Origin: Peribacillus simplex NBRC 15720 = DSM 1321
GTDB taxonomy: Bacteria; Bacillota; Bacilli; Bacillales; DSM-1321
Direction of reading: 5' to 3'
Assembly: GCF_002243645.1 (NCBI RefSeq)
Contig: NZ_CP017704.1
Coordinates: 783,501-847,500 of the forward strand
DNA: 64,000 bases
Shown one piece after another: positions 1 to 64,000 of the stretch; positions within the stretch are counted from its first letter, which is position 1, and each line of letters starts with the position of its first letter. The notes beneath the pieces were generated by a model that saw only the letters and a program-made list of their open reading frames with translations, made no database searches and was not told the DNA's origin. Both the position numbers and the translations under genes were made by a program.

Positions 1-303
1 CCTTTACTATCAGTTCGATATAAGGAGCTATTTTCCTGCAAGAATAAATGACCTTATGTGGTGCTCCACTAACTATTCATTTTTATAATCAGAATGATAA
101 GTAGTTCGTATTATCTCAAAACCACTTATTTTATACATTGTACATTCGCGTTGTGCACACATACCGATAGAAGAATCATTAGGAGGAATTGTTATATATA
201 CAAGAGAACAACATATACTTTATTGAATTCACCCAACTTTTTTTTGTTCTAACTGCATAAATTGTTCAATACGAAAAAACTAGGGTATCTGGAGGTTTTT
301 TAA
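1..303. other. Intergenic, no gene recognised
   Basis: I see no convincing coding region. The only clear signal is the GGAGG ribosome-binding site at 291-295, which serves the next gene. Confidence 0.4.
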
Positions 304-810
304 ATGAATCATCCCGAGCAAGTATTAGAAATGTATAACTATCACGCGTGGGCAAATGGAGTCATCATCGATCGGTTAAATGAACTTCCACAGCACATTT
401 ACCATAAGGAAATTCAGAGTGGTTTTTCGTCGGTATCAAAAGTGTTGTCTCACATTTATCTCACAGATTATGCGTGGTTTGACATTATCTCAGGTAAAAG
501 TATGGATGAAGCAATGGCATCTTCTAATCAATTAAGAGAAGAGGTGGAGAAGAAAAGTATTGAGGAAATGAAAAAAATATTCATAGACCTATTCGAAAGA
601 AACAAAGCACTTCTGAGTACAGAGGATATGAAAAAGGTAATTGTCGTGGATAACCCATATGCTGGGTTGCTTGAAACTTCCATTTCCGAATCGGTATTAC
701 ACGTTGTCACTCACGGTTCCTATCATCGCGGCAATATAGCTACCATGTTGCGGCAAATGGGGCACACTTCCGTTATGCAAGATTATGGCCTTTATCTTTA
801 TTCAAAATAG
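304..810 (+). CDS. DinB family protein
   Basis: This 168-residue protein has the size and pattern of the DinB/YfiT-like four-helix-bundle family, whose members are putative metal-dependent enzymes, often thiol-dependent transferases. His50 (LSHIYLTDYAWF), His136 and His140 (THGSYHRG) are placed like the family's three metal-binding histidines, and the N-terminal YNYHAWAN segment is typical. The start is fixed by a GGAGG eight bases upstream. No membrane segment or signal peptide is seen, so it should be cytoplasmic. The substrate cannot be inferred. It is followed closely by a small Cys-rich ORF on the same strand. Confidence 0.8.
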   Translation: MNHPEQVLEMYNYHAWANGVIIDRLNELPQHIYHKEIQSGFSSVSKVLSHIYLTDYAWFDIISGKSMDEAMASSNQLREEVEKKSIEEMKKIFIDLFERNKALLSTEDMKKVIVVDNPYAGLLETSISESVLHVVTHGSYHRGNIATMLRQMGHTSVMQDYGLYLYSK

Positions 811-853
811 AACACCAAACTATATACCATTTCCTGAATAGGGGGATGTATCG

Positions 854-1018
854 ATGGATGAACTAGTTGGCTCTTGTGTTCACTGTGCAAATGATGTATA
901 TTGTACGGCTGGTTTTCTGAACGGTATTCTGTTAGATAACAAGAAAATCTTATGTTTTAAATGTAAGGAAATTTTATATGCAATGGTCAAAGAAGAAAGA
1001 TTGGAAGAGGAGAGTTGA
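854..1018 (+). CDS. Small CxxC-pair protein (54 aa), unknown
   Basis: A short reading frame starts at ATG 854, about 40 bases after the DinB-like gene, behind a G-rich AGGGGGAT ribosome-binding site. It encodes 54 residues with CVHC near the N-terminus, another Cys in the middle and CFKC in the centre. That pattern suggests a small zinc-ribbon or metal-knuckle fold. It may be co-transcribed with the upstream gene. I do not recognise the family; expression is inferred only from the ribosome-binding site and the paired cysteines. Confidence 0.45.
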   Translation: MDELVGSCVHCANDVYCTAGFLNGILLDNKKILCFKCKEILYAMVKEERLEEES

Positions 1019-1072
1019 AGGAGTAATACACCAAATCAAAATGAGTTGAGTGTCTGATTGACCTTAAAAGTT

Positions 1073-1618
1073 TCACTTCATTAAGGGAGTTGCTTCGGCA
1101 ATTCTTTCATGAGTTATAACAGCTAGTTTGAAAACATTTTTCAAAACTTCAAAATAGGTCATGCCGATAATTTGGCATGACCTATTTTGCCCGAGAACAG
1201 TCAGATTGACCATGTTGGTTTCACACATGAACGTTGAGAGATGCACAGGTTGGTCGTTTGCATCGAAAGCAATCTTTAATCTTCTAAATAAATTGGCGCC
1301 AATATCACATTCTAAAAATTCAGCATAGTTTTTTGTAGCACCAATCACGTCTATAATTTTATCGTTACTGACTATTTCTGTATGGTAATCTTCCAAAAGG
1401 ATTTTATATGTTGATTCATCCCTTGCAATCTTCTTTTCTAAATCCGGAAAACGAATTAACGAATAATGAGCTGTATCGTAGAAAAGCGGACGATCATTTA
1501 CATACATGAGCCGCTCAAGTTCGAGAACGGGAATTCCTTCATCAATGAGGAGATGACCTGCAATATCATTTGGTGCTGGTATGACCTCACTTCTTAAAAT
1601 CCGAGAATTAGGTATCAT
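1073..1618 (-). pseudogene. Truncated GntR/UTRA regulator (FrlR-like remnant)
   Basis: The 181 codons encode a UTRA effector-binding domain of the GntR family (RILRSEVIPAP, PVLELERLMYV, DQPVHLSTFMCETNMVNL), but the N-terminal winged helix that would bind DNA is missing. The ATG overlaps the end of a sugar-kinase remnant. In B. subtilis frlR (yurK) follows the fructosamine kinase gene frlD in the same direction, so a deletion joining the middle of frlD to the middle of frlR explains the arrangement. The normal C-terminus also looks overrun by about 35 unrelated residues. A regulatory function is unlikely. Confidence 0.7.
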
Positions 1619-1745
1619 CCAGGATTCCCCTCCTTCTCATAGTATCCACCATATCCGCTTCGAGTACACCGCATTGATAAATTTGAATACCATCATAGGC
1701 AAGTGAACCATTTTCACCTAAAGTGGCCACCACAATTTTAGATCC
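1608..1745 (-). pseudogene. PfkB sugar-kinase remnant (FrlD-like)
   Basis: Read on the minus strand, this stretch encodes IVVATLGENGSLAYDG, then GVLEADMVDTM, and stops soon after. This matches the segment of PfkB-family kinases just before the catalytic GAGD motif (VVVTLGENGSL...VDTMGAGD). The GAGD motif and everything after it are gone. The neighbouring FrlR-like UTRA fragment points to fructoselysine 6-kinase (FrlD) as the origin. Upstream of about 1745 the frame is lost. Confidence 0.65.
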
Positions 1746-2125
1746 TTGATTTTTTCATAAAATTAGGAGAAACAGCATTCCTTCGTAAATCGATAGCAGT
1801 AACCCTGGAGTTAAAGATCCGATTTTTGTTTCACTTTTACATAAAGTAAGTCTTATATTGGTGATTATTGTTCGAAATATGATATACATGTAGAATGGAT
1901 GTTAACTGGGGGATTTCTTAAACAAGAGAATATATCCTGAAATATTGTCGAGTGAGTTGTTAATAAAGAATAAACACCTCCAAAAGCCGTAAATTGAGGT
2001 TACTCTCCTTAAGATGGTGTATATTATTGGAAATTATAGGTTGATTCACTTAAAAACTCTATAACTTAAAAAAATAGCAGGCAGTACAATTTGTACTACC
2101 CTAGCGGAAAGGACGTTCCCTAATA
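1746..2125. other. Intergenic upstream of MFS pump gene
   Basis: No gene is recognised. The stretch lies between the frl remnants and the MFS gene and holds the palindrome at 2083-2097 described separately. Confidence 0.4.
2083..2097. promoter_or_regulatory. Palindromic operator candidate (AGTACAATTTGTACT)
   Basis: This is a perfect 7+1+7 inverted repeat; two bases out on each side G and C also pair. It lies about 30 bases before the MFS start and could be a repressor site for the pump, as TetR- or MarR-type repressors often control such genes. No cognate regulator is adjacent. Confidence 0.5.
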
Positions 2126-3619
2126 ATGAATCACGACAAAACAGCAATCACTAAAATTCGTACAGGCCCCATGTTTGCAGTGATGTTAGCTGGTGCTCTA
2201 GTCGCTTTCTTAAATCAGACTTTAATCAATATCGCATTGCCTCAATTAATGACTCATTTTGAAATATCGGCTGCAACAGCTAATTGGCTTACTACTATCT
2301 TCTTATTGGTCAATGGGATTGTCATCCCGATTACTGCTTTCTTAATGGAACGATTTAATACAAGACAATTATATCTTGCTTCAATGGGACTCTTTGCATT
2401 AGGAACTTTTTTATGTGGAATTGCCCCCAGCTTCTCCGTCTTATTGATCGGACGGGTGGTTCAAGCTGCAGGTGCGGGGATTTTATTCCCTTTGATTACA
2501 AATGTAATTTTCACATTATTTCCACCTAACAGACGCGGCTTCGCAATGGGCATATTTGGTATCGCGATGAATTTTGCCCCAGCTGTAGGACCGACGTTAT
2601 CAGGATGGATTATACAAAACTATTCTTGGCGGGTTCTGTTTTTTATCATTTTCCCATTTGCCCTGCTTGACTTCATCTTTGCAATTTTCATCATTAAAAA
2701 AGTGGGGAAAACCAGCCGGCCTAAACTCGATAAAATGGGTGTAATCCTATCCACTATCGGATTCGGCGGTGTTCTATATGGATTTGCTACAGGCGGTACC
2801 AAGGGCTGGGGCAGTCCCGAAGTACTGACGATGTTCCTTGTTGGAGGAATCAGTTTAGTTTTATTTGTCTGGAGGCAATTTACTGTATCTCATCCTATTT
2901 TGGAATTTAGAATTTTTCGGTATCGGATGTTCACTTTAACGACAATCATCAACATCATCGCAACTATGGGTATGTTCTCCGGAATGATCATCATGCCAAT
3001 CTATATGCAGAATATCCGTGGGTTTACTCCAATGGAATCCGGTCTCATGCTATTGCCAGGCGGGATTTTAATGGGGATCATGTCTCCTATCACGGGTAAA
3101 CTGTTTGATCGATTTGGTGCGAGATGGCTTGCGGTGAGCGGACTTGCCATCACTATCATTACAACCTATCTTTTAACGCGGCTTGAAACAGATACGTCTT
3201 ATTCTTATGTAGTGTGGGTATATACAATTAGAATGTTCGGAATGTCGATACTGATGATGCCTATCTTTACAGCTGGATTAAATGAATTGGCACTTAGCCT
3301 AAATAAATATGGAACAGCAATGGTCAATACATTGAGAATGGTAGCAGGCGCTGTTGGCATGGCATTCTTTGTTTCGATCATGACAAACCAGGGAACGAAA
3401 CATGTTCAGGAAATCTTATCTCAAAGAAACATATCGGCAGATAATACATCACAAATGGCCATGGCCATTAAACAAGGCAGCGTAATGGGAGTGGATGATG
3501 CATTCATGATAGCAACAGGTTTGACCATTATTGCATTCATACTGGCCTTTTATATACGGCAAACTTCACCACAAGAAGATACCATTACAAATCGCCTATC
3601 AAAAAAAGCAGCTGAATAA
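2126..3619 (+). CDS. DHA2-type multidrug MFS transporter
   Basis: This 497-residue membrane protein has the size and about 14 hydrophobic segments of drug:H+ antiporter family 2 (EmrB/QacA, with LmrB and MdtP as Bacillus relatives). The N-terminal LNQTLINIALPQL, FLLVNGIVIPITAFLMERF and the motif-C-like GIAMNFAPAVGPTLSGWIIQ are characteristic. It should export amphipathic drugs or toxic metabolites across the cytoplasmic membrane using the proton gradient. A palindrome just upstream suggests repression, and a strong terminator follows. The exact substrate cannot be told from the sequence. Confidence 0.88.
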   Translation: MNHDKTAITKIRTGPMFAVMLAGALVAFLNQTLINIALPQLMTHFEISAATANWLTTIFLLVNGIVIPITAFLMERFNTRQLYLASMGLFALGTFLCGIAPSFSVLLIGRVVQAAGAGILFPLITNVIFTLFPPNRRGFAMGIFGIAMNFAPAVGPTLSGWIIQNYSWRVLFFIIFPFALLDFIFAIFIIKKVGKTSRPKLDKMGVILSTIGFGGVLYGFATGGTKGWGSPEVLTMFLVGGISLVLFVWRQFTVSHPILEFRIFRYRMFTLTTIINIIATMGMFSGMIIMPIYMQNIRGFTPMESGLMLLPGGILMGIMSPITGKLFDRFGARWLAVSGLAITIITTYLLTRLETDTSYSYVVWVYTIRMFGMSILMMPIFTAGLNELALSLNKYGTAMVNTLRMVAGAVGMAFFVSIMTNQGTKHVQEILSQRNISADNTSQMAMAIKQGSVMGVDDAFMIATGLTIIAFILAFYIRQTSPQEDTITNRLSKKAAE

Positions 3620-3710
3620 TCAAAGCTAAATTCAACCTATTTTCCAAGGAAAAAAAATTCTTATATTATTAAACTGACTTTCCCCATGTAGACATATAAA
3701 TGCAAAAATA

Positions 3711-3740
3711 AGAGACACTTTTTATGAGTGTCTCTTTTTT
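3711..3740 (+). terminator. Rho-independent terminator of the MFS gene
   Basis: A perfect 9-bp stem (AGAGACACT/AGTGTCTCT) with an 8-base loop is followed by a run of T. Confidence 0.85.
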
Positions 3741-3942
3741 TGGCCCTAATTACTTCATGGCCTCAAGGAGACGGCCTTTATTTTAATCCTGCTGCACTCG
3801 CGTGTGGCTAAATTTCAGAACATTATTTGAAGAACAAAGCCAACAATACACAAATATCAATAGTAACTTTCAATCAGCTGAGTATAAATTTGCATTCCTC
3901 TCATATATTTTAAGATAATGATTTGGACAAGGGGAATGCTTT

Positions 3943-4035
3943 ATGAAAAAGTTTGTTACTCTGCTTTTTTCAAGTTTTTGCATTGGTATTGGTCTTAACC
4001 TGTTTATAATCCCCATTCATCTATCCCAACAATAA
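3943..4035 (+). pseudogene. YitT-like membrane protein, N-terminal fragment
   Basis: The short frame starts at an ATG with an AAGGGG ribosome-binding site and encodes 30 residues: MKKFVTLLFSSFCIGIGLN, then LFIIP. This resembles the first transmembrane helix of YitT/DUF2179 membrane proteins (GSFLIGIGxNxFLxPH). It then ends at a stop, and nothing of the remaining helices follows. I call it a deletion remnant. The surrounding 3741-4113 holds no other recognisable gene. Confidence 0.4.
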
Positions 4036-4113
4036 GAAAAAATTTAATTAAGAAATTTTCCTTTTATATTATACCTATCCACTTATGTGTCCAGTTTAAG
4101 TGAATTTTACTAT

Positions 4114-5535
4114 TTAAATAATTTGACTATCTTCTGAATTTTTGACATTTCTTCTCCATATATTCTCCATCTGTTCAAGAGTCTTGCCTTTGGTTTCAGG
4201 AACCATTTTCCAAACAAATAAGGCAGAAAGCACGCTCATTAAACCGTAGAAACCGTATGTTAGTCCCCCACTATATTCCATCATCATAGGATATGTAGAA
4301 GAAATAAAATAGTTAGCCGCCCATTGGGCAGCTACAGCAATAGCTACAGCCCGACCTCGAATTTTATTAGGGAAAATCTCTGAAATTAGCACCCAGCAGA
4401 TTGGACCCCACGACATCATAAATGAAGCTGTATAAATAATGATAAATACAAGCGTCCCTATTCCAATAATATTAGAAAAAGCCATGCTTGCTACACCAAA
4501 CATTCCAATTGCCATTCCAATAGAACCTACTATTAATAAAGGCTTTCTTCCCCATCGATCAACTGTTAAAATCGCGATAACTGTAAAGATAACATTTACT
4601 AATCCCATAATAATAGTTTGCAGCATAGAAGAATCTTTAGCTGCTCCCATGCTTTCAAAGATACGCGGAGCGTAGTATAAAGCTACATTTATACCTACAA
4701 ATTGTTGAAATACAGAAAGCAGTACACCTACAATAATAACTAATTTTCCATAAGCGAATAATTTTTCAGAAGAAATATTGATAGTAGTCGATTGTTTAAT
4801 ATCACCCAGAATCGCTTTCGCTTCTAAAGATCCATTAATTTTTGTAAGTATAGCTAAAGCTTTTTGATCTTGATTCTGTATTGCCAAATAGCGAGGTGTT
4901 TCAGGAACTAAAAACAAAAGTACAGCAAAGAGTAAAGCTGGTATAGCTCCTGAAGCAAACATGTATCTCCACCCTACATCATTTATCCATTCTAACGTTT
5001 CACCATTTGCAATACCCCAGTTTACAAAGTAAACGACTAACATACCAAAAATAATCATAAACTGATTAAATGATACCAATCTGCCGCGAATATCTGCCGG
5101 AGCAATTTCTCCTATATAGATTGGACAAATAGCTGACGCTAATCCAACACCAATTCCCCCTATAATTCGATAAAAGTTAAAAGCTAGTAATAAAGAAAGT
5201 GTTGGTTCACCTTTTGTAAAAAATAAAAATTCAGGATAAGAAGCACCTAATGCTGATACTATAAAAAGAATTGCTGCAAGTATAAGTGATTTTTTACGTC
5301 CTAGTCTTGATCCAAAATAGCCGGATATTAATCCTCCGATAATACATCCTATTAAAGCACTTGATACGGTGACGCCATGTGCCAAAGAGCCTAACCCTAA
5401 GCTATCGATAAAATAAACCTTTAATGATTTTTCAGCTCCAGATATTACGGCTGTATCATATCCAAACAGTAACCCTCCAATTGCGGCCACTAATGTAATA
5501 GAAAAGATATATAATGAGTTTCGTTTTTGCTTCAT
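4114..5535 (-). CDS. xylT: Sugar:H+ symporter (XylT/AraE type)
   Basis: This 473-residue MFS protein carries the sugar-porter signatures GGLLFGYDTAVISGA, the R-x-G-R-R type loop motif SRLGRKK, PETPRYL at the end of the first half, DRWGRKPLL and PETKGKTLEQ near the C-terminus. It should import D-xylose with protons through the cytoplasmic membrane. It closes a xylA-xylB-galM-xylT array; in Priestia megaterium xylT likewise follows xylB. The 204-bp gap before it contains a cre-like site and a hairpin, so it may have its own promoter. I see no clear Shine-Dalgarno sequence before the ATG. Arabinose or galactose are alternative substrates, but the context favours xylose. Confidence 0.85.
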   Translation of the reverse strand: MKQKRNSLYIFSITLVAAIGGLLFGYDTAVISGAEKSLKVYFIDSLGLGSLAHGVTVSSALIGCIIGGLISGYFGSRLGRKKSLILAAILFIVSALGASYPEFLFFTKGEPTLSLLLAFNFYRIIGGIGVGLASAICPIYIGEIAPADIRGRLVSFNQFMIIFGMLVVYFVNWGIANGETLEWINDVGWRYMFASGAIPALLFAVLLFLVPETPRYLAIQNQDQKALAILTKINGSLEAKAILGDIKQSTTINISSEKLFAYGKLVIIVGVLLSVFQQFVGINVALYYAPRIFESMGAAKDSSMLQTIIMGLVNVIFTVIAILTVDRWGRKPLLIVGSIGMAIGMFGVASMAFSNIIGIGTLVFIIIYTASFMMSWGPICWVLISEIFPNKIRGRAVAIAVAAQWAANYFISSTYPMMMEYSGGLTYGFYGLMSVLSALFVWKMVPETKGKTLEQMENIWRRNVKNSEDSQII

Positions 5536-5603
5536 GTTCTACTAAAAACAGTTAAGAATGACGGGATGGGGGAAAGTCTATTTATTATTAAAGCGCATAC
5601 TTT

Positions 5604-5617
5604 TGGTTGCGCTTTCA
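5604..5617 (-). promoter_or_regulatory. cre-like site upstream of xylT
   Basis: The minus strand reads TGAAAGCGCAACCA, matching the CcpA consensus TGWAANCGNTNWCA except at two positions. The same bases form the arms of an AAAGCGCA/TGCGCTTT hairpin. It lies about 70 bases before xylT, where carbon catabolite repression of the transporter would be expected. Confidence 0.45.
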
Positions 5618-5739
5618 AAATTAATGAACATGAAGGACATCTCTTCCCTCACCCATTCTACTAACTGCTTTTATCCTCCCTTCCATTGTAGATTTTCATT
5701 TCACTAAAACAACATTAAACCAATGAAAACCAAATGTTT

Positions 5740-6786
5740 TTAAACGACGGTAAAAGTAAAACGAGTTTTAGAATGATACTCTTTATCTTTTTCTAATAAA
5801 ATAGAAGGTAATTGCTGATTATGAATGGCATTTGGCGGATGTTGAGTTTCGAGACATAAGCCAAGATGTTTTTGGCAAGGAATTCCTCTAATTCGAAAAG
5901 TATCTTCTAGCATATTTCCCGTATATAAAACAACATATGGCTCATCTGTTTCCACTATCATTTTCCGTCCGTTAGAAGGATTAACCAAACAAATTTCTTT
6001 TTGATGATTTTCACTTAATAAGAATGGATGGTCATACCCATTTCCAACTATTTCATTTTGTTTATGTGTGGATTTTACTCCTTCAATAATTCGCTTTCCT
6101 GTTCTAAAATCAAAAGGTGTATGTTCAGCGTCTATTAAATTGCCTGTAGGCAGTAAGGACGGATCAAGCTCTAAAAACTTATCACTTTTCATAGTTAATT
6201 CATGCTGTAAGATATCTTCTTTTAAATTGCCACTCAGATTAAAGTAAGTATGATTGGTTAAATTTAATAACGTATTTTTATCTGAAATACCATGATAGGT
6301 TATTATAAGTTCATTATTATTAGTGAGAGTGTAAACGACACTTACCTCAAGATTTCCAGGATAACCAGCTTCTCCATCAGGACTCATATAAGTAAATGTC
6401 ACACTAGCCTCATCTACACTCTCACTAGTAGAGGATTTCCAGACCACGTTATGGAATCCATCAGGTCCACCGTGTAAATGAGTTCTCCCTTCATTCTCAG
6501 GGAGGAGGTATGTAAAGCCTTCTATATCAACGCTTGGTGGATTAACTCTCCCTGCCACTCGACCGATTACTGCACCAAAATAAGGGGAATAATGTAAATA
6601 ATCTTCTGCAGAATCAAATCCTAACACGATATTTTCTATATTCCCTTCTTTGTCTGGTACATCGATTCTAGTAATCGTACATCCAAAATCAATACAGGTT
6701 ACTTTAATGTTTTGATTGTTCATGATTGAATAAGACTTTACCAGTTCTCTATTTATTTCACCGAAAATTCCCTCTTCTATTTTCAT
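5740..6786 (-). CDS. galM: Galactose mutarotase (aldose 1-epimerase)
   Basis: This 348-residue protein matches the GalM family, which interconverts alpha and beta anomers of aldoses. Visible motifs are GRVAGRVNPP, the NLTNHTYFNLSG segment with the catalytic His, the GYDHPFLL region, and CLETQHPPNAIH with the general-base Glu close by. Inside the xyl operon it probably speeds anomerisation of imported xylose for the isomerase, which uses one anomer. Its start has a GGAGAT ribosome-binding site, and it lies 48 bases after xylB on the same strand. The enzyme is cytoplasmic, with no signal peptide. Confidence 0.9.
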   Translation of the reverse strand: MKIEEGIFGEINRELVKSYSIMNNQNIKVTCIDFGCTITRIDVPDKEGNIENIVLGFDSAEDYLHYSPYFGAVIGRVAGRVNPPSVDIEGFTYLLPENEGRTHLHGGPDGFHNVVWKSSTSESVDEASVTFTYMSPDGEAGYPGNLEVSVVYTLTNNNELIITYHGISDKNTLLNLTNHTYFNLSGNLKEDILQHELTMKSDKFLELDPSLLPTGNLIDAEHTPFDFRTGKRIIEGVKSTHKQNEIVGNGYDHPFLLSENHQKEICLVNPSNGRKMIVETDEPYVVLYTGNMLEDTFRIRGIPCQKHLGLCLETQHPPNAIHNQQLPSILLEKDKEYHSKTRFTFTVV

Positions 6787-6834
6787 GTTAATCTCCTTTT
6801 CGAAGAAAGGGATGCATGATTCAAATGCAACCTG

Positions 6835-8337
6835 TTACTTTCTGCTAAATTGATTCAGCTTTTTACTTAAGTCTTTTGTTTGGGAATATACCTCTTTATA
6901 TAAAGCATAAAGTTGTTTATACACTGGAACATTTTCTAAATTAGGATGATATGTTTTTGAAGAAGCAATGAATAAATCTGCGCATTCTTCTAATGAGTTG
7001 TACCACCCACAACCATAAGCGGCTAACATGGCTGCCCCTAGTGCAGGTCCTTGCTCAGTAGATAGCTTTATAATTTTTGTGTTAAAAACGTCTGCTTGAA
7101 TCTGAAGCCAACTATCGTTTTTTGCTCCCCCGCCAATTGATACAATAGACGTAATTTCTTTTCCATTTTCTCGAAAAATTTCAATTGATTCATTTAATGA
7201 GAAGGTAATTCCTTCAATAACTGCCCTTGTAAAATCCCTCTTTTTATGGGAAGCATCCATTCCTATAAAGCTTCCGCGTATAGTAGCATCTGCATGTGGT
7301 GTTCGTTCCCCAACTAAGTATGGAGTAAATAAAAGCCCATTTGAGCCAATTGGAACATTGTTTATATCAGCCAGTAATTCTTCAAATGACTCATTTTCAG
7401 CAAAATTATCTCTAAACCAACTTAAACTGTGGCCAGCAGATAATGTAACTCCCATCGTATAAAAAGCATTTTCTTTTCCATGATTGAAATAATGCACTTT
7501 CCCAGCAAAGTCTCTATCATTTCGCTCCTCATAAGAAAGTACGACACCAGATGTTCCGATGCTGCATAACGTTTCTCCTGATGATAGAATGCCAGCTCCA
7601 ATTGCTCCACAAGCATTATCAGCTCCACCCGCAAATACCTTAGTCGATAATGTTATCCCAGATTTTTGAGAGAATTCTTCATTAATTGTTCCAGCGCATT
7701 CACTAGATTCCACTAGCGATGGGCAAATGCTGATATCAATGCCCACTAATTGACAAATCTCTTCGCTCCATTTTTTCTCACTCACGTTCAACAATAATGT
7801 ACCGGCAGCATCTGAATATTCACTATGAATAAAGCCAGTCATTTTGAAGCGTAAATAGTCTTTAGGCAGCATAAATACAGCTACTTGATCAAATATCTCT
7901 GGTTCATGCTCTTTAACCCATAGCAGCTTAGGTAGTGTAAACCCTTCCAAAGCTTGATTTTTTGTTATTTCTAAAAGACGCTTTTCTCCAATCATTTCAT
8001 ATAGCTGATGACATTGTGCTGTCGTCCTTGTATCGTTCCATAAAATAGAATGACGTAAAAGATTATGATTCTTATCCAACAGTACTAGACCGTGCATTTG
8101 TCCAGAATAACTAATTCCTTCTATATCTTCTGGTCTTACATCAGATTTGGAGATTAACTCATTTAAAGCACTAGCAGTCTGCTGAATCCACTCCTCTGGG
8201 TTTTGTTCACTATATCCTGTTTTTTCATGCAGAAGAGGGTAATTTTTAGAAGCTTCTGCACAGATCTCACCTTTCGTATTAACTAAAACAGTTTTGACAG
8301 CACTCGTTCCTAGATCAATTCCTATAATATATTTCAT
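6835..8337 (-). CDS. xylB: Xylulokinase
   Basis: This 500-residue FGGY-family kinase phosphorylates D-xylulose to xylulose 5-phosphate with ATP, feeding the pentose phosphate pathway. The N-terminus (YIIGIDLGTSAVKTVLVN) is the first phosphate-binding loop. SGQMHGLVLLD and LWNDTRT give the substrate-site residues of xylulokinases, and SIGGGAKNDSWLQIQADVF is the FGGY signature 2 region. The start is supported by GGAGG. It follows xylA by 58 bases with a strong hairpin between the two genes, so it is probably in the same XylR-controlled transcript but at a lower level. Confidence 0.95.
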   Translation of the reverse strand: MKYIIGIDLGTSAVKTVLVNTKGEICAEASKNYPLLHEKTGYSEQNPEEWIQQTASALNELISKSDVRPEDIEGISYSGQMHGLVLLDKNHNLLRHSILWNDTRTTAQCHQLYEMIGEKRLLEITKNQALEGFTLPKLLWVKEHEPEIFDQVAVFMLPKDYLRFKMTGFIHSEYSDAAGTLLLNVSEKKWSEEICQLVGIDISICPSLVESSECAGTINEEFSQKSGITLSTKVFAGGADNACGAIGAGILSSGETLCSIGTSGVVLSYEERNDRDFAGKVHYFNHGKENAFYTMGVTLSAGHSLSWFRDNFAENESFEELLADINNVPIGSNGLLFTPYLVGERTPHADATIRGSFIGMDASHKKRDFTRAVIEGITFSLNESIEIFRENGKEITSIVSIGGGAKNDSWLQIQADVFNTKIIKLSTEQGPALGAAMLAAYGCGWYNSLEECADLFIASSKTYHPNLENVPVYKQLYALYKEVYSQTKDLSKKLNQFSRK

Positions 8338-8357
8338 CTTGATTCCTCCACTTTTAT

Positions 8358-8390
8358 AAAAGAGAGTAGAAATTGTTTCTACTCTCTTTT
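8358..8390 (-). terminator. Long hairpin between xylA and xylB
   Basis: A perfect 15-bp inverted repeat (arms 8358-8372 and 8376-8390, 3-base loop) ends in a T-rich tract on the minus strand. It can act as a partial terminator or as an mRNA-stabilising 3' end for xylA. It sits before the xylB ribosome-binding site, so some read-through must occur if xylB has no promoter of its own. Confidence 0.75.
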
Positions 8391-8395
8391 ATCCA

Positions 8396-9733
8396 TTAAA
8401 CTTCTAAAATATATTGATTTAAGATGCCTTTTAATCGTTCCTGTCTTCCTGACTTATTCGTAATGTTTGGATTTTGTAATGCATACTGCTCTAGTGTATG
8501 GAAGTTGGCTCTTCCTTCAACAATCTCAAGACCAATTCCTTCTTTGAAACTGCTGTAGCGTTCATCAATGATGTTTTCAAGAACACGATCTTCTAATAAT
8601 TTATGAGCCACTTTTAAACCTCTAGCGAACGCATCCATCCCTGCCACATGAGCATATACTAAATCTTCCTGTTCAAAGGAACCTCTGCGCACTTTAGCAT
8701 CAAAATTTAATCCTCCACTACCTAATCCTCCATTTTGGAGGATCTCATACATTGCTAAAGTTGTAGAATATAAATCTGTTGGGAACTCATCGGTATCCCA
8801 TCCTAAAAGAGGATCACCTTGGTTTGCATCCACTGATCCTAAGAAGCCCTGAACTCTGGCTACGCGTAATTCATGTTCAAACGTATGCCCAGCTAAAGTA
8901 GCATGGTTAGCTTCAAGGTTTAGTTTAAAATGGTTATCTAATCCGTATTGTCTTAGGAACGAAATGGTCGTAGCTGCATCGGTATCATACTGATGCGTTG
9001 TTGGTTCCTTTGGTTTTGGCTCAATTAAGAATTGACCTATAAATCCAATTTCCTTAGCATAATCTACAGCCATATGCATAAATCTAGCCAAGTTATCTAA
9101 CTCTAACTTTAAATTTGTATTGAGCAGTGTTTCATAGCCTTCACGGCCGCCCCAGAACACATAGTTTTCTGCTCCTAATTCTTTTGCCGTTTCAAGCCCT
9201 TTCTTTACTTGAGCTGCTGCATAAGCAAATACATCTGCATTACAAGAAGTAGCTGCACCGTGAACGAAGCGAGGATTTGTAAACATATTAGCTGTGTTCC
9301 ACAATAACTTTACGTTACTTGTTTTCATATACTCTTGAATCATGCTAACGATTACATCAAGATTTTTATTTGTTTCTTTTAATGTGTTTCCTTCAGGTGC
9401 GATGTCTCGGTCATGAAACGCAAAGAAAGGAACCTCTAATTTTTCAAAAAGTTGAAAAGCTGCCTCTACTCTAGCTTTTGCTAAGTCCATTCCATCATAT
9501 TTATTCCATGATCTTTGCATCGTAGCTGCACCAAAAGGATCTGTCCCATCAGCTGTAAATGTATGCCAGTAAGCAACTGAGAAACGCAGTTGTTCCTTCA
9601 TTGTTTTACCGCCTACTACTTCTTCTGGGTTGTAGTATTTAAAAGCTAAAGGATTTTTAGAATCTTTTCCCTCATATGAGACTTTGTTTACGCTTTCAAA
9701 ATAATTAATTTTATTAGTATCAGTTTGAATCAT
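8396..9733 (-). CDS. xylA: Xylose isomerase
   Basis: This 445-residue protein is a class II xylose isomerase converting D-xylose to D-xylulose with two divalent metals. The motifs are clear: [15 protein letters not shown] holds the catalytic His and Asp, [17 protein letters not shown] is the family signature, and [28 protein letters not shown] and [19 protein letters not shown] hold the metal ligands. The start has a GGGGGAA ribosome-binding site. It is the first gene of the operon, with a XylR operator and promoter directly upstream and a cre site inside its first codons. Confidence 0.97.
9685..9698 (-). promoter_or_regulatory. cre site inside xylA
   Basis: The minus strand reads TGAAAGCGTAAACA, one mismatch from TGWAANCGNTNWCA. 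It lies about 12-16 codons into xylA. In B. subtilis and P. megaterium, CcpA represses the xyl operon from a cre within the start of xylA, so position and sequence agree. Confidence 0.75.
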
Positions 9734-9802
9734 GTGTTACTTCCCCCTTTAATTAAAATGAAAAACTTCCCAAATTAATATTTTTAAAAGTATCATTTTA
9801 GA

Positions 9803-9827
9803 AAGTTTGTTGTGTCAATAAACTAAC
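9803..9827 (-). promoter_or_regulatory. XylR operator
   Basis: The inverted repeat AGTTTGTT (9804-9811) and AATAAACT (9817-9824), with flanking A/T-rich bases, closely resembles the known xyl operator (TTAGTTTGTT-N-AACAAACTAA). It lies just downstream of the xylA -10 box, so bound XylR would block initiation or early elongation. Xylose would release it. Confidence 0.85.
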
Positions 9828-9835
9828 TTTATTTC

Positions 9836-9864
9836 ATGATATACAAAATAAATATTTATTTCAA
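9836..9864 (-). promoter_or_regulatory. xylA promoter
   Basis: On the minus strand TTGAAA (9864-9859) and TATCAT (9841-9836) are separated by exactly 17 bases. The spacer TAAATATTTATTTTGTA is nearly the sequence I recall for the P. megaterium xylA promoter. The xylR promoter on the other strand probably uses TATAAT at 9887-9892. Confidence 0.85.
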
Positions 9865-10008
9865 TGTTTTTTTTAGAAAATTTAGTTATAATATGAAATA
9901 TACTATTACTATACTGGATTTTAGTTAAAAATAAAAAAACACTTAGTTCAATGGTAAAACAAAGGAGCGATTATCATTCCGATAGCAGATCAAGCTTTAG
10001 TAAAGAAA

Positions 10009-11130
10009 ATGAATCAAAAGTTGATATTAAATGAAATTTTAAAAAACTCTCCAATCTCAAGAGCAACCCTTTCTGAGATTACAGGGTTAAATAAATCTAC
10101 TGTTTCTTCCCAAGTAAATACATTACTTGAAAAAGATTTTATTTTTGAAATTGGAGCAGGACAATCTAGAGGTGGCAGAAGACCTGTGATGCTTATTTTT
10201 AATAAAAATGCAGGCTATTCAATAGGCATCGATATAGGTGTTGATTACCTTAATGGAATTCTAACCGATTTAGAAGGCAACATTATCCTTGAAAAGGCTT
10301 CTGACTTGTCTAGTCCTTCAGCTGGTGAAGTGAAAGAAATTCTGTTTGCACTTATTCATGATTTTATAATTCATATGCCCGACTCTCCTTACGGTTTGGT
10401 GGGAATAGGTATTTGTGTACCAGGTCTTGTGGATAGCAATCAAAAAATTATTTTTATGCCCAACTTGGAATGGTATATTGAAGATTTGCAACTCTTAATT
10501 GAAAGCGAGTTCAATGTACCTGTTTTTGTTGAAAATGAGGCTAATGCAGGCGCATGCGGTGAAAAAGTGTTTGGGGTTACTAAAAACTATGAAAACATCA
10601 TTTACATCAGTATTAACGTAGGAATTGGAGTCGGGATTATTATTAATAATGAATTATATAAAGGAGTAAATGGCTTTTCTGGAGAAATGGGTCATATGAC
10701 GATAGATTTTAACGGCCCCAAATGCAGCTGTGGGAACCGAGGCTGCTGGGAATTATATGCTTCAGAAAAAGCATTACTGGATTCTTTTTCTATAGACGAA
10801 AAGAATAGGTTACGAAAAGAAATTGTTGAACGTGCAAATAAAAATGATGTAGCCGTCTTAAATGCACTCCAGAAATTTGGCTTCTACGTCAGTATTGGCT
10901 TAACTAATATTCTCAATACATTTGACGCACAGGCTATTATTCTGAGAAATAACATTATCGAATCTCACCCGATTGTGTTAAATACCATTAAGAATGAGGT
11001 TTCTTCTAGGGTATATTCTCATTTAGAAAGTACGTGTGAACTATTGCCCTCTTCATTAGGAAGAAATGCACCTGCATTAGGAGCTGTTTCAATTGTGATC
11101 GATCATTTTTTAAATGTTACCACAAGCTAA
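10009..11130 (+). CDS. xylR: Xylose repressor XylR (ROK family)
   Basis: The protein has an N-terminal winged helix (SRATLSEITGLNKSTVSSQV), then a sugar-kinase-like ROK domain with the glycine-rich SIGIDIGVDYLNGILTDLEG, the GEMGHMTIDFNGPKCSCGNRGCWE segment with the zinc-binding His and Cys residues, and LPSSLGRNAPALGA near the end. It represses the divergent xyl operon until xylose binds. Without an extension it is 373 aa from ATG 10009. However, the preceding in-frame codons encode IADQALVKK, which matches the conserved N-terminus of other XylR proteins (MDIADQ...VKK in B. subtilis). The best ribosome-binding site (AAAGGAG, 9961-9967) fits an ATT at 9976, and no ATG, GTG or TTG exists upstream before the stop at 9955. 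The real start is therefore doubtful. Confidence 0.92.
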   Translation: MNQKLILNEILKNSPISRATLSEITGLNKSTVSSQVNTLLEKDFIFEIGAGQSRGGRRPVMLIFNKNAGYSIGIDIGVDYLNGILTDLEGNIILEKASDLSSPSAGEVKEILFALIHDFIIHMPDSPYGLVGIGICVPGLVDSNQKIIFMPNLEWYIEDLQLLIESEFNVPVFVENEANAGACGEKVFGVTKNYENIIYISINVGIGVGIIINNELYKGVNGFSGEMGHMTIDFNGPKCSCGNRGCWELYASEKALLDSFSIDEKNRLRKEIVERANKNDVAVLNALQKFGFYVSIGLTNILNTFDAQAIILRNNIIESHPIVLNTIKNEVSSRVYSHLESTCELLPSSLGRNAPALGAVSIVIDHFLNVTTS

Positions 11131-11183
11131 TTTATATCAGAGGATAGATGATAGATGTCTGAATATCTTTCCTAAGGTAACAG

Positions 11184-11229
11184 GAGAGGTCTTTCTCTAC
11201 CTAGAGTAAAGACCTCTCTTATTTGTTTT
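11184..11229 (+). terminator. Terminator after xylR
   Basis: GAGAGGTCTTT (11184) pairs with AAAGACCTCTC (ending 11218), with an inner CTCTA/TAGAG extension. A T-rich stretch follows. Confidence 0.8.
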
Positions 11230-11240
11230 CGTCCCTACAT

Positions 11241-11486
11241 CTATGAAAGGATAATTGTATTAAATGAGTTAGGTTCTAAGATAAAACAATTTGTTGTAAA
11301 ACCATCATTTAGAAATAGCTCTCTTTCATCATTAAATGGATCAGATAAAACAATAACTGTAGATCCCTCTGGATTTCTAAAAGCAACCGTATTTCCAGTC
11401 CAAGATCCTTGAGTTTCTATTCTTACGGCTCCCTTTTTAATGAAATGAGAAAAATGAGATTTTTCTTTTGGGTTGGCTCCATACAC
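11241..11486 (-). pseudogene. GH30 glycosidase C-terminal remnant
   Basis: The 81 codons encode HFSHFIKKGAVRIETQGSW, then NTVAFRNPEGSTVIVLSDPF. These match the end of GH30 enzymes (GHFSKFIRPGAVRI... followed by the beta-sandwich). GH30 members include glucuronoxylanases (XynC) and glucosylceramidase-like enzymes. The catalytic barrel and secretion signal are missing, so this is a fragment. Its place beside the xylose genes suggests that a xylan-degrading enzyme was once encoded here. Confidence 0.6.
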
Positions 11487-11797
11487 TGTTCCTCCGTTCT
11501 CTATATCCGTCTAAAACCTAAGAAGGGATATAATTTCTTCCATTCTTCAACGGACGAATAAGAAGTACCACCACTGCTATTGGCATTGGAAAGGGAGCGG
11601 ATTTCTGAAATCAACCGAATATTTTTTAAGAAAAAACTGTAGGCAAACTTTCTTTTCTTCGAGTTAGCCTACAGTCAAGCGATTTTTAAATAATCGCGAC
11701 ACGACTGTTGAAGTGCAATAATTTTTTATAGAATGCATTTATAAAAGGAAAATGGAATATGATTAAAATGTCAATCTAAGGGAGGGAATGAGAATAA
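11487..11797. other. Gene-free stretch with an orphan terminator
   Basis: The minus strand has a short open stretch (about 11509-11620, RSLSNANSSGGTSYSSVEEW) that ends in a stop. It looks like the tail of an unknown lost gene. A hairpin (11637-11674) follows, then the upstream region of the DoxX gene with a GGGAGGG ribosome-binding site. Confidence 0.35.
11637..11674 (-). terminator. Orphan hairpin with minus-strand T tract
   Basis: CTGTAGGC and GCCTACAG pair, extended by AACT/AGTT after one mismatch. On the minus strand the stem is followed by TTTTTTCTT. No minus-strand gene now precedes it, so it probably outlived a deleted gene. Confidence 0.65.
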
Positions 11798-12208
11798 ATG
11801 AAAAAAATAAAAATTATATATTGGATTTTCACAGGGCTTTTGGTGGCACTAATGGTTTTAGGTTCTATTCCAGATATAATGTCTGTTCCCGATGCAGTCG
11901 CTTTATTTAATCATTTAGGTTATCCTACCTACCTCCTACCCTTTATTGGAATTGCCAAATTATTAGGTGTCGTGGCAATACTTATTCCAGGTTTTCCGAG
12001 AATTAAGGAATGGGCTTATGCCGGTTTTGTATTTGATTTGACGGGTGCTATGTATTCAAGCATTTCAGTGGGCGACCCTGCCAGTGGATGGCTGCTTTTC
12101 ATTATTGGATATATTTTGATAGCCGGCTCTTATATTTACCATCATAAAATATTAAAATCCGCTACATCGAACATTACATTGAGCAATAAGGATAGCTTAA
12201 AAATATAA
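11798..12208 (+). CDS. DoxX-like membrane protein
   Basis: This 136-residue protein has four hydrophobic segments in the DoxX/DoxX-like arrangement: IYWIFTGLLVALMVLGS near the N-terminus, YPTYLLPFIGIAKLLGVVAIL in the middle, and two more helices (YAGFVFDLTGAMYS and GWLLFIIGYILIAG). It is an integral membrane protein of unknown activity; family members have been linked to quinone or thiol redox processes. It is monocistronic: a good GGGAGGG ribosome-binding site precedes it and a strong terminator follows. Confidence 0.8.
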   Translation: MKKIKIIYWIFTGLLVALMVLGSIPDIMSVPDAVALFNHLGYPTYLLPFIGIAKLLGVVAILIPGFPRIKEWAYAGFVFDLTGAMYSSISVGDPASGWLLFIIGYILIAGSYIYHHKILKSATSNITLSNKDSLKI

Positions 12209-12222
12209 ATGAATTGGCAAAG

Positions 12223-12249
12223 AAAAAACACCGATGATCGGTGTTTTTT
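12223..12249 (+). terminator. Terminator after the DoxX-like gene
   Basis: AAAAAACACCGAT and ATCGGTGTTTTTT form a near-perfect stem-loop of the A-run/T-run type. Confidence 0.85.
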
Positions 12250-12324
12250 CTCTAAAAGATGAGGGAATGATATATGCTTTCAACTTCGATTTCATTTTCT
12301 AAATAGAACTTGTAGAAATAAAAT

Positions 12325-12368
12325 AAACAAGCGTCCCAATAGGGTTTTCCTTATTGGGACGCTTGTTT
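12325..12368 (-). terminator. Terminator of the sortase operon
   Basis: The 17-bp arms at 12325-12341 and 12352-12368 (core ACAAGCGTCCCAATA) pair perfectly. On the minus strand the stem is followed by ATTTTATTTC, just after the sortase stop codon. Confidence 0.85.
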
Positions 12369-12383
12369 TAGAACATTAGCTGA

Positions 12384-13019
12384 TTAACTTAATTTTTTTG
12401 AAGCCAAATAAGCGACAAGTATATAGCGTTCAGGTGCCGCCCCGATATAATCAAAGGGATAACAGGTACTTACGGTTAGCGTTGCCCGTGGCTTTGGTAC
12501 GATTACGGTTCGATCATCCTCATCCACTATTCGAACTTTGCTGACTTTGTATGTGAACTCTCCTGCCGACGTTCTTACTATCAACAAATCTCCTTCACCA
12601 ACTTGCCCAAGTTTACGGAATACCGTATCTCTATGACCGGAAAGAACGGAATTATCATTTTCACCTGGTAGCACACTTCCTGCAAAGTGACCAACGCCTT
12701 TTTCCAATTCATCCTCATTTGTGCCATGGAAAATAGGGAGTTTTGCTTTTAATTTGGGTATATACAGTTCCCCGATTTCTTCACCCGTTTCAGGGCGGAC
12801 AGGATATAGCTCTTTCTTTGTTGTTTTATTACTTGGTGGTTTATTACTTGGTGGTTTCTGTACTGTTTCATTTACTTGGCTACTTGGAGCATGAGTCTTA
12901 TAAAGAAAGTAGCCTTTTGCAAACTTATACATATTGGATGTGGAAAACCAAACCCCAAATAAAATGATGGCAATTGTACATGAAATCAGTAGCAACCGCC
13001 TTTTCTTTAATTGTTTCAT
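12384..13019 (-). CDS. Class D sortase
   Basis: This 211-residue cysteine transpeptidase has one N-terminal membrane anchor (residues 9-27), a short Pro/Lys linker, then the sortase barrel. The catalytic residues are visible: His in LSGHRDTVF (about 126), Cys in TLTVSTCYPF (about 187) and Arg in ERYILVAY. Class D (YhcS-type) sortases of Bacillus recognise LPxTA or LPNTS-type signals rather than LPxTG. The gene starts one base after the stop codon of the surface-protein gene upstream, which ends in LPNTA, so the two are translationally coupled and form an enzyme-substrate pair. The sortase probably attaches that protein to the cell wall. Confidence 0.9.
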   Translation of the reverse strand: MKQLKKRRLLLISCTIAIILFGVWFSTSNMYKFAKGYFLYKTHAPSSQVNETVQKPPSNKPPSNKTTKKELYPVRPETGEEIGELYIPKLKAKLPIFHGTNEDELEKGVGHFAGSVLPGENDNSVLSGHRDTVFRKLGQVGEGDLLIVRTSAGEFTYKVSKVRIVDEDDRTVIVPKPRATLTVSTCYPFDYIGAAPERYILVAYLASKKLS

Positions 13020-13020
13020 A

Positions 13021-14430
13021 TTAAGCTTTCCTAATTTTTCGATACATCAAACTTCCGAACAGGATAATGCATAGTCCTAAAAGGGCATTAGGGATATAAT
13101 CGGAAGCGGTGTTTGGCAGTTTAGCCCCTTTTACCGTTTGATGTTCCGATTTAGTATGAGTGCTGATCTTTTGTTTTACTGGTTTAGCTACCGGTGCCTT
13201 TTCAATGGTTTTTTGCACCTCTTTTGCAGATTCCTTTATTTGCCCGCCTGCGTTAGTAAGAGTGTCAGAATCGACCATATCACCTGTTATTAAAAGATCA
13301 GCCAAGAACTTCCCGTCAGTAGAGTATATAGCTATTTTTAGGTTAGCGCCCTTCAGTTCTTCCAATTTCATTAAATCCAAAAGGGATACAGGTGATTCCG
13401 AGCCACTTTTCACAAGGGAATAGGATACATTAAGCTTAAAGATGGAAAGTAATTCTTCATAGATTGATGCCATTTCAGCTATCTGTTCAGCTGTAAGCTC
13501 GGTTGCTACATCAAATTCCTCGAAAGCCATCATGCGGTTGCCCAATTCTTCAAGTCGCTTGACTGTTTCCGGATTGGAAAGGTGGTCTTCCAAAGACATT
13601 AAGTGGTCTTCAAGCCTCTGTAATTCTTCTTCCGTTAGACCGAGTTCTTCCTCGAAAATAGGAAGAAGATCCTCGGCAACTTCGCCATCCAACGCCCCAT
13701 CAGAAAGGTTCCAAACAGTTTCTTCAAGATTATCTATGTATATATAATCGTTAATATCTTCTCCATTTTCTTCCAACATTTGGAGCAAGGCTTGTTTATC
13801 CATTCCATAATTCTCATTAAAATAATCTAAGTTGCTTAGATCTGCCTTTATGACGTCACCTAAGAATTCACTAAGCTCTTCGACAGATTCAAATTCTTCC
13901 GTGCTAAAATCATAAAGTTCCAATGACGCTTCGATATCTTCTTTTGTTACTTCGAAGCCTCTTTCCTTACTAACCTTGGCTAAATAATTGACTAATTCTT
14001 TGTCAAAGTTTGGATCGCGTTCAAAATCGCCCTCTTCTGTATAGAAATAAACAGCTTCATCGAGGTCCCAGATAAAGATATAATCGTCTAGTTCTTCGCC
14101 ATTTTCGCGCAATAGTTTAATTAGGCTCTCATTAGTTAGATTATAATCTTCATAAATGGTATCTAAATTACTTAAATCTGCTTTAATAACTTCTCCCAAG
14201 GCATCTTTTAGATCACCAATAGATTCAAAGTTTTTAATACTTTCATCGTAAAAAGAAAGAGATGTTTCAATATCATCCTTTGTCACTTCAAAACCCCTAA
14301 CAAGGCTTATCTCTTTTAAATACTTTGTAAGTTCTTTCTCAAAATTTTTGCTTGGTGCTGCCGATGCTAATTGCGGGAATAAGCTAATTAACAACGTAAA
14401 TGAAACTAAAATGGTCCACAGTTTTTTCAT
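13021..14430 (-). CDS. Processed acidic surface protein with LPNTA sorting signal
   Basis: This 469-residue protein begins with a signal peptide (KKLWTILVSFTLLISLF, cleavage after ASA). Two tandem repeats of about 105 residues follow (about 30-130 and 140-240), each with RGFEVTK-D-IE-SL, a VIKADLSNLD core and a GE-DYI end. Next come an acidic helical region, a Pro/Lys-rich spacer, LPNTA, a hydrophobic helix and a basic tail. This is the layout of the 'processed acidic surface protein' family found beside class D sortases. It should be exported and wall-anchored by the sortase encoded next. Its role is unknown; the strong negative charge would allow cation binding. A promoter lies directly upstream. 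Confidence 0.88.
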   Translation of the reverse strand: MKKLWTILVSFTLLISLFPQLASAAPSKNFEKELTKYLKEISLVRGFEVTKDDIETSLSFYDESIKNFESIGDLKDALGEVIKADLSNLDTIYEDYNLTNESLIKLLRENGEELDDYIFIWDLDEAVYFYTEEGDFERDPNFDKELVNYLAKVSKERGFEVTKEDIEASLELYDFSTEEFESVEELSEFLGDVIKADLSNLDYFNENYGMDKQALLQMLEENGEDINDYIYIDNLEETVWNLSDGALDGEVAEDLLPIFEEELGLTEEELQRLEDHLMSLEDHLSNPETVKRLEELGNRMMAFEEFDVATELTAEQIAEMASIYEELLSIFKLNVSYSLVKSGSESPVSLLDLMKLEELKGANLKIAIYSTDGKFLADLLITGDMVDSDTLTNAGGQIKESAKEVQKTIEKAPVAKPVKQKISTHTKSEHQTVKGAKLPNTASDYIPNALLGLCIILFGSLMYRKIRKA

Positions 14431-14470
14431 ACTTTTCTCCTATTCATAACATTTCATATGTTTCTAGAAA

Positions 14471-14499
14471 ATTATAATATAATAACAATAATTTAACAA
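14471..14499 (-). promoter_or_regulatory. Promoter of the acidic protein-sortase operon
   Basis: TTGTTA (14499-14494) and a perfect TATAAT (14476-14471) are 17 bases apart on the minus strand, about 40 bases before the start codon. This fits the vegetative sigma-A consensus. Confidence 0.7.
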
Positions 14500-14737
14500 T
14501 GAAGTTATTTCTTCCAATAAGTCAAAATTCCTATTTTACTTACTTTGCTAACAAACTTTTTAACAGCATATACATCTGTTTGCGGTAATAAAGACGTATT
14601 TCTTCCTATTAATATATCGATTATAAAAAGAGGGGATTAAAACTCCCGCACGCTACATGTTCATAATATAAATCTGTGATGTCTTTTGTAACCGTTGTAA
14701 CTTCACTGTAATGTTTACATCCATTCCTGACATAAAA

Positions 14738-14774
14738 AAAACGCAAATCCTTACATTTCAAGGGTTTGCGTTTT
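14738..14774 (-). terminator. Terminator downstream of the Rid remnant
   Basis: AAAACGCAAATCCTT and AAGGGTTTGCGTTTT pair except for one mismatch. On the minus strand the stem is followed by TTTTATG. It is the terminator expected for the lost Rid-family gene. Confidence 0.8.
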
Positions 14775-14809
14775 GATTGATTGCATTCAATCCAGATAGC
14801 ATTAGTCTA

Positions 14810-14920
14810 TTAATTTTCACTGCTTCCTTCACTAATAATCATAACTTCTACATCTATCTCCATTAGCATTTCCGGCATTGCAAAACCACTTACTATTAAG
14901 CAAATACAATAAGGATAAAC
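14810..14920 (-). pseudogene. Rid/YjgF-family C-terminal remnant
   Basis: On the minus strand the codons read YPYCICLIVSGFAMPEMLME, then IDVEVMISEGSSEN before a stop. This resembles the last strand and helix of RidA-like imine deaminases (ARTxIxVxGLxxPxxLVEIEVIA). The first three quarters of the gene cannot be found upstream, where stops interrupt all frames. Its terminator is preserved. Confidence 0.5.
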
Positions 14921-15042
14921 AGCTTAAAATTTAACCCGTATGCCTTCTACCATAAAAGACTAACTGTTTTCCTTCCTGTTCTTCCATTTTAAATCCATGC
15001 CAACGTTGTATCATTCTGAACAACCGGGTGCTTTTATTGAAT

Positions 15043-15090
15043 AAAAAGGAGAATACATATTAGACGCTTATAATATGTATTCTCCTTTTA
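15043..15090 (-). terminator. Long terminator after the 74-aa ORF
   Basis: An AAAGGAGAATACATATTA arm pairs with TAATATGTATTCTCCTTT around a 6-8 base loop. On the minus strand T-rich sequence follows. Confidence 0.8.
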
Positions 15091-15133
15091 CTTCTTGTTA
15101 AACAACGCACCATTATGTGGAATGCATTAGACT

Positions 15134-15358
15134 TTAGAATATTAATCTAATTGCATTTTTTAGAACTTTCGGTGCCTTTTTAATTCCTTCTGTTCCAATA
15201 AAACTGCTCGCACTCGCTATTAATACGCTTGAAGAAATGAATTTAACCACATAAAAAATTCCTGATCCAATAATTAGATCTAGGATTAAAAACCTTTTAA
15301 TTGTTGAGCCTTTTATTATATAAATAACGATTTGATTGTTTTTCTTGCTACTCAGCAT
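15134..15358 (-). CDS. Small membrane-associated protein, unknown
   Basis: The reading frame can begin at TTG 15394, but I prefer ATG 15358, which has AAGGGTG at a proper distance and gives 74 residues. The N-terminus is basic (SSKKNNQIVIYIIKGSTIKRF) and is followed by about 30 hydrophobic residues, one or two membrane helices. It then ends in a basic tail. No family is recognised. A strong terminator right behind it supports a real transcription unit. Confidence 0.4.
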   Translation of the reverse strand: MLSSKKNNQIVIYIIKGSTIKRFLILDLIIGSGIFYVVKFISSSVLIASASSFIGTEGIKKAPKVLKNAIRLIF

Positions 15359-15504
15359 TGTCACACCCTTATCTTTTTCTAAAGGGTATGACAAAGAGAG
15401 GTTGTCATATTCTTCTGCATCAGGTCTTTCTTAATAAAACTGCTTTCTGTTAGTATCGGACATAATAAGCTTCTAAAATATGAGGAGGTCGTTTTTGATT
15501 TAAC

Positions 15505-16380
15505 TTACTTTCCTGTTTGGATGCTTTGACTAACAATTTGGCTCAAGGCCTTGTTTATTGGTGTAGAAGGGCGACCAAGTAATATTTCTAAATCGTTTCT
15601 CGCTATCTCTAATTCACCATCTCTAATGCCTTTTTGCATGTTTACGAGCATAGAAATGTAGGTTTCTGGTACCTCTACACCTTTCATAATATCGGTATAC
15701 GTAGCATCATCGACTTGTTGTACAGGTACTTCTTTTCCTAATACAGTTCCAAGAGCAGATGTTAATTCCTCTTGAGTCATAAGCTTGCCGGAAAGCTCGT
15801 AAACAGTATTCTCGTGTCCGCTCCCGGTTAATACATTTGCTGCTGCCTCCGCATAATCTTGTTGAAGTGCCCAACCCACCTTTCCTGTTCCTGCAGATGT
15901 AATCCAAGGTGCTCCTGCCATCACACCTTGTATACTCCCAATTTCATTTTCTAAATACCAATTGTTTCGTAAAAACGAGTATGGAATACCTGTTTTCAAA
16001 ATAGCTTCTTCTCTAGCTCTATGAGCTGAGGCAAGGAATAAGTTACTTTCACTTGCATTTGTTACACTAGTATAAGCAATAAATTTAACTTGATTACGTT
16101 GAGCAGCAGCTACAGCATTAGAATGCTGTCTAATTACTGTTTCATCATCCCCAACTGTAGATATAATTAAAAGCCGATCAATTCCTGAAAAAGCAGAATC
16201 TAATGTTTTTGGTTGATCAAAATCTCCATGTCGAACTTCTACTCCGCGAGCTCGTAAATCTTCGGCTTTTTCTAGATTTCGAACACTAACAGCTAATTGA
16301 CTTGCCGGTACAGTTTTTAATAACGTTTCTACAACTTTTGATCCTAATTTTCCTGTTGCACCAGTAACTAATATTTTCAT
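15505..16380 (-). CDS. NmrA/QorB-like NAD(P)-dependent oxidoreductase
   Basis: This 291-residue atypical short-chain dehydrogenase starts with MKILVTGATGKLGSKVV, whose GxTGxxG loop binds NAD(P). The sequence LLIISTVGDD, then FIAYTSVTNA, SFLRNNWYLEN and YELSGKLMTQEEL follows the order seen in QorB/YtfG, NADPH-dependent quinone reductases. It is cytosolic. It is divergent from an HxlR-family regulator with a palindrome between them; in B. subtilis, HxlR-type sensors such as YodB and CatR respond to quinones and diamide. A quinone- or electrophile-detoxifying role is a fair inference. Confidence 0.85.
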   Translation of the reverse strand: MKILVTGATGKLGSKVVETLLKTVPASQLAVSVRNLEKAEDLRARGVEVRHGDFDQPKTLDSAFSGIDRLLIISTVGDDETVIRQHSNAVAAAQRNQVKFIAYTSVTNASESNLFLASAHRAREEAILKTGIPYSFLRNNWYLENEIGSIQGVMAGAPWITSAGTGKVGWALQQDYAEAAANVLTGSGHENTVYELSGKLMTQEELTSALGTVLGKEVPVQQVDDATYTDIMKGVEVPETYISMLVNMQKGIRDGELEIARNDLEILLGRPSTPINKALSQIVSQSIQTGK

Positions 16381-16531
16381 CTTTTTTCCTCCAATTAATT
16401 TTTTCGTATTAGAAAGTCGATAATAGCAATCTTAATAATTCGTTCAACAAAGTAAAAAAACTTTTTAAAGTGAGTTTATTGATATAGCCCCCTTCATTTT
16501 TCAGAAATATACTTGTACTTGTTGAATTATT

Positions 16532-16549
16532 TAGTACAGGTATATACTA
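16532..16549. promoter_or_regulatory. HxlR-type operator candidate
   Basis: TAGTA and TACTA form an inverted repeat with an 8-base spacer between the divergent oxidoreductase and regulator genes. The arms resemble the TACT/AGTA half sites bound by YodB-like regulators. Confidence 0.5.
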
Positions 16550-16639
16550 TATCCACAGTCACAATAATAAAAGTAGGCATTTTTTTATGACATAGTCACA
16601 AAAATAGTACCATTATGAGAGAGAGGGAAAATACAATCA

Positions 16640-17035
16640 ATGGCTCGATTCAATTTTCAAGGAGAACCGCCTCCTGAAGAAAAAGAAGAAGTTTGCTCTT
16701 TGACACTTACTCAAAATGTAATTGCCGGAAGATGGAAAATTGTTATTTTATGGCATCTAAGTAGACAAACAAGAAGATTTAACGAACTTCAAAGGTTGTT
16801 ACCGGGCATTTCAAAAGGAATATTGACAAGACAACTGAGAGAATTGGAAGAGGATGGAATGGTTCACAGAGAAGTGTATAAAGAAGTTCCTCCTAAAGTA
16901 GAATACTCGCTAACACCTCAAGGGAAAAGCTTTATCCCAGTACTGGACATTATGGGAGAGTGGGGAAAAAAATATATGGAAAAAAAACAAAGTGAACAAA
17001 ACTACTCCACCCAAGTTAATAAAAAAGAGCTCTAG
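16640..17035 (+). CDS. HxlR-family redox-type transcriptional regulator
   Basis: This 131-residue protein is a single winged-helix HxlR domain. VCSLTLTQNVIAGRWKIVIL holds the family's conserved N-terminal Cys (residue 19), the redox-active residue in YodB, HypR and CatR. FNELQRLLPGISKGILTRQLRELEEDGMVHR is the recognition helix and wing. It lies divergent to the QorB-like gene and probably represses it until an electrophile or oxidant modifies the Cys. AGAGAGGG provides the ribosome-binding site, and a terminator follows. Confidence 0.9.
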   Translation: MARFNFQGEPPPEEKEEVCSLTLTQNVIAGRWKIVILWHLSRQTRRFNELQRLLPGISKGILTRQLRELEEDGMVHREVYKEVPPKVEYSLTPQGKSFIPVLDIMGEWGKKYMEKKQSEQNYSTQVNKKEL

Positions 17036-17054
17036 TATAACCTTGAATTATATC

Positions 17055-17103
17055 CCGGATAACGGACACACATTAAAAAGTGTCCCTTATCCGGATTTTT
17101 TTA
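17055..17103 (+). terminator. Terminator after the HxlR gene
   Basis: CCGGATAACGGACAC pairs with GTGTCCCTTATCCGG (internal mismatch) and is followed by a run of T. Confidence 0.85.
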
Positions 17104-17208
17104 TGTTTCGAAACATGTAATAAGTATGGACAGGAAATTTTAATAAAGATGGCTTTTACGTGGACCCTACCCTATAATTAGTCTGATAATCTACACAAGG
17201 AGACAACA

Positions 17209-17607
17209 ATGTATATTTGGAATATTAACAAACTCGTCATGGCGTTACAGGCAGAAACAATTACTGGCAAACAAAAGAAAAGATACCGGATAACTTTTTG
17301 GGTACTAGTTGCTCTTACAGTGTTTTCACTGCCTGGAGTTTATACCCCTGCATCTATGAATAGATATGATGTTATTGATCTAATTTTATTTATTATTATC
17401 AATGTGATTGCAATCTATCTTTTAATAGTTATTTATAAAAAGAGAAGTAGAAAAGAATTAGATTTCTTCTTGCCCTTTTTTAGCTTAATGATTCCACTAT
17501 TTTTACGTAACAGCTTATGGACCATACTTTTAACTATCATTGCTCTATTTATATTGTCTTATTTGCCCCTTATCATTCACTTGAGGAAACTAATATTATC
17601 GATGTAA
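17209..17607 (+). CDS. Small integral membrane protein, unknown
   Basis: The 132-residue protein starts after AAGGAGAC. It has an amphipathic N-terminus (residues 1-25) and then four hydrophobic segments: about 29-45, 58-78, 86-100 and 105-125. Short basic loops suggest several membrane crossings. No recognised family motif is seen. It is a single-gene unit ending in the hairpin at 17680. Confidence 0.55.
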   Translation: MYIWNINKLVMALQAETITGKQKKRYRITFWVLVALTVFSLPGVYTPASMNRYDVIDLILFIIINVIAIYLLIVIYKKRSRKELDFFLPFFSLMIPLFLRNSLWTILLTIIALFILSYLPLIIHLRKLILSM

Positions 17608-17679
17608 TTATTAATGCTATAGTCGAAATTGTGATGAACATTATGTTTGTTCATTACTTTAAGAAGATATATAACTAGG

Positions 17680-17702
17680 AAGCACCTATTTTGGTGCTTT
17701 TT
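17680..17702 (+). terminator. Terminator (AAGCACC/GGTGCTT)
   Basis: A 7-bp perfect stem with a 6-base loop is followed by TTTTT. Confidence 0.75.
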
Positions 17703-17889
17703 AATTTGACTTCACAATTTCACTTCCTCCTAACAGCTTCATTCATACCTTATAGGTATCACGTTTCATTCCTATTAATTAAACAAACGAGAATCAAAAA
17801 TGAAAAAATTTTGCCTCTTATCCGGTTCTTAGTACTAATCTCTTTTTCTCCTAATAAACTTAATAAACTAACTATTTAGGAGGCGTGCA

Positions 17890-18342
17890 ATGTTTAATCA
17901 AGAACTGGATAGTAATAGTCCACTTATTTGTAAAATTAATGACGTCACTTACCAAAAGTACCATCTATTTAAGAAAGCATATGAGCGGGAAGTATTCGTC
18001 ATAAAAGATTACGGTGATGACCGCGGTATCACCAATAAAAGTATTGCGGTATTCGAAGCAGTTAAAGATCATTTTGACCGTTTTAAAATTGCAAAAATTG
18101 TTAAAGAAATTAATAAAGATAATATTTTGCTTCATAGCGATCTCATCCTTATAGACAAAAAAGGAAATGAGCTACACCTATCTGGTTGTAGTTGCGGGTA
18201 TCCTGGACCTGGTTCACATGGAACAGTTGAAATTTTGAATAAGGCTGGATTCGAGATAGATAGAAGGTTTGTGTTTTGTTCAAAAGGATTCACTCTTTTT
18301 CATCCAATTGAAGAAAAAGAACTTTATGGCGAACGTTTATAA
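17890..18342 (+). CDS. Hypothetical protein with CSCGYPGPGSHGT motif
   Basis: This 150-residue soluble protein follows a strong ribosome-binding site (TAGGAGGCG). Alternating strands and helices and a central LHLSGCSCGYPGPGSHGTVE, with two close Cys and a Gly/Pro-rich loop, are the only prominent features. The loop could be a nucleotide- or metal-binding turn, but I do not recognise the family. It lies directly before an integrase remnant at the edge of the glnA-associated island, so it may be cargo of an older element. Confidence 0.5.
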   Translation: MFNQELDSNSPLICKINDVTYQKYHLFKKAYEREVFVIKDYGDDRGITNKSIAVFEAVKDHFDRFKIAKIVKEINKDNILLHSDLILIDKKGNELHLSGCSCGYPGPGSHGTVEILNKAGFEIDRRFVFCSKGFTLFHPIEEKELYGERL

Positions 18343-18358
18343 GTTATCTACACACACT

Positions 18359-18533
18359 ACCTATCCTCATTCTCATGCAGTTAGATAGAAGCCGGTAAAG
18401 CATGAAATATATACAAGAGCGCTTTGACACGGTAGGATACATACAGAAGCAGATATCTATTGCTCGCGTGTCAAAGGTACTCGAAGAAAAAAGTGTAGAT
18501 GGTTATTTAAATACATGGATAATGCTCATTTAA
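18359..18533 (+). pseudogene. Tyrosine integrase C-terminal remnant (outer copy)
   Basis: The plus strand reads PHSHAV, then after a stop and a shift MKYIQERFDTVGYIQKQISI and VSKVLEEKSVDGYLNTW. This aligns with the end of phage and ICE integrases (RHTHAVLQLEAGADMKYVQERLGH...SKKLEKKNMDKF), including the intact-looking copy at 28.5 kb. The catalytic Tyr region is corrupted and the upstream domains are absent. It ends about 108 bases before the outer att-like repeat, the same spacing as the inner copy. Confidence 0.65.
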
Positions 18534-18595
18534 TATGGGGTAGTGTGAAATGTGATCAAAATAGCTGGTTCCCTTTCATAATATAATAAATAAAA

Positions 18596-18635
18596 AAAGC
18601 CTTGGTAACTGAAAAATCAGTAATACCAAGGCTTT
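18596..18635 (-). terminator. Terminator beside the outer att-like repeat
   Basis: AAAGCCTTGGTA pairs with TACCAAGGCTTT; on the minus strand a T-rich tract follows. It sits next to the displaced copy of the glnA 3' end and may be the original glnA terminator, now used downstream of the thiamine-binding-type gene. Confidence 0.75.
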
Positions 18636-18640
18636 AAAGC

Positions 18641-18657
18641 TATTAATACATTGACAT
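18641..18657. repeat. Outer att-like repeat: copy of the glnA 3' end
   Basis: TATTAATACATTGACAT is identical over 17 bases to 28971-28987, which encodes the last four residues and stop codon of glnA. It is in the same orientation as the glnA copy. A direct repeat of a gene's 3' end next to integrase sequences is the usual mark of site-specific integration. Confidence 0.75.
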
Positions 18658-18789
18658 TAATCCAATAACTTTATTAATTTAATCTGTTTATAGTAAATTC
18701 TAGATGTTTATTTCCCATTAAATCCTGGATAAATAACAAGTGGATTATTCCACATTACATTCTGCGAGACCCATTACATACAGAAGCTG

Positions 18790-19104
18790 TTATTCCTCAA
18801 GCATGCCCTTCACTCGCTTTACTTTGTCTTCCATCTTGCGTTCTTTATCACGACGGTCATCGATTCGGATATTCGTACAAACTCTAGCAAGACCTTTTTC
18901 AAAAGGTACTTCGTGCATCGCTTGGATAACTTCAAACAATTTAGGCAGGTCGCCTTCAATGATTGTATTCATGGGAGTCAGTTGAAAACGAATTTCTCCC
19001 TTATTTTCATATTGCTTTAATACTCTTTGAATATCTGCCACATAGCTGCTAACACTTGGAGTTTGTGTGCCGACAGGAATAACCGTTACATCAACTATTG
19101 CCAT
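18790..19104 (-). CDS. MTH1187/YqgV-type thiamine-binding family protein
   Basis: This 104-residue protein has the ferredoxin-like fold pattern of the MTH1187 family (VDVTVIPVGTQTPSVSSYVAD, then FQLTPMNTIIEGDLPKLFEVIQAMHE and RVCTNIRIDDRRDKE). Members such as YqgV form oligomers and are thought to bind thiamine or a related small ligand. It is cytosolic. It is the first gene inside the island from the outer repeat and is separated from the next gene by about 410 bases with no visible gene. Confidence 0.85.
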   Translation of the reverse strand: MAIVDVTVIPVGTQTPSVSSYVADIQRVLKQYENKGEIRFQLTPMNTIIEGDLPKLFEVIQAMHEVPFEKGLARVCTNIRIDDRRDKERKMEDKVKRVKGMLEE

Positions 19105-19464
19105 TCTTATTCACCAATCCTTTTTATGTATTTCAATCAAGAAGCTCACTTACATGTATCCTATAAATACGGATGTTTTTTACTATTATAACTCAAACTT
19201 CGTACCTAACGTAATTAGTATAAGCTGTGGAGCTTGAGATTCGTAAATCAAAGCACTTCTACTGGCAAGAAAATTACTGTAGAATTGGTCAAATAAAAAA
19301 TGAATCGTTGATTTTTAACACTTGTCCTGCTGACTAGGTCATTGCTTTTTAAACATCCCATATATGCGTACTAGTTGAACTAGATGTATTCCAGTTTTAG
19401 TCGTATTGGTATTAAAGGTTTGTTTTTTTGAATAGCCTTCGTAAAAGCCATATTATAATCCAGC
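19105..19464. other. Intergenic, no gene recognised
   Basis: AT-rich sequence with stops in all frames. It should hold the promoter of the minus-strand MTH1187-type gene; I cannot assign a clear -35/-10 pair. Confidence 0.3.
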
Positions 19465-19505
19465 AAACAAATCCACCTCTATTAACATAGAGGTGGATTT
19501 GTTTT
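19465..19505 (-). terminator. Terminator of the DHA1-type MFS gene
   Basis: The 17-bp arms at 19465-19481 and 19488-19504 (core AATCCACCTCTA) pair perfectly around a 6-base loop. Confidence 0.85.
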
Positions 19506-19513
19506 AGAGCGAT

Positions 19514-20674
19514 TTATTTATGCCTTATCTTTTCATTTATATAATCCTTATAGACTAAAACAGCAACAACAATAAAACTTAGACTAACAAACCTGAAGAT
19601 TATCTCTAAACTGATCCATTCAGCTAAAATACCTAATACAAATGCGCTAACTCCAACACCAACGTCAAAACTGGAAAAAAAGGTTGCATTGGCTGCTCCT
19701 CTTTTTTCTTCCCTTACCTTTTGAACAGTCCATGTTTGTAAACATGGCATAACAGTTCCATAACCTGCCCCAAATAAAATCGCCGCAATGATAAGTTGAG
19801 AATCATTTGTCGTATAAGACAGTATAACAAGTGAAAAAAATCCTAACACAGCTGACATAATGATAATAGACCAAGGTCCTTTTTTGTCATACCATTTTCC
19901 GGTAAACGGACGTAGTAAAGTTGCGACAGTTGCATTGATAAGGAAGAATAGAAAAATATGATCTACTTCCTTTTGTTTTCCAAAAAGAACTAAAAATGTA
20001 ATGATCGCTCCAAAACCAAGTGTTGTAATAACCGTAAGTAACGCTGGGAACCATACGTCTTTTTCAAAAATCATATCCAAAAATCGAAATGGTTTCTTCT
20101 CACGCTTTACAATAGTAGGTGAATATATAAATTGAAGCGCAATTACTGCCAATAGGCTCAGTACTACTGATGACCATATTAAAATATCAAAGGAAAAAGA
20201 GTCATAGATAAGGATCCCTATACTCGGTGCAACGATAGCCCCGACCGTTGTGGATATAGAAAAATACCCTATTCCTTCTCCTAAGCGTGTCTTAGGAATT
20301 AAATCCACTACTATTGTACTATTAGCTGTTGTTGATACCCCCCACGCTGCACCATGGAAAAGTCGTAACAATAGAAGAAGCCATATAATATTAAGAAACG
20401 GATACAGTATTGTAATGATCATTAAAGCCACACTTGCACAAATGGCTAGACTTTTCCTTTGGTTATCAATTAAATAGTAACCTACAAAAGGTCTGATTAA
20501 AACAGCACCTATCGTAAATAATGATGTTACTAGACCAACCTGAATGGAAGATGCATTCATGCTTAACATATAGGCAGGCAAAATAGGAAGTAACATTTCA
20601 AACCCAATAAAAACCAAAAAGTTGCTTATAAATAAAAAAAGAAATGATTTATTAAAGATTCTTTGATTTTTCAT
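19514..20674 (-). CDS. MFS transporter, DHA1-like
   Basis: This 386-residue protein has 12 predicted membrane helices. It opens with FLFLFISNFLVFIGFEMLLPILPAYML and contains RPFVGYYLIDNQRKS, the motif-A equivalent between helices 2 and 3, and a GAAWGVSTTANSTIVVDLIP helix. These are typical of drug or sugar-efflux MFS proteins of the YfkF/AraJ kind. It probably exports a small metabolite or drug across the cytoplasmic membrane. It is a single-gene unit with a strong terminator. The 310 bases upstream (20675-20984) show no gene. Confidence 0.85.
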   Translation of the reverse strand: MKNQRIFNKSFLFLFISNFLVFIGFEMLLPILPAYMLSMNASSIQVGLVTSLFTIGAVLIRPFVGYYLIDNQRKSLAICASVALMIITILYPFLNIIWLLLLLRLFHGAAWGVSTTANSTIVVDLIPKTRLGEGIGYFSISTTVGAIVAPSIGILIYDSFSFDILIWSSVVLSLLAVIALQFIYSPTIVKREKKPFRFLDMIFEKDVWFPALLTVITTLGFGAIITFLVLFGKQKEVDHIFLFFLINATVATLLRPFTGKWYDKKGPWSIIIMSAVLGFFSLVILSYTTNDSQLIIAAILFGAGYGTVMPCLQTWTVQKVREEKRGAANATFFSSFDVGVGVSAFVLGILAEWISLEIIFRFVSLSFIVVAVLVYKDYINEKIRHK

Positions 20675-20984
20675 ATAATTATTCCTCGCTTCTAAATTAT
20701 TTTTCTAAGTTAGAAGCGTTTGGAACACTGAAACGTTTTTCAATTGTCTAAGGTTTTTAGTCAATTGACTCACCCTCTCTAAACCCCTTAAAAAATTTAT
20801 CAAACAATCATATCAGAACCTCCCCTTATTAACAAGTTACTTTTTAATAACTTTATATTAAGGAATTAAGGAATTAAGGGAGGGACAAGTTAAAATCATT
20901 TATGGAAATACACATAATTATTCTAAAGATCTATTGTGGTTATATTTCATTGAAGTACGTTTGACGGGAAAGACCCAACACTTT

Positions 20985-22361
20985 CTAAATAAGTAAAAAG
21001 TTATTTGGAGTAATACGATTTTTTCTACTGTCAATTAAAGCAATACAGTGAGCCAATTGCTCTACCCCTGGTTTAATTTGACTCTCGTTCACTTGAGAGA
21101 TGCTTAATCGTACGAGATTTTCCTTTTTATATTCAGCTAAAAACATTCTAGAGGCATCATCAACATATATATGCTGCTCGTTTAGCATATGAACTACCTG
21201 TTTTGCTTTCACATTCTCGGGCAAACTAATGGATAGATAGAATCCTGAAGTCGGTTTAGAAAAAGAAGTGTTAGCCGGCAGCAATAATTCACATGCTTCT
21301 TGAAGGATTTGCATTTTATTACGATATACCTCTTTAACTTTTTTGAGATGGCTATTAAACATACCGCTTTTTAAGTAGATTTCTAGCGCACCTTGAGAAA
21401 GTGCTGAACTATTAAAATCGGAACTAAATTTATATCGTAAAAAAATGTTAATCATTAATGCAGGAAGAACGACAGTACCAATCCTTAACCCTGGGAGAAA
21501 AATTTTCGAAAGGCTTTTAATATAAATCACTCTCCCAGAAGGATCAAAAGAAAATAAAGGATCTGATTTTGGATTTGGATCAAGGTCTCCTAAAATATCA
21601 TCCTCCACTATATATACATCGTATTTTTCAGCTAACTCAACGATTTTTTTCTTTTCGCTATTCGTGTAACAATGTCCAAGTGGATTGTGAAATCTCGGGA
21701 TAATATAGAAAAACTTGATATCATTATTTCGAAAAATGTACTCCAGACGCTCAAGATCAATCCCCTCCATTGTTAATTCAATTCCAAAAGTAGTGGCTTG
21801 ATGCAGATTGATGGACTCAATGATTCCGAAATAAGTAGGCTGTTCAATTAGAATATTGTTTTTTCCATTTGGAAATGGCATAGAAACTAATAAATTTAAG
21901 GCTTGCTGCGAGCCAGATACAACGACTAATCTTTCGGGTTGAGTGAAAACCTGTAAATTTTGCAAATATTTCACCAACTGTACTCGTAGTGAATAAAGCC
22001 CTTGTTGATCAGAGTATGTAAAAAGCTCTTCTTTATAATGGTCAATTGCTTGATTCATACAATGTTGAAATTCCACATAAGGCATAACGTTTTTATCTGG
22101 ACCGGCAGACAAAAAATCAATCACCTCATTTTCTTCCGTCGCTTTTTGATATTCATTCACAACATAGTAACCGCTTTTAGGAACAGAATAAATTAAATGC
22201 TCTTTTTCAAGTTCTACGTATGCTTTAATGACCGTATTTTTGCTACATGAAAAATACTCAGATAACTGACGAACAGAAGGAAGTTTACTGCCTGCAATTA
22301 GCGAACCATCTTCTAGTCGAAGCTTAATGTCTTCCATTATCTTAATATATTTTGAGTTCAT
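20985..22361 (-). CDS. MocR-type GntR/aminotransferase regulator
   Basis: The protein (458 aa from ATG 22361, behind AAGGAGG) joins an N-terminal GntR winged helix (GSLIAGSKLPSVRQLSEYFSC, residues about 20-70) to a class I aminotransferase domain. IPRFHNPLGH and VYIVEDDILGD carry PLP-site residues, and the PLP lysine is in IYIKSLSKIFLPGLRIG (about 283). MocR proteins use PLP or an amino compound as effector to control a neighbouring gene. Here the target is most likely the divergent EamA transporter, as inverted CTGTACCA/TGGTACAG sites lie between them. Confidence 0.9.
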   Translation of the reverse strand: MNSKYIKIMEDIKLRLEDGSLIAGSKLPSVRQLSEYFSCSKNTVIKAYVELEKEHLIYSVPKSGYYVVNEYQKATEENEVIDFLSAGPDKNVMPYVEFQHCMNQAIDHYKEELFTYSDQQGLYSLRVQLVKYLQNLQVFTQPERLVVVSGSQQALNLLVSMPFPNGKNNILIEQPTYFGIIESINLHQATTFGIELTMEGIDLERLEYIFRNNDIKFFYIIPRFHNPLGHCYTNSEKKKIVELAEKYDVYIVEDDILGDLDPNPKSDPLFSFDPSGRVIYIKSLSKIFLPGLRIGTVVLPALMINIFLRYKFSSDFNSSALSQGALEIYLKSGMFNSHLKKVKEVYRNKMQILQEACELLLPANTSFSKPTSGFYLSISLPENVKAKQVVHMLNEQHIYVDDASRMFLAEYKKENLVRLSISQVNESQIKPGVEQLAHCIALIDSRKNRITPNNFLLI

Positions 22362-22379
22362 CAATTAATCCTCCTTGAA

Positions 22380-22487
22380 CTGTACCAGGACAGATGGGTA
22401 AAAAATGGGTTTATTTTTATTGTATGTACTCATAGTATGTTAATTATAGCAAAACTGTTTTTTATGATAAATAAACAATGGTACAGA
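22380..22487. promoter_or_regulatory. MocR operator candidates
   Basis: CTGTACCA (22380-22387) and its reverse complement TGGTACAG (22480-22487) bracket the divergent intergenic region. Each is followed by a GACAGATG or CAGATGTG-like extension. MocR regulators bind repeated sites spread over such intervals. Confidence 0.5.
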
Positions 22488-22507
22488 TGTGATACAAAAT
22501 ATAAAGA

Positions 22508-23425
22508 TTGGGGTTGGATAAGATGCAGGGAGTAACCAGGGAGAAATTAGGATTATTGTTGGGATTAGTAGGCGTCATTTGTTTTAGCTTAACGCTCCCC
22601 GCTACACGTATTGCTGTAGAGTATTTTGGGACTACAGTCGTCGGTTTAGGAAGAACAGTTGTTGCTGCTATTTTAGTAGCTGTAGTATTGATCGTTCGAA
22701 AGGAAAAACTGCCTTCTCCAGGCCAATTCAAAAGTCTATTTATTGTTGCTGTTGGTGCAGTTTTAGGATTTCCTCTCCTCACTTCTTGGGCAATGGAATC
22801 ATTGCCTGTTTCTCATGGAGCTGTGGAAGTAGCCCTGTTACCGTTAGCGACAGCGGGATTTGCTCTGTTTAGAGCAGGTGAAATCCCTTCAATTAAATTC
22901 TGGGTTTCAAGTATAATCGGCTCTTTAGCTGTCATTATGTATGCACTTCATCTTGGATTCGGTCAATTGCAATTTGCCGATTTAGCTTTACTAACAGCAG
23001 TGATCATACTGGGGCTTAGTTACGCAGAAGGGGGGAAATTAGCGAAAGAATTGGGCAGCTGGCAAGTGATTGCTTGGGCAATAATGATTGGTGCTCCATT
23101 TTTCATTATTCCAGTTGGGCTAAACCTTACAACTGAAATGCTCCATGCCCCTATCCAAGCTTGGGTTAGTTTTATTTATCTCGCAGTGGTTAGTCAATTT
23201 TTAGCATATGTTGCTTGGTATAGCGGAATGGCTATGGGCGGGATAGCAAGAGTTAGTCAGATTCAATACTTACAACCATTTTTGATGATTCTATTTGCAA
23301 CCGTATTTCTTGATGAATCCATCACATTTTTCACTCTTGTTACAGCAGTGATTGTTGTCTTTTCTGTTATTTTAGGAAAAAATGCTCACGTATCAAAAAG
23401 CGGAGCTGTATCAGGGAAAAGCTAA
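22508..23425 (+). CDS. EamA (DMT) family transporter
   Basis: This 305-residue protein has ten hydrophobic helices in two EamA halves. The N-terminal half has LLLGLVGVICFSLTLPATRIAVEYFG, and the second half ends in QIQYLQPFLMILFATVFLDESIT, the characteristic P-x3-E-type motif of the family. It should export or import a small metabolite such as an amino acid across the membrane. It is divergent from a MocR-type regulator, a common pairing in which the regulator senses the exported amino compound or PLP. Confidence 0.9.
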   Translation: MGLDKMQGVTREKLGLLLGLVGVICFSLTLPATRIAVEYFGTTVVGLGRTVVAAILVAVVLIVRKEKLPSPGQFKSLFIVAVGAVLGFPLLTSWAMESLPVSHGAVEVALLPLATAGFALFRAGEIPSIKFWVSSIIGSLAVIMYALHLGFGQLQFADLALLTAVIILGLSYAEGGKLAKELGSWQVIAWAIMIGAPFFIIPVGLNLTTEMLHAPIQAWVSFIYLAVVSQFLAYVAWYSGMAMGGIARVSQIQYLQPFLMILFATVFLDESITFFTLVTAVIVVFSVILGKNAHVSKSGAVSGKS

Positions 23426-23465
23426 CTGCATGAAAGTTATCTTATAGAAGGACTGAATTGTATAG

Positions 23466-23918
23466 ATGAGAAGTTGTCATGAATATAGACTTATCTTAGA
23501 AAGACATCAAAAATCAACCGGTCTTAGCTATTTTCATGGCCCGCATTGTTATATCTCTCCATCTTGGTATGAGACGGAAAAAGCAGTACCAACATGGAAT
23601 TATGTGACCGTTCATGTTTCCGGAGAAGTCGAACTGCAAGAGGATGAAAATGAGTTAATGAGCTCCCTACTTGATATGGTATCGAAGTACGAAGCCCCTG
23701 ACAGTTCATACAGTTTGCAAGATGGATGCTTAGTTTCTCGCTGGTATGAACAAAGGAGTTCAAGGATTCAAAATAAAAATCACCAAAATAGAAGGGAAAG
23801 CAAAGTTAAGTCAAAATCATCCATTGCAAAGAAGAGTTAATTGTTAATCAGCTAGAACAAATTTCAAATACAGATGAACAAAAGATTTCATTATTAATAA
23901 AAGCAATCCTAGAATAAT
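23466..23918 (+). pseudogene. PaiB-like FMN-binding regulator, frameshifted
   Basis: The first frame encodes [20 protein letters not shown] and [14 protein letters not shown], the core of PaiB-family FMN-binding split-barrel proteins. It then leaves the family sequence. A second frame near 23743 continues [30 protein letters not shown], and a third ends [20 protein letters not shown]. Together these match the complete PaiB C-terminus, so at least two frameshifts are present. The first about 70 residues are also missing. It follows the EamA gene on the same strand. Confidence 0.7.
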
Positions 23919-24027
23919 AACGTTAAATGGTACTGTACTAATGGGAGTGTTGATCAAATAAGGATTAACGCTCTTTTCCTTCCCATTGACACTCCGATAG
24001 TTCTCATTTATATAGAATTGATTATAT

Positions 24028-24120
24028 CATCTTCTTCAACACCCCTTCCCCGATCGTTGCATAAAGAAAAGCTGCCTTATAGACAGCTCTGATCTTAAGC
24101 TAACGTACCCTATAGCTTAA
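24028..24120. repeat. Intergenic repeat copy A beside the hydrolase gene
   Basis: The stretch CCCCGATCGTTGCATAAAG...AAGCTGCC...GACAGCTCTGATCTTAAGCT is clearly related to 25544-25628 in the same orientation. The two copies flank the alpha/beta-hydrolase gene. Confidence 0.5.
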
Positions 24121-24140
24121 GTACATACTTTCGCAAACAA

Positions 24141-25325
24141 TTAAGGAAAGATTTTATTTGAATCATGTTTGTTATTGGCTTGAACCCAAGCGGTAAAGGC
24201 TTCAATGCCATGCACGACTGCTTCGGTACGTATGGAATGATACAAATCAAAATTGTGCTCAGCACCAGGAAGTTCGACATAAACAACCGGATTAGATGAG
24301 GTATCACGCAGATGCTCCGTGAAGCGTCGGGCATTTTCCACGGACACTAACCTGTCCTGATCACCATGCGCCACGAAGAATGGCGGTGCTTCTTTTCCAC
24401 TGTAAGCCATAGGAGAAGAGAATAAACCAGGTTTTGTATCGATATAGCCGTAATAGCCGTATAGACAAATGGCGGCAGTTATCGACGTGTCCACAAACTC
24501 AAAACCCGGCTGGAATGTTGGGGAATTTGGAGTTAGTGCAGCCATAGCAGTCAAATGAGCCCCTGCCGAATTACCAGCTAAAAATATCGTCGTAGGGTCA
24601 GCACCGTACTCGGACCCGTGCTCGCGTACCCAAGCAATCACTTTCTTAATGTCAATCAATTGGTCTGGAAATTTCACGTCAGAACTTAAGCGGTAGTTCG
24701 CACTGATGCACACCCATCCCTTGCTCGCGAGCTGGTAAATAAGAGGGAGAGATTGGCTGTTCTTTTTACCGCCTACAAATCCCCCACCGTGCAAATGCAC
24801 CAACGTGGGGCAGCCCGTCGGATGAGAGCGATGGCGATAAACATCTAGTTGATTTCTCATCCCTGCATTACCGTAGTTGATGTTTGCAATCCTCTCTATA
24901 TCGTATCGTCTTTTAAAGAATGGACCGAGTAAAGCTGTGAAACTAAATTTCTTTTGTAATCGCCGCTCAATCTTAGGGTTAATAGTAGTTCGCCACTTTT
25001 TCTCCAGACTATCATTCATGGCTTGACTGACTACAGGAGAAGTTTTTAATCCCCTATGGATAATCACTAAGAGCATTCCCACTGCCAAAATTGTTATTCC
25101 AAAAGCCATCCACCCAACCGGAGAATGAACGTCGCCTTCAATAAAGGCTAACGAAGTTGAAGCAATCAACCAGAAAAGTGCAAAGAATGGTAACTCATTT
25201 ATTACGCCAAAGTAAGAACCTAAAGAATTAAAAATTCGAGGAAAGTTGGATGGTGCCACTACGAAATACGTGCACCAAGCGACAAAAAGCACAGAAATAA
25301 GGTAACCGAGTGGTATGCTCATCAC
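24141..25325 (-). CDS. Membrane-anchored alpha/beta hydrolase (esterase)
   Basis: This 394-residue protein has three to four hydrophobic segments in the first 100 residues, then an alpha/beta-hydrolase-3 domain. VHLHGGGFVGG (about 178) is the oxyanion-hole motif of hormone-sensitive-lipase-like esterases, and FLAGNSAGAHLTAM (about 248) contains the nucleophile Ser. HGDQDRLV supplies the Asp and GAEHNFD the His. It should cleave small carboxylic esters at the membrane face. The N-terminal membrane domain is unusual for the cytosolic members of this group. Related intergenic repeats flank the gene, and it ends close to its neighbours' debris. Confidence 0.85.
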   Translation of the reverse strand: MMSIPLGYLISVLFVAWCTYFVVAPSNFPRIFNSLGSYFGVINELPFFALFWLIASTSLAFIEGDVHSPVGWMAFGITILAVGMLLVIIHRGLKTSPVVSQAMNDSLEKKWRTTINPKIERRLQKKFSFTALLGPFFKRRYDIERIANINYGNAGMRNQLDVYRHRSHPTGCPTLVHLHGGGFVGGKKNSQSLPLIYQLASKGWVCISANYRLSSDVKFPDQLIDIKKVIAWVREHGSEYGADPTTIFLAGNSAGAHLTAMAALTPNSPTFQPGFEFVDTSITAAICLYGYYGYIDTKPGLFSSPMAYSGKEAPPFFVAHGDQDRLVSVENARRFTEHLRDTSSNPVVYVELPGAEHNFDLYHSIRTEAVVHGIEAFTAWVQANNKHDSNKIFP

Positions 25326-25708
25326 ACCCTTTACTAATTTGTTTCCTCTAGGAATTTGATGTTAATTTTTACCTAAAATTCAAGTATCACCTGATGGTTC
25401 CTTTCAACATTAAAACTATATTTTTAGGGATACCTTTTAGATATAAAATTCCACATTTTACTATATGTGAGATCCTTATATTAATTCTTCAGTAACACCT
25501 TTACATGCTTTTTCTAATATTTGTTCGTGAGTAAGAGGGAATCCTTCTTCCTCAAAACTACCCCGATAGTTGCAAAAGAAAAAGGCTCCCCTTAAGGCAG
25601 CTCCGATCTTCAGCTATAGTTACTAAGAGGTCCCCCAAGCAGTGGTCTATGTCGTATGCTAGGGCTTTCTGGTGTCCCATTAGAACAATTAATTTCTTAT
25701 TCTTTTTA
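25326..25708. other. Intergenic with short coding remnant
   Basis: The minus strand contains an open stretch (about 25485-25590) encoding GSFEEEGFPLTHEQILEKAC and KGVTEELI before a stop. It looks like the C-terminus of an unidentified lost gene. It overlaps repeat copy B. Confidence 0.3.
25544..25628. repeat. Intergenic repeat copy B
   Basis: CCCCGATAGTTGCAAAAGAA...AAGGCAGCTCCGATCTTCAGCT matches copy A at 24028-24120 with scattered changes. It is a diverged direct repeat. Confidence 0.5.
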
Positions 25709-25841
25709 TTATTTTACAACTTCCATAGTAAATCTATATGCGTGATCTATTGGAAAATAATTCTCTACCACTTTTTGTGCAACAATCTGGGAATCTCCAC
25801 TTTCAAAAGCTTTCTGCATCGCTTTGATTTGCTCTACCTTA
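25709..25841 (-). pseudogene. Unidentified coding remnant in phage debris
   Basis: The frame NKVEQIKAMQKAFESGDSQI, then VAQKVVENYFPIDHAYRFTM and EVVK, then stop. It is clearly protein-like in composition but has no start. I cannot name the family. Confidence 0.35.
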
Positions 25842-25919
25842 TTATCCAATTACAGGACGATCTAAGTTTTTAATCCCATCTGTGAAGCATTGAAGATCTA
25901 GTTTAAGTAATGATTTCAT
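25842..25919 (-). pseudogene. Possible phage capsid N-terminal fragment
   Basis: MKSLLKLDLQCFTDGIKNLD followed by a stop resembles the MxxLLKLNLQFFADG start of many phage major capsid proteins. It lies just after the ClpP-type prohead protease remnant, as in siphovirus head modules. Only 25 codons remain. Confidence 0.4.
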
Positions 25920-25958
25920 TTGTTTTCATCCTGTTTTTAGACAAATTAAAAACGCCTA

Positions 25959-26598
25959 TTATTGTTGGCGTTTGAATTTTTCCAATATGTTTTTATTTGT
26001 ACTTGCTGCAACCGGTGCCGGTTGTTCTTTTTTACGCAACCTTGCAAGGATACTATTTTTGTATTCCTCTGAATCAACTGTTTCTTCTTTTACTTCTTTT
26101 ACTTCATTTTCTTCATCTGCTAATCCTACATCCATAGCTTCATTAGAAGTGAACCATGTATCATTTTCAATCAATGTAACAATTTCAGAACGTTCTCCTT
26201 TGAATCTCGTCATGTAAATATCAGCAATTGACTTATCGATTCCTTCAAGAGCATTTAAGGTCTTTTTGATATCAGCCTTGGTTCCCCAGGCAACTGTAGA
26301 AGCTTCATGTATCATATCATCATAGAACCTGTATTCATGATTAATTTATCAGCTGCCCTTGCAATTAATGAAGCTGCTAACCCGTCGACTTGAACGATAA
26401 TTTCTGCTGAATGGTTTTTCAATTAATTGTAAATAGCTATCCCATCAAATACATCTCCGCCGCCGCTGCTGAGCTTAACTGTAATGGTATCTGATGTGAT
26501 GTTTTTCAATTCCCTTTCAACATCAACTGCAGAAGTAGATTCATTCCAACATGAATCACCAATGTCGCCATAGATAGTTAACGTTGAGATCATTTTTG
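25959..26598 (-). pseudogene. Phage ClpP-like prohead protease, broken
   Basis: Pieces in order on the minus strand read STLTIYGDIGDSCWN and KLSSGGGDVFDGIAIYN, then after an in-frame stop IIVQVDGLAASLIARAADKL with the nucleophile Ser. After a frameshift near 26310 follow MIHEASTVAWGTKADIKKTL with the catalytic His and a long C-terminal tail. This is the ClpP-type protease used by phages to process capsid. One stop and one frameshift make it inactive. It is fused upstream to a DNA-ligase fragment. Confidence 0.75.
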
Positions 26599-26735
26599 TG
26601 GCGAGTATACAATTTAATCTGATCATCAAACTTAGAAAAAATTAAACGAATTCCATCAAGCTTCAGTTCAGTAATGAAATCATTGTCCTCGAAGGGTTGC
26701 TCTGTTTTGTGCAAGAGCATTGGAGAAATAAACAA
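26590..26735 (-). pseudogene. ATP-dependent DNA ligase N-terminal fragment
   Basis: After a GAGGTG ribosome-binding site, TTG 26735 begins FISPMLLHKTEQPFEDNDFI, then TELKLDGIRLIFSKFD and KLYTRHK. KLDGIR is the nucleotidyltransferase KxDGxR motif whose Lys is adenylated. The gene ends after about 45 codons where ClpP-type sequence takes over. This is a deletion junction between two phage genes. Confidence 0.65.
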
Positions 26736-26995
26736 AGTTACCACCTCAAGATAATTGTAACACTTATAAAACAATATTCTCTGAGGTAGATAATGTAAAA
26801 TCAAATGGAAAATTATTGATAAATCCATTTTTTCATACATAAATCCCACCTGTCTTTAGTATCAAAAATCAAAATAGGGAGAGTGCTCATTCATTTTTTG
26901 AAAATGTTCATATAATAGGAATCAGGGATAATTGTCCAAAAGAATGCGACCTTGAAAAGTAACTTAAAGTATAGCAAAAAAGGAGTAATATTTTT

Positions 26996-28141
26996 ATGTC
27001 TTATCACGATGATTGTTGTAAAAAGAAAAAACGCTGCCATTATGACCATCACGATGATTGTTGTAAGAAGAAGAAACGCTGCGATTATGACCATCACGAT
27101 GATTGTTGTAAGAAGAAGAAACGCTGCGATTATGACCATCACGATGATTGTTGTAAGAAGGAAAAACGCTGCCATTATGACCATCACGATGATTGTTGTA
27201 AGAAGGAAAAACGCTGCCATTATGACCATCACGATGATTGTTGTAAGAAGAAGAAACGCTGCGATTATGACCATCACGATGATTGTTGTAAGAAGAAGAA
27301 ACGCTGCGATTATGACCATCACGATGATTGTTGTAAGAAGGAAAAACGCTGCGATTATGACCATCACGATGATTGTTGTAAGAAGGAAAAACGCTGCGAT
27401 TATGACCATCACGATGATTGTTGTAAGAAGAAGAAACGCTGCGATTATGACCATCACGATGATTGTTGTAAGAAGAAGAAACGCTGCGATTATGATCATC
27501 ACGATGATTGTAAGTGTAAATTAGAAAATATTCAATTCCAACTTCAACAACAGCAACAAAAACAAGAGCAACTTCAGGCTCAATTCCAAGCTCAACTTCA
27601 GGCCCAGACTCAAAATGATACCGATACTATTTCAAATGTAGGTAATCCAGTTGTGAATGTAAATGTATCCAATGATACTTCATCAAATGGCCGCTCTATT
27701 CCACAAACTAATTCAGCTTTTAGTGCAGCTACCCAAGGTTCAACCGTTCTTCAACCACTAGCTGGAACACTTCCTTTAGCTAAGGTATTTTTTCCAAATG
27801 AACTACTTGACTTAGAAAATGAATATGACCCATCTACTTCTACCTTCACCGCAAAAAATTCAGGTGTATATCTTTTTATTACATCTCTTAATTTTTCCCC
27901 TGATCCTACCGGGGTTCCTTATCAGGTTCGAGTTCAAATTCAAGTTAATGGTTCATCAGTCGGTACTGATGATGAATTTACTAGAGGCGATTCTGGTGAT
28001 TTCACTCTAGTTAGTGCCAAAGTGAATTTAAATGCCGGAGATACCGTAGAAGTTTTTGCTTCAAGTACAACTCCGGGTGTCCTTTTGCCAGGGAAAGCAA
28101 CTCGCTTTGAAGGAGCTAGATTCCCGTCTCCTACAGCATAA
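26996..28141 (+). CDS. Cys/Lys/His/Asp repeat protein with C1q/BclA-like domain
   Basis: The 381-residue protein follows AAAAAAGGAG. Residues 7-171 are eleven tandem copies of a 15-residue unit, CCKK(K/E)KRC(D/H)YDHHDD, giving 33 Cys and 25 His. Next comes CKCK and a Gln-rich, probably coiled-coil segment (about 176-208), a Ser/Asn-rich linker, and a C-terminal beta-rich domain (about 245-381; TFTAKNSGVYLFITSLNFSP, QVRVQIQVNGSSVG, NLNAGDTVEVFAS) resembling the C1q/TNF-like trimer domain of BclA. There is no signal peptide, as for spore-surface proteins made in the mother cell. I infer a spore-surface or metal-binding, disulfide-crosslinked filament. A CATATAATA (26909-26917) resembles a sigma-K -10 box, but no -35 is clear. 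No close described homologue comes to mind for the repeat part. Confidence 0.8.
   Translation: MSYHDDCCKKKKRCHYDHHDDCCKKKKRCDYDHHDDCCKKKKRCDYDHHDDCCKKEKRCHYDHHDDCCKKEKRCHYDHHDDCCKKKKRCDYDHHDDCCKKKKRCDYDHHDDCCKKEKRCDYDHHDDCCKKEKRCDYDHHDDCCKKKKRCDYDHHDDCCKKKKRCDYDHHDDCKCKLENIQFQLQQQQQKQEQLQAQFQAQLQAQTQNDTDTISNVGNPVVNVNVSNDTSSNGRSIPQTNSAFSAATQGSTVLQPLAGTLPLAKVFFPNELLDLENEYDPSTSTFTAKNSGVYLFITSLNFSPDPTGVPYQVRVQIQVNGSSVGTDDEFTRGDSGDFTLVSAKVNLNAGDTVEVFASSTTPGVLLPGKATRFEGARFPSPTA
27014..27508 (+). repeat. Eleven 45-bp tandem repeats
   Basis: Eleven in-frame 45-bp units encode the 15-residue repeat. Variants occur as identical neighbours: units 2-3, 4-5, 6-7, 8-9 and 10-11 are pairs, with types KD, EH, KD, ED, KD, and unit 1 is KH. 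This points to expansion by 90-bp dimers. The high identity makes length variation between strains likely. Confidence 0.95.
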
Positions 28142-28329
28142 ATAAAAAAGGCATAAATATGAGTAATGTTACAGACTAACCAGGAAAAGTTGGTTATAGC
28201 AGTGAGTGCGGTAGAGGTACCTACATTCACTCCATCTACCATTCCGGTTTTTTTGCATCTAGATTTTGGGTTTATGCCAATTAAAGAACATAAATAAAAA
28301 AATCCTGTTCAACCAAGGTGCGTAAGTTC

Positions 28330-28855
28330 TTTAAAAGATAAAAGGGATGGACAGATATAGATTTAAAAGAACAAACCATTTTCTATAACAAAGACTCTAG
28401 ATTTTAAAGCTAAATCCAAACAAGAACTGTTTGGCGATCCAAAAACATTTAATTCTAAGCGGGTTATTTCTATTAGCCAGACACATACTCAAGTGCTTCA
28501 ACATCACCTTCGGCATCAAAACCAACATAAACTTACCTTGAATGAATTATACCACCATGATCTAAATCTAGTACTGTGCAGGGATGATGGCAGCTTCATG
28601 CCAAAGTCTACTTTATTTAATGCATTCAGTCGTATCCTAAAAAAAGCTGAGTTGCCTTCTCTTCCCATCCACTCCTTACGTCATACACATGCAGTGCTCC
28701 AACTAGAAGCTGGAGCCGATATGAAATATGTTCAGGAAAGATTAGGTCATGGCAGCCTTGCTATTACTTCTGATGTTTACGCCCATATAAGCAAAAAACT
28801 CGAAAAGAAAAACATGGACAAGTTTGAAGAATACACCAAGGCAATAATCGATTAA
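28330..28855 (+). pseudogene. Tyrosine integrase, truncated and frameshifted (inner copy)
   Basis: From about 28336 the codons read GWTDIDLKEQT, shift frame near 28380 and continue ITKTLDFKAKSKQELFGDPK, then a long frame to SLRHTHAVLQLEAGADMKYV, QERLGHGSLAITSDVYAHIS and KKLEKKNMDKFEEY. The catalytic Arg (RHTH), His/Lys region, LGH and Tyr (VYAH) of the tyrosine recombinase are all present. The arm-binding and core-binding N-terminal domains are missing. It ends 116 bases before the glnA-proximal att repeat, the position expected for an integrase of an element inserted in glnA. Confidence 0.85.
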
Positions 28856-28881
28856 ATTTTTCGATAAATTTGGTGGACAAA

Positions 28882-28929
28882 TGGTGGGCAAATATCTATT
28901 TCATTTATTTAACTTAGATTTGCCCACCA
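28882..28929. repeat. Inverted repeat between integrase and att
   Basis: TGGTGGGCAAAT (28882-28893) and ATTTGCCCACCA (28918-28929) are perfect 12-bp arms. They may form the integrase terminator or arm-type integrase sites. Confidence 0.7.
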
Positions 28930-28936
28930 AATAAAA

Positions 28937-28966
28937 AAACCCTGACACCAGAGGTGCCAAGGGTTT
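28937..28966 (-). terminator. Terminator of glnA
   Basis: AAACCC...GACACC and GGTG...AAGGGTTT pair imperfectly around AGA, and a T run follows on the minus strand. It begins six bases after the glnA stop and was probably supplied by the integrated element. Confidence 0.75.
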
Positions 28967-28970
28967 GAGA

Positions 28971-28987
28971 TATTAATACATTGACAT
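28971..28987. repeat. Inner att-like repeat at the glnA 3' end
   Basis: TATTAATACATTGACAT covers the last codons (MSMY) and stop of glnA and is identical to 18641-18657. Integration here would regenerate an intact glnA. Confidence 0.75.
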
Positions 28988-30307
28988 ATATTGTTCGCGT
29001 TCCCATGGGTGAACTTGTGTGCGGAACATATCCCACTCGATTTCTTTTGCTTCGATGAAGTGTTCAAGTAAATGTTCACCTAATGCTTCTTTGATTACTT
29101 CATCAGATTTTAATGTTTCCAATGCAGCATACAAAGTAGCTGGTAGATCAACGATACCTACTTCTTCACGCTCTTCTTTATTCATAACATAGATGTTGCG
29201 GTCAACTGGAGCTGGAGGAGTCAAGTCGTTCTTGATACCGTCAAGACCAGCTTTCAGCAGAACTGCAAGTGCCAAGTATGGGTTTGCTGCTGGATCGACA
29301 CTACGTACCTCTACGCGAGTACTTACTCCACGTGAAGCTGGGATACGGATTAATGGGCTACGGTTTTTAGCGGACCATGCAACATAACAAGGAGCTTCGT
29401 AACCAGGAACTAGACGTTTGTATGAGTTAACAGTTGGGTTTGTTACCGCAGTGAAGCTTGGAGCATGCTTAATGATACCTGCGATAAATTGCTCAGCTGT
29501 TTTACTTAATTCCAATTTACCTTTTGTATCATAAAATGCGTTTTCGTTTCCTTTGAATAGAGAAACGTTACAGTGCATACCAGATCCGTTAACACCGAAC
29601 AATGGTTTTGGCATGAATGTTGCGTGTAAACCATGTTTACGGGCAATTGTTTTAACAACCAATTTAAATGTTTGGATGTTATCACAAGCTGAGATTGCAT
29701 CTGCATATTTAAAGTCAATTTCATGTTGTCCTGGAGCTACTTCATGGTGGGATGCTTCGATTTCAAATCCCATTTCTTCAAGCTCAAGAACGATATCACG
29801 ACGGCAGTTTTCTCCTAGGTCAGTAGGTGCAAGGTCAAAGTATCCGCCTTTGTCGTTCAATTCTAAAGTCGGCTCGCCTGCTGCATCCAGTTTAAATAGG
29901 AAGAATTCAGGTTCAGGTCCAAGATTGAAATCTGTGAAGCCCATTTCTCTTGCTTCTGCAAGAACACGTTTTAGGTTTGCACGTGGATCTCCATCAAAAG
30001 GTGTTCCATCCGTATTGTAAATATCACAGATCAAACGTGCGACTTTACCTTTTTCGGAAGTCCAAGGGAAGATAACCCATGTATTTAAATCAGGATATAG
30101 GTACATATCAGACTCTTCGATACGTACGAAGCCTTCAATGGAAGATCCGTCAAACATCATTTTATTATCAAGTGCTTTTTCTAATTGACTGACTGGGATT
30201 TCAACGTTTTTAATTGTCCCTAAAATATCAGTAAATTGTAAACGAATGTACTTAACATTTTCTTCTTTCGCTAAACGAGTGATGTCTTCACGTGTGAACT
30301 TTGCCAA
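28973..30307 (-). CDS. glnA: Glutamine synthetase, type I-alpha
   Basis: This 444-residue enzyme makes glutamine from glutamate, ammonia and ATP and is a dodecamer in the cytosol. Motifs include [35 protein letters not shown] (with the Arg linked to feedback inhibition in Bacillus), [24 protein letters not shown] and [17 protein letters not shown]. The length and the lack of an adenylylation-site segment fit the I-alpha, feedback-regulated type. The C-terminal [18 protein letters not shown] is the part that contacts GlnR and TnrA in B. subtilis, and its codons form the att-like repeat. It is cotranscribed with glnR, 39 bases upstream. Confidence 0.98.
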
Positions 30308-30346
30308 TTTCTATTCCCCCTAATAATCATTCATAAATCATATTTT

Positions 30347-30751
30347 TTATTGGAAAAAACGAGACATATCCCCTTGTCTAAGAGATGTTCGATGCTTGCT
30401 TCCTTGTAAAAGCTCGGCACGCAGAAGCTTGCGAAGCTCCTCGTCACTAAGGTCCTGTCTTATTTTTTCCGCTTGTTCTAAATCTTGAGTTTTAGGTAAA
30501 TTCTGTTCCTTTACAGTGAAAATCTTTTTTATGCCGGCCAGATTGACTCCTTGTTCGATTAAATCTTTAATCTCAAGCAGTCGATCGATATCGTTTAAAG
30601 AGAAAACCCGACGATTTCCATCTGTTCTCATAGGAGTAATAAGTTGATGCTCTTCGTAATACCGAATTTGGCGTGCAGACAACTCAGTTAGCTGCATGAC
30701 GATTCCGATGGAAAAAAGAGGCATCGAACGCCGAATGTTGTTGCCGCTCAT
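30347..30751 (-). CDS. glnR: MerR-family nitrogen repressor GlnR
   Basis: I choose ATG 30751 (134 aa), which has GGAGG nine bases upstream and matches the [15 protein letters not shown] start of B. subtilis GlnR; the frame itself is open further up. The winged helix covers [26 protein letters not shown], followed by the dimer helix ([24 protein letters not shown]) and a C-terminal tail ending in RQGDMSRFF. The tail is autoinhibitory and is relieved by feedback-inhibited glutamine synthetase. GlnR represses glnRA when nitrogen is plentiful. Two GlnR boxes lie on its own promoter. Confidence 0.96.
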
Positions 30752-30784
30752 TCTTAGCATCCTCCTTTTGTTTAACTTAAAATA

Positions 30785-30813
30785 ATCATATATCATGTTA
30801 TTAAACTTGTCAA
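30785..30813 (-). promoter_or_regulatory. glnRA promoter
   Basis: TTGACA (30813-30808) and TATGAT (30790-30785) are 17 bases apart on the minus strand, 34 bases before the glnR start codon. Confidence 0.85.
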
Positions 30814-30835
30814 TATGATGTTACATTTTATGACG
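30796..30835 (-). promoter_or_regulatory. Two GlnR/TnrA boxes
   Basis: Box 1 (30819-30835, minus CGTCATAAAATGTAACA) and box 2 (30796-30812, minus TGACAAGTTTAATAACA) each match TGTNAN7TNACA with one mismatch. Box 2 overlaps the -35 element. The centres are 23 bases apart, as in the B. subtilis glnRA control region, so dimers would bind side by side. Confidence 0.8.
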
Positions 30836-30948
30836 TGTTTTTATCAGAAAAATTAAATGATTTGATACTACTCAAATATTATGACAATTGTTTTTTACAG
30901 AAATCCAATTGTATCTGGATTCCCATTACATACCTAACTTAATTTCAT

Positions 30949-32220
30949 TTACAATTGAATCAGCTTTTTGTCCATTAGCGCATTCACAGCAGTCAATACA
31001 GCAACTTTAACATGGGCATATGTCAATCCGCCTTGAACGTAGGCAACATATGGAGCCCTTGTCGGACCATCTGCCGTCAGCTCAATGCTTGCCCCCTGTA
31101 TAAAGGTGCCCGCAGCCATGATTACATCGTCCTCATATCCTGGCATATAGGCAGGATATGGTGTCACATGCGAATTGATTGGTGATGCATATTGGATGGC
31201 CTGACAGAAGGCAACCATTTTATCCCGGTCATCAAATTGGACGGATTGAATCAAGTCAGTTCGCTTCGCATCCCATTTAGGAGATGTATTCATACCGAGT
31301 TTTTCTAAAAAGGCAGCTGTGAATACAGCTCCTTTAACAGCTTGGCCCACTACATGCGGTGCAAGGAAGAATCCTTGGTACATTTCCTGCAGACTATAAA
31401 GCGACGCACCTGCTTCCGCCCCTATTCCTGGTGATGTTAATCGATAAGAACAAGCTTCAACCAAGTCCTTTTTACCAACAATGTAGCCACCGGTTTTCAC
31501 TATTCCGCCACCGGGGTTTTTAATGAGTGAACCTGCCATTAAATCCGCTCCGACATGACATGGTTCTTGTGTCTCAACAAACTCTCCATAACAGTTGTCC
31601 ACGAACACGACGATTTCAGGGTTAATGTCTTTTACAAAGGAAATCATTTCGCTTATTTCATCAATCGTAAAGGAAGGTCGTGTAGCATACCCTTTTGACC
31701 GTTGTATACCGATCATCTTCGTATTTGGTTGAATGGCTTGTTTGACGGCTTCGAAATCAACGGTTCCAGTTTCCGCTAACGGAACGGCCTTATAACTTAT
31801 TTGGAAATCACGCAAAGATCCAATACCCGATCCTCGGATACCGACAATTTCTTCCAAAGTATCATACGGCTTTCCAGTTATGTATAACAATTCATCCCCT
31901 GGGCGCAATATGCCGAACAGAGCGGTTGAGATGGCGTGTGTGCCAGAAATAATTTGGGGGCGCACCAATCCAGCCTCCGCTCCAAAAACATCTGCATATA
32001 TCAATTCCAGCGTATCTCGGCCCATATCATCGTATCCATACCCTGTAGTCGGGATGAAATGGGAATCACTCACTCTATGTGCTTGATAACTTTGTAATAC
32101 ACGAAATTGATTTTCTTCAATTCGTTCGTCCACTTGCTTATGTAACGGAGAAATCATTGCTTCCACTTCCTGGGCAATGTTTTTCAACACTTCTCCATTT
32201 GTTAACTGCTGATACATCAA
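30949..32220 (-). CDS. ynbB: PLP-dependent lyase family protein YnbB
   Basis: This 423-residue protein belongs to the fold-type I methionine gamma-lyase/'aluminium resistance' family. The PLP Lys is in MAGSLIKNPGGGIVKTGGYI (about 232), preceded by VVFVDNCYGEFVE with the cofactor Asp. RPQIISGTHAISTALFGIL is the N-terminal phosphate-binding part. The reaction is unproven; a C-S or related beta/gamma elimination is likely. It lies between hflX and glnR, as ynbB does in B. subtilis, nine bases after hflX. Confidence 0.9.
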   Translation of the reverse strand: MMYQQLTNGEVLKNIAQEVEAMISPLHKQVDERIEENQFRVLQSYQAHRVSDSHFIPTTGYGYDDMGRDTLELIYADVFGAEAGLVRPQIISGTHAISTALFGILRPGDELLYITGKPYDTLEEIVGIRGSGIGSLRDFQISYKAVPLAETGTVDFEAVKQAIQPNTKMIGIQRSKGYATRPSFTIDEISEMISFVKDINPEIVVFVDNCYGEFVETQEPCHVGADLMAGSLIKNPGGGIVKTGGYIVGKKDLVEACSYRLTSPGIGAEAGASLYSLQEMYQGFFLAPHVVGQAVKGAVFTAAFLEKLGMNTSPKWDAKRTDLIQSVQFDDRDKMVAFCQAIQYASPINSHVTPYPAYMPGYEDDVIMAAGTFIQGASIELTADGPTRAPYVAYVQGGLTYAHVKVAVLTAVNALMDKKLIQL

Positions 32221-32229
32221 AATTCCCCT

Positions 32230-33483
32230 TTATAATGAATATTTCTCCAGCTGCCCGGTTATTGGATGATCAGCTAGACAAAAACCTTTGCATTCATATC
32301 TTTCCGATTCTTCATTAAAGGAGAGAGTGCGCAATATGGTTTCATTTTTCAGCTGTGATAATAGTTTACCCTCACTCGATGGCAGGAAAACATGATACGG
32401 GACCATTTCTTCAATCACGTACTTTTCAATTTCTTCCATGATTAGATTCAGGTCTGATTGTTCATAGGCACTGATCATTAATGAAGCACGACTGGCTGAC
32501 CTGACAAAATCTGCGTGAATCTTATCTTTCTTATTATACAACGTTAGCTGTGGAATGGAAGGGACATCTAAGTCATTTAGTAAATCATGCACCGTTTTCT
32601 GATGATTAAAGTAATCTGTACTTGAGGAATCAACCACATGGAGCAATAGATCCGCTTCTTTCACTTCTTCCAGGGTTGAACGGAATGCAGCAATTAAAGA
32701 TGTCGGCAAATCTTGAATGAATCCAACCGTATCCGTCAGCAGCACGGTAAATCCGCTAGGAAGAATCGCCTTTCGTGTCATGGGATCCAGCGTAGCGAAT
32801 AACTGGTTCTCTTCGTATGAATTCGCCTCCGTCAGACGGTTGAACAGCGTTGATTTACCTGCGTTCGTGTATCCCACAAGGGCTATTTGAAATGCCTTAT
32901 TACGTTTCCTTCTATCACGATAGCGTTCACGATGCTTCACTATGCCACTTAATTGTTGCTTGATTTCATCTATTTTCCCACGAATGTGGCGGCGGTCGCT
33001 TTCCAGCTTCGTCTCCCCTGGTCCCCTGGTGCCGATTCCGCCTCCAAGCCTGGACATTGCCGTACCCTGTCCGACCAAACGCGGCAATAAATATTGGAGC
33101 TGAGCAAGTTCAACTTGCAGCTTCCCTTCTCTGGATCGCGCCCGCTGAGCGAATATATCCAATATTAGCTGTGTCCGGTCAATGATCCTTGCATCCAATT
33201 GTTTTGAAAGGTTCCGAATCTGGCTCGGAGATAGTTCATCATTAAAGATAAATAAATCCGGCTCCAGCTCCTCTTCCAGATTCCGAAGTTCCTCCACTTT
33301 TCCTTTTCCTATATATGTAGCCGGATCGACACTTTCCCTTTTCTGGCTAATGGTCATTAAAACCTCACCATTCGCCGTCTTCGCCAATGAAGCCAGCTCA
33401 TCGAGTGAATATTCAAAACGTTCATTGGTCTCAGTTGTTTGACACCCAATCAACACGGCCGTTTCCTTAATTGCTTCTTCCAA
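32230..33483 (-). CDS. hflX: Ribosome-associated GTPase HflX
   Basis: This 417-residue protein has the HflX N-terminal domain ([69 protein letters not shown]). A G domain follows with Walker [16 protein letters not shown] (about 204), switch [12 protein letters not shown], and NKKD. HflX binds the 50S subunit and splits stalled or hibernating ribosomes. The position next to ynbB is conserved. Confidence 0.96.
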
Positions 33484-33651
33484 ATCAAATGCACCACCTT
33501 CTCGAAGATTTTAGTTAATCATAACAAAAAAATTGAATATATAAAAATTTCCTCAAAACGAAGCTTTTAACCGTTTTAAAAATTCCGATAACATGCTAAA
33601 ATCAAATTTGGCTTTACTATCAAAATCGAAAAGACATAGAGGGACATTCAT

Positions 33652-34260
33652 ATGACATGGGAAGTATTAAGCTTAATAGGTACGATTGCATTCGCTATTA
33701 GCGGGACCATCATCGCCATGGAAGAAGAGTATGATATTTTAGGAGTTTATATTTTAGGAATCATAACCGCCTTTGGGGGAGGGGCAATCCGTAATCTGCT
33801 GATCGGTGTCCCCGTTTCAGCGTTATGGGATCAAAGTTTCTACTTTGTCATCGCTTTAGTATCCATCACCATCGTTTTCGTTTTTCCTACAAACCTTTCA
33901 AAGCACTGGGACAGATGGGGAAACTTCAGTGATGCCATTGGCCTTTCAGCCTTTGCCATCCAAGGGGCTATGTATGCCGTGGAACTTAATCATCCAATAA
34001 GCGCCATCATTGTATCAGCTGCATTAACTGGATGCGGCGGCGGGATAATCCGTGACGTGCTGGCCGGAAGAAAGCCATTGGTCTTCAGAAAAGAAATCTA
34101 TGTAGTATGGGCCATCATTGCAGGCTTGGCTTTAGGCAGTGGTGTATTATCCCAGTCATGGCAGCTTTATTCGCTCTTTGCCGTCATCACGATATTGCGA
34201 GTCCTTTCTTACACCAATAATTGGCATCTTCCTAATAAAAAATGGGTGCCTAAAACATAA
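33652..34260 (+). CDS. TRIC-type cation channel family protein
   Basis: This 202-residue membrane protein has seven hydrophobic helices built from two UPF0126 repeats. Each repeat carries a glycine triplet motif: FGGGAIRNLLIGVPV and CGGGIIRDVLAGRKPLV. Prokaryotic TRIC homologues form trimeric K+-permeable channels. The gene is transcribed against hflX and spoVK and shares a bidirectional terminator with spoVK. Confidence 0.9.
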   Translation: MTWEVLSLIGTIAFAISGTIIAMEEEYDILGVYILGIITAFGGGAIRNLLIGVPVSALWDQSFYFVIALVSITIVFVFPTNLSKHWDRWGNFSDAIGLSAFAIQGAMYAVELNHPISAIIVSAALTGCGGGIIRDVLAGRKPLVFRKEIYVVWAIIAGLALGSGVLSQSWQLYSLFAVITILRVLSYTNNWHLPNKKWVPKT

Positions 34261-34265
34261 ATTTG

Positions 34266-34292
34266 AAAAGCCCGCCATCTTGGTGGGCTTTT
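34266..34292. terminator. Bidirectional terminator (TRIC / spoVK)
   Basis: AAAAGCCCGCCA pairs with TGGTGGGCTTTT with one G-U. A and T runs on both sides serve the convergent genes. Confidence 0.85.
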
Positions 34293-34297
34293 CCATG

Positions 34298-35263
34298 TCA
34301 TTCTTTCTCATCATCCTCGAAAATCAAATCTTGGCTGGTAAGCGTCAGTAAATCGGATTTTTCAAACGAATCCTCCAGTAAAAGCCGCATTGCCTGCGCC
34401 CTAATCGACTTTTCAAGTACATTTCGTATATAGCGTCCGTTAGAAAATGAAATAGGCCCCCGGAATGAACGTAATATGATTAGATGTTCTTTTAATTTCC
34501 TTTCGGCATCCCGATTCATTAGATACTCCTTTTCCTGTAGCATCAGATCGGCTATTTCCATTAACTGTTCAATCGTATAATCCGGAAAATCAATAACAAG
34601 CGGGAACCTGGAATGAAGGCCAGGATTTAGGCTGAGGAAATAATCCATTTCCCTCGAATATCCAGCAAGGATCAAAATGAATTCGTGCTGCCGATCCTCC
34701 ATATGCTTGACAAGAGTATCTATGGCTTCTTTTCCAAAATCCTTTTCGCCGCCTCTTCCCAAGGAATAGGCTTCATCAATAAATAAGATCCCGCCAATGG
34801 CCTTTTTAATTAAATCCCTTGTTTTTTGGGCAGTATGACCAATGTATTCCCCGACCAAATCCGCCCTCTCCGCTTCAATTAAATGCCCTTTCGAAAGTAC
34901 ATTCATTTTTTGAAACAACTTACCGATTAAACGTGCAACCGTTGTTTTCCCTGTTCCGGGATTTCCTTTAAACATCATATGCAGCGCTTGCCTGCCAGTC
35001 TTCAGCCCCTTTGCCTCACGTTGTTTATTGATGTAAATCCAGGCATATATCTCTTTTATCATCCGTTTCATTTCTTCCATTCCGACCAGCGATTTCAACT
35101 CATCTTCAATCTCTTTCAATGCCACATGCTGGTGGGGGATTTCCTGCACCAAAATTTCTTTTATCGGCAGATCCTTTTGTAGCGCTTTTCTATTTTCCGC
35201 ATTAAACACAATATTGATTTGCCCGTTATTTTTCATACGGATCGGTTGTTCCAATGCATTCAC
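34298..35263 (-). CDS. spoVK: Stage V sporulation AAA ATPase SpoVK
   Basis: This 321-residue CbxX/CfxQ-type AAA+ protein has Walker A MFKGNPGTGKTTVARLIG (about 102), Walker B GGILFIDEAYSLGRGG and sensor LILAGYSREMDYFLSLNPGL. The N-terminal LKSLVGMEEMKRMIKEIYAW region is typical of SpoVK. It is produced in the mother cell and needed for spore maturation (stage V) in B. subtilis. The synteny hfq - spoVK - hflX is conserved. Confidence 0.95.
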   Translation of the reverse strand: MNALEQPIRMKNNGQINIVFNAENRKALQKDLPIKEILVQEIPHQHVALKEIEDELKSLVGMEEMKRMIKEIYAWIYINKQREAKGLKTGRQALHMMFKGNPGTGKTTVARLIGKLFQKMNVLSKGHLIEAERADLVGEYIGHTAQKTRDLIKKAIGGILFIDEAYSLGRGGEKDFGKEAIDTLVKHMEDRQHEFILILAGYSREMDYFLSLNPGLHSRFPLVIDFPDYTIEQLMEIADLMLQEKEYLMNRDAERKLKEHLIILRSFRGPISFSNGRYIRNVLEKSIRAQAMRLLLEDSFEKSDLLTLTSQDLIFEDDEKE

Positions 35264-35644
35264 CTCTCCATCTTGGACCCTAACTCTAACACCACAATTT
35301 TCGATTTATGATGGTCATAGGCATATGCTGCATAGCCAAAACAAACCCATCGGAAAATTCGTTTATTTCTTTTCATGATTAAGCCTAATTCCCTTCTTGA
35401 AAAGCGACTTATTCTGACAGGATTTTTTCCTTGGAGGATTTGTTACGACAAACTCCATTCCCGTTCACCAATTTATATGGGTTAATGTCATTTCCTGCGG
35501 TTTCCCGGAAAATAATCCGTCCCTAAATATATATTCAAAACAGGTACGTAAAATTATCGATTCTTAGAAAAAGAACAGAGAAGTGCATGCAAAAAAAAAC
35601 AGGTCGCTATAAGCTAAACCTGTTTTTTACATTCATATATATGA
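35264..35644. other. spoVK upstream region and hfq terminator
   Basis: No gene is seen. The spoVK promoter should lie here; I cannot assign a clear sigma-E or sigma-K pair. The hairpin at 35592-35628 is listed separately. Confidence 0.35.
35592..35628 (-). terminator. Terminator of miaA-hfq
   Basis: AAAAACAGGT pairs with ACCTGTTTTT; on the minus strand a long T run follows. It lies just after the hfq stop codon. Confidence 0.8.
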
Positions 35645-35878
35645 TTATTCCTTCACTTCGTAATCAATCTGAACATTACGTTGTGGAGCAAATGTAGAGA
35701 TCGCATGTTTATAGACTAATTGCTGTTTGCCCTCTGATTCAAATAAAACGGTAAAATTATCGAACCCTTTCACTTGTCCTCTAATCTGAAACCCGTTTAA
35801 TAAAAATACCGTCACATACGTACCATCTTTACGTAATTGATTAAGAAACTGATCTTGAATATTTACTGATTGTTTCAT
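35645..35878 (-). CDS. hfq: RNA chaperone Hfq
   Basis: This 77-residue Sm-like protein has Sm1 ([26 protein letters not shown]) and the Sm2 signature [12 protein letters not shown]. It forms hexamers that bind sRNA and A-rich mRNA sequences. The short C-terminus is normal for Bacillus. It is three bases after miaA, in one operon. Confidence 0.97.
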
Positions 35879-35881
35879 GTA

Positions 35882-36865
35882 TTAGTCCTCCTCTTTTCTC
35901 TCTAAATTTATGTATTCGCCTTCACTGAAAAGCTTTCCTGCTATAAATCCAGATATTTCATGTATTTTTTTTGGAAAACCCTCGAGATCGGTCATATCAA
36001 ACCAAATTACATCCATTTTATTCCGAAACCAGGTCAATTGCCTTTTTGCATATCGACGGGAGTTTTGCTTTAATGTTTCAACCGCTTCATCCAATGAAGC
36101 CCTTCCGTCAAAAAAATCATAGATTTCTTTATAGCCTATAGCCTGGATCGATTGGCAATCCCTCAAACCTTTTTCATAAAATGACTCCACCTCTTGAATC
36201 AGCCCTTCTTCTACCATTCCATCAACACGTTGATCGATGCGTTGGTATAACTTTTCACGCTCCATTGTCAATCCAATGATGCACGTATCATATTTCAATT
36301 CTGTAGGCTGTTCATTCAGCTGCTCACTCATCGTTTTACCAGTACAATGAAAAATCTCAAGTGCCCTGATCACCCTTCTTACATTATTAGGATGAATCCG
36401 ATTCGCGCTTTCCGGGTCAACGCTGCGTAATTGTTCAAAAACAGGATCAATCCCTAACTCCCTTACCTGTTTTTCGAGGCCCTCTCTATAAACCGGGTCG
36501 GATGGTGCCTCCGAAAATTGATAATCATAAATGACCGATTGTATGTATAATCCTGTTCCACCGACGATAATAGGGAGTTTACCTCTGCTTTGGATATCCT
36601 CGATACAAGCATTAGCCCGCTCCTGGAACTCTGCCGCACTAAATGGTTCATCAGGGTCTTTAATATCAAGTAAATAATGAGGAATTCCTTCTGTTTCTTC
36701 CCGCTTGATTTTTGCAGTCCCAATATCCATCCCCTTATAAACCTGCATGGAGTCTCCGCTAATAATTTCACCATTAAATAACTTTGCCATCTCAATGCTC
36801 ATCTTTGTCTTGCCAACAGCAGTCGGCCCAATGATAACGAGAAGTTTTCCTTTTTGTTGTTTCAC
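35882..36865 (-). CDS. miaA: tRNA dimethylallyltransferase
   Basis: This 327-residue enzyme transfers a dimethylallyl group to A37 of tRNAs reading UNN codons. LLVIIGPTAVGKTKMSIEMA is the P-loop, ISGDSMQVYKGMDIGTAK the tRNA-site motif, PHYLLDIKDPDEPFSAAEF the family signature, and IIVGGTGLYIQSV and RRYAKRQLTWFRN complete it. miaB, which finishes the modification, ends at the right edge of this window. Confidence 0.97.
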   Translation of the reverse strand: MKQQKGKLLVIIGPTAVGKTKMSIEMAKLFNGEIISGDSMQVYKGMDIGTAKIKREETEGIPHYLLDIKDPDEPFSAAEFQERANACIEDIQSRGKLPIIVGGTGLYIQSVIYDYQFSEAPSDPVYREGLEKQVRELGIDPVFEQLRSVDPESANRIHPNNVRRVIRALEIFHCTGKTMSEQLNEQPTELKYDTCIIGLTMEREKLYQRIDQRVDGMVEEGLIQEVESFYEKGLRDCQSIQAIGYKEIYDFFDGRASLDEAVETLKQNSRRYAKRQLTWFRNKMDVIWFDMTDLEGFPKKIHEISGFIAGKLFSEGEYINLERKEED

Positions 36866-37209
36866 AATCTCACTGCCTTAAATGATTTTTTCCCTATCTT
36901 ATCATAATCTCGATGAAAGCAGCTAAACATCAACCCATTATGTCCAATTCAGGTACTTTTATTCAACTTTTTCCCCGTAATAATTGTCATCTTTATATCT
37001 CTTAGATTGTCAGAGTCTAAAATATTGAAAAATACATTTGAAGCTCACAGCTCCATTTGCGACAATGGAGAAAAAACGTGATTTTTAAATCCCCTTCTCA
37101 TTGTAGAAGGGGAATATAATCCCGATAATAGAATCGTAAAAAAAGGTATGATTCCTTCTACATTTGAGGAATCATACCTTTTTATCAATTGTGTTTCCTT
37201 TGGATCAAT
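36866..37209. other. Intergenic with two hairpins
   Basis: No gene is seen. ATTCCCCTTCTAC.. forms a hairpin around 37087-37112, and a long terminator covers 37139-37183. Confidence 0.4.
37139..37183 (-). terminator. Terminator of the sensor kinase gene
   Basis: AAAAAGGTATGATTCCT pairs perfectly with AGGAATCATACCTTTTT around a 9-11 base loop, 27 bases after the kinase stop codon. Confidence 0.85.
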
Positions 37210-38532
37210 TTAGCCAATTTTTCCATTTACGGGTATGACCATCGTAACGGTCGTTTCTTTTTCAGAGGATTGTACATGAATATCTCCATCATATCTGTTC
37301 ACTAAGTCTTTAACGATGAACAATCCTTGTCCGCGAACTTTGCCCTTTTGTGCCTTTTTGGTTGAAAAACCGCTGGCGAATATATTCTCCAGATCTAATT
37401 CTGAAATCATTGGTCCGGTGTTCGTGACCATAAACGTATACTTTTCTTCATCAGCTTTGCAGGCAATATTCATTCGGCGTTCTTGCTCTGACAATTCAAT
37501 TGTTGCTTCAATAGCATTGTCGATAACATTTGATAATAATTTTATCAAATCGATTGTTTTGACCCGATTGAAGGATTCGGTTGAAACATCAATCTCAATA
37601 TCGATGTTATAATTCTGAGCCGAGAGCCTTTTAGTCTCTAACAGGACAGATAAGCCCGGATGAATCACATCCAATTTCATCGATTCAATCGAATGCACTT
37701 CTTTTGAAAGACCGGTTAAATATTCAAGTGCTTTTGCGTTCTCCTCTAATTTAAGCAGTCCATGTATCACCTGAATATGATTGGAAAAATCATGCCTTAA
37801 TGAGCGGACTGAAGCAATGAGCGATTGAAATTCTGATTGATACGTATCTTCCGTATCCCCCACTTCACGTGTCAGTTCCTTTTGATACCATTTTTGAATG
37901 ACAAAAAAGGTAACCAGCAGCATGATAACAAATCCACCATTATAAATAAGAATGGCAATGCTGCTTTTCAATACCTTGCTGTTAATGGCATTAATATCTT
38001 CTACGCTCATATCAATGCCCAAAAAACCAACAATGGTGCCATCTTGATTTTTCATTGGCACTCCCACAGTCAAATACTCGCCATATTCCGGATCTTCTAG
38101 AATCCCGGTAATAAAGCTTTTCCCTTCATACGCCTGTTTGACCTGCTCCGACGGAACAGTACATACACCACCGATAGGAAAATCCCCTTTATGTTCTTTA
38201 GAAAATCCAGTAATCATAGCTTTAGATACTCGCGGATTATCAATCATGATGGTATAAACATATAATGCTCCTATTTTTTCACGGGCATCCTCTAAGTAAG
38301 CTTTTATATCCCTATAATCCCGGCTCTTTACTTGGTTATTAAGAAATCGCTGATAGGCTTCTATATCCATCGAGTCGGCAATAGATCTAGCAGCTACCAA
38401 GTTTTGATTAGCAACAGATTTTTGTACAGAATTTTTAATGCTTAAATATGTTGAAAACATATTTAGAAGAATGAAAACAATCAATAAAAGAATGGTCAAA
38501 TAAAGAAATGCCCTTAACTTTTTATTTTTCAT
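37210..38532 (-). CDS. Orphan sensor histidine kinase (Spo0B-type His box)
   Basis: This 440-residue protein has one N-terminal membrane helix (about 8-30), an extracellular sensor domain of about 150 residues with a PAS/Cache-like end (YLTVGVPMKNQDGTIVGFLGIDMS), a second helix (about 190-213) and a cytoplasmic kinase core. VRSLRHDFSNHIQVIHGLL is the Spo0B/CitA-like phosphoacceptor helix; SNVIDNAIEAT and GQGLFIVKDLVNRYDG are the N and G boxes of the ATPase. No response-regulator gene is next to it, so it may feed a remote regulator or a phosphorelay. The signal is unknown. Confidence 0.82.
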   Translation of the reverse strand: MKNKKLRAFLYLTILLLIVFILLNMFSTYLSIKNSVQKSVANQNLVAARSIADSMDIEAYQRFLNNQVKSRDYRDIKAYLEDAREKIGALYVYTIMIDNPRVSKAMITGFSKEHKGDFPIGGVCTVPSEQVKQAYEGKSFITGILEDPEYGEYLTVGVPMKNQDGTIVGFLGIDMSVEDINAINSKVLKSSIAILIYNGGFVIMLLVTFFVIQKWYQKELTREVGDTEDTYQSEFQSLIASVRSLRHDFSNHIQVIHGLLKLEENAKALEYLTGLSKEVHSIESMKLDVIHPGLSVLLETKRLSAQNYNIDIEIDVSTESFNRVKTIDLIKLLSNVIDNAIEATIELSEQERRMNIACKADEEKYTFMVTNTGPMISELDLENIFASGFSTKKAQKGKVRGQGLFIVKDLVNRYDGDIHVQSSEKETTVTMVIPVNGKIG

Positions 38533-39044
38533 AGGATTAAACTTACCTCATCTCTAGCAGCTAAAAGTTAACGAACCTATTCTGAGTTTACTATATAAAG
38601 GGACAAAGAAATAGAGATAAATCTAATATTCTCTATCATCCCAGGCATATAATACTATAATTAATCAAGTAATTAACAGATCACCCACTAATTTTCAATC
38701 CTTTAACTTTTCATATTTTAATCTACACCAAATCAACTAATAATTATTACCAATAAAACTTTTTATTCCCAAATAGTTAATTATATCAATATAACTTTTT
38801 ATAAGAAAATGAAAAAAATAAAAGAGTTGTGTTCGGTATTTCCGCTTCAAAAAAATAATTTTACCCTTTATATGAAAATATTACAAGAACATAGAGGTTC
38901 CATATGTAAAATCACACCATAATTAATATTTATTGTATTAAATTGCACAAAAATAGCGGACTACTCCTCTTTCAATAGTGCATATTAACTAATTTTTCAT
39001 TAAGGAAAACATCATTTTAACGAGAAGATTTCCTTAATTAAAAA
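38533..39044. other. Long AT-rich intergenic region
   Basis: About 510 bases without a recognisable gene in either strand. A TTAAGGAAA/TTTCCTTAA hairpin lies near 38999-39038, before the permease terminator. Confidence 0.4.
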
Positions 39045-39077
39045 AATGGAATCAGAGCCTGATCCCCTGATTCCATT
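39045..39077 (-). terminator. Terminator of the Bce-type module
   Basis: AATGGAATCAG pairs perfectly with CTGATTCCATT; on the minus strand TTTTTT follows. Confidence 0.85.
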
Positions 39078-39092
39078 TACATATGATAGCTT

Positions 39093-41033
39093 TTATTTAA
39101 TCGAATTAATGACTGCCCGCTCATACATCTTTTTAGTTACTTGATAATATAGCAGTTGAAAAAGAAAATACGTTACGATGACCACAGCCGAATAGACAAA
39201 CAAATTGGATCCCAATAAATTGCTTAATGCCACGTAGGCGACTATGGCATGAATCATCCCTATCAGAAATGGAGCGAAAAAGAGGATACGTATTTCCGCA
39301 CTTAAAATTTGCCGTATTTCTTTTTTTGTCAGTCCCAATCGATGTAGGGCATGAATTTGGATTTTTTTATCTTCTAAATTCGTAAAAACTCGCAGATACA
39401 TCATGCTCCCTTGGACGATAAAGAATAATAAACTGACAAACAAGCCGATAAAAAGAATCAACATGCTTCCCTGTTTCATTTCTTGATAAATCGGAGCTCT
39501 TGTTTGCAGTTGATTATGATCAGGATTATTAGACATTTTTTCGATTTCACTAGATGTTTCCATTGAATCTTCCCAATCTTTAACTTCATACCCTCGTACT
39601 CTTACCATCTCTTTTAAAGGAACATCAGCAGTGATTTCATGATACAGCTTATCATCGACTACCATCAGGGTCGTTGCTGATTTTATGGGTGCGACTATGG
39701 ATTGATTGCGCTGACCGGTCATTGTTACCTGTATGATTTGTTTACCATAGTGAAGATCCTTTTGTTCTCCCTTTTGGACGAATTGAAAGTCCAGTCCTCC
39801 ATAAGGAAAAATGTATAACGCTTCTTTTCCGGATAACTTTGCTGGATCAATTTTTCGCAATGCAGCCGCATCGTTATAATCACATTCCGAGATTAATAAT
39901 GACCTATTTTCATTGGCTTCTCCCGTTCTCATATCAGGTAACATGTGAGTAATCGGCACACCTGTCATATTTACTTCGTAAAGGATCTTGAATCCATCTT
40001 CCTTTAATGTTTTCTCTACTGCGGATGGTTCAATAACGGAATAAATGGAAGCATCATTTTCAACCCAGCCAATTGATTGCGGAATGTTATCCACCCCTTG
40101 CTTTTTTAAATCTGCACTGAACATGAAAAGTGTTCCTGCAGATGTCAAAATCACGGCTGTAATGATCGAGGTCAAAAAGAATAACCTGGAATAGTCCTTA
40201 ATATTAAATATCAGGTTTGTTTGAGTAATTAAATTCGTTCCACCATATAAGCTTTTCTTCTTCCGGTAAAGCCTGCTGCATAGAGCGACAATACTTTGGC
40301 TGAATAGAAAATAGGTGCCGATCAGTACGAAGAATAAAATGGGCATTACTCGAATATAAGAATTGTTCAACGACATCGTGCCTGCCAAATAATAAGAAAT
40401 GCTTAAGCAAACTGCTGATAGTGCAATTAACCACTTTGAAACGAAGGGCGTCTTTTTTGGTTTTTGTTTATCTTTTAGTAAATCGACTACCTCCGCATTT
40501 CCAATGTGGAACAATGAAAGGAGCGATAATAGCTGAAATAGCAAAACGAAACCAACAATGGTATAAATAAAGGCCTCAGGGACAAAGACAAATGATATTG
40601 GTTGCTCTACAGCCAATAACCTAGAAACTGCCATTAAGAATAACTTTGAGAACAACAACCCCAAGCCTACTCCGATCAGGATAGATATGAGGGAAACCAT
40701 CGTTTGCTCCAGGTAAATCAGTTTTCTTAGTTGGGATTTGGACATTCCAAGCAGTGTCAGCAATCCAAACTCTTTTTTTCGCGGCTGAATAAATGCTGCA
40801 TTCGAATAAGCAATAAAGAAAACTGAAAATATGATGATCACGATTTCAGCTGCAATGAGTCCCCTACTAATTAGCTGTCCCCCAGGGATATTCGCATGGA
40901 CCACATCAGGATGAAAGATAAATGATGCGTAAATAAAAAAAATGGAGACGGAAAGGACAATGCTGAAAAAATATGCTAGATAACGTTGTGCATTTCCTTG
41001 GATATTTCTCTTAGCGAGAAGTCGGATGTTCAT
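39093..41033 (-). CDS. BceB-type ABC permease
   Basis: This 646-residue permease has the Bce layout: four N-terminal helices, two helix pairs, a large extracellular domain (about 310-510) between later helices, and three C-terminal FtsX-like helices (SMLILFIGLFVSLLFFIVQG, then RLGLTKKEIRQIL). The first cytoplasmic loop carries FGLLTLLGMSKSQLRKLIY. With the ATPase it removes peptide antibiotics such as bacitracin or lantibiotics from their lipid target and also acts as sensor for the BceS-type kinase. It overlaps the ATPase gene by 23 bases. Confidence 0.93.
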   Translation of the reverse strand: MNIRLLAKRNIQGNAQRYLAYFFSIVLSVSIFFIYASFIFHPDVVHANIPGGQLISRGLIAAEIVIIIFSVFFIAYSNAAFIQPRKKEFGLLTLLGMSKSQLRKLIYLEQTMVSLISILIGVGLGLLFSKLFLMAVSRLLAVEQPISFVFVPEAFIYTIVGFVLLFQLLSLLSLFHIGNAEVVDLLKDKQKPKKTPFVSKWLIALSAVCLSISYYLAGTMSLNNSYIRVMPILFFVLIGTYFLFSQSIVALCSRLYRKKKSLYGGTNLITQTNLIFNIKDYSRLFFLTSIITAVILTSAGTLFMFSADLKKQGVDNIPQSIGWVENDASIYSVIEPSAVEKTLKEDGFKILYEVNMTGVPITHMLPDMRTGEANENRSLLISECDYNDAAALRKIDPAKLSGKEALYIFPYGGLDFQFVQKGEQKDLHYGKQIIQVTMTGQRNQSIVAPIKSATTLMVVDDKLYHEITADVPLKEMVRVRGYEVKDWEDSMETSSEIEKMSNNPDHNQLQTRAPIYQEMKQGSMLILFIGLFVSLLFFIVQGSMMYLRVFTNLEDKKIQIHALHRLGLTKKEIRQILSAEIRILFFAPFLIGMIHAIVAYVALSNLLGSNLFVYSAVVIVTYFLFQLLYYQVTKKMYERAVINSIK

Positions 41034-41787
41034 GATAGACTCCTCCCAAAACGCTTAACGTATCTAAAATCCTTTGATGGAAGCTCTGTCTTTCCCCTCC
41101 GCTGTGAACCTCCGAAAAGAACTTGCCATCCTTTATGAATAGAATCCGGTCACAGAAACTGGCGGCAGTCGGGTCATGAGTGACCATGAGGATTGTTGCT
41201 CCCTTTTTCTCTTGAAGTGTCGTGAGGGTATCCATTACCTGCTTGGCAGATTTGGAATCCAAATTACCAGTAGGTTCATCCGCTAAAATAATGGAAGGTT
41301 CATGAATGATCGCTCTTGCACAAGCTGTTCGTTGCTTCTGACCTCCGGAAATTTCAAAAGTCCGCTTTTCTAATATCCCTTCTATACCAAGAAGGTTCGC
41401 CAATTGGCTTATCCTATTTTCCATTTCCTGCAGTTTATACTGATCTAACGCTAAAGGAAGAAGGATATTTTCGCGAACGGTAAGTGTATCAAGAAGATTG
41501 AAGTCTTGAAATACAAATCCAATTTCCCTCCTGCGAAACAAAGCCAGGTCCTGATTGTTTAATTCATTAGGATTCTGATCATTTAGAATGACTTTACCTG
41601 TGGTGGGTTTATCAATCGTGGCCATTAAGTTAAGCAGAGTGGTTTTCCCGCTGCCTGATGGACCCATCACTCCGACAAATTCCCCTTTCTGTACATTCAT
41701 GGTGAAATTATGTAACGCTTTATGAAATAAATTCCCCTGCTTTTGAAAATAAGTTTTGGATAGTTGTTCCGCTTTTAAAATCGACAT
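41011..41787 (-). CDS. BceA-type ABC ATPase
   Basis: This 258-residue nucleotide-binding subunit has Walker A GPSGSGKTTLLN, Q-loop FQDFNLLDTLTV, signature ISGGQKQRTACARAI, Walker B SIILADEPTGNLDS and the H-loop MVTHDPTAAS. It belongs to the antimicrobial-peptide detoxification (Bce/Psd) group. A BceR-type box lies about 90 bases before its start, so the ABC genes have their own inducible promoter downstream of the two-component genes. Confidence 0.95.
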   Translation of the reverse strand: MSILKAEQLSKTYFQKQGNLFHKALHNFTMNVQKGEFVGVMGPSGSGKTTLLNLMATIDKPTTGKVILNDQNPNELNNQDLALFRRREIGFVFQDFNLLDTLTVRENILLPLALDQYKLQEMENRISQLANLLGIEGILEKRTFEISGGQKQRTACARAIIHEPSIILADEPTGNLDSKSAKQVMDTLTTLQEKKGATILMVTHDPTAASFCDRILFIKDGKFFSEVHSGGERQSFHQRILDTLSVLGGVYHEHPTSR

Positions 41788-41872
41788 CCTGAATACCTCC
41801 CTTTCTTACCGTAAGTATAATGAATAAAGCGGGAGGCTCCCATCGAAGTTTATTACATAATCGTTTAACACC

Positions 41873-41887
41873 CTTACAATTCTGTCA
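41873..41887 (-). promoter_or_regulatory. BceR-type binding site
   Basis: The minus strand reads TGACAGAATTGTAAG, an exact fit to the TNACA-N4-TGTAA pattern known for BceR-like regulators. It overlaps the last codon of the kinase gene, and an A/T-rich -10-like TGTAATAA follows about 20 bases downstream. Confidence 0.65.
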
Positions 41888-42946
41888 CCTTTCATGTAAG
41901 GTATTTATCTTAAAAAGAAATTCCACAGTAGTCCCTTCGGATACAGTCGATTGAATGGTAACGCCATGCCCAAGTCTCTTGACGATTTCCTTCACTAGAT
42001 ATAGTCCCATTCCGGTTGACTCTTGTTGGACTCGCCCGTTCTCTCCAGTAAAAAATGGATCAAACACTCGTTTTACATCATGTGGGGCAATTCCAATTCC
42101 CTGATCTGTTATCCTTAGGAAAATCTCCGACTCTTTTTCAACAAAGTTGAACGTTATGCTGTCATGCTCTTCCTGCCTTGAATACTTCAGTGCATTAAAG
42201 ATCACCTGACTAATGGCGAAGTGGAGCCACTTACGATCCGAATGCACATATAAATTCTCAAGCTCCGTTTCAAGCCTGGGGTATATGAACCGTTTGATGA
42301 ACTGTTTTTTTTCCTCGTTAATCACTTGCTTGACTAGATTAATTAAGTCAACCCGCTCCGATTTTACATCCTCCGAAAAACGCTGCAGCCTTGCTCCATG
42401 CAATATAATTTCCAGCCCTCTGCGAAATCGATCATTTTCTTCTTCTATCTCTTTAAGATAATCCTTCATCGGCTCATTCGAAAATGTCCTTCTGCCTTCT
42501 TGAATCAGTAAGGAAATGACTGAAACAGGTGTCTTCATTTGATGAACCCATTGATGAATCAACAGCTCATATTGCTCCTTCTGTTTGACTTGTTCTTGTA
42601 ATTGTCCAATTGTTTCCTGGTTCATTTGTTGAAAAAGCTCCATCCACAACTTTTGTTCATTTGACAAGGGGTCCCTAAAGGCTTCGACATATTCAAACGA
42701 CAAGCTTGGTTCTTGCTTCATCCTTGCTAATTGATTAAGAAAACGGTAATGCCTTATGTAATCGGCCGCTAAAAATAGAATCATCATAAACAACGCGAGA
42801 ATAATTAAATAGATGATATTTGAAATCGATATGTGATTCCCCGCTTCCAGAACGGCTAATGAATAAGCAATAATAAGCAGGCTTACCAATAGAACGGTAT
42901 AAAATATAAAATAAAGACGGTCTATAATAAAGGATTTTAGCTTCAC
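41885..42946 (-). CDS. BceS-type intramembrane-sensing histidine kinase
   Basis: This 353-residue kinase has two N-terminal helices joined by a loop of only a few residues, the mark of intramembrane-sensing kinases that read the state of their ABC transporter. The phosphoacceptor His is in HQWVHQMKTPVSVISLL. NALKYS, DQGIGIAPHDVKRVFDPFF and GMGLYLVKEIV are the ATPase boxes. It overlaps the regulator gene by four bases. Confidence 0.94.
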   Translation of the reverse strand: MKLKSFIIDRLYFIFYTVLLVSLLIIAYSLAVLEAGNHISISNIIYLIILALFMMILFLAADYIRHYRFLNQLARMKQEPSLSFEYVEAFRDPLSNEQKLWMELFQQMNQETIGQLQEQVKQKEQYELLIHQWVHQMKTPVSVISLLIQEGRRTFSNEPMKDYLKEIEEENDRFRRGLEIILHGARLQRFSEDVKSERVDLINLVKQVINEEKKQFIKRFIYPRLETELENLYVHSDRKWLHFAISQVIFNALKYSRQEEHDSITFNFVEKESEIFLRITDQGIGIAPHDVKRVFDPFFTGENGRVQQESTGMGLYLVKEIVKRLGHGVTIQSTVSEGTTVEFLFKINTLHER

Positions 42947-43650
42947 TTTTCTTCACCTTGCACTATTTTTAGTCGATATCCTTTTCCCCTGCTGGTTGTT
43001 ATGGCATGCTTTACGCCAATATCCTCTAGTTTTCTCCGTACCCTTGTGACATTGACGGTCAATGTATTGTCATCAACAAATGAATCATCATTCCATAATG
43101 CTTCAAGTAAATCTTCACGCGAGACAATGGTGTCATACTGTCGTAGTAAACAACTCAATAATTTCAACTCATTTTGAGTTAACGTTACCTGATTGTCTTG
43201 ATATTCAATCATCGCTTTTTCCGTATAAAGCGTTAATCCATCCATTTCCTTTATTTGGTGGTCTAATGAAGATATTTCCGCATATTCACCATAAACCCTA
43301 CGTAGGACACTCTTTATTTTCGCTAGTACCACTTCCAAATGAAACGGTTTGGTTAAATAATCATCTCCCCCATATTCAATGGCCATGACTTGGTTCATTT
43401 CATCTGTCCTTGCAGAGATGAATATAATGGGAACCTTTGACACCGTCCTTATTAGTCGGCACCAATGGAATCCATCATAAAAGGGCAGATTAATATCCAA
43501 TAAAACCAAATCTGGCTTTATCTCTTGGAACTCCGCAAATACTTGGTCCAGTTGCTTCACTTCAAAAACCTCATACCCATACCTTTTTAAAAAATTGACC
43601 AAGATTCCAGCTATTTTGAAATCGTCTTCAACCAATAATATTTTATACAT
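42943..43650 (-). CDS. BceR-type OmpR-family response regulator
   Basis: This 235-residue regulator has a receiver domain (LLVEDDFKIAG; phosphoacceptor Asp in PDLVLLDINLPFYDGF; the Lys in YLTKPFHLEV) and a C-terminal winged helix (LTQNELKLLSCLLRQYDTIVSREDLLEALW, DDNTLTVNVTRVRRKL). It should activate the bceAB-type genes through the box at 41873-41887. It is the first gene of the module. Confidence 0.94.
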   Translation of the reverse strand: MYKILLVEDDFKIAGILVNFLKRYGYEVFEVKQLDQVFAEFQEIKPDLVLLDINLPFYDGFHWCRLIRTVSKVPIIFISARTDEMNQVMAIEYGGDDYLTKPFHLEVVLAKIKSVLRRVYGEYAEISSLDHQIKEMDGLTLYTEKAMIEYQDNQVTLTQNELKLLSCLLRQYDTIVSREDLLEALWNDDSFVDDNTLTVNVTRVRRKLEDIGVKHAITTSRGKGYRLKIVQGEEK

Positions 43651-43706
43651 CTTTTTCTCCTCATTAACATGACAATCCTACATATTAATCTGACTTTTGA
43701 AATGAA

Positions 43707-43741
43707 AATAAAAAGCCTTGAATGGTATGAGCCAATCAAGG
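43707..43741 (-). terminator. Terminator after the SUKH gene
   Basis: CCTTGA pairs with TCAAGG around a 14-base loop and is followed by TTTTTATTTT on the minus strand. Confidence 0.65.
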
Positions 43742-43755
43742 GGATTTCAATAAAA

Positions 43756-44211
43756 TTAGATTTCCTCCGGGATTTTCAATCCCTCAATAAAGGATTTAAA
43801 ACTGGATGCAACTTTATAAATATTTTCATCCTGGCTTGATGGATCTGAATACCAACCCTGATCCCAGAAGTAAACTCCCTTTTCCTCTTCGTTATTTATC
43901 AGCAAGATTTTACCTGCACATGTATCATTACCTATTATAATGCAATTCTTATGTAAGTCTTTTCTGTTTTCTTCATGCCATTTCTGTAAATCCCGTTCTT
44001 TATCTTGAAGCTCTAATCCATAAAGTACATTTAAGCAAACGAGTGTGTCTAATCCATCCACATAAAACTTACAGTTTTGAACCGCAGTTGTGCCGCCATT
44101 ATACTTAAGTAGAAATTGTTTATAATCTGCAGGGATTTCAAAACCCACAAATTCCTGAAAATTATTCACTGCTTCTTGTGTCGCTTTGCCATATCCAGTA
44201 ATATTCACCAT
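43756..44211 (-). CDS. SMI1/KNR4 (SUKH) family protein
   Basis: This 151-residue protein has the SUKH pattern: an N-terminal FQEFVGFEIPADYKQFLLKYNGGT, then a mixed strand region, IIIGNDTCAGKILLI and a final YKVASSFKSFIEGL. Many bacterial SUKH proteins are immunity proteins against polymorphic toxins. No toxin gene is nearby, so it may be an orphan immunity gene or have another role. It stands alone with its own terminator. Confidence 0.85.
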   Translation of the reverse strand: MVNITGYGKATQEAVNNFQEFVGFEIPADYKQFLLKYNGGTTAVQNCKFYVDGLDTLVCLNVLYGLELQDKERDLQKWHEENRKDLHKNCIIIGNDTCAGKILLINNEEEKGVYFWDQGWYSDPSSQDENIYKVASSFKSFIEGLKIPEEI

Positions 44212-44539
44212 TGTATCGACTCCATTTCATTTTATTGTAGTAAAATCAATTGATAATCTTATTCTATTTCACTTGCTAATTGCAGTTTATAAAATGGCCG
44301 GGTTCTACACTCCATTACAACTCTGTTAATCTAAAATTTACTTTTCTTAATGGAGATCCCTTAAAAATAATTTATTCATAATTACTTAGAAAATAATACT
44401 TTTTTTAAATATATTAACATAATTTTACTATCCTTTTCAGTATTTTCTGATATTTTTTTTGACAATTTCGTTTCTTTTCATTAAGAAAATAGCTTTTTTT
44501 AAAAAAGAGTCTTTACCGAAAAATCGATAAATCGTATAA

Positions 44540-44612
44540 TTCGTAGATAAATCAGGTATTTTCGTAGATATATGTCCATTTTCGAAGATATATTCCCGAT
44601 TTCGCAGATAAA
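44540..44612. repeat. Four short tandem-like repeats TTCGNAGATA
   Basis: TTCGTAGATA, TTCGTAGATA, TTCGAAGATA and TTCGCAGATA begin at 44540, 44561, 44581 and 44601, a period of 20-21 bases, near two helical turns. The bases between them are variable A/T-rich sequence. Confidence 0.75.
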
Positions 44613-44659
44613 TGAAACTTAGCATTATTCATTCTTCCTTATAATATTCAATAAAAAAA

Positions 44660-44692
44660 GGCGCCCAACCATCATCTTCGAGGTTGTGCGCC
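44660..44692 (-). terminator. Terminator of the 73-aa ORF
   Basis: GGCGCCCAACC pairs with GGTTGTGCGCC with one mismatch; a long T run follows on the minus strand. Confidence 0.8.
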
Positions 44693-44713
44693 ATGAATTA
44701 ATCCCATTACATC

Positions 44714-44935
44714 TCAGACAACTTTATAGTCATCATAAGTAATTAATAACCTGCTCATAGAAACTGTCTCAGCACGAAGCTTATTCTTATCACGACAATA
44801 AGCAATGATGGAACTATTGGGAATTTTAGCTGTACAATTCCATTTACTATACTTTTCATTATACCTAGAGGATATTTCGATAATCTCACCACGTACTTTT
44901 AACATCCTGCGTTCTACCAAGGGCATCATCTCCAA
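44714..44935 (-). CDS. Small basic protein, unknown
   Basis: The frame encodes up to 73 residues from TTG 44935, or 70 from the ATG at 44926 (MPLVERRMLKVRGEIIEISS...). The protein is basic and strand-rich (RGEIIEIS, WNCTAKIP, SSIIAYCRD, RLLITYDDYK), which could be a small beta-barrel. No family is recognised. A clean terminator behind it supports expression; the start is uncertain because no well-spaced ribosome-binding site stands out. Confidence 0.45.
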   Translation of the reverse strand: MEMMPLVERRMLKVRGEIIEISSRYNEKYSKWNCTAKIPNSSIIAYCRDKNKLRAETVSMSRLLITYDDYKVV

Positions 44936-45409
44936 TTCCGATAATATTATTTACCCTAAATCGGATAAAAAATTCTTGAGGCTCATTCAGGAATGGCATA
45001 TTCACAGATTATGGACATTATAGCAAAACAAACATACATGCTAAACAAAAGATGTCTACATATTCACAGAGTAATCGCTGCCGGTAACTGGCATTATTGT
45101 TTGGACAACCTATAGATCTATTATTATAGGAAATGACAAGGTTGTTCCTCTTAAAAATGCGGTGAATCCGATTCGTAATCTTATAGGATGTCTCTTTATT
45201 TAAGGTATTATAACCAGAATAATCTTAATATTTTTTTGGAATATTAAGATAAATCATAAAGCCCACCTAATATCTCTTTATTATAACGATAAAAATTATA
45301 TTCGTATCACAAAAGAAATATTTGAAATTAAGAGATTAGAGTCGTATGATTAGTAGTATCGGCGGAAAACACATAAATCAAAATAATTAAGTTTAAAGGG
45401 GAATTAGAT
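44936..45409. other. Intergenic before yjlC
   Basis: No gene is recognised. AAGGGG (about 45397) is the yjlC ribosome-binding site. In B. subtilis yjlC-ndh is controlled by Rex; I found only a poor, unconvincing match to a Rex box near 45307-45330. Confidence 0.35.
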
Positions 45410-45847
45410 ATGGTAGATGTAGTCTCAAAACCTGAACATGAAACACTTAATATTTCTGCAAACCAAGAACAATTGGATATCCTTGATCAGCTTTTAAAGC
45501 CTGAGGTTCAGGAATCATTGAACACTTTAGTTGAGCAGTTACCAAAACTGACTGAGTTAGTGAATATTTTAACAAAGTCTTATGATTTCGCTCAATCGGT
45601 TGCGACTGATGATGTTTTGAAAAATGATACGGTCAGCGCCATTTCGGAGATTGCGACACCTGTAGTACATTCAGTAAAAGGGCTTGCGGCTAATGCCATC
45701 GAAGCTAAGGATCGTGCTGATGTGAATAATGATGTAATCGGTCTTTTTGGTCTGTTAAGGATGATGAAAGATCCTCAAGCACAAAAACTTTTCCGTTTCG
45801 CCCAAGCTTTTCTTGAAGTCTCTTCAGAACGTAAAAACCAAAAATAA
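45410..45847 (+). CDS. yjlC: DUF1641 protein YjlC
   Basis: This 145-residue protein is a DUF1641 member: an N-terminal helical region (LDILDQLLKPEVQESLNTLVEQLPKLTELV), then the conserved end VIGLFGLLRMMKDPQAQKLFRFAQAFLE. It lies 35 bases before the type II NADH dehydrogenase gene, exactly as yjlC precedes ndh (yjlD) in B. subtilis. It is probably an accessory protein of the dehydrogenase; its molecular role is not known. Confidence 0.88.
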   Translation: MVDVVSKPEHETLNISANQEQLDILDQLLKPEVQESLNTLVEQLPKLTELVNILTKSYDFAQSVATDDVLKNDTVSAISEIATPVVHSVKGLAANAIEAKDRADVNNDVIGLFGLLRMMKDPQAQKLFRFAQAFLEVSSERKNQK

Positions 45848-45882
45848 TTTGATAAACTTTCAGTAAGAACGGGGGATTAACT

Positions 45883-47064
45883 ATGTCAAAACAAATCGTC
45901 ATCTTAGGTGCAGGTTACGCAGGATTGCTATCTGCCTTATCCGTACGTGAATATTACAATAAAGATGAAGTTCAGGTTACAGTGGTGAATCAATTTCCAA
46001 CGCACCAAATCATCACCGAATTGCACCGTCTTGCAGGCGGATCCATTTCTGAACAAGCCGTTTCCATTCCTTTGGAAAAGCTTTTCAAAGGAAAAGATAT
46101 CGACCTTATCATTTCCAAAGTGGAGTCTTTCTCAGTCGATAACAAAGAAGTGAAACTTGCCAATGGTTCCACTTTATCTTATGATGCCCTGGTTGTTGCT
46201 TTGGGAAGCCAAACAGGATTCTTCGGCATTCCGGGACTTGAGGAAAACAGCATGGTCTTGAAATCCGTAAATGATGCAAACAAGATTTACAAACATATCG
46301 AAGATCGCATCCGCGAATATGCACAAACCAATAATGAAGCGGACGCAACCATCGTGATCGGCGGCGGCGGATTGACGGGCGTTGAGTTAATCGGTGAAAT
46401 CGTGGATCATTTCCCTAAAATCGCTAAAAAGTTCGGAGTGGACTTCAAGGATTTGAAAATCAAGCTTGTTGAAGCTGGTCCAAAAATCCTTCCGGTCCTG
46501 CCTGATCACTTAATCGAACGTGCGATGACAAGCTTGGAAGCACGCGGCGTTGAATTCTTGACAGGTCTGCCTGTAACGGGTGTTAAAGGAAATCAAATCG
46601 AATTGAAAGATGGACAAACGATAACTGCCAATACGCTTGTTTGGACAGGCGGAGTTGCGGCTCTTCCTATCGTAGGCGAATCAGGCCTTGAAGTGGATCG
46701 CGGCAAAGCAACCGTTAATGAGTTCTTGCAATCCAAATCCCATAATGACGTATTCGTTGTCGGGGACAGTGCCGTTGCCTTCCCTCCAGAAGGCGGCCGT
46801 CCATACGCTCCTACTGCACAAAATGCTTGGCAAATGGGTGAGCTTGTTGGATACAACCTATATGCAGCCTTTGAAGGCAAGAAACTTGAAGAATTTTCAC
46901 CTGTAAACTCAGGTACACTTGCGAGCCTTGGACGTAAGGATGCGGTGGCAACCGTTGGGGCAAATAACACGTCCCTTAAAGGTCTGCCGGCTACATTGAT
47001 GAAAGAAGCAAGTAATGTTCGCTATCTATCACACATCAAAGCCCTATTCAGCCTGGCTTATTAA
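45883..47064 (+). CDS. ndh: Type II NADH dehydrogenase
   Basis: This 393-residue flavoprotein has an N-terminal FAD-binding motif (IVILGAGYAGLLSALSV) and a second Rossmann motif for NADH (TIVIGGGGLTGVELIGEI). VFVVGDSAVAFPPEGGRPYAPTAQNAWQMG is the FAD/quinone-side motif. The C-terminal helices anchor it to the membrane face. It passes electrons from NADH to menaquinone without proton pumping and is the main NADH oxidase of aerobic Bacillus. GGGGG precedes its ATG, and a strong terminator follows. Confidence 0.93.
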   Translation: MSKQIVILGAGYAGLLSALSVREYYNKDEVQVTVVNQFPTHQIITELHRLAGGSISEQAVSIPLEKLFKGKDIDLIISKVESFSVDNKEVKLANGSTLSYDALVVALGSQTGFFGIPGLEENSMVLKSVNDANKIYKHIEDRIREYAQTNNEADATIVIGGGGLTGVELIGEIVDHFPKIAKKFGVDFKDLKIKLVEAGPKILPVLPDHLIERAMTSLEARGVEFLTGLPVTGVKGNQIELKDGQTITANTLVWTGGVAALPIVGESGLEVDRGKATVNEFLQSKSHNDVFVVGDSAVAFPPEGGRPYAPTAQNAWQMGELVGYNLYAAFEGKKLEEFSPVNSGTLASLGRKDAVATVGANNTSLKGLPATLMKEASNVRYLSHIKALFSLAY

Positions 47065-47094
47065 TTTTAAGATAAAGCACTCATTGAATTTAAA

Positions 47095-47130
47095 AGGACC
47101 ATTCATCATTTGATGAATGGTCCTCTTTTG
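47095..47130 (+). terminator. Terminator of yjlC-ndh
   Basis: AGGACCATTCATCA pairs perfectly with TGATGAATGGTCCT, followed by CTTTT. It may serve the convergent ChbG gene too. Confidence 0.85.
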
Positions 47131-47154
47131 TAATTAAAGGGCTATTTAAAGAAA

Positions 47155-47886
47155 TCAAATCTTAACTTGGTTGATGCTGAATCTAAGGTAAAATCCCTCA
47201 GGTAATTTTGCATTTGTCAATATCCGGGTTTCTTTTAAGCGTTTATCATTATAGGAGGAGACTTCCATCAATTCTTCATCCATATAAGCAGGATGGGTCA
47301 TTATCTCCACGCTCGACCCATCCATTACCCTCCCTTTCAAGTTTTGAAAGTAATCTTCAACCACCATTTCTCCATAAAAATCATCGAGGAATACATCTGT
47401 AACGGTTTGAATCCCAGCAAGGTGCCTTCCGGCATTACGCACTGGCAATCCGTATTTCTCAGACAGCTTTTTAATAACAGGTAGAAATGCTGTGATCCCG
47501 TGTACATGATGATGGCTGTCGAAATGAGTCGGAAATAGACCAAATTCCAAGAATCTTTCGATTTGTGCTGACCACTCCCTCTCCAAGTCGCTCAAGGAAA
47601 TAGCGGTAGGATCCCCATATACCTCCCCTTGCTTCTTAAAGAAACCAGATTCGTCTACTAAACTCGGAACATCACTCAATAAAGGTTTACCCCATGTCAG
47701 CACTAAGTGTATACCTATCTTCAACGAAGGTGTCTTCTTTGCGATTTCAATCGCATGCTCCGTTGCTATCGCATTCATCATGATCGTTGCCGAATTGACA
47801 ATTCCATATTTGTGGCTATCCAAAATCCCATAATTCACCGCTTTAGTTAACCCGAAATCATCTGCATTTACAAGGACTTCAATCAT
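47155..47886 (-). CDS. chbG: Chitooligosaccharide deacetylase (ChbG/YdjC family)
   Basis: This 243-residue protein has the YdjC signatures: VLVNADDFGLTKAVNYGI with the metal-binding Asp, THFDSHHHVHG with two metal His residues, and IMTHPAY. In E. coli ChbG removes an acetyl group from chitobiose 6-phosphate so that the GH4 enzyme can cleave it. Here it overlaps the GH4 gene by four bases at the end of a PTS operon, which supports the same step. It is cytosolic. Confidence 0.88.
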   Translation of the reverse strand: MIEVLVNADDFGLTKAVNYGILDSHKYGIVNSATIMMNAIATEHAIEIAKKTPSLKIGIHLVLTWGKPLLSDVPSLVDESGFFKKQGEVYGDPTAISLSDLEREWSAQIERFLEFGLFPTHFDSHHHVHGITAFLPVIKKLSEKYGLPVRNAGRHLAGIQTVTDVFLDDFYGEMVVEDYFQNLKGRVMDGSSVEIMTHPAYMDEELMEVSSYNDKRLKETRILTNAKLPEGFYLRFSINQVKI

Positions 47887-49226
47887 GATAAATTATCCTG
47901 CAACTCCTTTTTTTCAAAAAACTGCGGCAGATAATCTTTATGTGCCTCCAGCATTTCGTCTAAGATAAGTTTTGCAACCCGGTCACTTGGAACGAGTGGA
48001 TTGATCGTCATGGCAAGCAACGCAGTATCATAGTCCCCTGAAATTGCAGCTTCGATGGCTACCCTTTCAAAGGATTTGATTTGCTGAATTAATCCGCGGA
48101 CAGCGACAGGAAGCTCTCCTACATTGATTGGCTTAGGACCATCCTTAGTTATCACGCAACTGGTTTCAATCGCCGAGCCGTAAGGGATGCCTTCAATCGC
48201 ACCATGGTTTACGGTATTTACCGCTTGAATATCTCGCTTATCCGTATGCATCGAGCAAATCAACCGCACAGCTGCATCACTGTAGTACGCACCTCCGCGC
48301 TCTTCAAGCTGCGGCGGCTTGATAGCCAGATCCTGGTCTTTGTATAGCTCGAATAATCCTGCTTCAAGTCTTTGAACGACCTCTGCACGTGTTTCCCCAT
48401 TTTCTGCATCCTTCAATTCTTGGGCTAGCACATCTCCCGTTTTATAATAGTAGTTGTGGTATGGACACGGAAACAGGTTTAACGCTCTAAGGAATTCCGG
48501 TTCCCATCCCATTGCATGGATGTTCTTCATCGTGACAGCTTTAGCTGGATCTGTAATCAAATGGATGATTTGATCTTTTACACTCTCGCCATCAACGAAT
48601 ACATCCAAGCCGTAAACCATATGGTTCAAGCCAGCAAAGTCGATCCGGACTCTTGATGGCTCTACATCCATCAAATCTGCAACACCTCTTTCCATACCAA
48701 TCGGCACATTGCAAAGGCCAATGATTTTGGAAATATTACTGTGACGCAGAACTGCTTCCGTTACCATCCCTGCAGGATTCGTGAAGTTAATCAGCCATGC
48801 TTCCGGACATAATTCCTCCATTTCATGAGCAATGTCCAGAATGACAGGAATCGTTCTAAAAGCCTTGAAAAGCCCGCCTGGTCCATTCGTCTCCTGTCCG
48901 ATCACTCCGTGTTTCAATGGAATCTTTTCATCAAGCGCCCTTGCTGCGAGCTGGCCAACCCGCAATTGGGTTGTTACATAATCAGCACCTTTAAGCGCTT
49001 TCTTTCTGTCTAGCGTGAGATGGACTTCAATATTCACACCAGCCTTTTCAATCATCCTTCTTGCCAAATTCCCGACAATTTCAAGCTTTTCCTTTCCCGC
49101 TTCAATGTCCACGAGCCAAATTTCACTCACAGGAAGTTCTTCATGATATTTGATGAAACCTTCGATCAGCTCAGGTGTATAGCTCGAACCTCCGCCAATC
49201 GTGACAATCTTCAGCCCCTTGCTCAT
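47883..49226 (-). CDS. GH4 6-phospho-beta-glucosidase (ChbF-like)
   Basis: This 447-residue enzyme is of glycoside hydrolase family 4, which needs NAD+ and a divalent metal. The NAD motif is LKIVTIGGGSSYTPELIEGF; NFTNPAGMVTEAV, GLCNVPIGM (metal Cys) and GLNHMVYG follow, then VNTVNHGAIEGIPYGSAIE. It should hydrolyse the phosphorylated disaccharide delivered by the PTS. Because chbG follows, diacetylchitobiose phosphate or its monodeacetylated form is the best guess; cellobiose phosphate is possible. Confidence 0.88.
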   Translation of the reverse strand: MSKGLKIVTIGGGSSYTPELIEGFIKYHEELPVSEIWLVDIEAGKEKLEIVGNLARRMIEKAGVNIEVHLTLDRKKALKGADYVTTQLRVGQLAARALDEKIPLKHGVIGQETNGPGGLFKAFRTIPVILDIAHEMEELCPEAWLINFTNPAGMVTEAVLRHSNISKIIGLCNVPIGMERGVADLMDVEPSRVRIDFAGLNHMVYGLDVFVDGESVKDQIIHLITDPAKAVTMKNIHAMGWEPEFLRALNLFPCPYHNYYYKTGDVLAQELKDAENGETRAEVVQRLEAGLFELYKDQDLAIKPPQLEERGGAYYSDAAVRLICSMHTDKRDIQAVNTVNHGAIEGIPYGSAIETSCVITKDGPKPINVGELPVAVRGLIQQIKSFERVAIEAAISGDYDTALLAMTINPLVPSDRVAKLILDEMLEAHKDYLPQFFEKKELQDNLS

Positions 49227-49579
49227 TCAGCAGTCCTCTCCTTCACAGCATCTGCATGTAAGAATTCTTCGCGTAGATCAATCATTTCAATTGCAAGATC
49301 CTTTATAGTCATCGCTGTCATTAAATGATCTTGTGCATGAACCAGGATAATGGGAAGATCAAAATGATCCCCGCCCGCCTCAGCATGGATTAATTGGGTT
49401 TGGTATTTATGGGCTTGCAATAATTCCGTTTCAGCCTCGGCTATTTTCACGCGAGCAGAATCAAAATTCCTTTTCTTTGCTTCCTGCATCGCTTCCATTG
49501 CAAAGCTTCTCGCATTCCCGCTATATAAAATCAATTGAAAGGATAGTTGGTATAATTCTTCTTTTTCCATTTTCATCAC
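49223..49579 (-). CDS. PTS lactose/cellobiose-type IIA
   Basis: This 118-residue helical protein matches the lactose/cellobiose IIA family. The phosphorylated His lies in ILVHAQDHLMTAMTIKDLA, and the family's metal Asp is in the same helix. It forms a trimer and passes phosphate from HPr to IIB. It overlaps the GH4 gene by four bases. Confidence 0.93.
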   Translation of the reverse strand: MMKMEKEELYQLSFQLILYSGNARSFAMEAMQEAKKRNFDSARVKIAEAETELLQAHKYQTQLIHAEAGGDHFDLPIILVHAQDHLMTAMTIKDLAIEMIDLREEFLHADAVKERTAE

Positions 49580-49586
49580 TACTTTC

Positions 49587-50936
49587 TTAAACGCTTAGCG
49601 TTTCTGAATCTTTTGTAAGCTCTTTTTTGTTTTTGGTGTCTATCTTCACTTGAGCATAAACGAATGGTAAATAAATCGCTGTTGAAATGACTAAGTTGAT
49701 TGCAGCCAAGACCGCTCCAGACACATGCCCGCCTGTGGCCAGGAACCCACCCACAATCGGAGGGGTAACCCATGGAATCTTAGCAACGATCGGGAAAACC
49801 ATTCCGCTGCTTACCGCGATATAAGAGATCACCGTTGTAATTACCGGGCCGAGAACAAATGGGATGAACCACATTGGATTCAGAACGATAGGCAATCCGA
49901 AAAGAATGGGTTCGTTAATCTGGAACACTCCAGGTGCCCCTCCGAGTGCAATCATCTGTTTATACCGTTTCCGACCGGCAATGATCATTGCAATGATAAG
50001 GCCCAATGTTGCACCAGATCCGCCTAAATAAACAAATGCATCCAGGAAAGAACCCGCCAATACCCCGTATTGGTCCATGTCTTTGACGCCTTTTGCATAT
50101 AAATCGATATTTTTCACTCCCGAACTTTCAAAAAGCGGTGTCGTTATCCCGCCAAGGATATTGGGTCCATGCAAACCGATCATCCATAATAAGTGAACAA
50201 GAAATACTAGTAAAATAGCGAATGGCAATGAATCTACTGCACTTTGTAATGGAGATACAATTACTTTACTCAGCCAGTCATTCAGTACCTGCCCATCCGT
50301 AACTTTACGGAAAAGCAGTCCAAATACACCAGCGATAAAGATCGTTGCCATACCCGGCACTAACTTTGCAAATGAACGGGCTACCGCTGGAGGTACTCCA
50401 TCAGGAAGCTTGATGACTAAATATTTCACTCGGGAAAGTCTCACAAAGATTTCAGTGGCTATTAAGGCAACGACAATTCCCGTAAATAGGGCAGTAGCAT
50501 TAAAATAGTTCACGCTTACAAAACCCCATGCCCCGCCTGTAACATCCTTATCATCGATAGTTATAGTGACATTTCCGATTTGAGGTAATAATAAAAAGAA
50601 ACAGGCTGCGGAAACCAGCATCGCTTCAAAACCATCGTCACCGTATGATCGTGCCAATTTATAAGAGATTCCGAATACAGCGAATACAGTCATGAATGCA
50701 AACGTTCCAAACCAAATATCACCGCCCAGCGTATTCCATGCAGGACCGAAGATAGCCTCCATCATTCTTCCATAAGGCTTGATGACTTGCCCAAGATTAT
50801 TAAACAGGACGGCGAATGACCCGATCATTGTAATCGCTATCATTCCAATCAATGCGTCACGAATCGCAAGCAAATGCCGGTTATTTCCTACCTTTACCGC
50901 CCCAGGCATAATATACTTATCAATAAAAGTCATCAT
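49587..50936 (-). CDS. PTS cellobiose/chitobiose-type IIC
   Basis: This 449-residue permease has about ten membrane helices. FVHLLWMIGLHGPNILGGI and the NEPILFGLPIVLNPMWFIPF segment are family hallmarks that contain the substrate-site His and Glu residues. It imports the sugar while it is phosphorylated at the 6-position. It is four bases after the IIB gene. Confidence 0.93.
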   Translation of the reverse strand: MMTFIDKYIMPGAVKVGNNRHLLAIRDALIGMIAITMIGSFAVLFNNLGQVIKPYGRMMEAIFGPAWNTLGGDIWFGTFAFMTVFAVFGISYKLARSYGDDGFEAMLVSAACFFLLLPQIGNVTITIDDKDVTGGAWGFVSVNYFNATALFTGIVVALIATEIFVRLSRVKYLVIKLPDGVPPAVARSFAKLVPGMATIFIAGVFGLLFRKVTDGQVLNDWLSKVIVSPLQSAVDSLPFAILLVFLVHLLWMIGLHGPNILGGITTPLFESSGVKNIDLYAKGVKDMDQYGVLAGSFLDAFVYLGGSGATLGLIIAMIIAGRKRYKQMIALGGAPGVFQINEPILFGLPIVLNPMWFIPFVLGPVITTVISYIAVSSGMVFPIVAKIPWVTPPIVGGFLATGGHVSGAVLAAINLVISTAIYLPFVYAQVKIDTKNKKELTKDSETLSV

Positions 50937-50940
50937 ATCC

Positions 50941-51249
50941 TTATTCTCCTTTTATTAAAGTAGTGGCTTGTTTTAGTACTTCTTCACCATTACATAGTCC
51001 ATAGAACATTGGATTGATGGTTGCGACTGGAATTCCCTTTTCTTTTCCGCCTTCCTGTAACTTGGAAAGAAGATATCTTACCTGCGGACCTAATAAAATC
51101 ACATCAGCCTTATCTATTTCATTGTTCACTTCTGTAGAACCTACAGCCCATATATGACATTCTATCCCTTGTTTTTTAGCGCTTTCCTCCATCTTGGTAA
51201 CTAATAAACTAGTAGACATACCTGCAGAACAACATAATAAGATATTCAT
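50941..51249 (-). CDS. PTS cellobiose/chitobiose-type IIB
   Basis: This 102-residue protein starts [20 protein letters not shown], whose Cys in the CSAGMSTS loop is the phosphorylated residue. [12 protein letters not shown] gives the rest of the fold. It is the first gene of the operon, with a sigma-A-type promoter and two GntR-type operators upstream. Confidence 0.94.
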
Positions 51250-51392
51250 TGAAATTACCCCCCTTTTAATGATTGATTATTCAGTATTTTTAAGTAAGAC
51301 TAAACCGCACTTTTATAATAATGGATGTTACTTTGTTTTATCACTTCCTTTGAAAAGATATATGAAATGGGTATTATTACCTCCATACATAC

Positions 51393-51421
51393 ATTGTAGT
51401 TACAAATCGAAAAAATATCAA
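51393..51421 (-). promoter_or_regulatory. Promoter of the chitobiose PTS operon
   Basis: TTGATA (51421-51416) and TACAAT (51398-51393) are 17 bases apart on the minus strand. The operator at 51394-51405 overlaps the -10 box. Confidence 0.75.
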
Positions 51422-51446
51422 CACAATTTTTAATTTGTTACTACAA
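51394..51446. promoter_or_regulatory. Two GntR-type operators
   Basis: TTGTAGTTACAA (51394-51405) and TTGTTACTACAA (51435-51446) are near-palindromes of the form TTGTAGTWACAA. Their centres are 41 bases apart, four helical turns, allowing two dimers on one face or a small loop. Confidence 0.65.
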
Positions 51447-51528
51447 ATTTGTGAATTAAAGTTGATTATTGTACTTATCCGAGATAATCTATATGTATAT
51501 AATGGGAATGAACTTAGGAGGAATCACT

Positions 51529-52254
51529 GTGGAGACCATGAATAAAGAAGCGGCATTGCATTCCATAGTTAAGGAATCGATTATCGATCTCATAAAAAAT
51601 GGCGAATATCAAACAAATACGAAATTACCGACTGAGGCCGAATTTTGTAAAATATACGGAGTAAGCAGGACAACAGTTCGCACGGCCTTACAGCAATTGA
51701 ACGTCGAAGGCTATATCTACCGTGTTCAAGGAAAAGGTACCTTCGTTTCGGAGAATAAAGTGAAACAATTTCTTACAAGCACGGTTGAAAAGTTCTCTGA
51801 GCAAGTCACGATGCAAGGAAAAAACCCTTCTACAAAGGTCATTAGCTTAAAAGTGATTGAAGCAAATGCTACCCTTGCCAAGCTTTTTAAACAAAATATT
51901 GGAGACCCCGTAAACAAATTGGAACGGATACGTTACGTAAACGACATCCCCCTTCAATATGAAATTGCCTTTCTCCCTTGGTATAAAACACCCGGGCTTA
52001 ATATCGAAGCCTGTGAAAAATCACTCTTTAAAGTACTTGAAACACAATTCAATTTAAAAGTAAAAAAAACGGTTGAACACTTGGAGTTTTCACTTGCCGA
52101 CGATTCCATTTCTGATAAATTGGATGTACCGAACGGTTCACCTTGTTTTTCCTTAGAAACTTACACATATGAGAATGATGGATCGGTCATTGAATTCTCT
52201 AAAACTCTCTTTAGAGGCGATCGTGCACACTTTGTCATCGAGCGGAACTATTGA
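51529..52254 (+). CDS. GntR/UTRA regulator of the PTS operon
   Basis: I start at GTG 51529, seven bases after AGGAGG, giving 241 residues; the frame is open earlier. The winged helix is TNTKLPTEAEFCKIYGVSRTTVRTALQQLNVEGYIYRVQGKGTFV. The UTRA domain covers about 85-240, with NDIPLQYEIAFLPWYKTPGL and SLETYTYENDGSVIEFSKTLF. It is divergent from the PTS operon and probably represses it, with the phosphorylated disaccharide or a product as inducer. Its own promoter may be TTGATT/TAATCT at 51462-51490. Confidence 0.9.
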   Translation: METMNKEAALHSIVKESIIDLIKNGEYQTNTKLPTEAEFCKIYGVSRTTVRTALQQLNVEGYIYRVQGKGTFVSENKVKQFLTSTVEKFSEQVTMQGKNPSTKVISLKVIEANATLAKLFKQNIGDPVNKLERIRYVNDIPLQYEIAFLPWYKTPGLNIEACEKSLFKVLETQFNLKVKKTVEHLEFSLADDSISDKLDVPNGSPCFSLETYTYENDGSVIEFSKTLFRGDRAHFVIERNY

Positions 52255-52276
52255 TTATTAATAGATAAAATAAGAC

Positions 52277-52310
52277 GGATGCCCTTTTAATTAAGGCATC
52301 CCATTTTTTT
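52277..52310 (+). terminator. Terminator of the GntR gene
   Basis: GGATGCC pairs with GGCATCC around a 10-13 base loop, followed by a run of T. Confidence 0.8.
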
Positions 52311-52335
52311 GTGCACTTGTGTTTTCAATACAGCT

Positions 52336-52694
52336 TCAAAACTTAGTATGGATCAAAAGGTTAGAAATGGAACGACCAAATACATGCTCCGAAAAGCTGC
52401 CCGTGGGATAGTTCCGGAACATGTATGGAGCAGAAAGAAGTAGGCTTTCCTGTTCCGATACGCCATTGGTTAAAGGATGAATTATACGATTGGTCAGTAA
52501 GGTTAATCCCGGAAAGCCCGACTGACTATCTATTTAACAAAGCGCAAATTATGAAATTACTTGAAAACCATGTAAATAATAAAGCGGACAATAGCCGGAA
52601 GCTCTGGACTATTTTAACTTTTATGATTTGGCATCAAATTTATATAGAAAAACAATATGAGCCCCAAAAGCTTTTACAATATGCTGTAAATTAA
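52336..52694 (+). pseudogene. Asparagine synthetase (AsnB) C-terminal remnant
   Basis: The first frame reads KLSMDQKVRNGTTKYMLRKA, then ARGIVPEHVWSRKK and a stop. One frame over the text continues KEVGFPVPIRHWLKDELYDW, then LFNKAQIMKLLENHVNNKAD and NSRKLWTILTFMIWHQIYIE. These are the conserved end of class B asparagine synthetases. The break is a frameshift near 52437. The glutaminase domain and most of the synthetase domain are absent. Confidence 0.82.
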
Positions 52695-52721
52695 GCACCT
52701 TTATTGGCTTGTTTACTCATT

Positions 52722-52755
52722 GCACCCAAGCATCAATGAATGATTGCTTGGGTGC
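52722..52755 (+). terminator. Terminator after the asnB remnant
   Basis: GCACCCAAGCA pairs perfectly with TGCTTGGGTGC, followed by CTTTTATTT. It probably ended the lost asnB gene; the methyltransferase gene converges from the other side. Confidence 0.8.
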
Positions 52756-52791
52756 CTTTTATTTGATTATCACCCAAAAACGAGTATCCAA

Positions 52792-53421
52792 TCAATTTAA
52801 CAATTGGTATATGACGAATTTCTCAAAAGGATTAGATTCAGTCAAGCCAGGTAACATCACTTCGTTTTTCAGCTCGAAGGCGGTTTGATTTTCGAGGAAA
52901 AAAATATAATCCTGTGAAGCATAAAATAATATAAGTTCGATTTGGCGCGGTTCTTTTTCATAGGAAAGCAATATATTATTGATGATTTTCATGAAAATCT
53001 GTACCGAGAACGGATTAAAGAAATAAAAACGATTGTCTTTCGTATCAATATCATATTCTTCTGCCAAACAACATTGGAATTCTATATTGCCATTATTGTT
53101 TTTCCTTTTCTTCATGTATCCATTCAGATTCTCGATCGCTTCTTTATAGAAATTATCATTCATCTCCACGCCAACCACAGATGATTGATATAAGTGATGG
53201 ATAAAAAAATTCAAGCGTCCTTTACCGCATCCAAAATCCACAATGCGATCATTTCTTTTCAGTGCATATTTTTTGAATAAATGTTCTAATGCGCTGTATG
53301 GCGTAGGCTCGTATCGGTGATAATGCAAAGAATCATTGAAATTTTTTTGTTCACCTTCCGTCTTGATGTTCAGCATTTCATCATAATTCGTTTCTTCCAT
53401 TGTTATCTGCACCTGCTTCAT
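52792..53421 (-). CDS. SAM-dependent methyltransferase
   Basis: This 209-residue protein has a class I methyltransferase motif I (NDRIVDFGCGKGRLNFFIHH) followed by the acidic strand end VVGVEMNDNFYKEAIENL. The motif IV region is RFYFFNPFSVQIFMKII. The substrate is unknown; NPFS in the motif IV position suggests it is not a typical N6-adenine methylase. It is a single gene. Confidence 0.8.
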   Translation of the reverse strand: MKQVQITMEETNYDEMLNIKTEGEQKNFNDSLHYHRYEPTPYSALEHLFKKYALKRNDRIVDFGCGKGRLNFFIHHLYQSSVVGVEMNDNFYKEAIENLNGYMKKRKNNNGNIEFQCCLAEEYDIDTKDNRFYFFNPFSVQIFMKIINNILLSYEKEPRQIELILFYASQDYIFFLENQTAFELKNEVMLPGLTESNPFEKFVIYQLLN

Positions 53422-53449
53422 GGTTTTTTCGATAAAGGGATTCCTAACT

Positions 53450-53490
53450 AAAAACCCCGAATAAGGTTGATCTTATCCAGGGTAAAGTCT
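53450..53490 (-). terminator. Terminator of the SDR gene
   Basis: CCCTGGATAAG pairs with CTTATTCGGGG with G-U pairs around ATCAAC; TTTTTAG follows on the minus strand. Confidence 0.65.
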
Positions 53491-53512
53491 TTATATATGA
53501 ATGTCCAGACAA

Positions 53513-54322
53513 TTAATTGGATTTTGCTTTAGTTACATAATCATTAAAATCAGAGATGCTTGGATTGGCCATATAGTGACCGCCTTCCACTTGGATAGTC
53601 TGACCTGTAATGAATTTGGACTCATCGGATGCAAGGAATAGAACTGTATATCCGATATCATCCGCTTCACCATGATATGGCAATGCATTAAATTTGGCAA
53701 AAATATCGAGTACGGCCGGAGGCATATTATTTTTCGCTGCAGGAGTTAAAATAAGGCCTGGTGCCACTCCATTACAACGAATATGATCTTTACCATACTG
53801 TGCAGCGATATAACGGGTCAAATTCACTACCCCCGCTTTAGAGGCACCATATGCAGAACGTACGGAGTCACCTGTAAATCCAGCCATGGAGGCCGTATTG
53901 ATGATCGATCCTCCTCCCGCTTTAATCATGTGAGGAATTGCAAACCTGCTTCCCAATAGGACACTTTTTAAATTCACATCCATAAGTCGGTCCCATTCTT
54001 CCAAATCTAAATTCACGACATCCAGATCTTTATGTAGGTTAGTTAAACCCACATTATTAACAAGTACCGTAACCGTTCCATATTGTTCAATTGTAAAGTC
54101 AACTGCTGCCTGGATGGAATCTGCTTGTCCAGCATCCAAGAACACTCCAGCTGCTTCCCCACCTTGTTTTTAAATGTTTTCGGCTGCTTCTTTTGCTCCT
54201 GCTTCGTTAAAATCAGCAATCACAACTTTTGCGCCTTCTTTAGCCATTAGCGTGGATATGGATAACCCTATACCTGAAGCTCCACCTGTCACTAATGTTA
54301 CTTTACCTTGTACTCTTCCCAT
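53513..54322 (-). pseudogene. Short-chain dehydrogenase interrupted by one stop codon
   Basis: From ATG 54322, with AGGTGG upstream, the frame encodes the NAD-binding GKVTLVTGGASGIGLSISTL and continues to AKEAAENI, where a TAA (54170-54172) interrupts it. The same frame goes on KQGGEAAGVFLDAGQ, LVNNVGLTNLHKDL, the catalytic SIINTASMAGFTGDSVRSAY-GASK and TGQTIQVEGGHYM to a normal end. Apart from the one codon the gene looks complete (269 codons), so decay is recent. A GTG at 54145 could give a 210-residue product without the cofactor site. Sequencing error, strain mutation or read-through are alternatives. Confidence 0.85.
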
Positions 54323-54504
54323 AATAACCCACCTGCTCTTCAAAATTGAATATTACTGCTTTATTAATCATGACTAACAGTACAAGAATACAATATATAT
54401 AAAGCTGTTACAAATAATTATACTTATAGTTCATTTCCGTAAAATGTAGATTATTAGAATGTCGTAACCCTAATGAAAATTTTGTTTACCAAATCCAAAA
54501 CAGA

Positions 54505-54541
54505 AAAAAGCTGAAGCATCAAAAAGAGCTTCAGCTTTTTT
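54505..54541 (-). terminator. Terminator of OPT-PqqD
   Basis: AAAAAGCTGAAGC pairs perfectly with GCTTCAGCTTTTT; it begins at the stop codon of the PqqD-like gene. Confidence 0.85.
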
Positions 54542-54906
54542 CATTTTTCTTCTTCATCATCCCATATGATCCAATCATGAACCTCAAGAATTTCCAGAAA
54601 TTTCATCAACCGCGGTAAGGCTGGTTCTGCTTCCTCACCAAAATGTTCACTCATCGCTTCAGAAATCTGATTTACATTCCTTTGGAAATCCATCTGTTTA
54701 ATGGCATATGCCCCAAACTTATCAAGCTTGATTTTACGGACTGATGGTTGTTTAAAGAAACGAATTGTAATTCGTTCCACAAAATTGGTCCTTTGAATGA
54801 CTAAAAAAGTTGATTCCGAAGATTCTTGTACCATAGTGACGCGTTTTTCCAAAAGGGGAACCATGGTTAACAGGTTCCGCTTTTTTGATTGGCGTTTACG
54901 AAGCAT
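54541..54906 (-). CDS. PqqD-like (RRE-type) protein
   Basis: This 121-residue protein resembles PqqD-family proteins, small winged-helix domains that bind leader peptides of RiPPs. RITIRFFKQPSVRKIKLDKFGAYAIKQMDFQRNVNQISEAMSEHFGEEAEPALPRLMKFLEIL shows the strand-helix-helix order of the fold, with LDKFG in place of the usual LNxTG. A basic N-terminus and an acidic tail (WDDEEEK) flank it. It overlaps the OPT transporter gene by 11 bases and is translated after it, so the two are coupled. No precursor peptide or radical SAM gene is nearby. Confidence 0.7.
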   Translation of the reverse strand: MLRKRQSKKRNLLTMVPLLEKRVTMVQESSESTFLVIQRTNFVERITIRFFKQPSVRKIKLDKFGAYAIKQMDFQRNVNQISEAMSEHFGEEAEPALPRLMKFLEILEVHDWIIWDDEEEK

Positions 54907-56797
54907 CTTCTTTTTTCCCTTTGCTGGATACGAACCATAGCAATCCAGCTAGAGCAAGGAATAGTAGGAAAGGTAGCAAATTACTGGCTAATTTAGCCAC
55001 AGCCGGAACTTGGACACCTGCTGCGATCAATATGGCAATAAGTACACCAATCAATGATTCACCCGCTATTAAACCAGAGGCAAATAATACACCTCTATCA
55101 ACCCGTGCTTTAAGCGCTTCTTTTGTTTTCGAGAAGAACTCAACGAAGAATCGAATAAATCCACCAATCATGATTGGGGCACTAGTATGAACCGGCAAGT
55201 AAATGCCGACTGCAACAACAAGTGAATTCAGACCGAAAAACTCTAATGTGATGGAAATAGCCGCACCGATAAAGATGAGAGTCCAAGGTAAATCTCCCCC
55301 AAGAACACCTTCAGCAAGTATTTTCATTAGTGCCGCTTTAGGTGCAGGTAGTTCTGCAGATCCCATCGTATATGCGTTATCCATTAGAACCAGGATAAAA
55401 CCAATGACAGAAGCGGACGCAACAACACCGATCATCATGGCAACTTGTTGTTTCCATGGTGTTCCGCCGACGATATATCCTGTTTTTAGATCTTGAGAAA
55501 CATCACCTGAAACCGCAAGTGCTGTACAAATGATCGCAGCGACAGTTAAAGCGGCTACCATTCCAGTCGTACCAGTAAAACCAGTAGCTTTATAGACAAT
55601 CGCTACAATCAATAGCGTAGCTATCGTCATTCCAGAAACAGGGGAAGAAGAACTTCCGACGATCCCGACAACCCTTGAAGCCACTGTCACGAATAAAAAT
55701 CCAAAAATCGCAATTGCAATCGCACCGATGATTCCCACATCTGTTATAGGTGTGAAAGCAATGATTAAAATAACGATGATCGTTCCCAACCAAACGTATT
55801 TAGCCGGTATATCTTGTTCTGTACGGATCGAACCTGATTTTAGTTGTCCTTTATTGGCTTTTACGCCTTTAAGAGTATCAAAAACTGAACTGAAAAGTAT
55901 TGGTAATGTTTTGATCAATGTGATCAATCCGCCAGTTGCAACAGCACCAGCTCCAATATAGCGTATATAATTATCCCAAATTCCCCATGCATCCAATTCA
56001 CCGATCGGTACATCAGAAGGGAAAATGGCTGTACCATTGCTTCCGCCAAAAAAGCTGATGGCTGGTATTAGAACGACCCAGGCTAATAAACCCCCACCTA
56101 GCATTTGTCCTGCAACACGCGGTCCAATAATATAACCTACACCCAAAAGGGAAGGAAAGGCATCAAGACCAACCACTGCATTTTTAAAATTCGTGATTCC
56201 TGTTTCAACCTCTGTCTTGAAAAGCTTAAACCCATCACCAAGCCCTTTAACCACACCGCCGATAACCAAACCGGCTCCGATTAGCTTGGCGCTTGTACCA
56301 CCCTTTTCTCCTGACTTCAGGACCTCGGCACATGCCGTACCTTCCGGATAAGGTAATGTTTCATGTTCCCTTACAATCAAAAGCTGGCGAAGGGGAACCA
56401 TCATGAAGACCCCTAAAAATCCCCCAGTTAATACAACGAAAATGATGAATGCTTGACTCACGTCCATGTCCCACATGAACAATGCTGGAATGGTAAATAC
56501 AGCACCGGCACCAATAGCCTCACCTGCCGTGGTCATCGTTTGCACAATATTGTTCTCTAATATTGAATCCCTGCGAAAAACCCCTCTTAAGATAGCCATT
56601 GAAATTACCGCTGCGGGTATTGAAGCAGAGACAGTTAAACCAATAAGTAGGCCTAAGTATGCATTTGCCGCCCCGAATACGATTGCAAGAATGATCCCTA
56701 GAATGATTGCAGTTGCAGTTAATTCCGGTAGAGATTTAGATGCAGAGACGTACGGAACGAATTTACTCTCTTTTGAATTGTTCGACAATTTAGCCAC
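54896..56797 (-). CDS. OPT family oligopeptide transporter
   Basis: This 633-residue membrane protein has about 15 helices and the OPT pattern: PELTATAIILGIILAIVFGAANAYLGLLIGLTVSASIPAAVISMAIL at the N-terminus, the PYPEGTACAEVLKSGE signature, VGYIIGPRVAGQMLGGGLLAW, and PVHTSAPIMIGGFIRF near the end. OPT carriers take up small peptides, and some relatives move metal-chelate complexes. Uptake of peptides is the likely role. It is the first gene of a two-gene unit with the PqqD-like gene. Confidence 0.92.
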   Translation of the reverse strand: MAKLSNNSKESKFVPYVSASKSLPELTATAIILGIILAIVFGAANAYLGLLIGLTVSASIPAAVISMAILRGVFRRDSILENNIVQTMTTAGEAIGAGAVFTIPALFMWDMDVSQAFIIFVVLTGGFLGVFMMVPLRQLLIVREHETLPYPEGTACAEVLKSGEKGGTSAKLIGAGLVIGGVVKGLGDGFKLFKTEVETGITNFKNAVVGLDAFPSLLGVGYIIGPRVAGQMLGGGLLAWVVLIPAISFFGGSNGTAIFPSDVPIGELDAWGIWDNYIRYIGAGAVATGGLITLIKTLPILFSSVFDTLKGVKANKGQLKSGSIRTEQDIPAKYVWLGTIIVILIIAFTPITDVGIIGAIAIAIFGFLFVTVASRVVGIVGSSSSPVSGMTIATLLIVAIVYKATGFTGTTGMVAALTVAAIICTALAVSGDVSQDLKTGYIVGGTPWKQQVAMMIGVVASASVIGFILVLMDNAYTMGSAELPAPKAALMKILAEGVLGGDLPWTLIFIGAAISITLEFFGLNSLVVAVGIYLPVHTSAPIMIGGFIRFFVEFFSKTKEALKARVDRGVLFASGLIAGESLIGVLIAILIAAGVQVPAVAKLASNLLPFLLFLALAGLLWFVSSKGKKEDAS

Positions 56798-57015
56798 TTC
56801 CTATGTTAAACTTTAAAATCACAGAGAACATTATATCACTGTAATTTAAAGTCACGCAATGGGAAAAATCTGCTTATCAAAAGTTTGATTACATCAAATA
56901 TTCAGATTAGTAGTTTTAGTTTTAAAATATATAAAAATAATATTCATCTAATAACATAGCTAATACGTTACACGAAATCAATGCATCTCATTCATTTCAT
57001 TAGCTCCATAAGCAA

Positions 57016-57063
57016 ATAACCCACTGGGTTATTGCACATTAAAATGAGCTCTAACATATCTTG
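57016..57063 (+). promoter_or_regulatory. Palindrome and sigma-K-like promoter before the cupin gene
   Basis: ATAACCCA-C-TGGGTTAT (57016-57032) is a perfect palindrome. Next come GCACA (57034-57038) and CATATCTTG (57055-57063), separated by 16 bases, resembling the sigma-K pattern HMACM-N16-CATANNNTA except at the last position. The region 56798-57098 is otherwise free of genes. Confidence 0.45.
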
Positions 57064-57098
57064 AAAAATCAAGTCTTAAAAAAAGGAATGATAAATCC

Positions 57099-57752
57099 AT
57101 GGTCTCCTATATGGACTATACTTCACCATCAACACAATACTTTTTTGATGTTAATAAAAGCAATTTAATGAAAAAAGACAATCAAAACTATATAAATGTA
57201 TTAGGTATCAAACAATTGAATACACTCGAAAATGTTTCTTTATTAGATATTTACCTTAGTGTAAACAATGTCGTAGAACCGCATTATCACCAAAATGCTG
57301 CAGAGCTAGTGTATTGCATTTCTGGAGCGGCAACCGTTTCATTACTGAACCCTTTTACTAAGCAAATACAAAATTATCCCATTAAACCTGGCCAAGTAGC
57401 CAACGTTCCACAAGGTTGGTGGCATTATGAAGTGGCTAATACTGATAATACTCATCTGCTGGCCATTTTTAATGCACCAACACCTGAGGTAATCCTTGGT
57501 TCAGATATCTTGAAATTGACACCTGCAAATATTATGGCACATACGTATTGCATGGATGAAAACCAATGGAAAAAAGCAATTGCACCGGTTCAACCCTCAA
57601 CATTCATCGGTCCGTCAGCAAACTGCCATCGAGCGGCCGAAGAAGACATGCAGCAATATCCGCAATATATTAATCACTATGATAACCAAATGTATACTGC
57701 CCCGGCTTACAACTATCAATTCCAGCCTCCCCCCCCATATTATTATTATTGA
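57099..57752 (+). CDS. Cupin protein with Gln/Tyr/Pro-rich tail (spore-type)
   Basis: This 217-residue protein has a cupin beta-barrel (about 45-130). Motif 1 is PHYHQNAAELVYCISG with two His and a Glu as metal ligands, and motif 2 is GQVANVPQGWWHYEVANTD with the third His. The C-terminal 50 residues are rich in Gln, Tyr and Pro and end FQPPPPYYYY, a composition typical of Bacillus spore coat proteins that are crosslinked through Tyr. I infer a spore-surface cupin, related to the oxalate decarboxylase-like coat proteins. There is no signal peptide. Confidence 0.78.
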   Translation: MVSYMDYTSPSTQYFFDVNKSNLMKKDNQNYINVLGIKQLNTLENVSLLDIYLSVNNVVEPHYHQNAAELVYCISGAATVSLLNPFTKQIQNYPIKPGQVANVPQGWWHYEVANTDNTHLLAIFNAPTPEVILGSDILKLTPANIMAHTYCMDENQWKKAIAPVQPSTFIGPSANCHRAAEEDMQQYPQYINHYDNQMYTAPAYNYQFQPPPPYYYY

Positions 57753-57821
57753 TGACCCTGTCCATGGCCTGTTCAAAGCCTATACACCTTCATGGATGAA
57801 GTCTAAAAAATCGGAATCGAA

Positions 57822-57860
57822 AATGGAGAACCCCATTACATAAGGGTTCTCCATTGCTTT
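57822..57860. terminator. Bidirectional terminator (cupin / mutL)
   Basis: AATGGAGAACCC pairs perfectly with GGGTTCTCCATT between the convergent cupin and mutL genes. Confidence 0.8.
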
Positions 57861-57863
57861 TAA

Positions 57864-59804
57864 TTACATGATCCGCTTGAACATTTTCTCCATTTCATAA
57901 ATGGAATAAGAGATGATGATAGGTCTTCCATGAGGGCATGTGAAGGGATCTGTTGTCCGCCTTAGTTCATCCAATAGTGCTTGGATTTCATCATTCCGCA
58001 GATGACGGTTTGCCTTTATGGAGGCTTTACAGCTCATCATGATAGCTGCTTCTTCGCGCAATTTTTTGATGTCGACCTTTTTCATCGATAGCAATTGTTC
58101 GATCATTTCTTCAAGGATTTCCTGTTCAATTCCTTTAGGGAACCATTGTGGATGCGATCGGACAATAAAGGCGTTATAGCCAAACTCCTCTAAATAGACG
58201 CCCACTTTTTCCAATTCATGCCGATATTCATTTATCCGGATACATTGGTCTGTTGAAAATTCAAGGGTTATGGGTACAAGCATATCCTGTAGCTCGTTTT
58301 CAACACGTCCGACCTTTTCTTTAAAATATTCGTATTTAATCCGTTCCTGGGCAGCATGCTGGTCTATGATATACAAACCTTTTTCGTTTTGGGCGAAAAT
58401 ATATGTTCCATGCATTTGCCCAATCGGGTACATCGGAGGGATGCGGCTATCCGGTTCATTCGCCTCGATTTCTTCCTCTTTTTCGACAGTGTAGGTTGTA
58501 TACTTTTCAGCTGACTCGAAATATGTTTTGCTTTCATCATCTTGTAAAACCGGTATATAGGCATCTTCCATTTGCTGCTGTTCATTGCTATAGATTATTT
58601 CCTTTATTGGTTCAAGATTGAAATCTTCATTATGATCCACGTAACTCTTTTGTTCCTGCTTTTCCCGAATCAAGGTATCCTTCAAGAGTGAAGCTTCTTT
58701 CTTGGCTTCTTCAAGGACCCGCTTGCCGCTTTCCACAACATGGTCCAATTCCAGCTTAGTTTGCTCACTTTTCACCTGTTCCGGCTTTGCTGTTGGTGTA
58801 TATCCACTTGGTATTAGAGACATCTTTTTAAACGAAGATTTAATCGTTTCCGATACAAGACTGTACAATTCCTGTTCCTTGCTGAGCCTTACCTCCATTT
58901 TGGATGGATGTACATTGACATCGACAAGAATCGGATCCATTTCAATATTCAACAAAGCAATTGGAAAACGTCCAATTGGAAGAAGTGTATGATACCCATC
59001 CAGGATTGCTTTCACAAGTGCATAGTTTTTTATGAAGCGGCCGTTTATCATGGTTGAAATATAATTCCTTGAAGCCCGGGTGACCTCAGGCATAACGATA
59101 TATCCGGATAATTTGAAGTCCAAGGAGCTTGCCTGAACCGGAATCATCTTTTTGGCAATATTCGTACCATAGATTGCGGCTAGCACCTGCCTGACATCAC
59201 CGTTACCATTCGTATGCAGAATACGCTTCTCGTTGTGAGATAACCGTATAGAAACATCAGGATGCGAAAGTGCGAGCCTGTTAGCGACATCTGTAATATT
59301 TCCTAGCTCTGTATGAATGGTTTTCATATATTTCAGCCTTGCAGGAGTATTGTAAAACAAGTCGGAAACCAGGATATCCGTTCCTTTACGGCTGGATGAA
59401 GCCTCGAGGTCCTTAACCATGCCGCCTTCAAGAAGTATGCGCGTTCCTACACCTTCGCCAGTGCTGCTTTTCAATTCAAAACGGGAAACTGAAGCAATAC
59501 TGGGCATTGCTTCACCGCGGAAGCCAAGTGTTCGGATTCGGAAAAGATCATTTTCATCTTTTATTTTACTTGTGGCGTGGCGTTTAAATGCCGCTTCTAT
59601 ATCATCAGCCAAAATCCCATCGCCATTATCCACGATCCGAATGGAACCAAGTCCAGCCTCCACCAATTCAATCTCTATAATGGTACTGTTTGCATCTATT
59701 GCGTTTTCCACAAGTTCCTTAACGACTGAGGCTGGGCGTTCAACAACTTCTCCAGCTGCGATTTTATTAGATAAAGCCTCATCAAGCTGTATGATTTTCC
59801 CCAT
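57864..59804 (-). CDS. mutL: DNA mismatch repair protein MutL
   Basis: This 646-residue protein has the GHKL ATPase motifs [35 protein letters not shown] and [17 protein letters not shown]. The C-terminal endonuclease motifs are [14 protein letters not shown] (about 485), [12 protein letters not shown] and CPHGRP (about 623), so it is the nicking type of MutL as in B. subtilis. It acts after MutS binds a mismatch. It is 22 bases behind mutS, in one operon. Confidence 0.98.
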
Positions 59805-59826
59805 TTTTATCGCCTCGCTTTAATTC

Positions 59827-62457
59827 TCATTTAAGTTTCTTTTGTAATTTATAAAGGGTATTCATTGCCTCAAGCGGCGTCATTTCAAGGATATCCAGAG
59901 ATTTTATGTCATCCAGCACCTTTTTTTCCTTAGGAGAAGAATTCACTCTGCCTTTAGGAGACTCTTCCCCAAAGAAGGACAGCTGTGCCTCATTGACGGA
60001 TGTTACAGGAGCGGCTTCTTCGGCAACAGGTGCTTTTACAGCAGCAGCCGGCTGTTCAGGTAACGCCTTTGCCTGTCCATTTTCATTCTCTAACTGCGCT
60101 AAAATGGCCGCTGCCCGATCAATTAACTGCTTCGGTAAATCAGCTAGCTTAGCCACATGAATTCCATAACTTTTATCTGCTGGTCCTTCTTTAATTTTAT
60201 GAAGGAAAACGACATTTCCATTTTGCTCAATGGCACTGACATGGATATTTTTCAATTTTGGCAGATCCGCTGCCAATACAGTCAATTCATGATAATGAGT
60301 CGAAAAGAGTGTCTTTGCTCCAATTTCCTCATGAATATATTCAATGATGGCCTGAGCAAGCGCCATTCCATCGTAAGTCGATGTTCCTCGCCCGATCTCA
60401 TCAAATAATATCAAACTGTTTTCTGTCGCATTCATGATGGCATTTCTTGCTTCAAGCATCTCTACCATGAATGTACTTTGACCGGAAATCAAATCATCAG
60501 CCGCGCCAATCCTAGTAAATACCTTATCAAAAATAGGCAATTCAGCTATACTTGCGGACACGAAGCATCCAATTTGCGCTAGAATCGATGTTAGCGCAAT
60601 CTGACGCATATACGTACTTTTCCCCGACATATTGGGCCCTGTGATCAAGAGTAACTCCCGGTCTCCATCCATAAAGCAGTCATTGGGGACATACTCCTGT
60701 GATTGAAGGACTTTCTCGACCACTGGATGCCGGCCTTCCTTCAGGACGATTCTTCGATCATCAGAAAAGACAGGCTTCACGTAATGGCGTTCTTCGCTAA
60801 TCGTCGCAAAGCACTGCAGGACATCCAGTTCACTGACGCCTTTCGCTAAATCCTGTAAGCGTGGGATATAGCTTTTGACCTCTTCACGAAGATTGAGGAA
60901 TAGGTCATATTCCAAACTGATGCTTTTTTCCTCTGCTTGTAAAATCAAAGCTTCCTTTTCTTTCAATTCAGGTGTGATATAACGTTCGGCATTCGTTAAA
61001 GTTTGCTTCCGTTCATAACGGCCTTCTTCAAGCAGATGCAAATTGGCTCGTGTGACTTCAATATAATAGCCAAAAACACGATTATATCCGATTTTCAATG
61101 ATCTGATCCCTGTGCGTTCCCGCTCTTCGCGTTCAAGCTGTGCAATCCAAGTTTTCCCGTTTCTGCTGGCATCCCTGTATGTATCCAGCTCCTTATGGAA
61201 ACCGTCCTGAATGATATTCCCTTCCTTCACGGACAATGGCGGGTTTTCTACAAGCGCCGTTTCAAGCAAATCCGTCACTTCTTCGCAAGGATCCAATTTA
61301 TCGGCCAGAATTGAAATATCCTGATTGGAAGCCATTGACTTCACGATTTCACGAATGATTGGCACCTGTTGCAATGAACGTTTCAATTGAATCAAGTCCC
61401 GAGCATTTACATTCCCGAAGGCTACCCTTCCGGCAAGCCGTTCCAAGTCGTACACTTCCTTCAGGCGTTCACGTAAGTCCTGCCGTTCGAAGTACTGATT
61501 TTTCAGGGTTTCAACAAGGCTTTGTCTCCGCTCGATCTGTTTTTTATTAATGAGCGGTCTATCAATCCATTGTTTCAACATCCTTCCGCCCATGGCTGTT
61601 TTTGTTTCATCAAGCAGCCATAATAATGAGCCTTTTTTACCTTTGGAACGAATTGTTTCAGTTAATTCCAAATTGCGTTTGCTATAATAATCAATTTTCA
61701 TATATTGTGAAGTTTCATATGCAAGCACAGGCTGTAAATGATCCAGGCTGCGTTTTTGGGTACGGTATAGATAATTCAATAAACGTGAGGTCGTTGTCGC
61801 CAGTTTCTGGTCTTTTAACAGATGAAGCAATGCAACGAATGACTCGCTTTGAACCAAATTATTCTCTAGGGATAGAGCGGCAGCACCCCGTTCTTGCAGC
61901 TTTTTTTTCCATTCTTCATTGAAATCCTCGGCAATGACCACTTCACTCGCACCAAGGATGGCAAATTCATTCAGGACTTCCTCAAAACTCTCAATCAAAG
62001 TGACCTTGTTTTCCCCTGTCGATAAATCATTGTATCCAAAGCCAAACTGACCATCCGTGAAATAAGTGATGGTAGCAATATAATTATTTTCCTTTTCTCG
62101 AAGACCCTTACTATCCATTTTCGTTCCCGGAGTAATCAGTTGGACAACTTCCCTGCGTACCACACCTTTGGCTTGTTTCGGATCTTCGGTCTGTTCACAA
62201 ATAGCTACTTTAAAACCTTTTTCTATTAATATATCAATATAATTAGCAGCCGAGTGATACGGAATGCCACACATCGGAATTCGCTCTTCACTACCGCCTT
62301 CTCGGCTCGTTAATGTGATTTCGAGCTCTTGTGATGCATTCAGTGCATCGTCAAAAAACATTTCATAAAAATCGCCTAAACGAAAAAATAAAAAGGCATC
62401 CTGATACTCTGCCTTAATTTTTAAATATTGCTGTATCATTGGAGTATATCCAGCCAT
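59827..62457 (-). CDS. mutS: DNA mismatch recognition protein MutS
   Basis: This 876-residue protein begins with the mismatch-reading domain; the wedge Phe and Glu lie in [14 protein letters not shown]. The ATPase at the C-terminus has Walker [21 protein letters not shown] (about 606) and [19 protein letters not shown] (about 686). QLSFFGE (about 824) is the motif that binds the replication clamp DnaN. The length is normal for MutS1. Confidence 0.98.
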
Positions 62458-62686
62458 TCCTTCAAAACCTTTCCAAACTAAAATCTATTACACATTTATG
62501 TCCTTCATTATAACATACGGGAAAGCAACATTGCCTGTATTCGAAATTGCATGGAAAATCAATTATCCTTTAAATTGTGAGCTAGCTGTATCTGCAAAGC
62601 CATACGCACGGATATAGTAACATTACATTCCTTTTTTTCTCATCGCCAGTCCAGCAAGGAACTTGTCCCGCTTCAAATTAAATAAA

Positions 62687-62712
62687 ACCGGATGAAGGGA
62701 ATGTCATCCGGT
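62687..62712 (-). terminator. Terminator of cotE
   Basis: ACCGGATGA pairs with TCATCCGGT; a T-rich tract follows on the minus strand, so cotE is separated from mutS-mutL. The rest of 62458-62727 shows no gene. Confidence 0.8.
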
Positions 62713-62727
62713 ATTAATTTCTATATT

Positions 62728-63267
62728 CTATTCGTCTTCGAATTCATCAAGGAAATCCGGATCTAAATCTTCGAAATCCTCATCATCGAAATCAGAGCCC
62801 CAGTCATCCTCACAGCGGCCATCTGGACTTACAGCGACACAAATTTTCGTTTCGCCGACGACTTCCACAAAGAATTCCCTTTCCACATGGACAATGATTT
62901 TTTGTCCACATGGGGAGATGCAAGCTTCTAAACAATTCGGCTGTTGGACAGCTTTTGCAGCGATTTCATGGTCATCAAGATAATCGGGATCACGGTATTT
63001 CAGCGAAATAACGTCGGTATATTGCACTTTTTCAGTTACAACTTCCGTCTTCGAATTATGGTTATAAGAATACCAGACGTTGATTTCGTAGCTGCCGTGA
63101 ATTTCTACCTTTTTGCCGACTTTCTTTGCATCGTATTTATGGTTGATGATCCAACAACCTAGAATGCTAGAAGGATGATGAGCCGGGCAAATGGTGTGAG
63201 AGGACTTTGTGAATTTACGTCCTTTTGCCACCACCGCTTTAGTAATTATCTCTCTATATTGTGACAT
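62728..63267 (-). CDS. cotE: Outer spore coat morphogenetic protein CotE
   Basis: This 179-residue protein is CotE: N-terminal [25 protein letters not shown], the conserved [39 protein letters not shown], and a very acidic tail ([18 protein letters not shown]). CotE oligomers form the layer on which the outer coat is built, and the acidic C-terminus helps recruit coat proteins. GGAGGG precedes the start. It sits between ricA and mutS, as in B. subtilis. Confidence 0.97.
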
Positions 63268-63298
63268 GCTAGCGAACCCTCCTCATACAGTTTCCATT

Positions 63299-63328
63299 CA
63301 TCCTATGCGTGGTAAAAGTCTATTGTGC
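63299..63328 (-). promoter_or_regulatory. Sigma-K-like promoter of cotE
   Basis: On the minus strand GCACA (63328-63324) and CATAGGATG (63307-63299) are 16 bases apart, close to the sigma-K consensus. In B. subtilis cotE has sigma-E and sigma-K promoters; I could not place the sigma-E one. Confidence 0.45.
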
Positions 63329-63442
63329 GTAGAATTTTAATTGTTTGAAAACTGCTGTAATGTTTTAAACCTAGGTTATTTTATGCGCATGTTTTGGGAT
63401 ATGTGTCACGAATGGGCACTGTATAAGGATTTCCGCATAGTA

Positions 63443-63472
63443 AAAAGCCCTTCTGAATTCAGAAGGGCTTTT
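63443..63472 (-). terminator. Terminator of the miaB-ricA unit
   Basis: A fully palindromic stem from 63443 to 63472 (AAAAGCCCTTCTGAA and its complement) is flanked by A and T runs. Confidence 0.85.
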
Positions 63473-63478
63473 TTATAT

Positions 63479-63907
63479 TCATGAACAGCTTCCGCCGCCT
63501 GCTTGTACTTGTGAACCTGTTTCACCGCGAAGGATGTCTCCTTCGGTCGATTCAATAATCAGGTCTGTCACCTTATTTGAAACTTGTGATGAGACCATTT
63601 GTAAAAGATCATTTACATCCACTTGGGATTGTTTGAATTCTTGCACGATCGGAAGTTCATCCAATTGTTTTTCCAGTGCATCAATTTTGGCCTGAACTTG
63701 ACTGTATGCTTTCTCTTTGCCGTAATGCTGGAAGTTTACAGCCTGTTTTTGCAAGCTCTTGATGCTGGCGATCATTTCACGGATTTTTTGGTTTTCATTG
63801 ATGTGAGCTTCTGCCCGTTTAAAGAAATCGACTTCTTCCGTGCTGGCGATCATTTCAGCAAGCTCGGCCGCTTTGTTCAGAATGTCATCTTTAGTATATT
63901 TAGTCAT
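63479..63907 (-). CDS. ricA: RicA (YmcA), RicAFT complex protein
   Basis: I choose ATG 63907 (142 aa), preceded by GGTGGAG; the frame is open further up but into miaB. The helical protein MTKYTKDDILNKAAELAEMI, then FFKRAEAHINENQKIREMIASIKSLQKQAVN matches YlbF/YmcA proteins, and the end RGETGSQVQAGGGSCS carries the Cys used with RicF and RicT for an Fe-S cluster. RicAFT helps RNase Y maturation of mRNAs and affects competence, sporulation and biofilm formation in B. subtilis. Confidence 0.95.
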   Translation of the reverse strand: MTKYTKDDILNKAAELAEMIASTEEVDFFKRAEAHINENQKIREMIASIKSLQKQAVNFQHYGKEKAYSQVQAKIDALEKQLDELPIVQEFKQSQVDVNDLLQMVSSQVSNKVTDLIIESTEGDILRGETGSQVQAGGGSCS

Positions 63908-63908
63908 A

Positions 63909-64000
63909 TTACTCCACCTCAATCGCCGTTGCTTCTTCAACCATATCCCCATTTAACGACCATGTTTTCGTTCCGGTGATTTTCACTTTTACGATTTGGC
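63909..64000 (-). CDS. miaB: MiaB methylthiotransferase, C-terminal end (partial)
   Basis: The minus strand at the window edge reads QIVKVKITGTKTWSLNGDMV, then EEATAIEVE and a stop two bases before the ricA start. This is the TRAM-domain end of tRNA-2-methylthio-N6-dimethylallyladenosine synthase. The rest lies outside the window. miaB-ricA is a conserved pair. Confidence 0.85.
   Translation of the reverse strand, partial: QIVKVKITGTKTWSLNGDMVEEATAIEVE

Follow-up and report, generated by a model that had tools for sequence, protein, structure and literature searches.

A Cys/His repeat array joined to a C1q-type head in Peribacillus simplex: a candidate modular spore-surface protein

Introduction

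BclA and its paralogs are collagen-like proteins of the exosporium nap. In the available sections of PMC11952670, the combination of collagen with DUF4183 is named F-Anchor, and a CC motif is described in the N-termini of the S- and L-ENA subunits and of the L-BclA connector. Disulfides have been proposed between BxpB and ExsY (PMC10470788, available sections). Strains of P. megaterium QM B1551 without pBM600 had no exosporium, with the possibility left open that pBM500 is essential as well (PMC4674009, available sections). An exosporium was reported in Peribacillus in 2024, the first in the genus to its authors' knowledge (PMC11602404, available sections).

The window considered here is a stretch of 64,000 nucleotides (64 kb) of the chromosome of Peribacillus simplex NBRC 15720 = DSM 1321. 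It contains a gene, close to glnA, whose product has a C1q-type head on an array of Cys/His-rich repeats. Relatives were sought in samples of 36 genomes of the genus, 43 of the family and 397 of the order, in which G000 is the genome of the strain itself.

The window gene and its product

The complete open reading frame (26996..28141, forward strand) starts with ATG and encodes 381 amino acids, which form a Cys/His array, a Gln-rich linker and a C1q head, in this order. The Shine-Dalgarno-like sequence AAGGAGT (26980..26986, forward strand) lies 9 nt 5' of the ATG, and GGAGT is also found 5' of the start in the relatives L007, L009, L010, L012 and L020. The array consists of 11 full 15-mers HDDCCKK(K/E)KRC(D/H)YDH (27005..27499, forward strand, residues 4-168), directly followed by a partial twelfth unit, HDDCKC, which extends to 27517; the eleven 15-residue repeats are thus exactly as the preliminary description had them. 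Tandem Repeats Finder reports the array at 27003-27511 (period 45 nt, 11.3 copies, 96% matches, score 920), at the top of five rows in the 64 kb, the remaining four of which score 57-66. Each full unit has three cysteines and two or three histidines, and the stalk has 35 cysteines in all.

Only 4 of the 15 codon positions vary between units: two of them change the residue (K/E and D/H) and two are synonymous. The units being nearly identical, the amplification of the array is recent, and the occurrence of like units in runs of two suggests that blocks were duplicated step by step. Additional open frames run across the array because its period is a multiple of three. Only the frame of 26996-28141 runs on into the linker and the C1q domain and recurs in diverged relatives. 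The sole Pfam match to the array is an insignificant zinc finger (E 3). NCBIfam returns nothing for the protein or its parts. The N-terminal part, where an exosporium leader would lie and where the repeats begin at residue 4, has no NCBIfam match and no significant Pfam match. No signal peptide was seen by eye.

The Gln-rich stretch said to follow the repeats is present: LENIQFQLQQQQQKQEQLQAQFQAQLQAQTQ (27521..27613, forward strand, residues 176-206) is a putative helical oligomerisation segment, and it leads into a connector, NDTDTISNVGNPVVNVNVSNDTSSN (27614..27688, forward strand), which is kept in L009, L010, L011 and L012. Together they form the linker, which is 87-95% identical across five other aligned copies of the same type (family A below), over 22 residues only in the case of L020. 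A 218-residue protein encoded elsewhere in the genome (L040 6190-6846, about 5337.7-5338.3 kb of contig C1 of G000) contains three Gln-rich segments LENIQ.QLQ...QQQK like the window linker, with 80-82% DNA identity to it, and belongs to no Pfam family. It is perhaps a partner having the same oligomerisation segment.

The head (27719..28138, forward strand), with the C-terminus FEGARFPSPTA, matches Pfam C1q (PF00386) with 25.2 bits for 27509-28138 and 24.1 bits for the full protein, both above the cut-off of 23.7. BclA_C reaches 22.2-24.4 bits, under its cut-off of 38, and there is no Pfam match of the window protein to Collagen, DUF4183 or PF10612 (CotY/CotZ/ExsY). The proposed C1q/TNF-type head of the BclA kind is therefore borne out by the C1q match, while "BclA-like" describes the kind of head and not the Pfam assignment, which is C1q. 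Other heads above the C1q cut-off are those of a paralog in the same genome (L002), of the collagen-borne L072 and of the pBM600 relative described below; L009 (23.6 bits), L066 (20.6), L064 (19.5) and L111 (17.0) are related and fall under it. A single-sequence model, of low confidence, resembles 1wck and 2z5w among 50 tied structural matches.

Upstream of the gene, CATATAATA (26909..26917, forward strand) resembles CATAnnnTA, which is the -10 consensus of mother-cell sigma factors, and no good -35 element accompanies it. CATAnnnTA is found upstream of six of six family-A copies (the remnants L013 and L014 were left out), six of eight family-B copies and none of five family-C copies; the L009 motif departs from CATATAATA inside the free nnn only. 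No clear -35 element was identified. In dinucleotide shuffles of the same 150 nt the site appears in 4-10% of cases for family A, and the single-region probabilities range from 0.03 to 0.10 overall. At these probabilities, and with copies within a family that are not independent, the motif is suggestive.

Genomic context at glnA

The gene lies between fragments of other genes. On one side are two separate Clp-protease-like ORF fragments on the reverse strand, 25959-26315 (Pfam CLP_protease, 39 bits) and 26423-26629 (13 bits, below the cut-off), and the whole, 25959..26629, is perhaps what remains of a prophage. On the other side, the C-terminal fragment of a phage integrase (28493..28855, forward strand, Pfam Phage_integrase, 49.5 bits) ends beside glnA. 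The claim that the gene is cargo in a glnA island is partly right, in so far as it sits between these fragments at the 3' end of glnA. Its immediate neighbours include no gene recognised as coding for a spore-coat protein. The segment 28142-28330 was considered as a dispersed repeat and rejected, as it is single-copy in its own genome. Farther along the window, 43756-44211 (reverse strand) encodes a SUKH/SMI1-KNR4 protein (71.6 bits); such proteins are often reported as immunity proteins.

Two blocks of the window, 26873-27679 and 28009-28971, have side-by-side counterparts with 80-83% identity at another chromosomal site in G001, and the gap between them holds most of the window head. In G027 a family-A remnant adjoins glnA, and other copies lie next to riboflavin genes (G019 and G020, by eye) or near a cupin gene (G001 by Pfam, G019 by eye). 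The recurrence of the blocks at different chromosomal places, with other copies next to other neighbours, indicates that the family-A unit has moved.

Relatives of the array in Peribacillus

Matches to the linker, the head or both occur in 10 of the 36 genus genomes: seven have family A (the window type), at eight places, and three have family B only. Family A is also carried by P. simplex RUG2-6. The head is kept at two of the eight places, the window and G028 (L009); the others are three headless ORFs and three remnants (the second copy of G019, G027 and G009). The open array-plus-linker ORFs without head have 5 units in G019 (first copy), 6 in G020 and 8 in G001 (hand count), where head remnants follow downstream, and L009 has no full unit, just MSYHDDCC leading into the linker. 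The number of units per copy thus ranges from 0 to 11. That the head is found in only two of eight copies suggests that it may be dispensable or that the family is decaying.

The linkers of the window protein and L009 are 88% identical, whereas their heads share just 46% identity, and the L009 head is closer to family B than the window head is (49% and 34%). The pattern is consistent with heads having been exchanged while the N-terminal part stayed the same. Resolution is weak in a tree of 24 heads, where the window head has a weak pairing (82/90) with L082 and L111, the latter from a Priestia plasmid. The four family-A and family-B heads, including that of L009 with no full unit, are split from the collagen-borne L072 and L081 in 0% of 200 bootstrap trees, and shuffled labels do equally well, so the tree does not cluster by type of stalk.

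The P. simplex genome contains three kinds of Cys/His/Lys/Asp array protein, namely family A, family B (20-mers and a head) and family C (headless). In family B (C1:1269277-1269831, L002/L039), about seven 20-residue units like DQKKPDDCHCCHKKHNDCIC within a 357-aa ORF precede a head which has a Cys-rich insert and scores 24.0 bits for C1q, against a cut-off of 23.7. This family is present in 8 of the 36 genus genomes and 8 of the 43 family genomes. The number of units, counted in eight copies, ranges from 2 to 10; a frame break interrupts the copy in G008, and the full-length protein of L042 has no Pfam match at E 0.01. Its units are non-identical and its neighbours are the same at the three loci inspected (L039, L041, L042). 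These neighbours include a Coat_X gene (Pfam, 143 bits), 4.6 kb away in G000 and also recognised by eye at the L041 and L042 loci. About 16 kb from family B there are a CotH kinase gene (300 bits) and an ORF that looks CotG-like by eye and belongs to no Pfam family.

Family C consists of headless arrays with units of about 14 residues, found at 3769 kb of C1 in G000 (L151 7042-7953, reverse strand), in G001 (L115) and in P. frigoritolerans RU293 (L008), whose 265-aa protein is letter-identical in G007. A sporulation gene of the YjcZ family (Pfam 41 bits, NCBIfam TIGR01732) is situated 1.5 kb from the L008 array, with one gene between, and genes of this family are also seen by eye near family C in L151 and L152. 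A conserved Cys-containing protein of about 260 residues adjoins the arrays (L151 8015-8794, reverse strand; L008 7109-7894, forward strand). It has no Pfam match over cut-off: L151 shows a weak SipL/SPOCS match (E 0.08) and L008 neither a Pfam nor an NCBIfam match.

Matches coding for HxDCCKK occur in 10 of the 36 genus genomes and in none of the backward control. In the order sample they occur in 7 of 397 genomes, with more than one match only in G000 and G001. Five genomes outside the genus have one match each, which we attribute to chance, since no Cys-rich array was seen at these loci and the backward control yields single matches in 7 genomes (hand count). Family B and HxDCCKK occur together in 8 of 8 genomes, against 2 of the 28 others (p = 1.5e-6), which is not independent evidence because the genomes probably form one clade. 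At a contig edge of G009, L156 1-368 (reverse strand) encodes a repetitive protein rich in Tyr, Lys, Cys, His and Trp and containing DCCKK, which by eye we take to resemble CotC-like coat proteins.

The head subfamily on other stalks

The head belongs to a subfamily (SAFRA...QFDLANEYNP...FEAARFPSP) found in 46 of the 397 order genomes at E 1e-4. Among the 28 order-level loci that were fetched (L064-L091), whose stalk types were judged by eye, the part in front of the head is no longer than 55 residues in 21. The head follows a long collagen region in L072 (364 residues) and short collagen-like runs, seen by eye, in L081 and L089. In L066-L069 (G275, G228, G316, G203) it is preceded by 119-129 residues that include repeats with much Glu, Trp and Tyr, which by eye read EEDxxEESxxWxYGR. 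One HHDDCC is present before the head in L064, and L178, on a Bacillus arachidis plasmid, has a Tyr/Lys/Asp-rich N-terminus with DCCKK. Relatives of the head are borne by 28 plasmid records, 27 from Priestia and one from Bacillus; one of these plasmids is pBM600 of P. megaterium QM B1551.

Cys-rich repeats are also found together with collagen. The protein encoded at 1992-2765 (reverse strand) of L167, in G029, has Cys repeats (by eye), then collagen (57.7 bits) and DUF4183 (75.9 bits), and its gene adjoins a headless HHHDCCKKK array gene of family C. In L104 of G003 a short Cys-rich stretch and a collagen region, both seen by eye, precede a BclA_C region of 26.2 bits, below the cut-off.

No collagen match exceeds the cut-off in the P. 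simplex genome (best 24.1 bits, cut-off 27.2), by a short profile which could miss unusual repeats. Its sole BclA_C match (G000:C1:1741262-1741683, L063 and L176) lies beside a sub-threshold collagen match, and this BclA/collagen gene is a broken remnant, interrupted by a stop codon and with its collagen triplets spread over more than one frame. The BclA_C matches in G011, G022 and G032 are in open frames of 425, 542 and 628 aa. Mutual exclusion between collagen-type BclA and family B was considered and is not supported: BclA_C passes the cut-off in 1 of 8 genomes with family B and in 5 of 28 without it (Fisher p = 1).

Possible function of the array protein

It is moderately probable, on the sequence evidence, that the window gene encodes a modular spore-surface protein, a late product of the mother cell, in which the array is a disulfide-linked N-terminal anchor and the C1q trimer is displayed. 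We infer that the mother cell would produce the protein at a late stage of sporulation, and that three chains would trimerise through the head with the help of the Gln-rich segment. The N-terminal Cys/His/Lys/Asp array would be disordered and sticky. Its cysteines would be joined by disulfides to one another and to Cys-rich neighbours of the protein in the outer coat or exosporium, perhaps with metal bridges as well, and the linked array would fasten the trimer to the spore with its head, presumably adhesive, pointing outward. The length of the array would fix the reach and the number of links, and the heads would be exchangeable. This reading is favoured by the CC motifs of the S- and L-ENA subunits and the L-BclA connector, by the disulfides proposed between BxpB and ExsY, by the head relative on pBM600 and by the state of the only BclA/collagen gene detected in the genome, a remnant. 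Against it, PF10612 (CotY/CotZ/ExsY), the expected Cys-rich partner, has no match in the genome at E 0.01, and family A often loses its head.

The preliminary description placed the repeats where BclA has its collagen stalk and proposed a spore or exosporium filament. The exchange of one for the other is plausible in so far as the same head subfamily rides on collagen elsewhere (L072), but the array reads as an anchor of variable length more than as a simple replacement of collagen, because the first repeat begins at residue 4, in the position that the anchor has in BclA. Moreover, headless arrays exist (family C), and in L167 an array precedes both collagen and head, which indicates that the array is not merely a place-holder for collagen. 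The spore genes near the paralogous arrays of families B and C favour a spore location; an exosporium filament itself is a further step, which we only infer.

The composition of the stalks bears on what the array does. In G000 the window stalk (175 aa) has 20% Cys, 15% His, 24% Lys and 25% Asp, and that of family B (172 aa) 20%, 15%, 19% and 15%; Cys and His together make up 35% of the window stalk. The near-equal lengths may be a coincidence, since the eight family-B stalks span 72-227 aa (Cys 14-21%, His 13-17%). Over families A and B the range is 14-27% Cys and 8-20% His, leaving out L012, whose stalk does not split cleanly, and with an L009 value from 11 residues; the six family-C proteins have 16-22% Cys and 8-21% His. 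That different units reach one composition argues for a bulk property, such as cross-linking, charge balance or metal binding, and not for a folded domain.

A metal or disulfide role is plausible for the array, and the stalk could exist in a reduced, metal-bound state. That it is primarily a metallothionein-like stalk for Zn, Cu or another soft metal, serving as a metal store or buffer on the spore or gaining stiffness from the metal, seems unlikely. The two to three His and three Cys per 15 residues, a content held across families A and B, are what such a stalk would need, but relatives share no fixed four-ligand spacing and the zinc-finger match is insignificant. In these relatives the CC pair does not always keep its first Cys, the third Cys is sometimes replaced, and several His differ (HDDYC, HDDGC, KRRD for KRCD, ETHDD), which speaks against a strict metal site. 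Lys and Asp, which are poor soft-metal ligands, are as abundant in the array as Cys. The CC pairs also recall the ENA fibres, onto which a CC N-terminus could dock with the C1q head as tip, as in L-BclA or F-BclA. A role as tip or base of an endospore appendage is nevertheless quite unlikely, since a single CC pair would be enough for docking, so that eleven are not needed, and nothing noticed around the window gene was an ena gene.

The mobile context raises two other explanations. In a mobile element's accessory gene, slippage might have enlarged a minor HDDCC motif, giving a selfish or decaying repeat with no lasting function; the near-identical units, their number (0 to 11), the headless or remnant state of six of the eight family-A copies, the adjacent integrase fragment and the copies at different chromosomal sites all agree with this. 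We nevertheless find it very unlikely, because the frame, the composition and the linker are all kept, because family B is conserved with non-identical units and the same neighbours at L039, L041 and L042, and because the differing A and B units share their composition within one genome. The phage integrase and Clp-like fragments on both sides of the gene, together with the low-confidence model, whose 50 tied structural matches include three chains of phage fibres or spikes, could point to a phage-derived fibre protein or to a vegetative adhesin, on the cell surface or secreted. This is barely credible given the lack of a signal peptide by eye, the paralogs near spore genes, and the lack of any match in 50,697 phage records or of any relative of the head among viral contigs (single-protein query).

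A wider proposal can be made, tentatively and with some doubt. In the group of P. simplex and P. frigoritolerans, Cys/His/Lys/Asp arrays of 14-, 15- and 20-mers may be a general attachment and stalk material of spore-surface proteins, evolved repeatedly and able to replace collagen. These arrays would converge in composition, have their unit number tuned by slippage, exchange heads (C1q, DUF4183 or none) and form a layer or nap cross-linked by disulfides, metals or both, while collagen-type BclA decays in at least one such genome.

Comparison with known spore-surface proteins

In the cited papers, spore-surface filaments are built from collagen or ENA polymers, and an all-Cys/His array bearing a C1q head would be a different solution. 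Such an array would be a cheap, oxidation-hardened tether whose length can be tuned, and the array proteins are concrete candidates for the nap of Peribacillus spores. The natural series, from 0 to 11 units, with differing heads and headless forms, bears on the roles of repeat number and head, and the design could also serve as a module, already to hand, for capturing metals or for display on spores.

The window protein shares with BclA and its paralogs the C1q/TNF-type C-terminal head and a repetitive, low-complexity N-terminal part. It differs from them in that it has no collagen match, in that its Cys/His array starts at residue 4 and in that BclA_C stays below the cut-off. On the chromosome, CotG is encoded next to cotH, and no cotH was recognised among the window ORFs read. 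CotG-like coat proteins also have low-complexity tandem repeats, with a positive charge. In CotG these are a spacer between the termini (PMC9765600, available sections), whereas the window units are nearly charge-balanced (4-5 basic K/R, 3-5 acidic residues), rich in Cys and His, N-terminal and joined to a C1q head. BxpB/ExsFA also differs: BxpB, as described in the available sections of PMC10470788, has 167 residues and two Cys only, both within the N-terminal 19, and no array.

The modular organisation into anchor, stalk and head is shared with F-Anchor, F-BclA and L-BclA, the last of which has a CC motif in its connector (PMC11952670, available sections). The G029 protein of L167 is F-Anchor-like, with collagen and DUF4183 behind a Cys-repeat N-terminus, but the window protein matches neither collagen nor DUF4183. 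The C1q proteins of the SAFRA type, found on plasmids and chromosomes of Bacillales, carry the annotation hypothetical protein or ABC transporter permease. Their head is of the same subfamily and they have no array; some have one HHDDCC or DCCKK motif close to the N-terminus (L064/L179 and L178). As the preliminary description anticipated, no described protein with a Cys/His array on a C1q head was found in the open-licence PMC papers searched. What is already known is the C1q head and the modular spore protein of anchor, stalk and head; what is new is the material of the stalk and its apparent repeated evolution in one genus.
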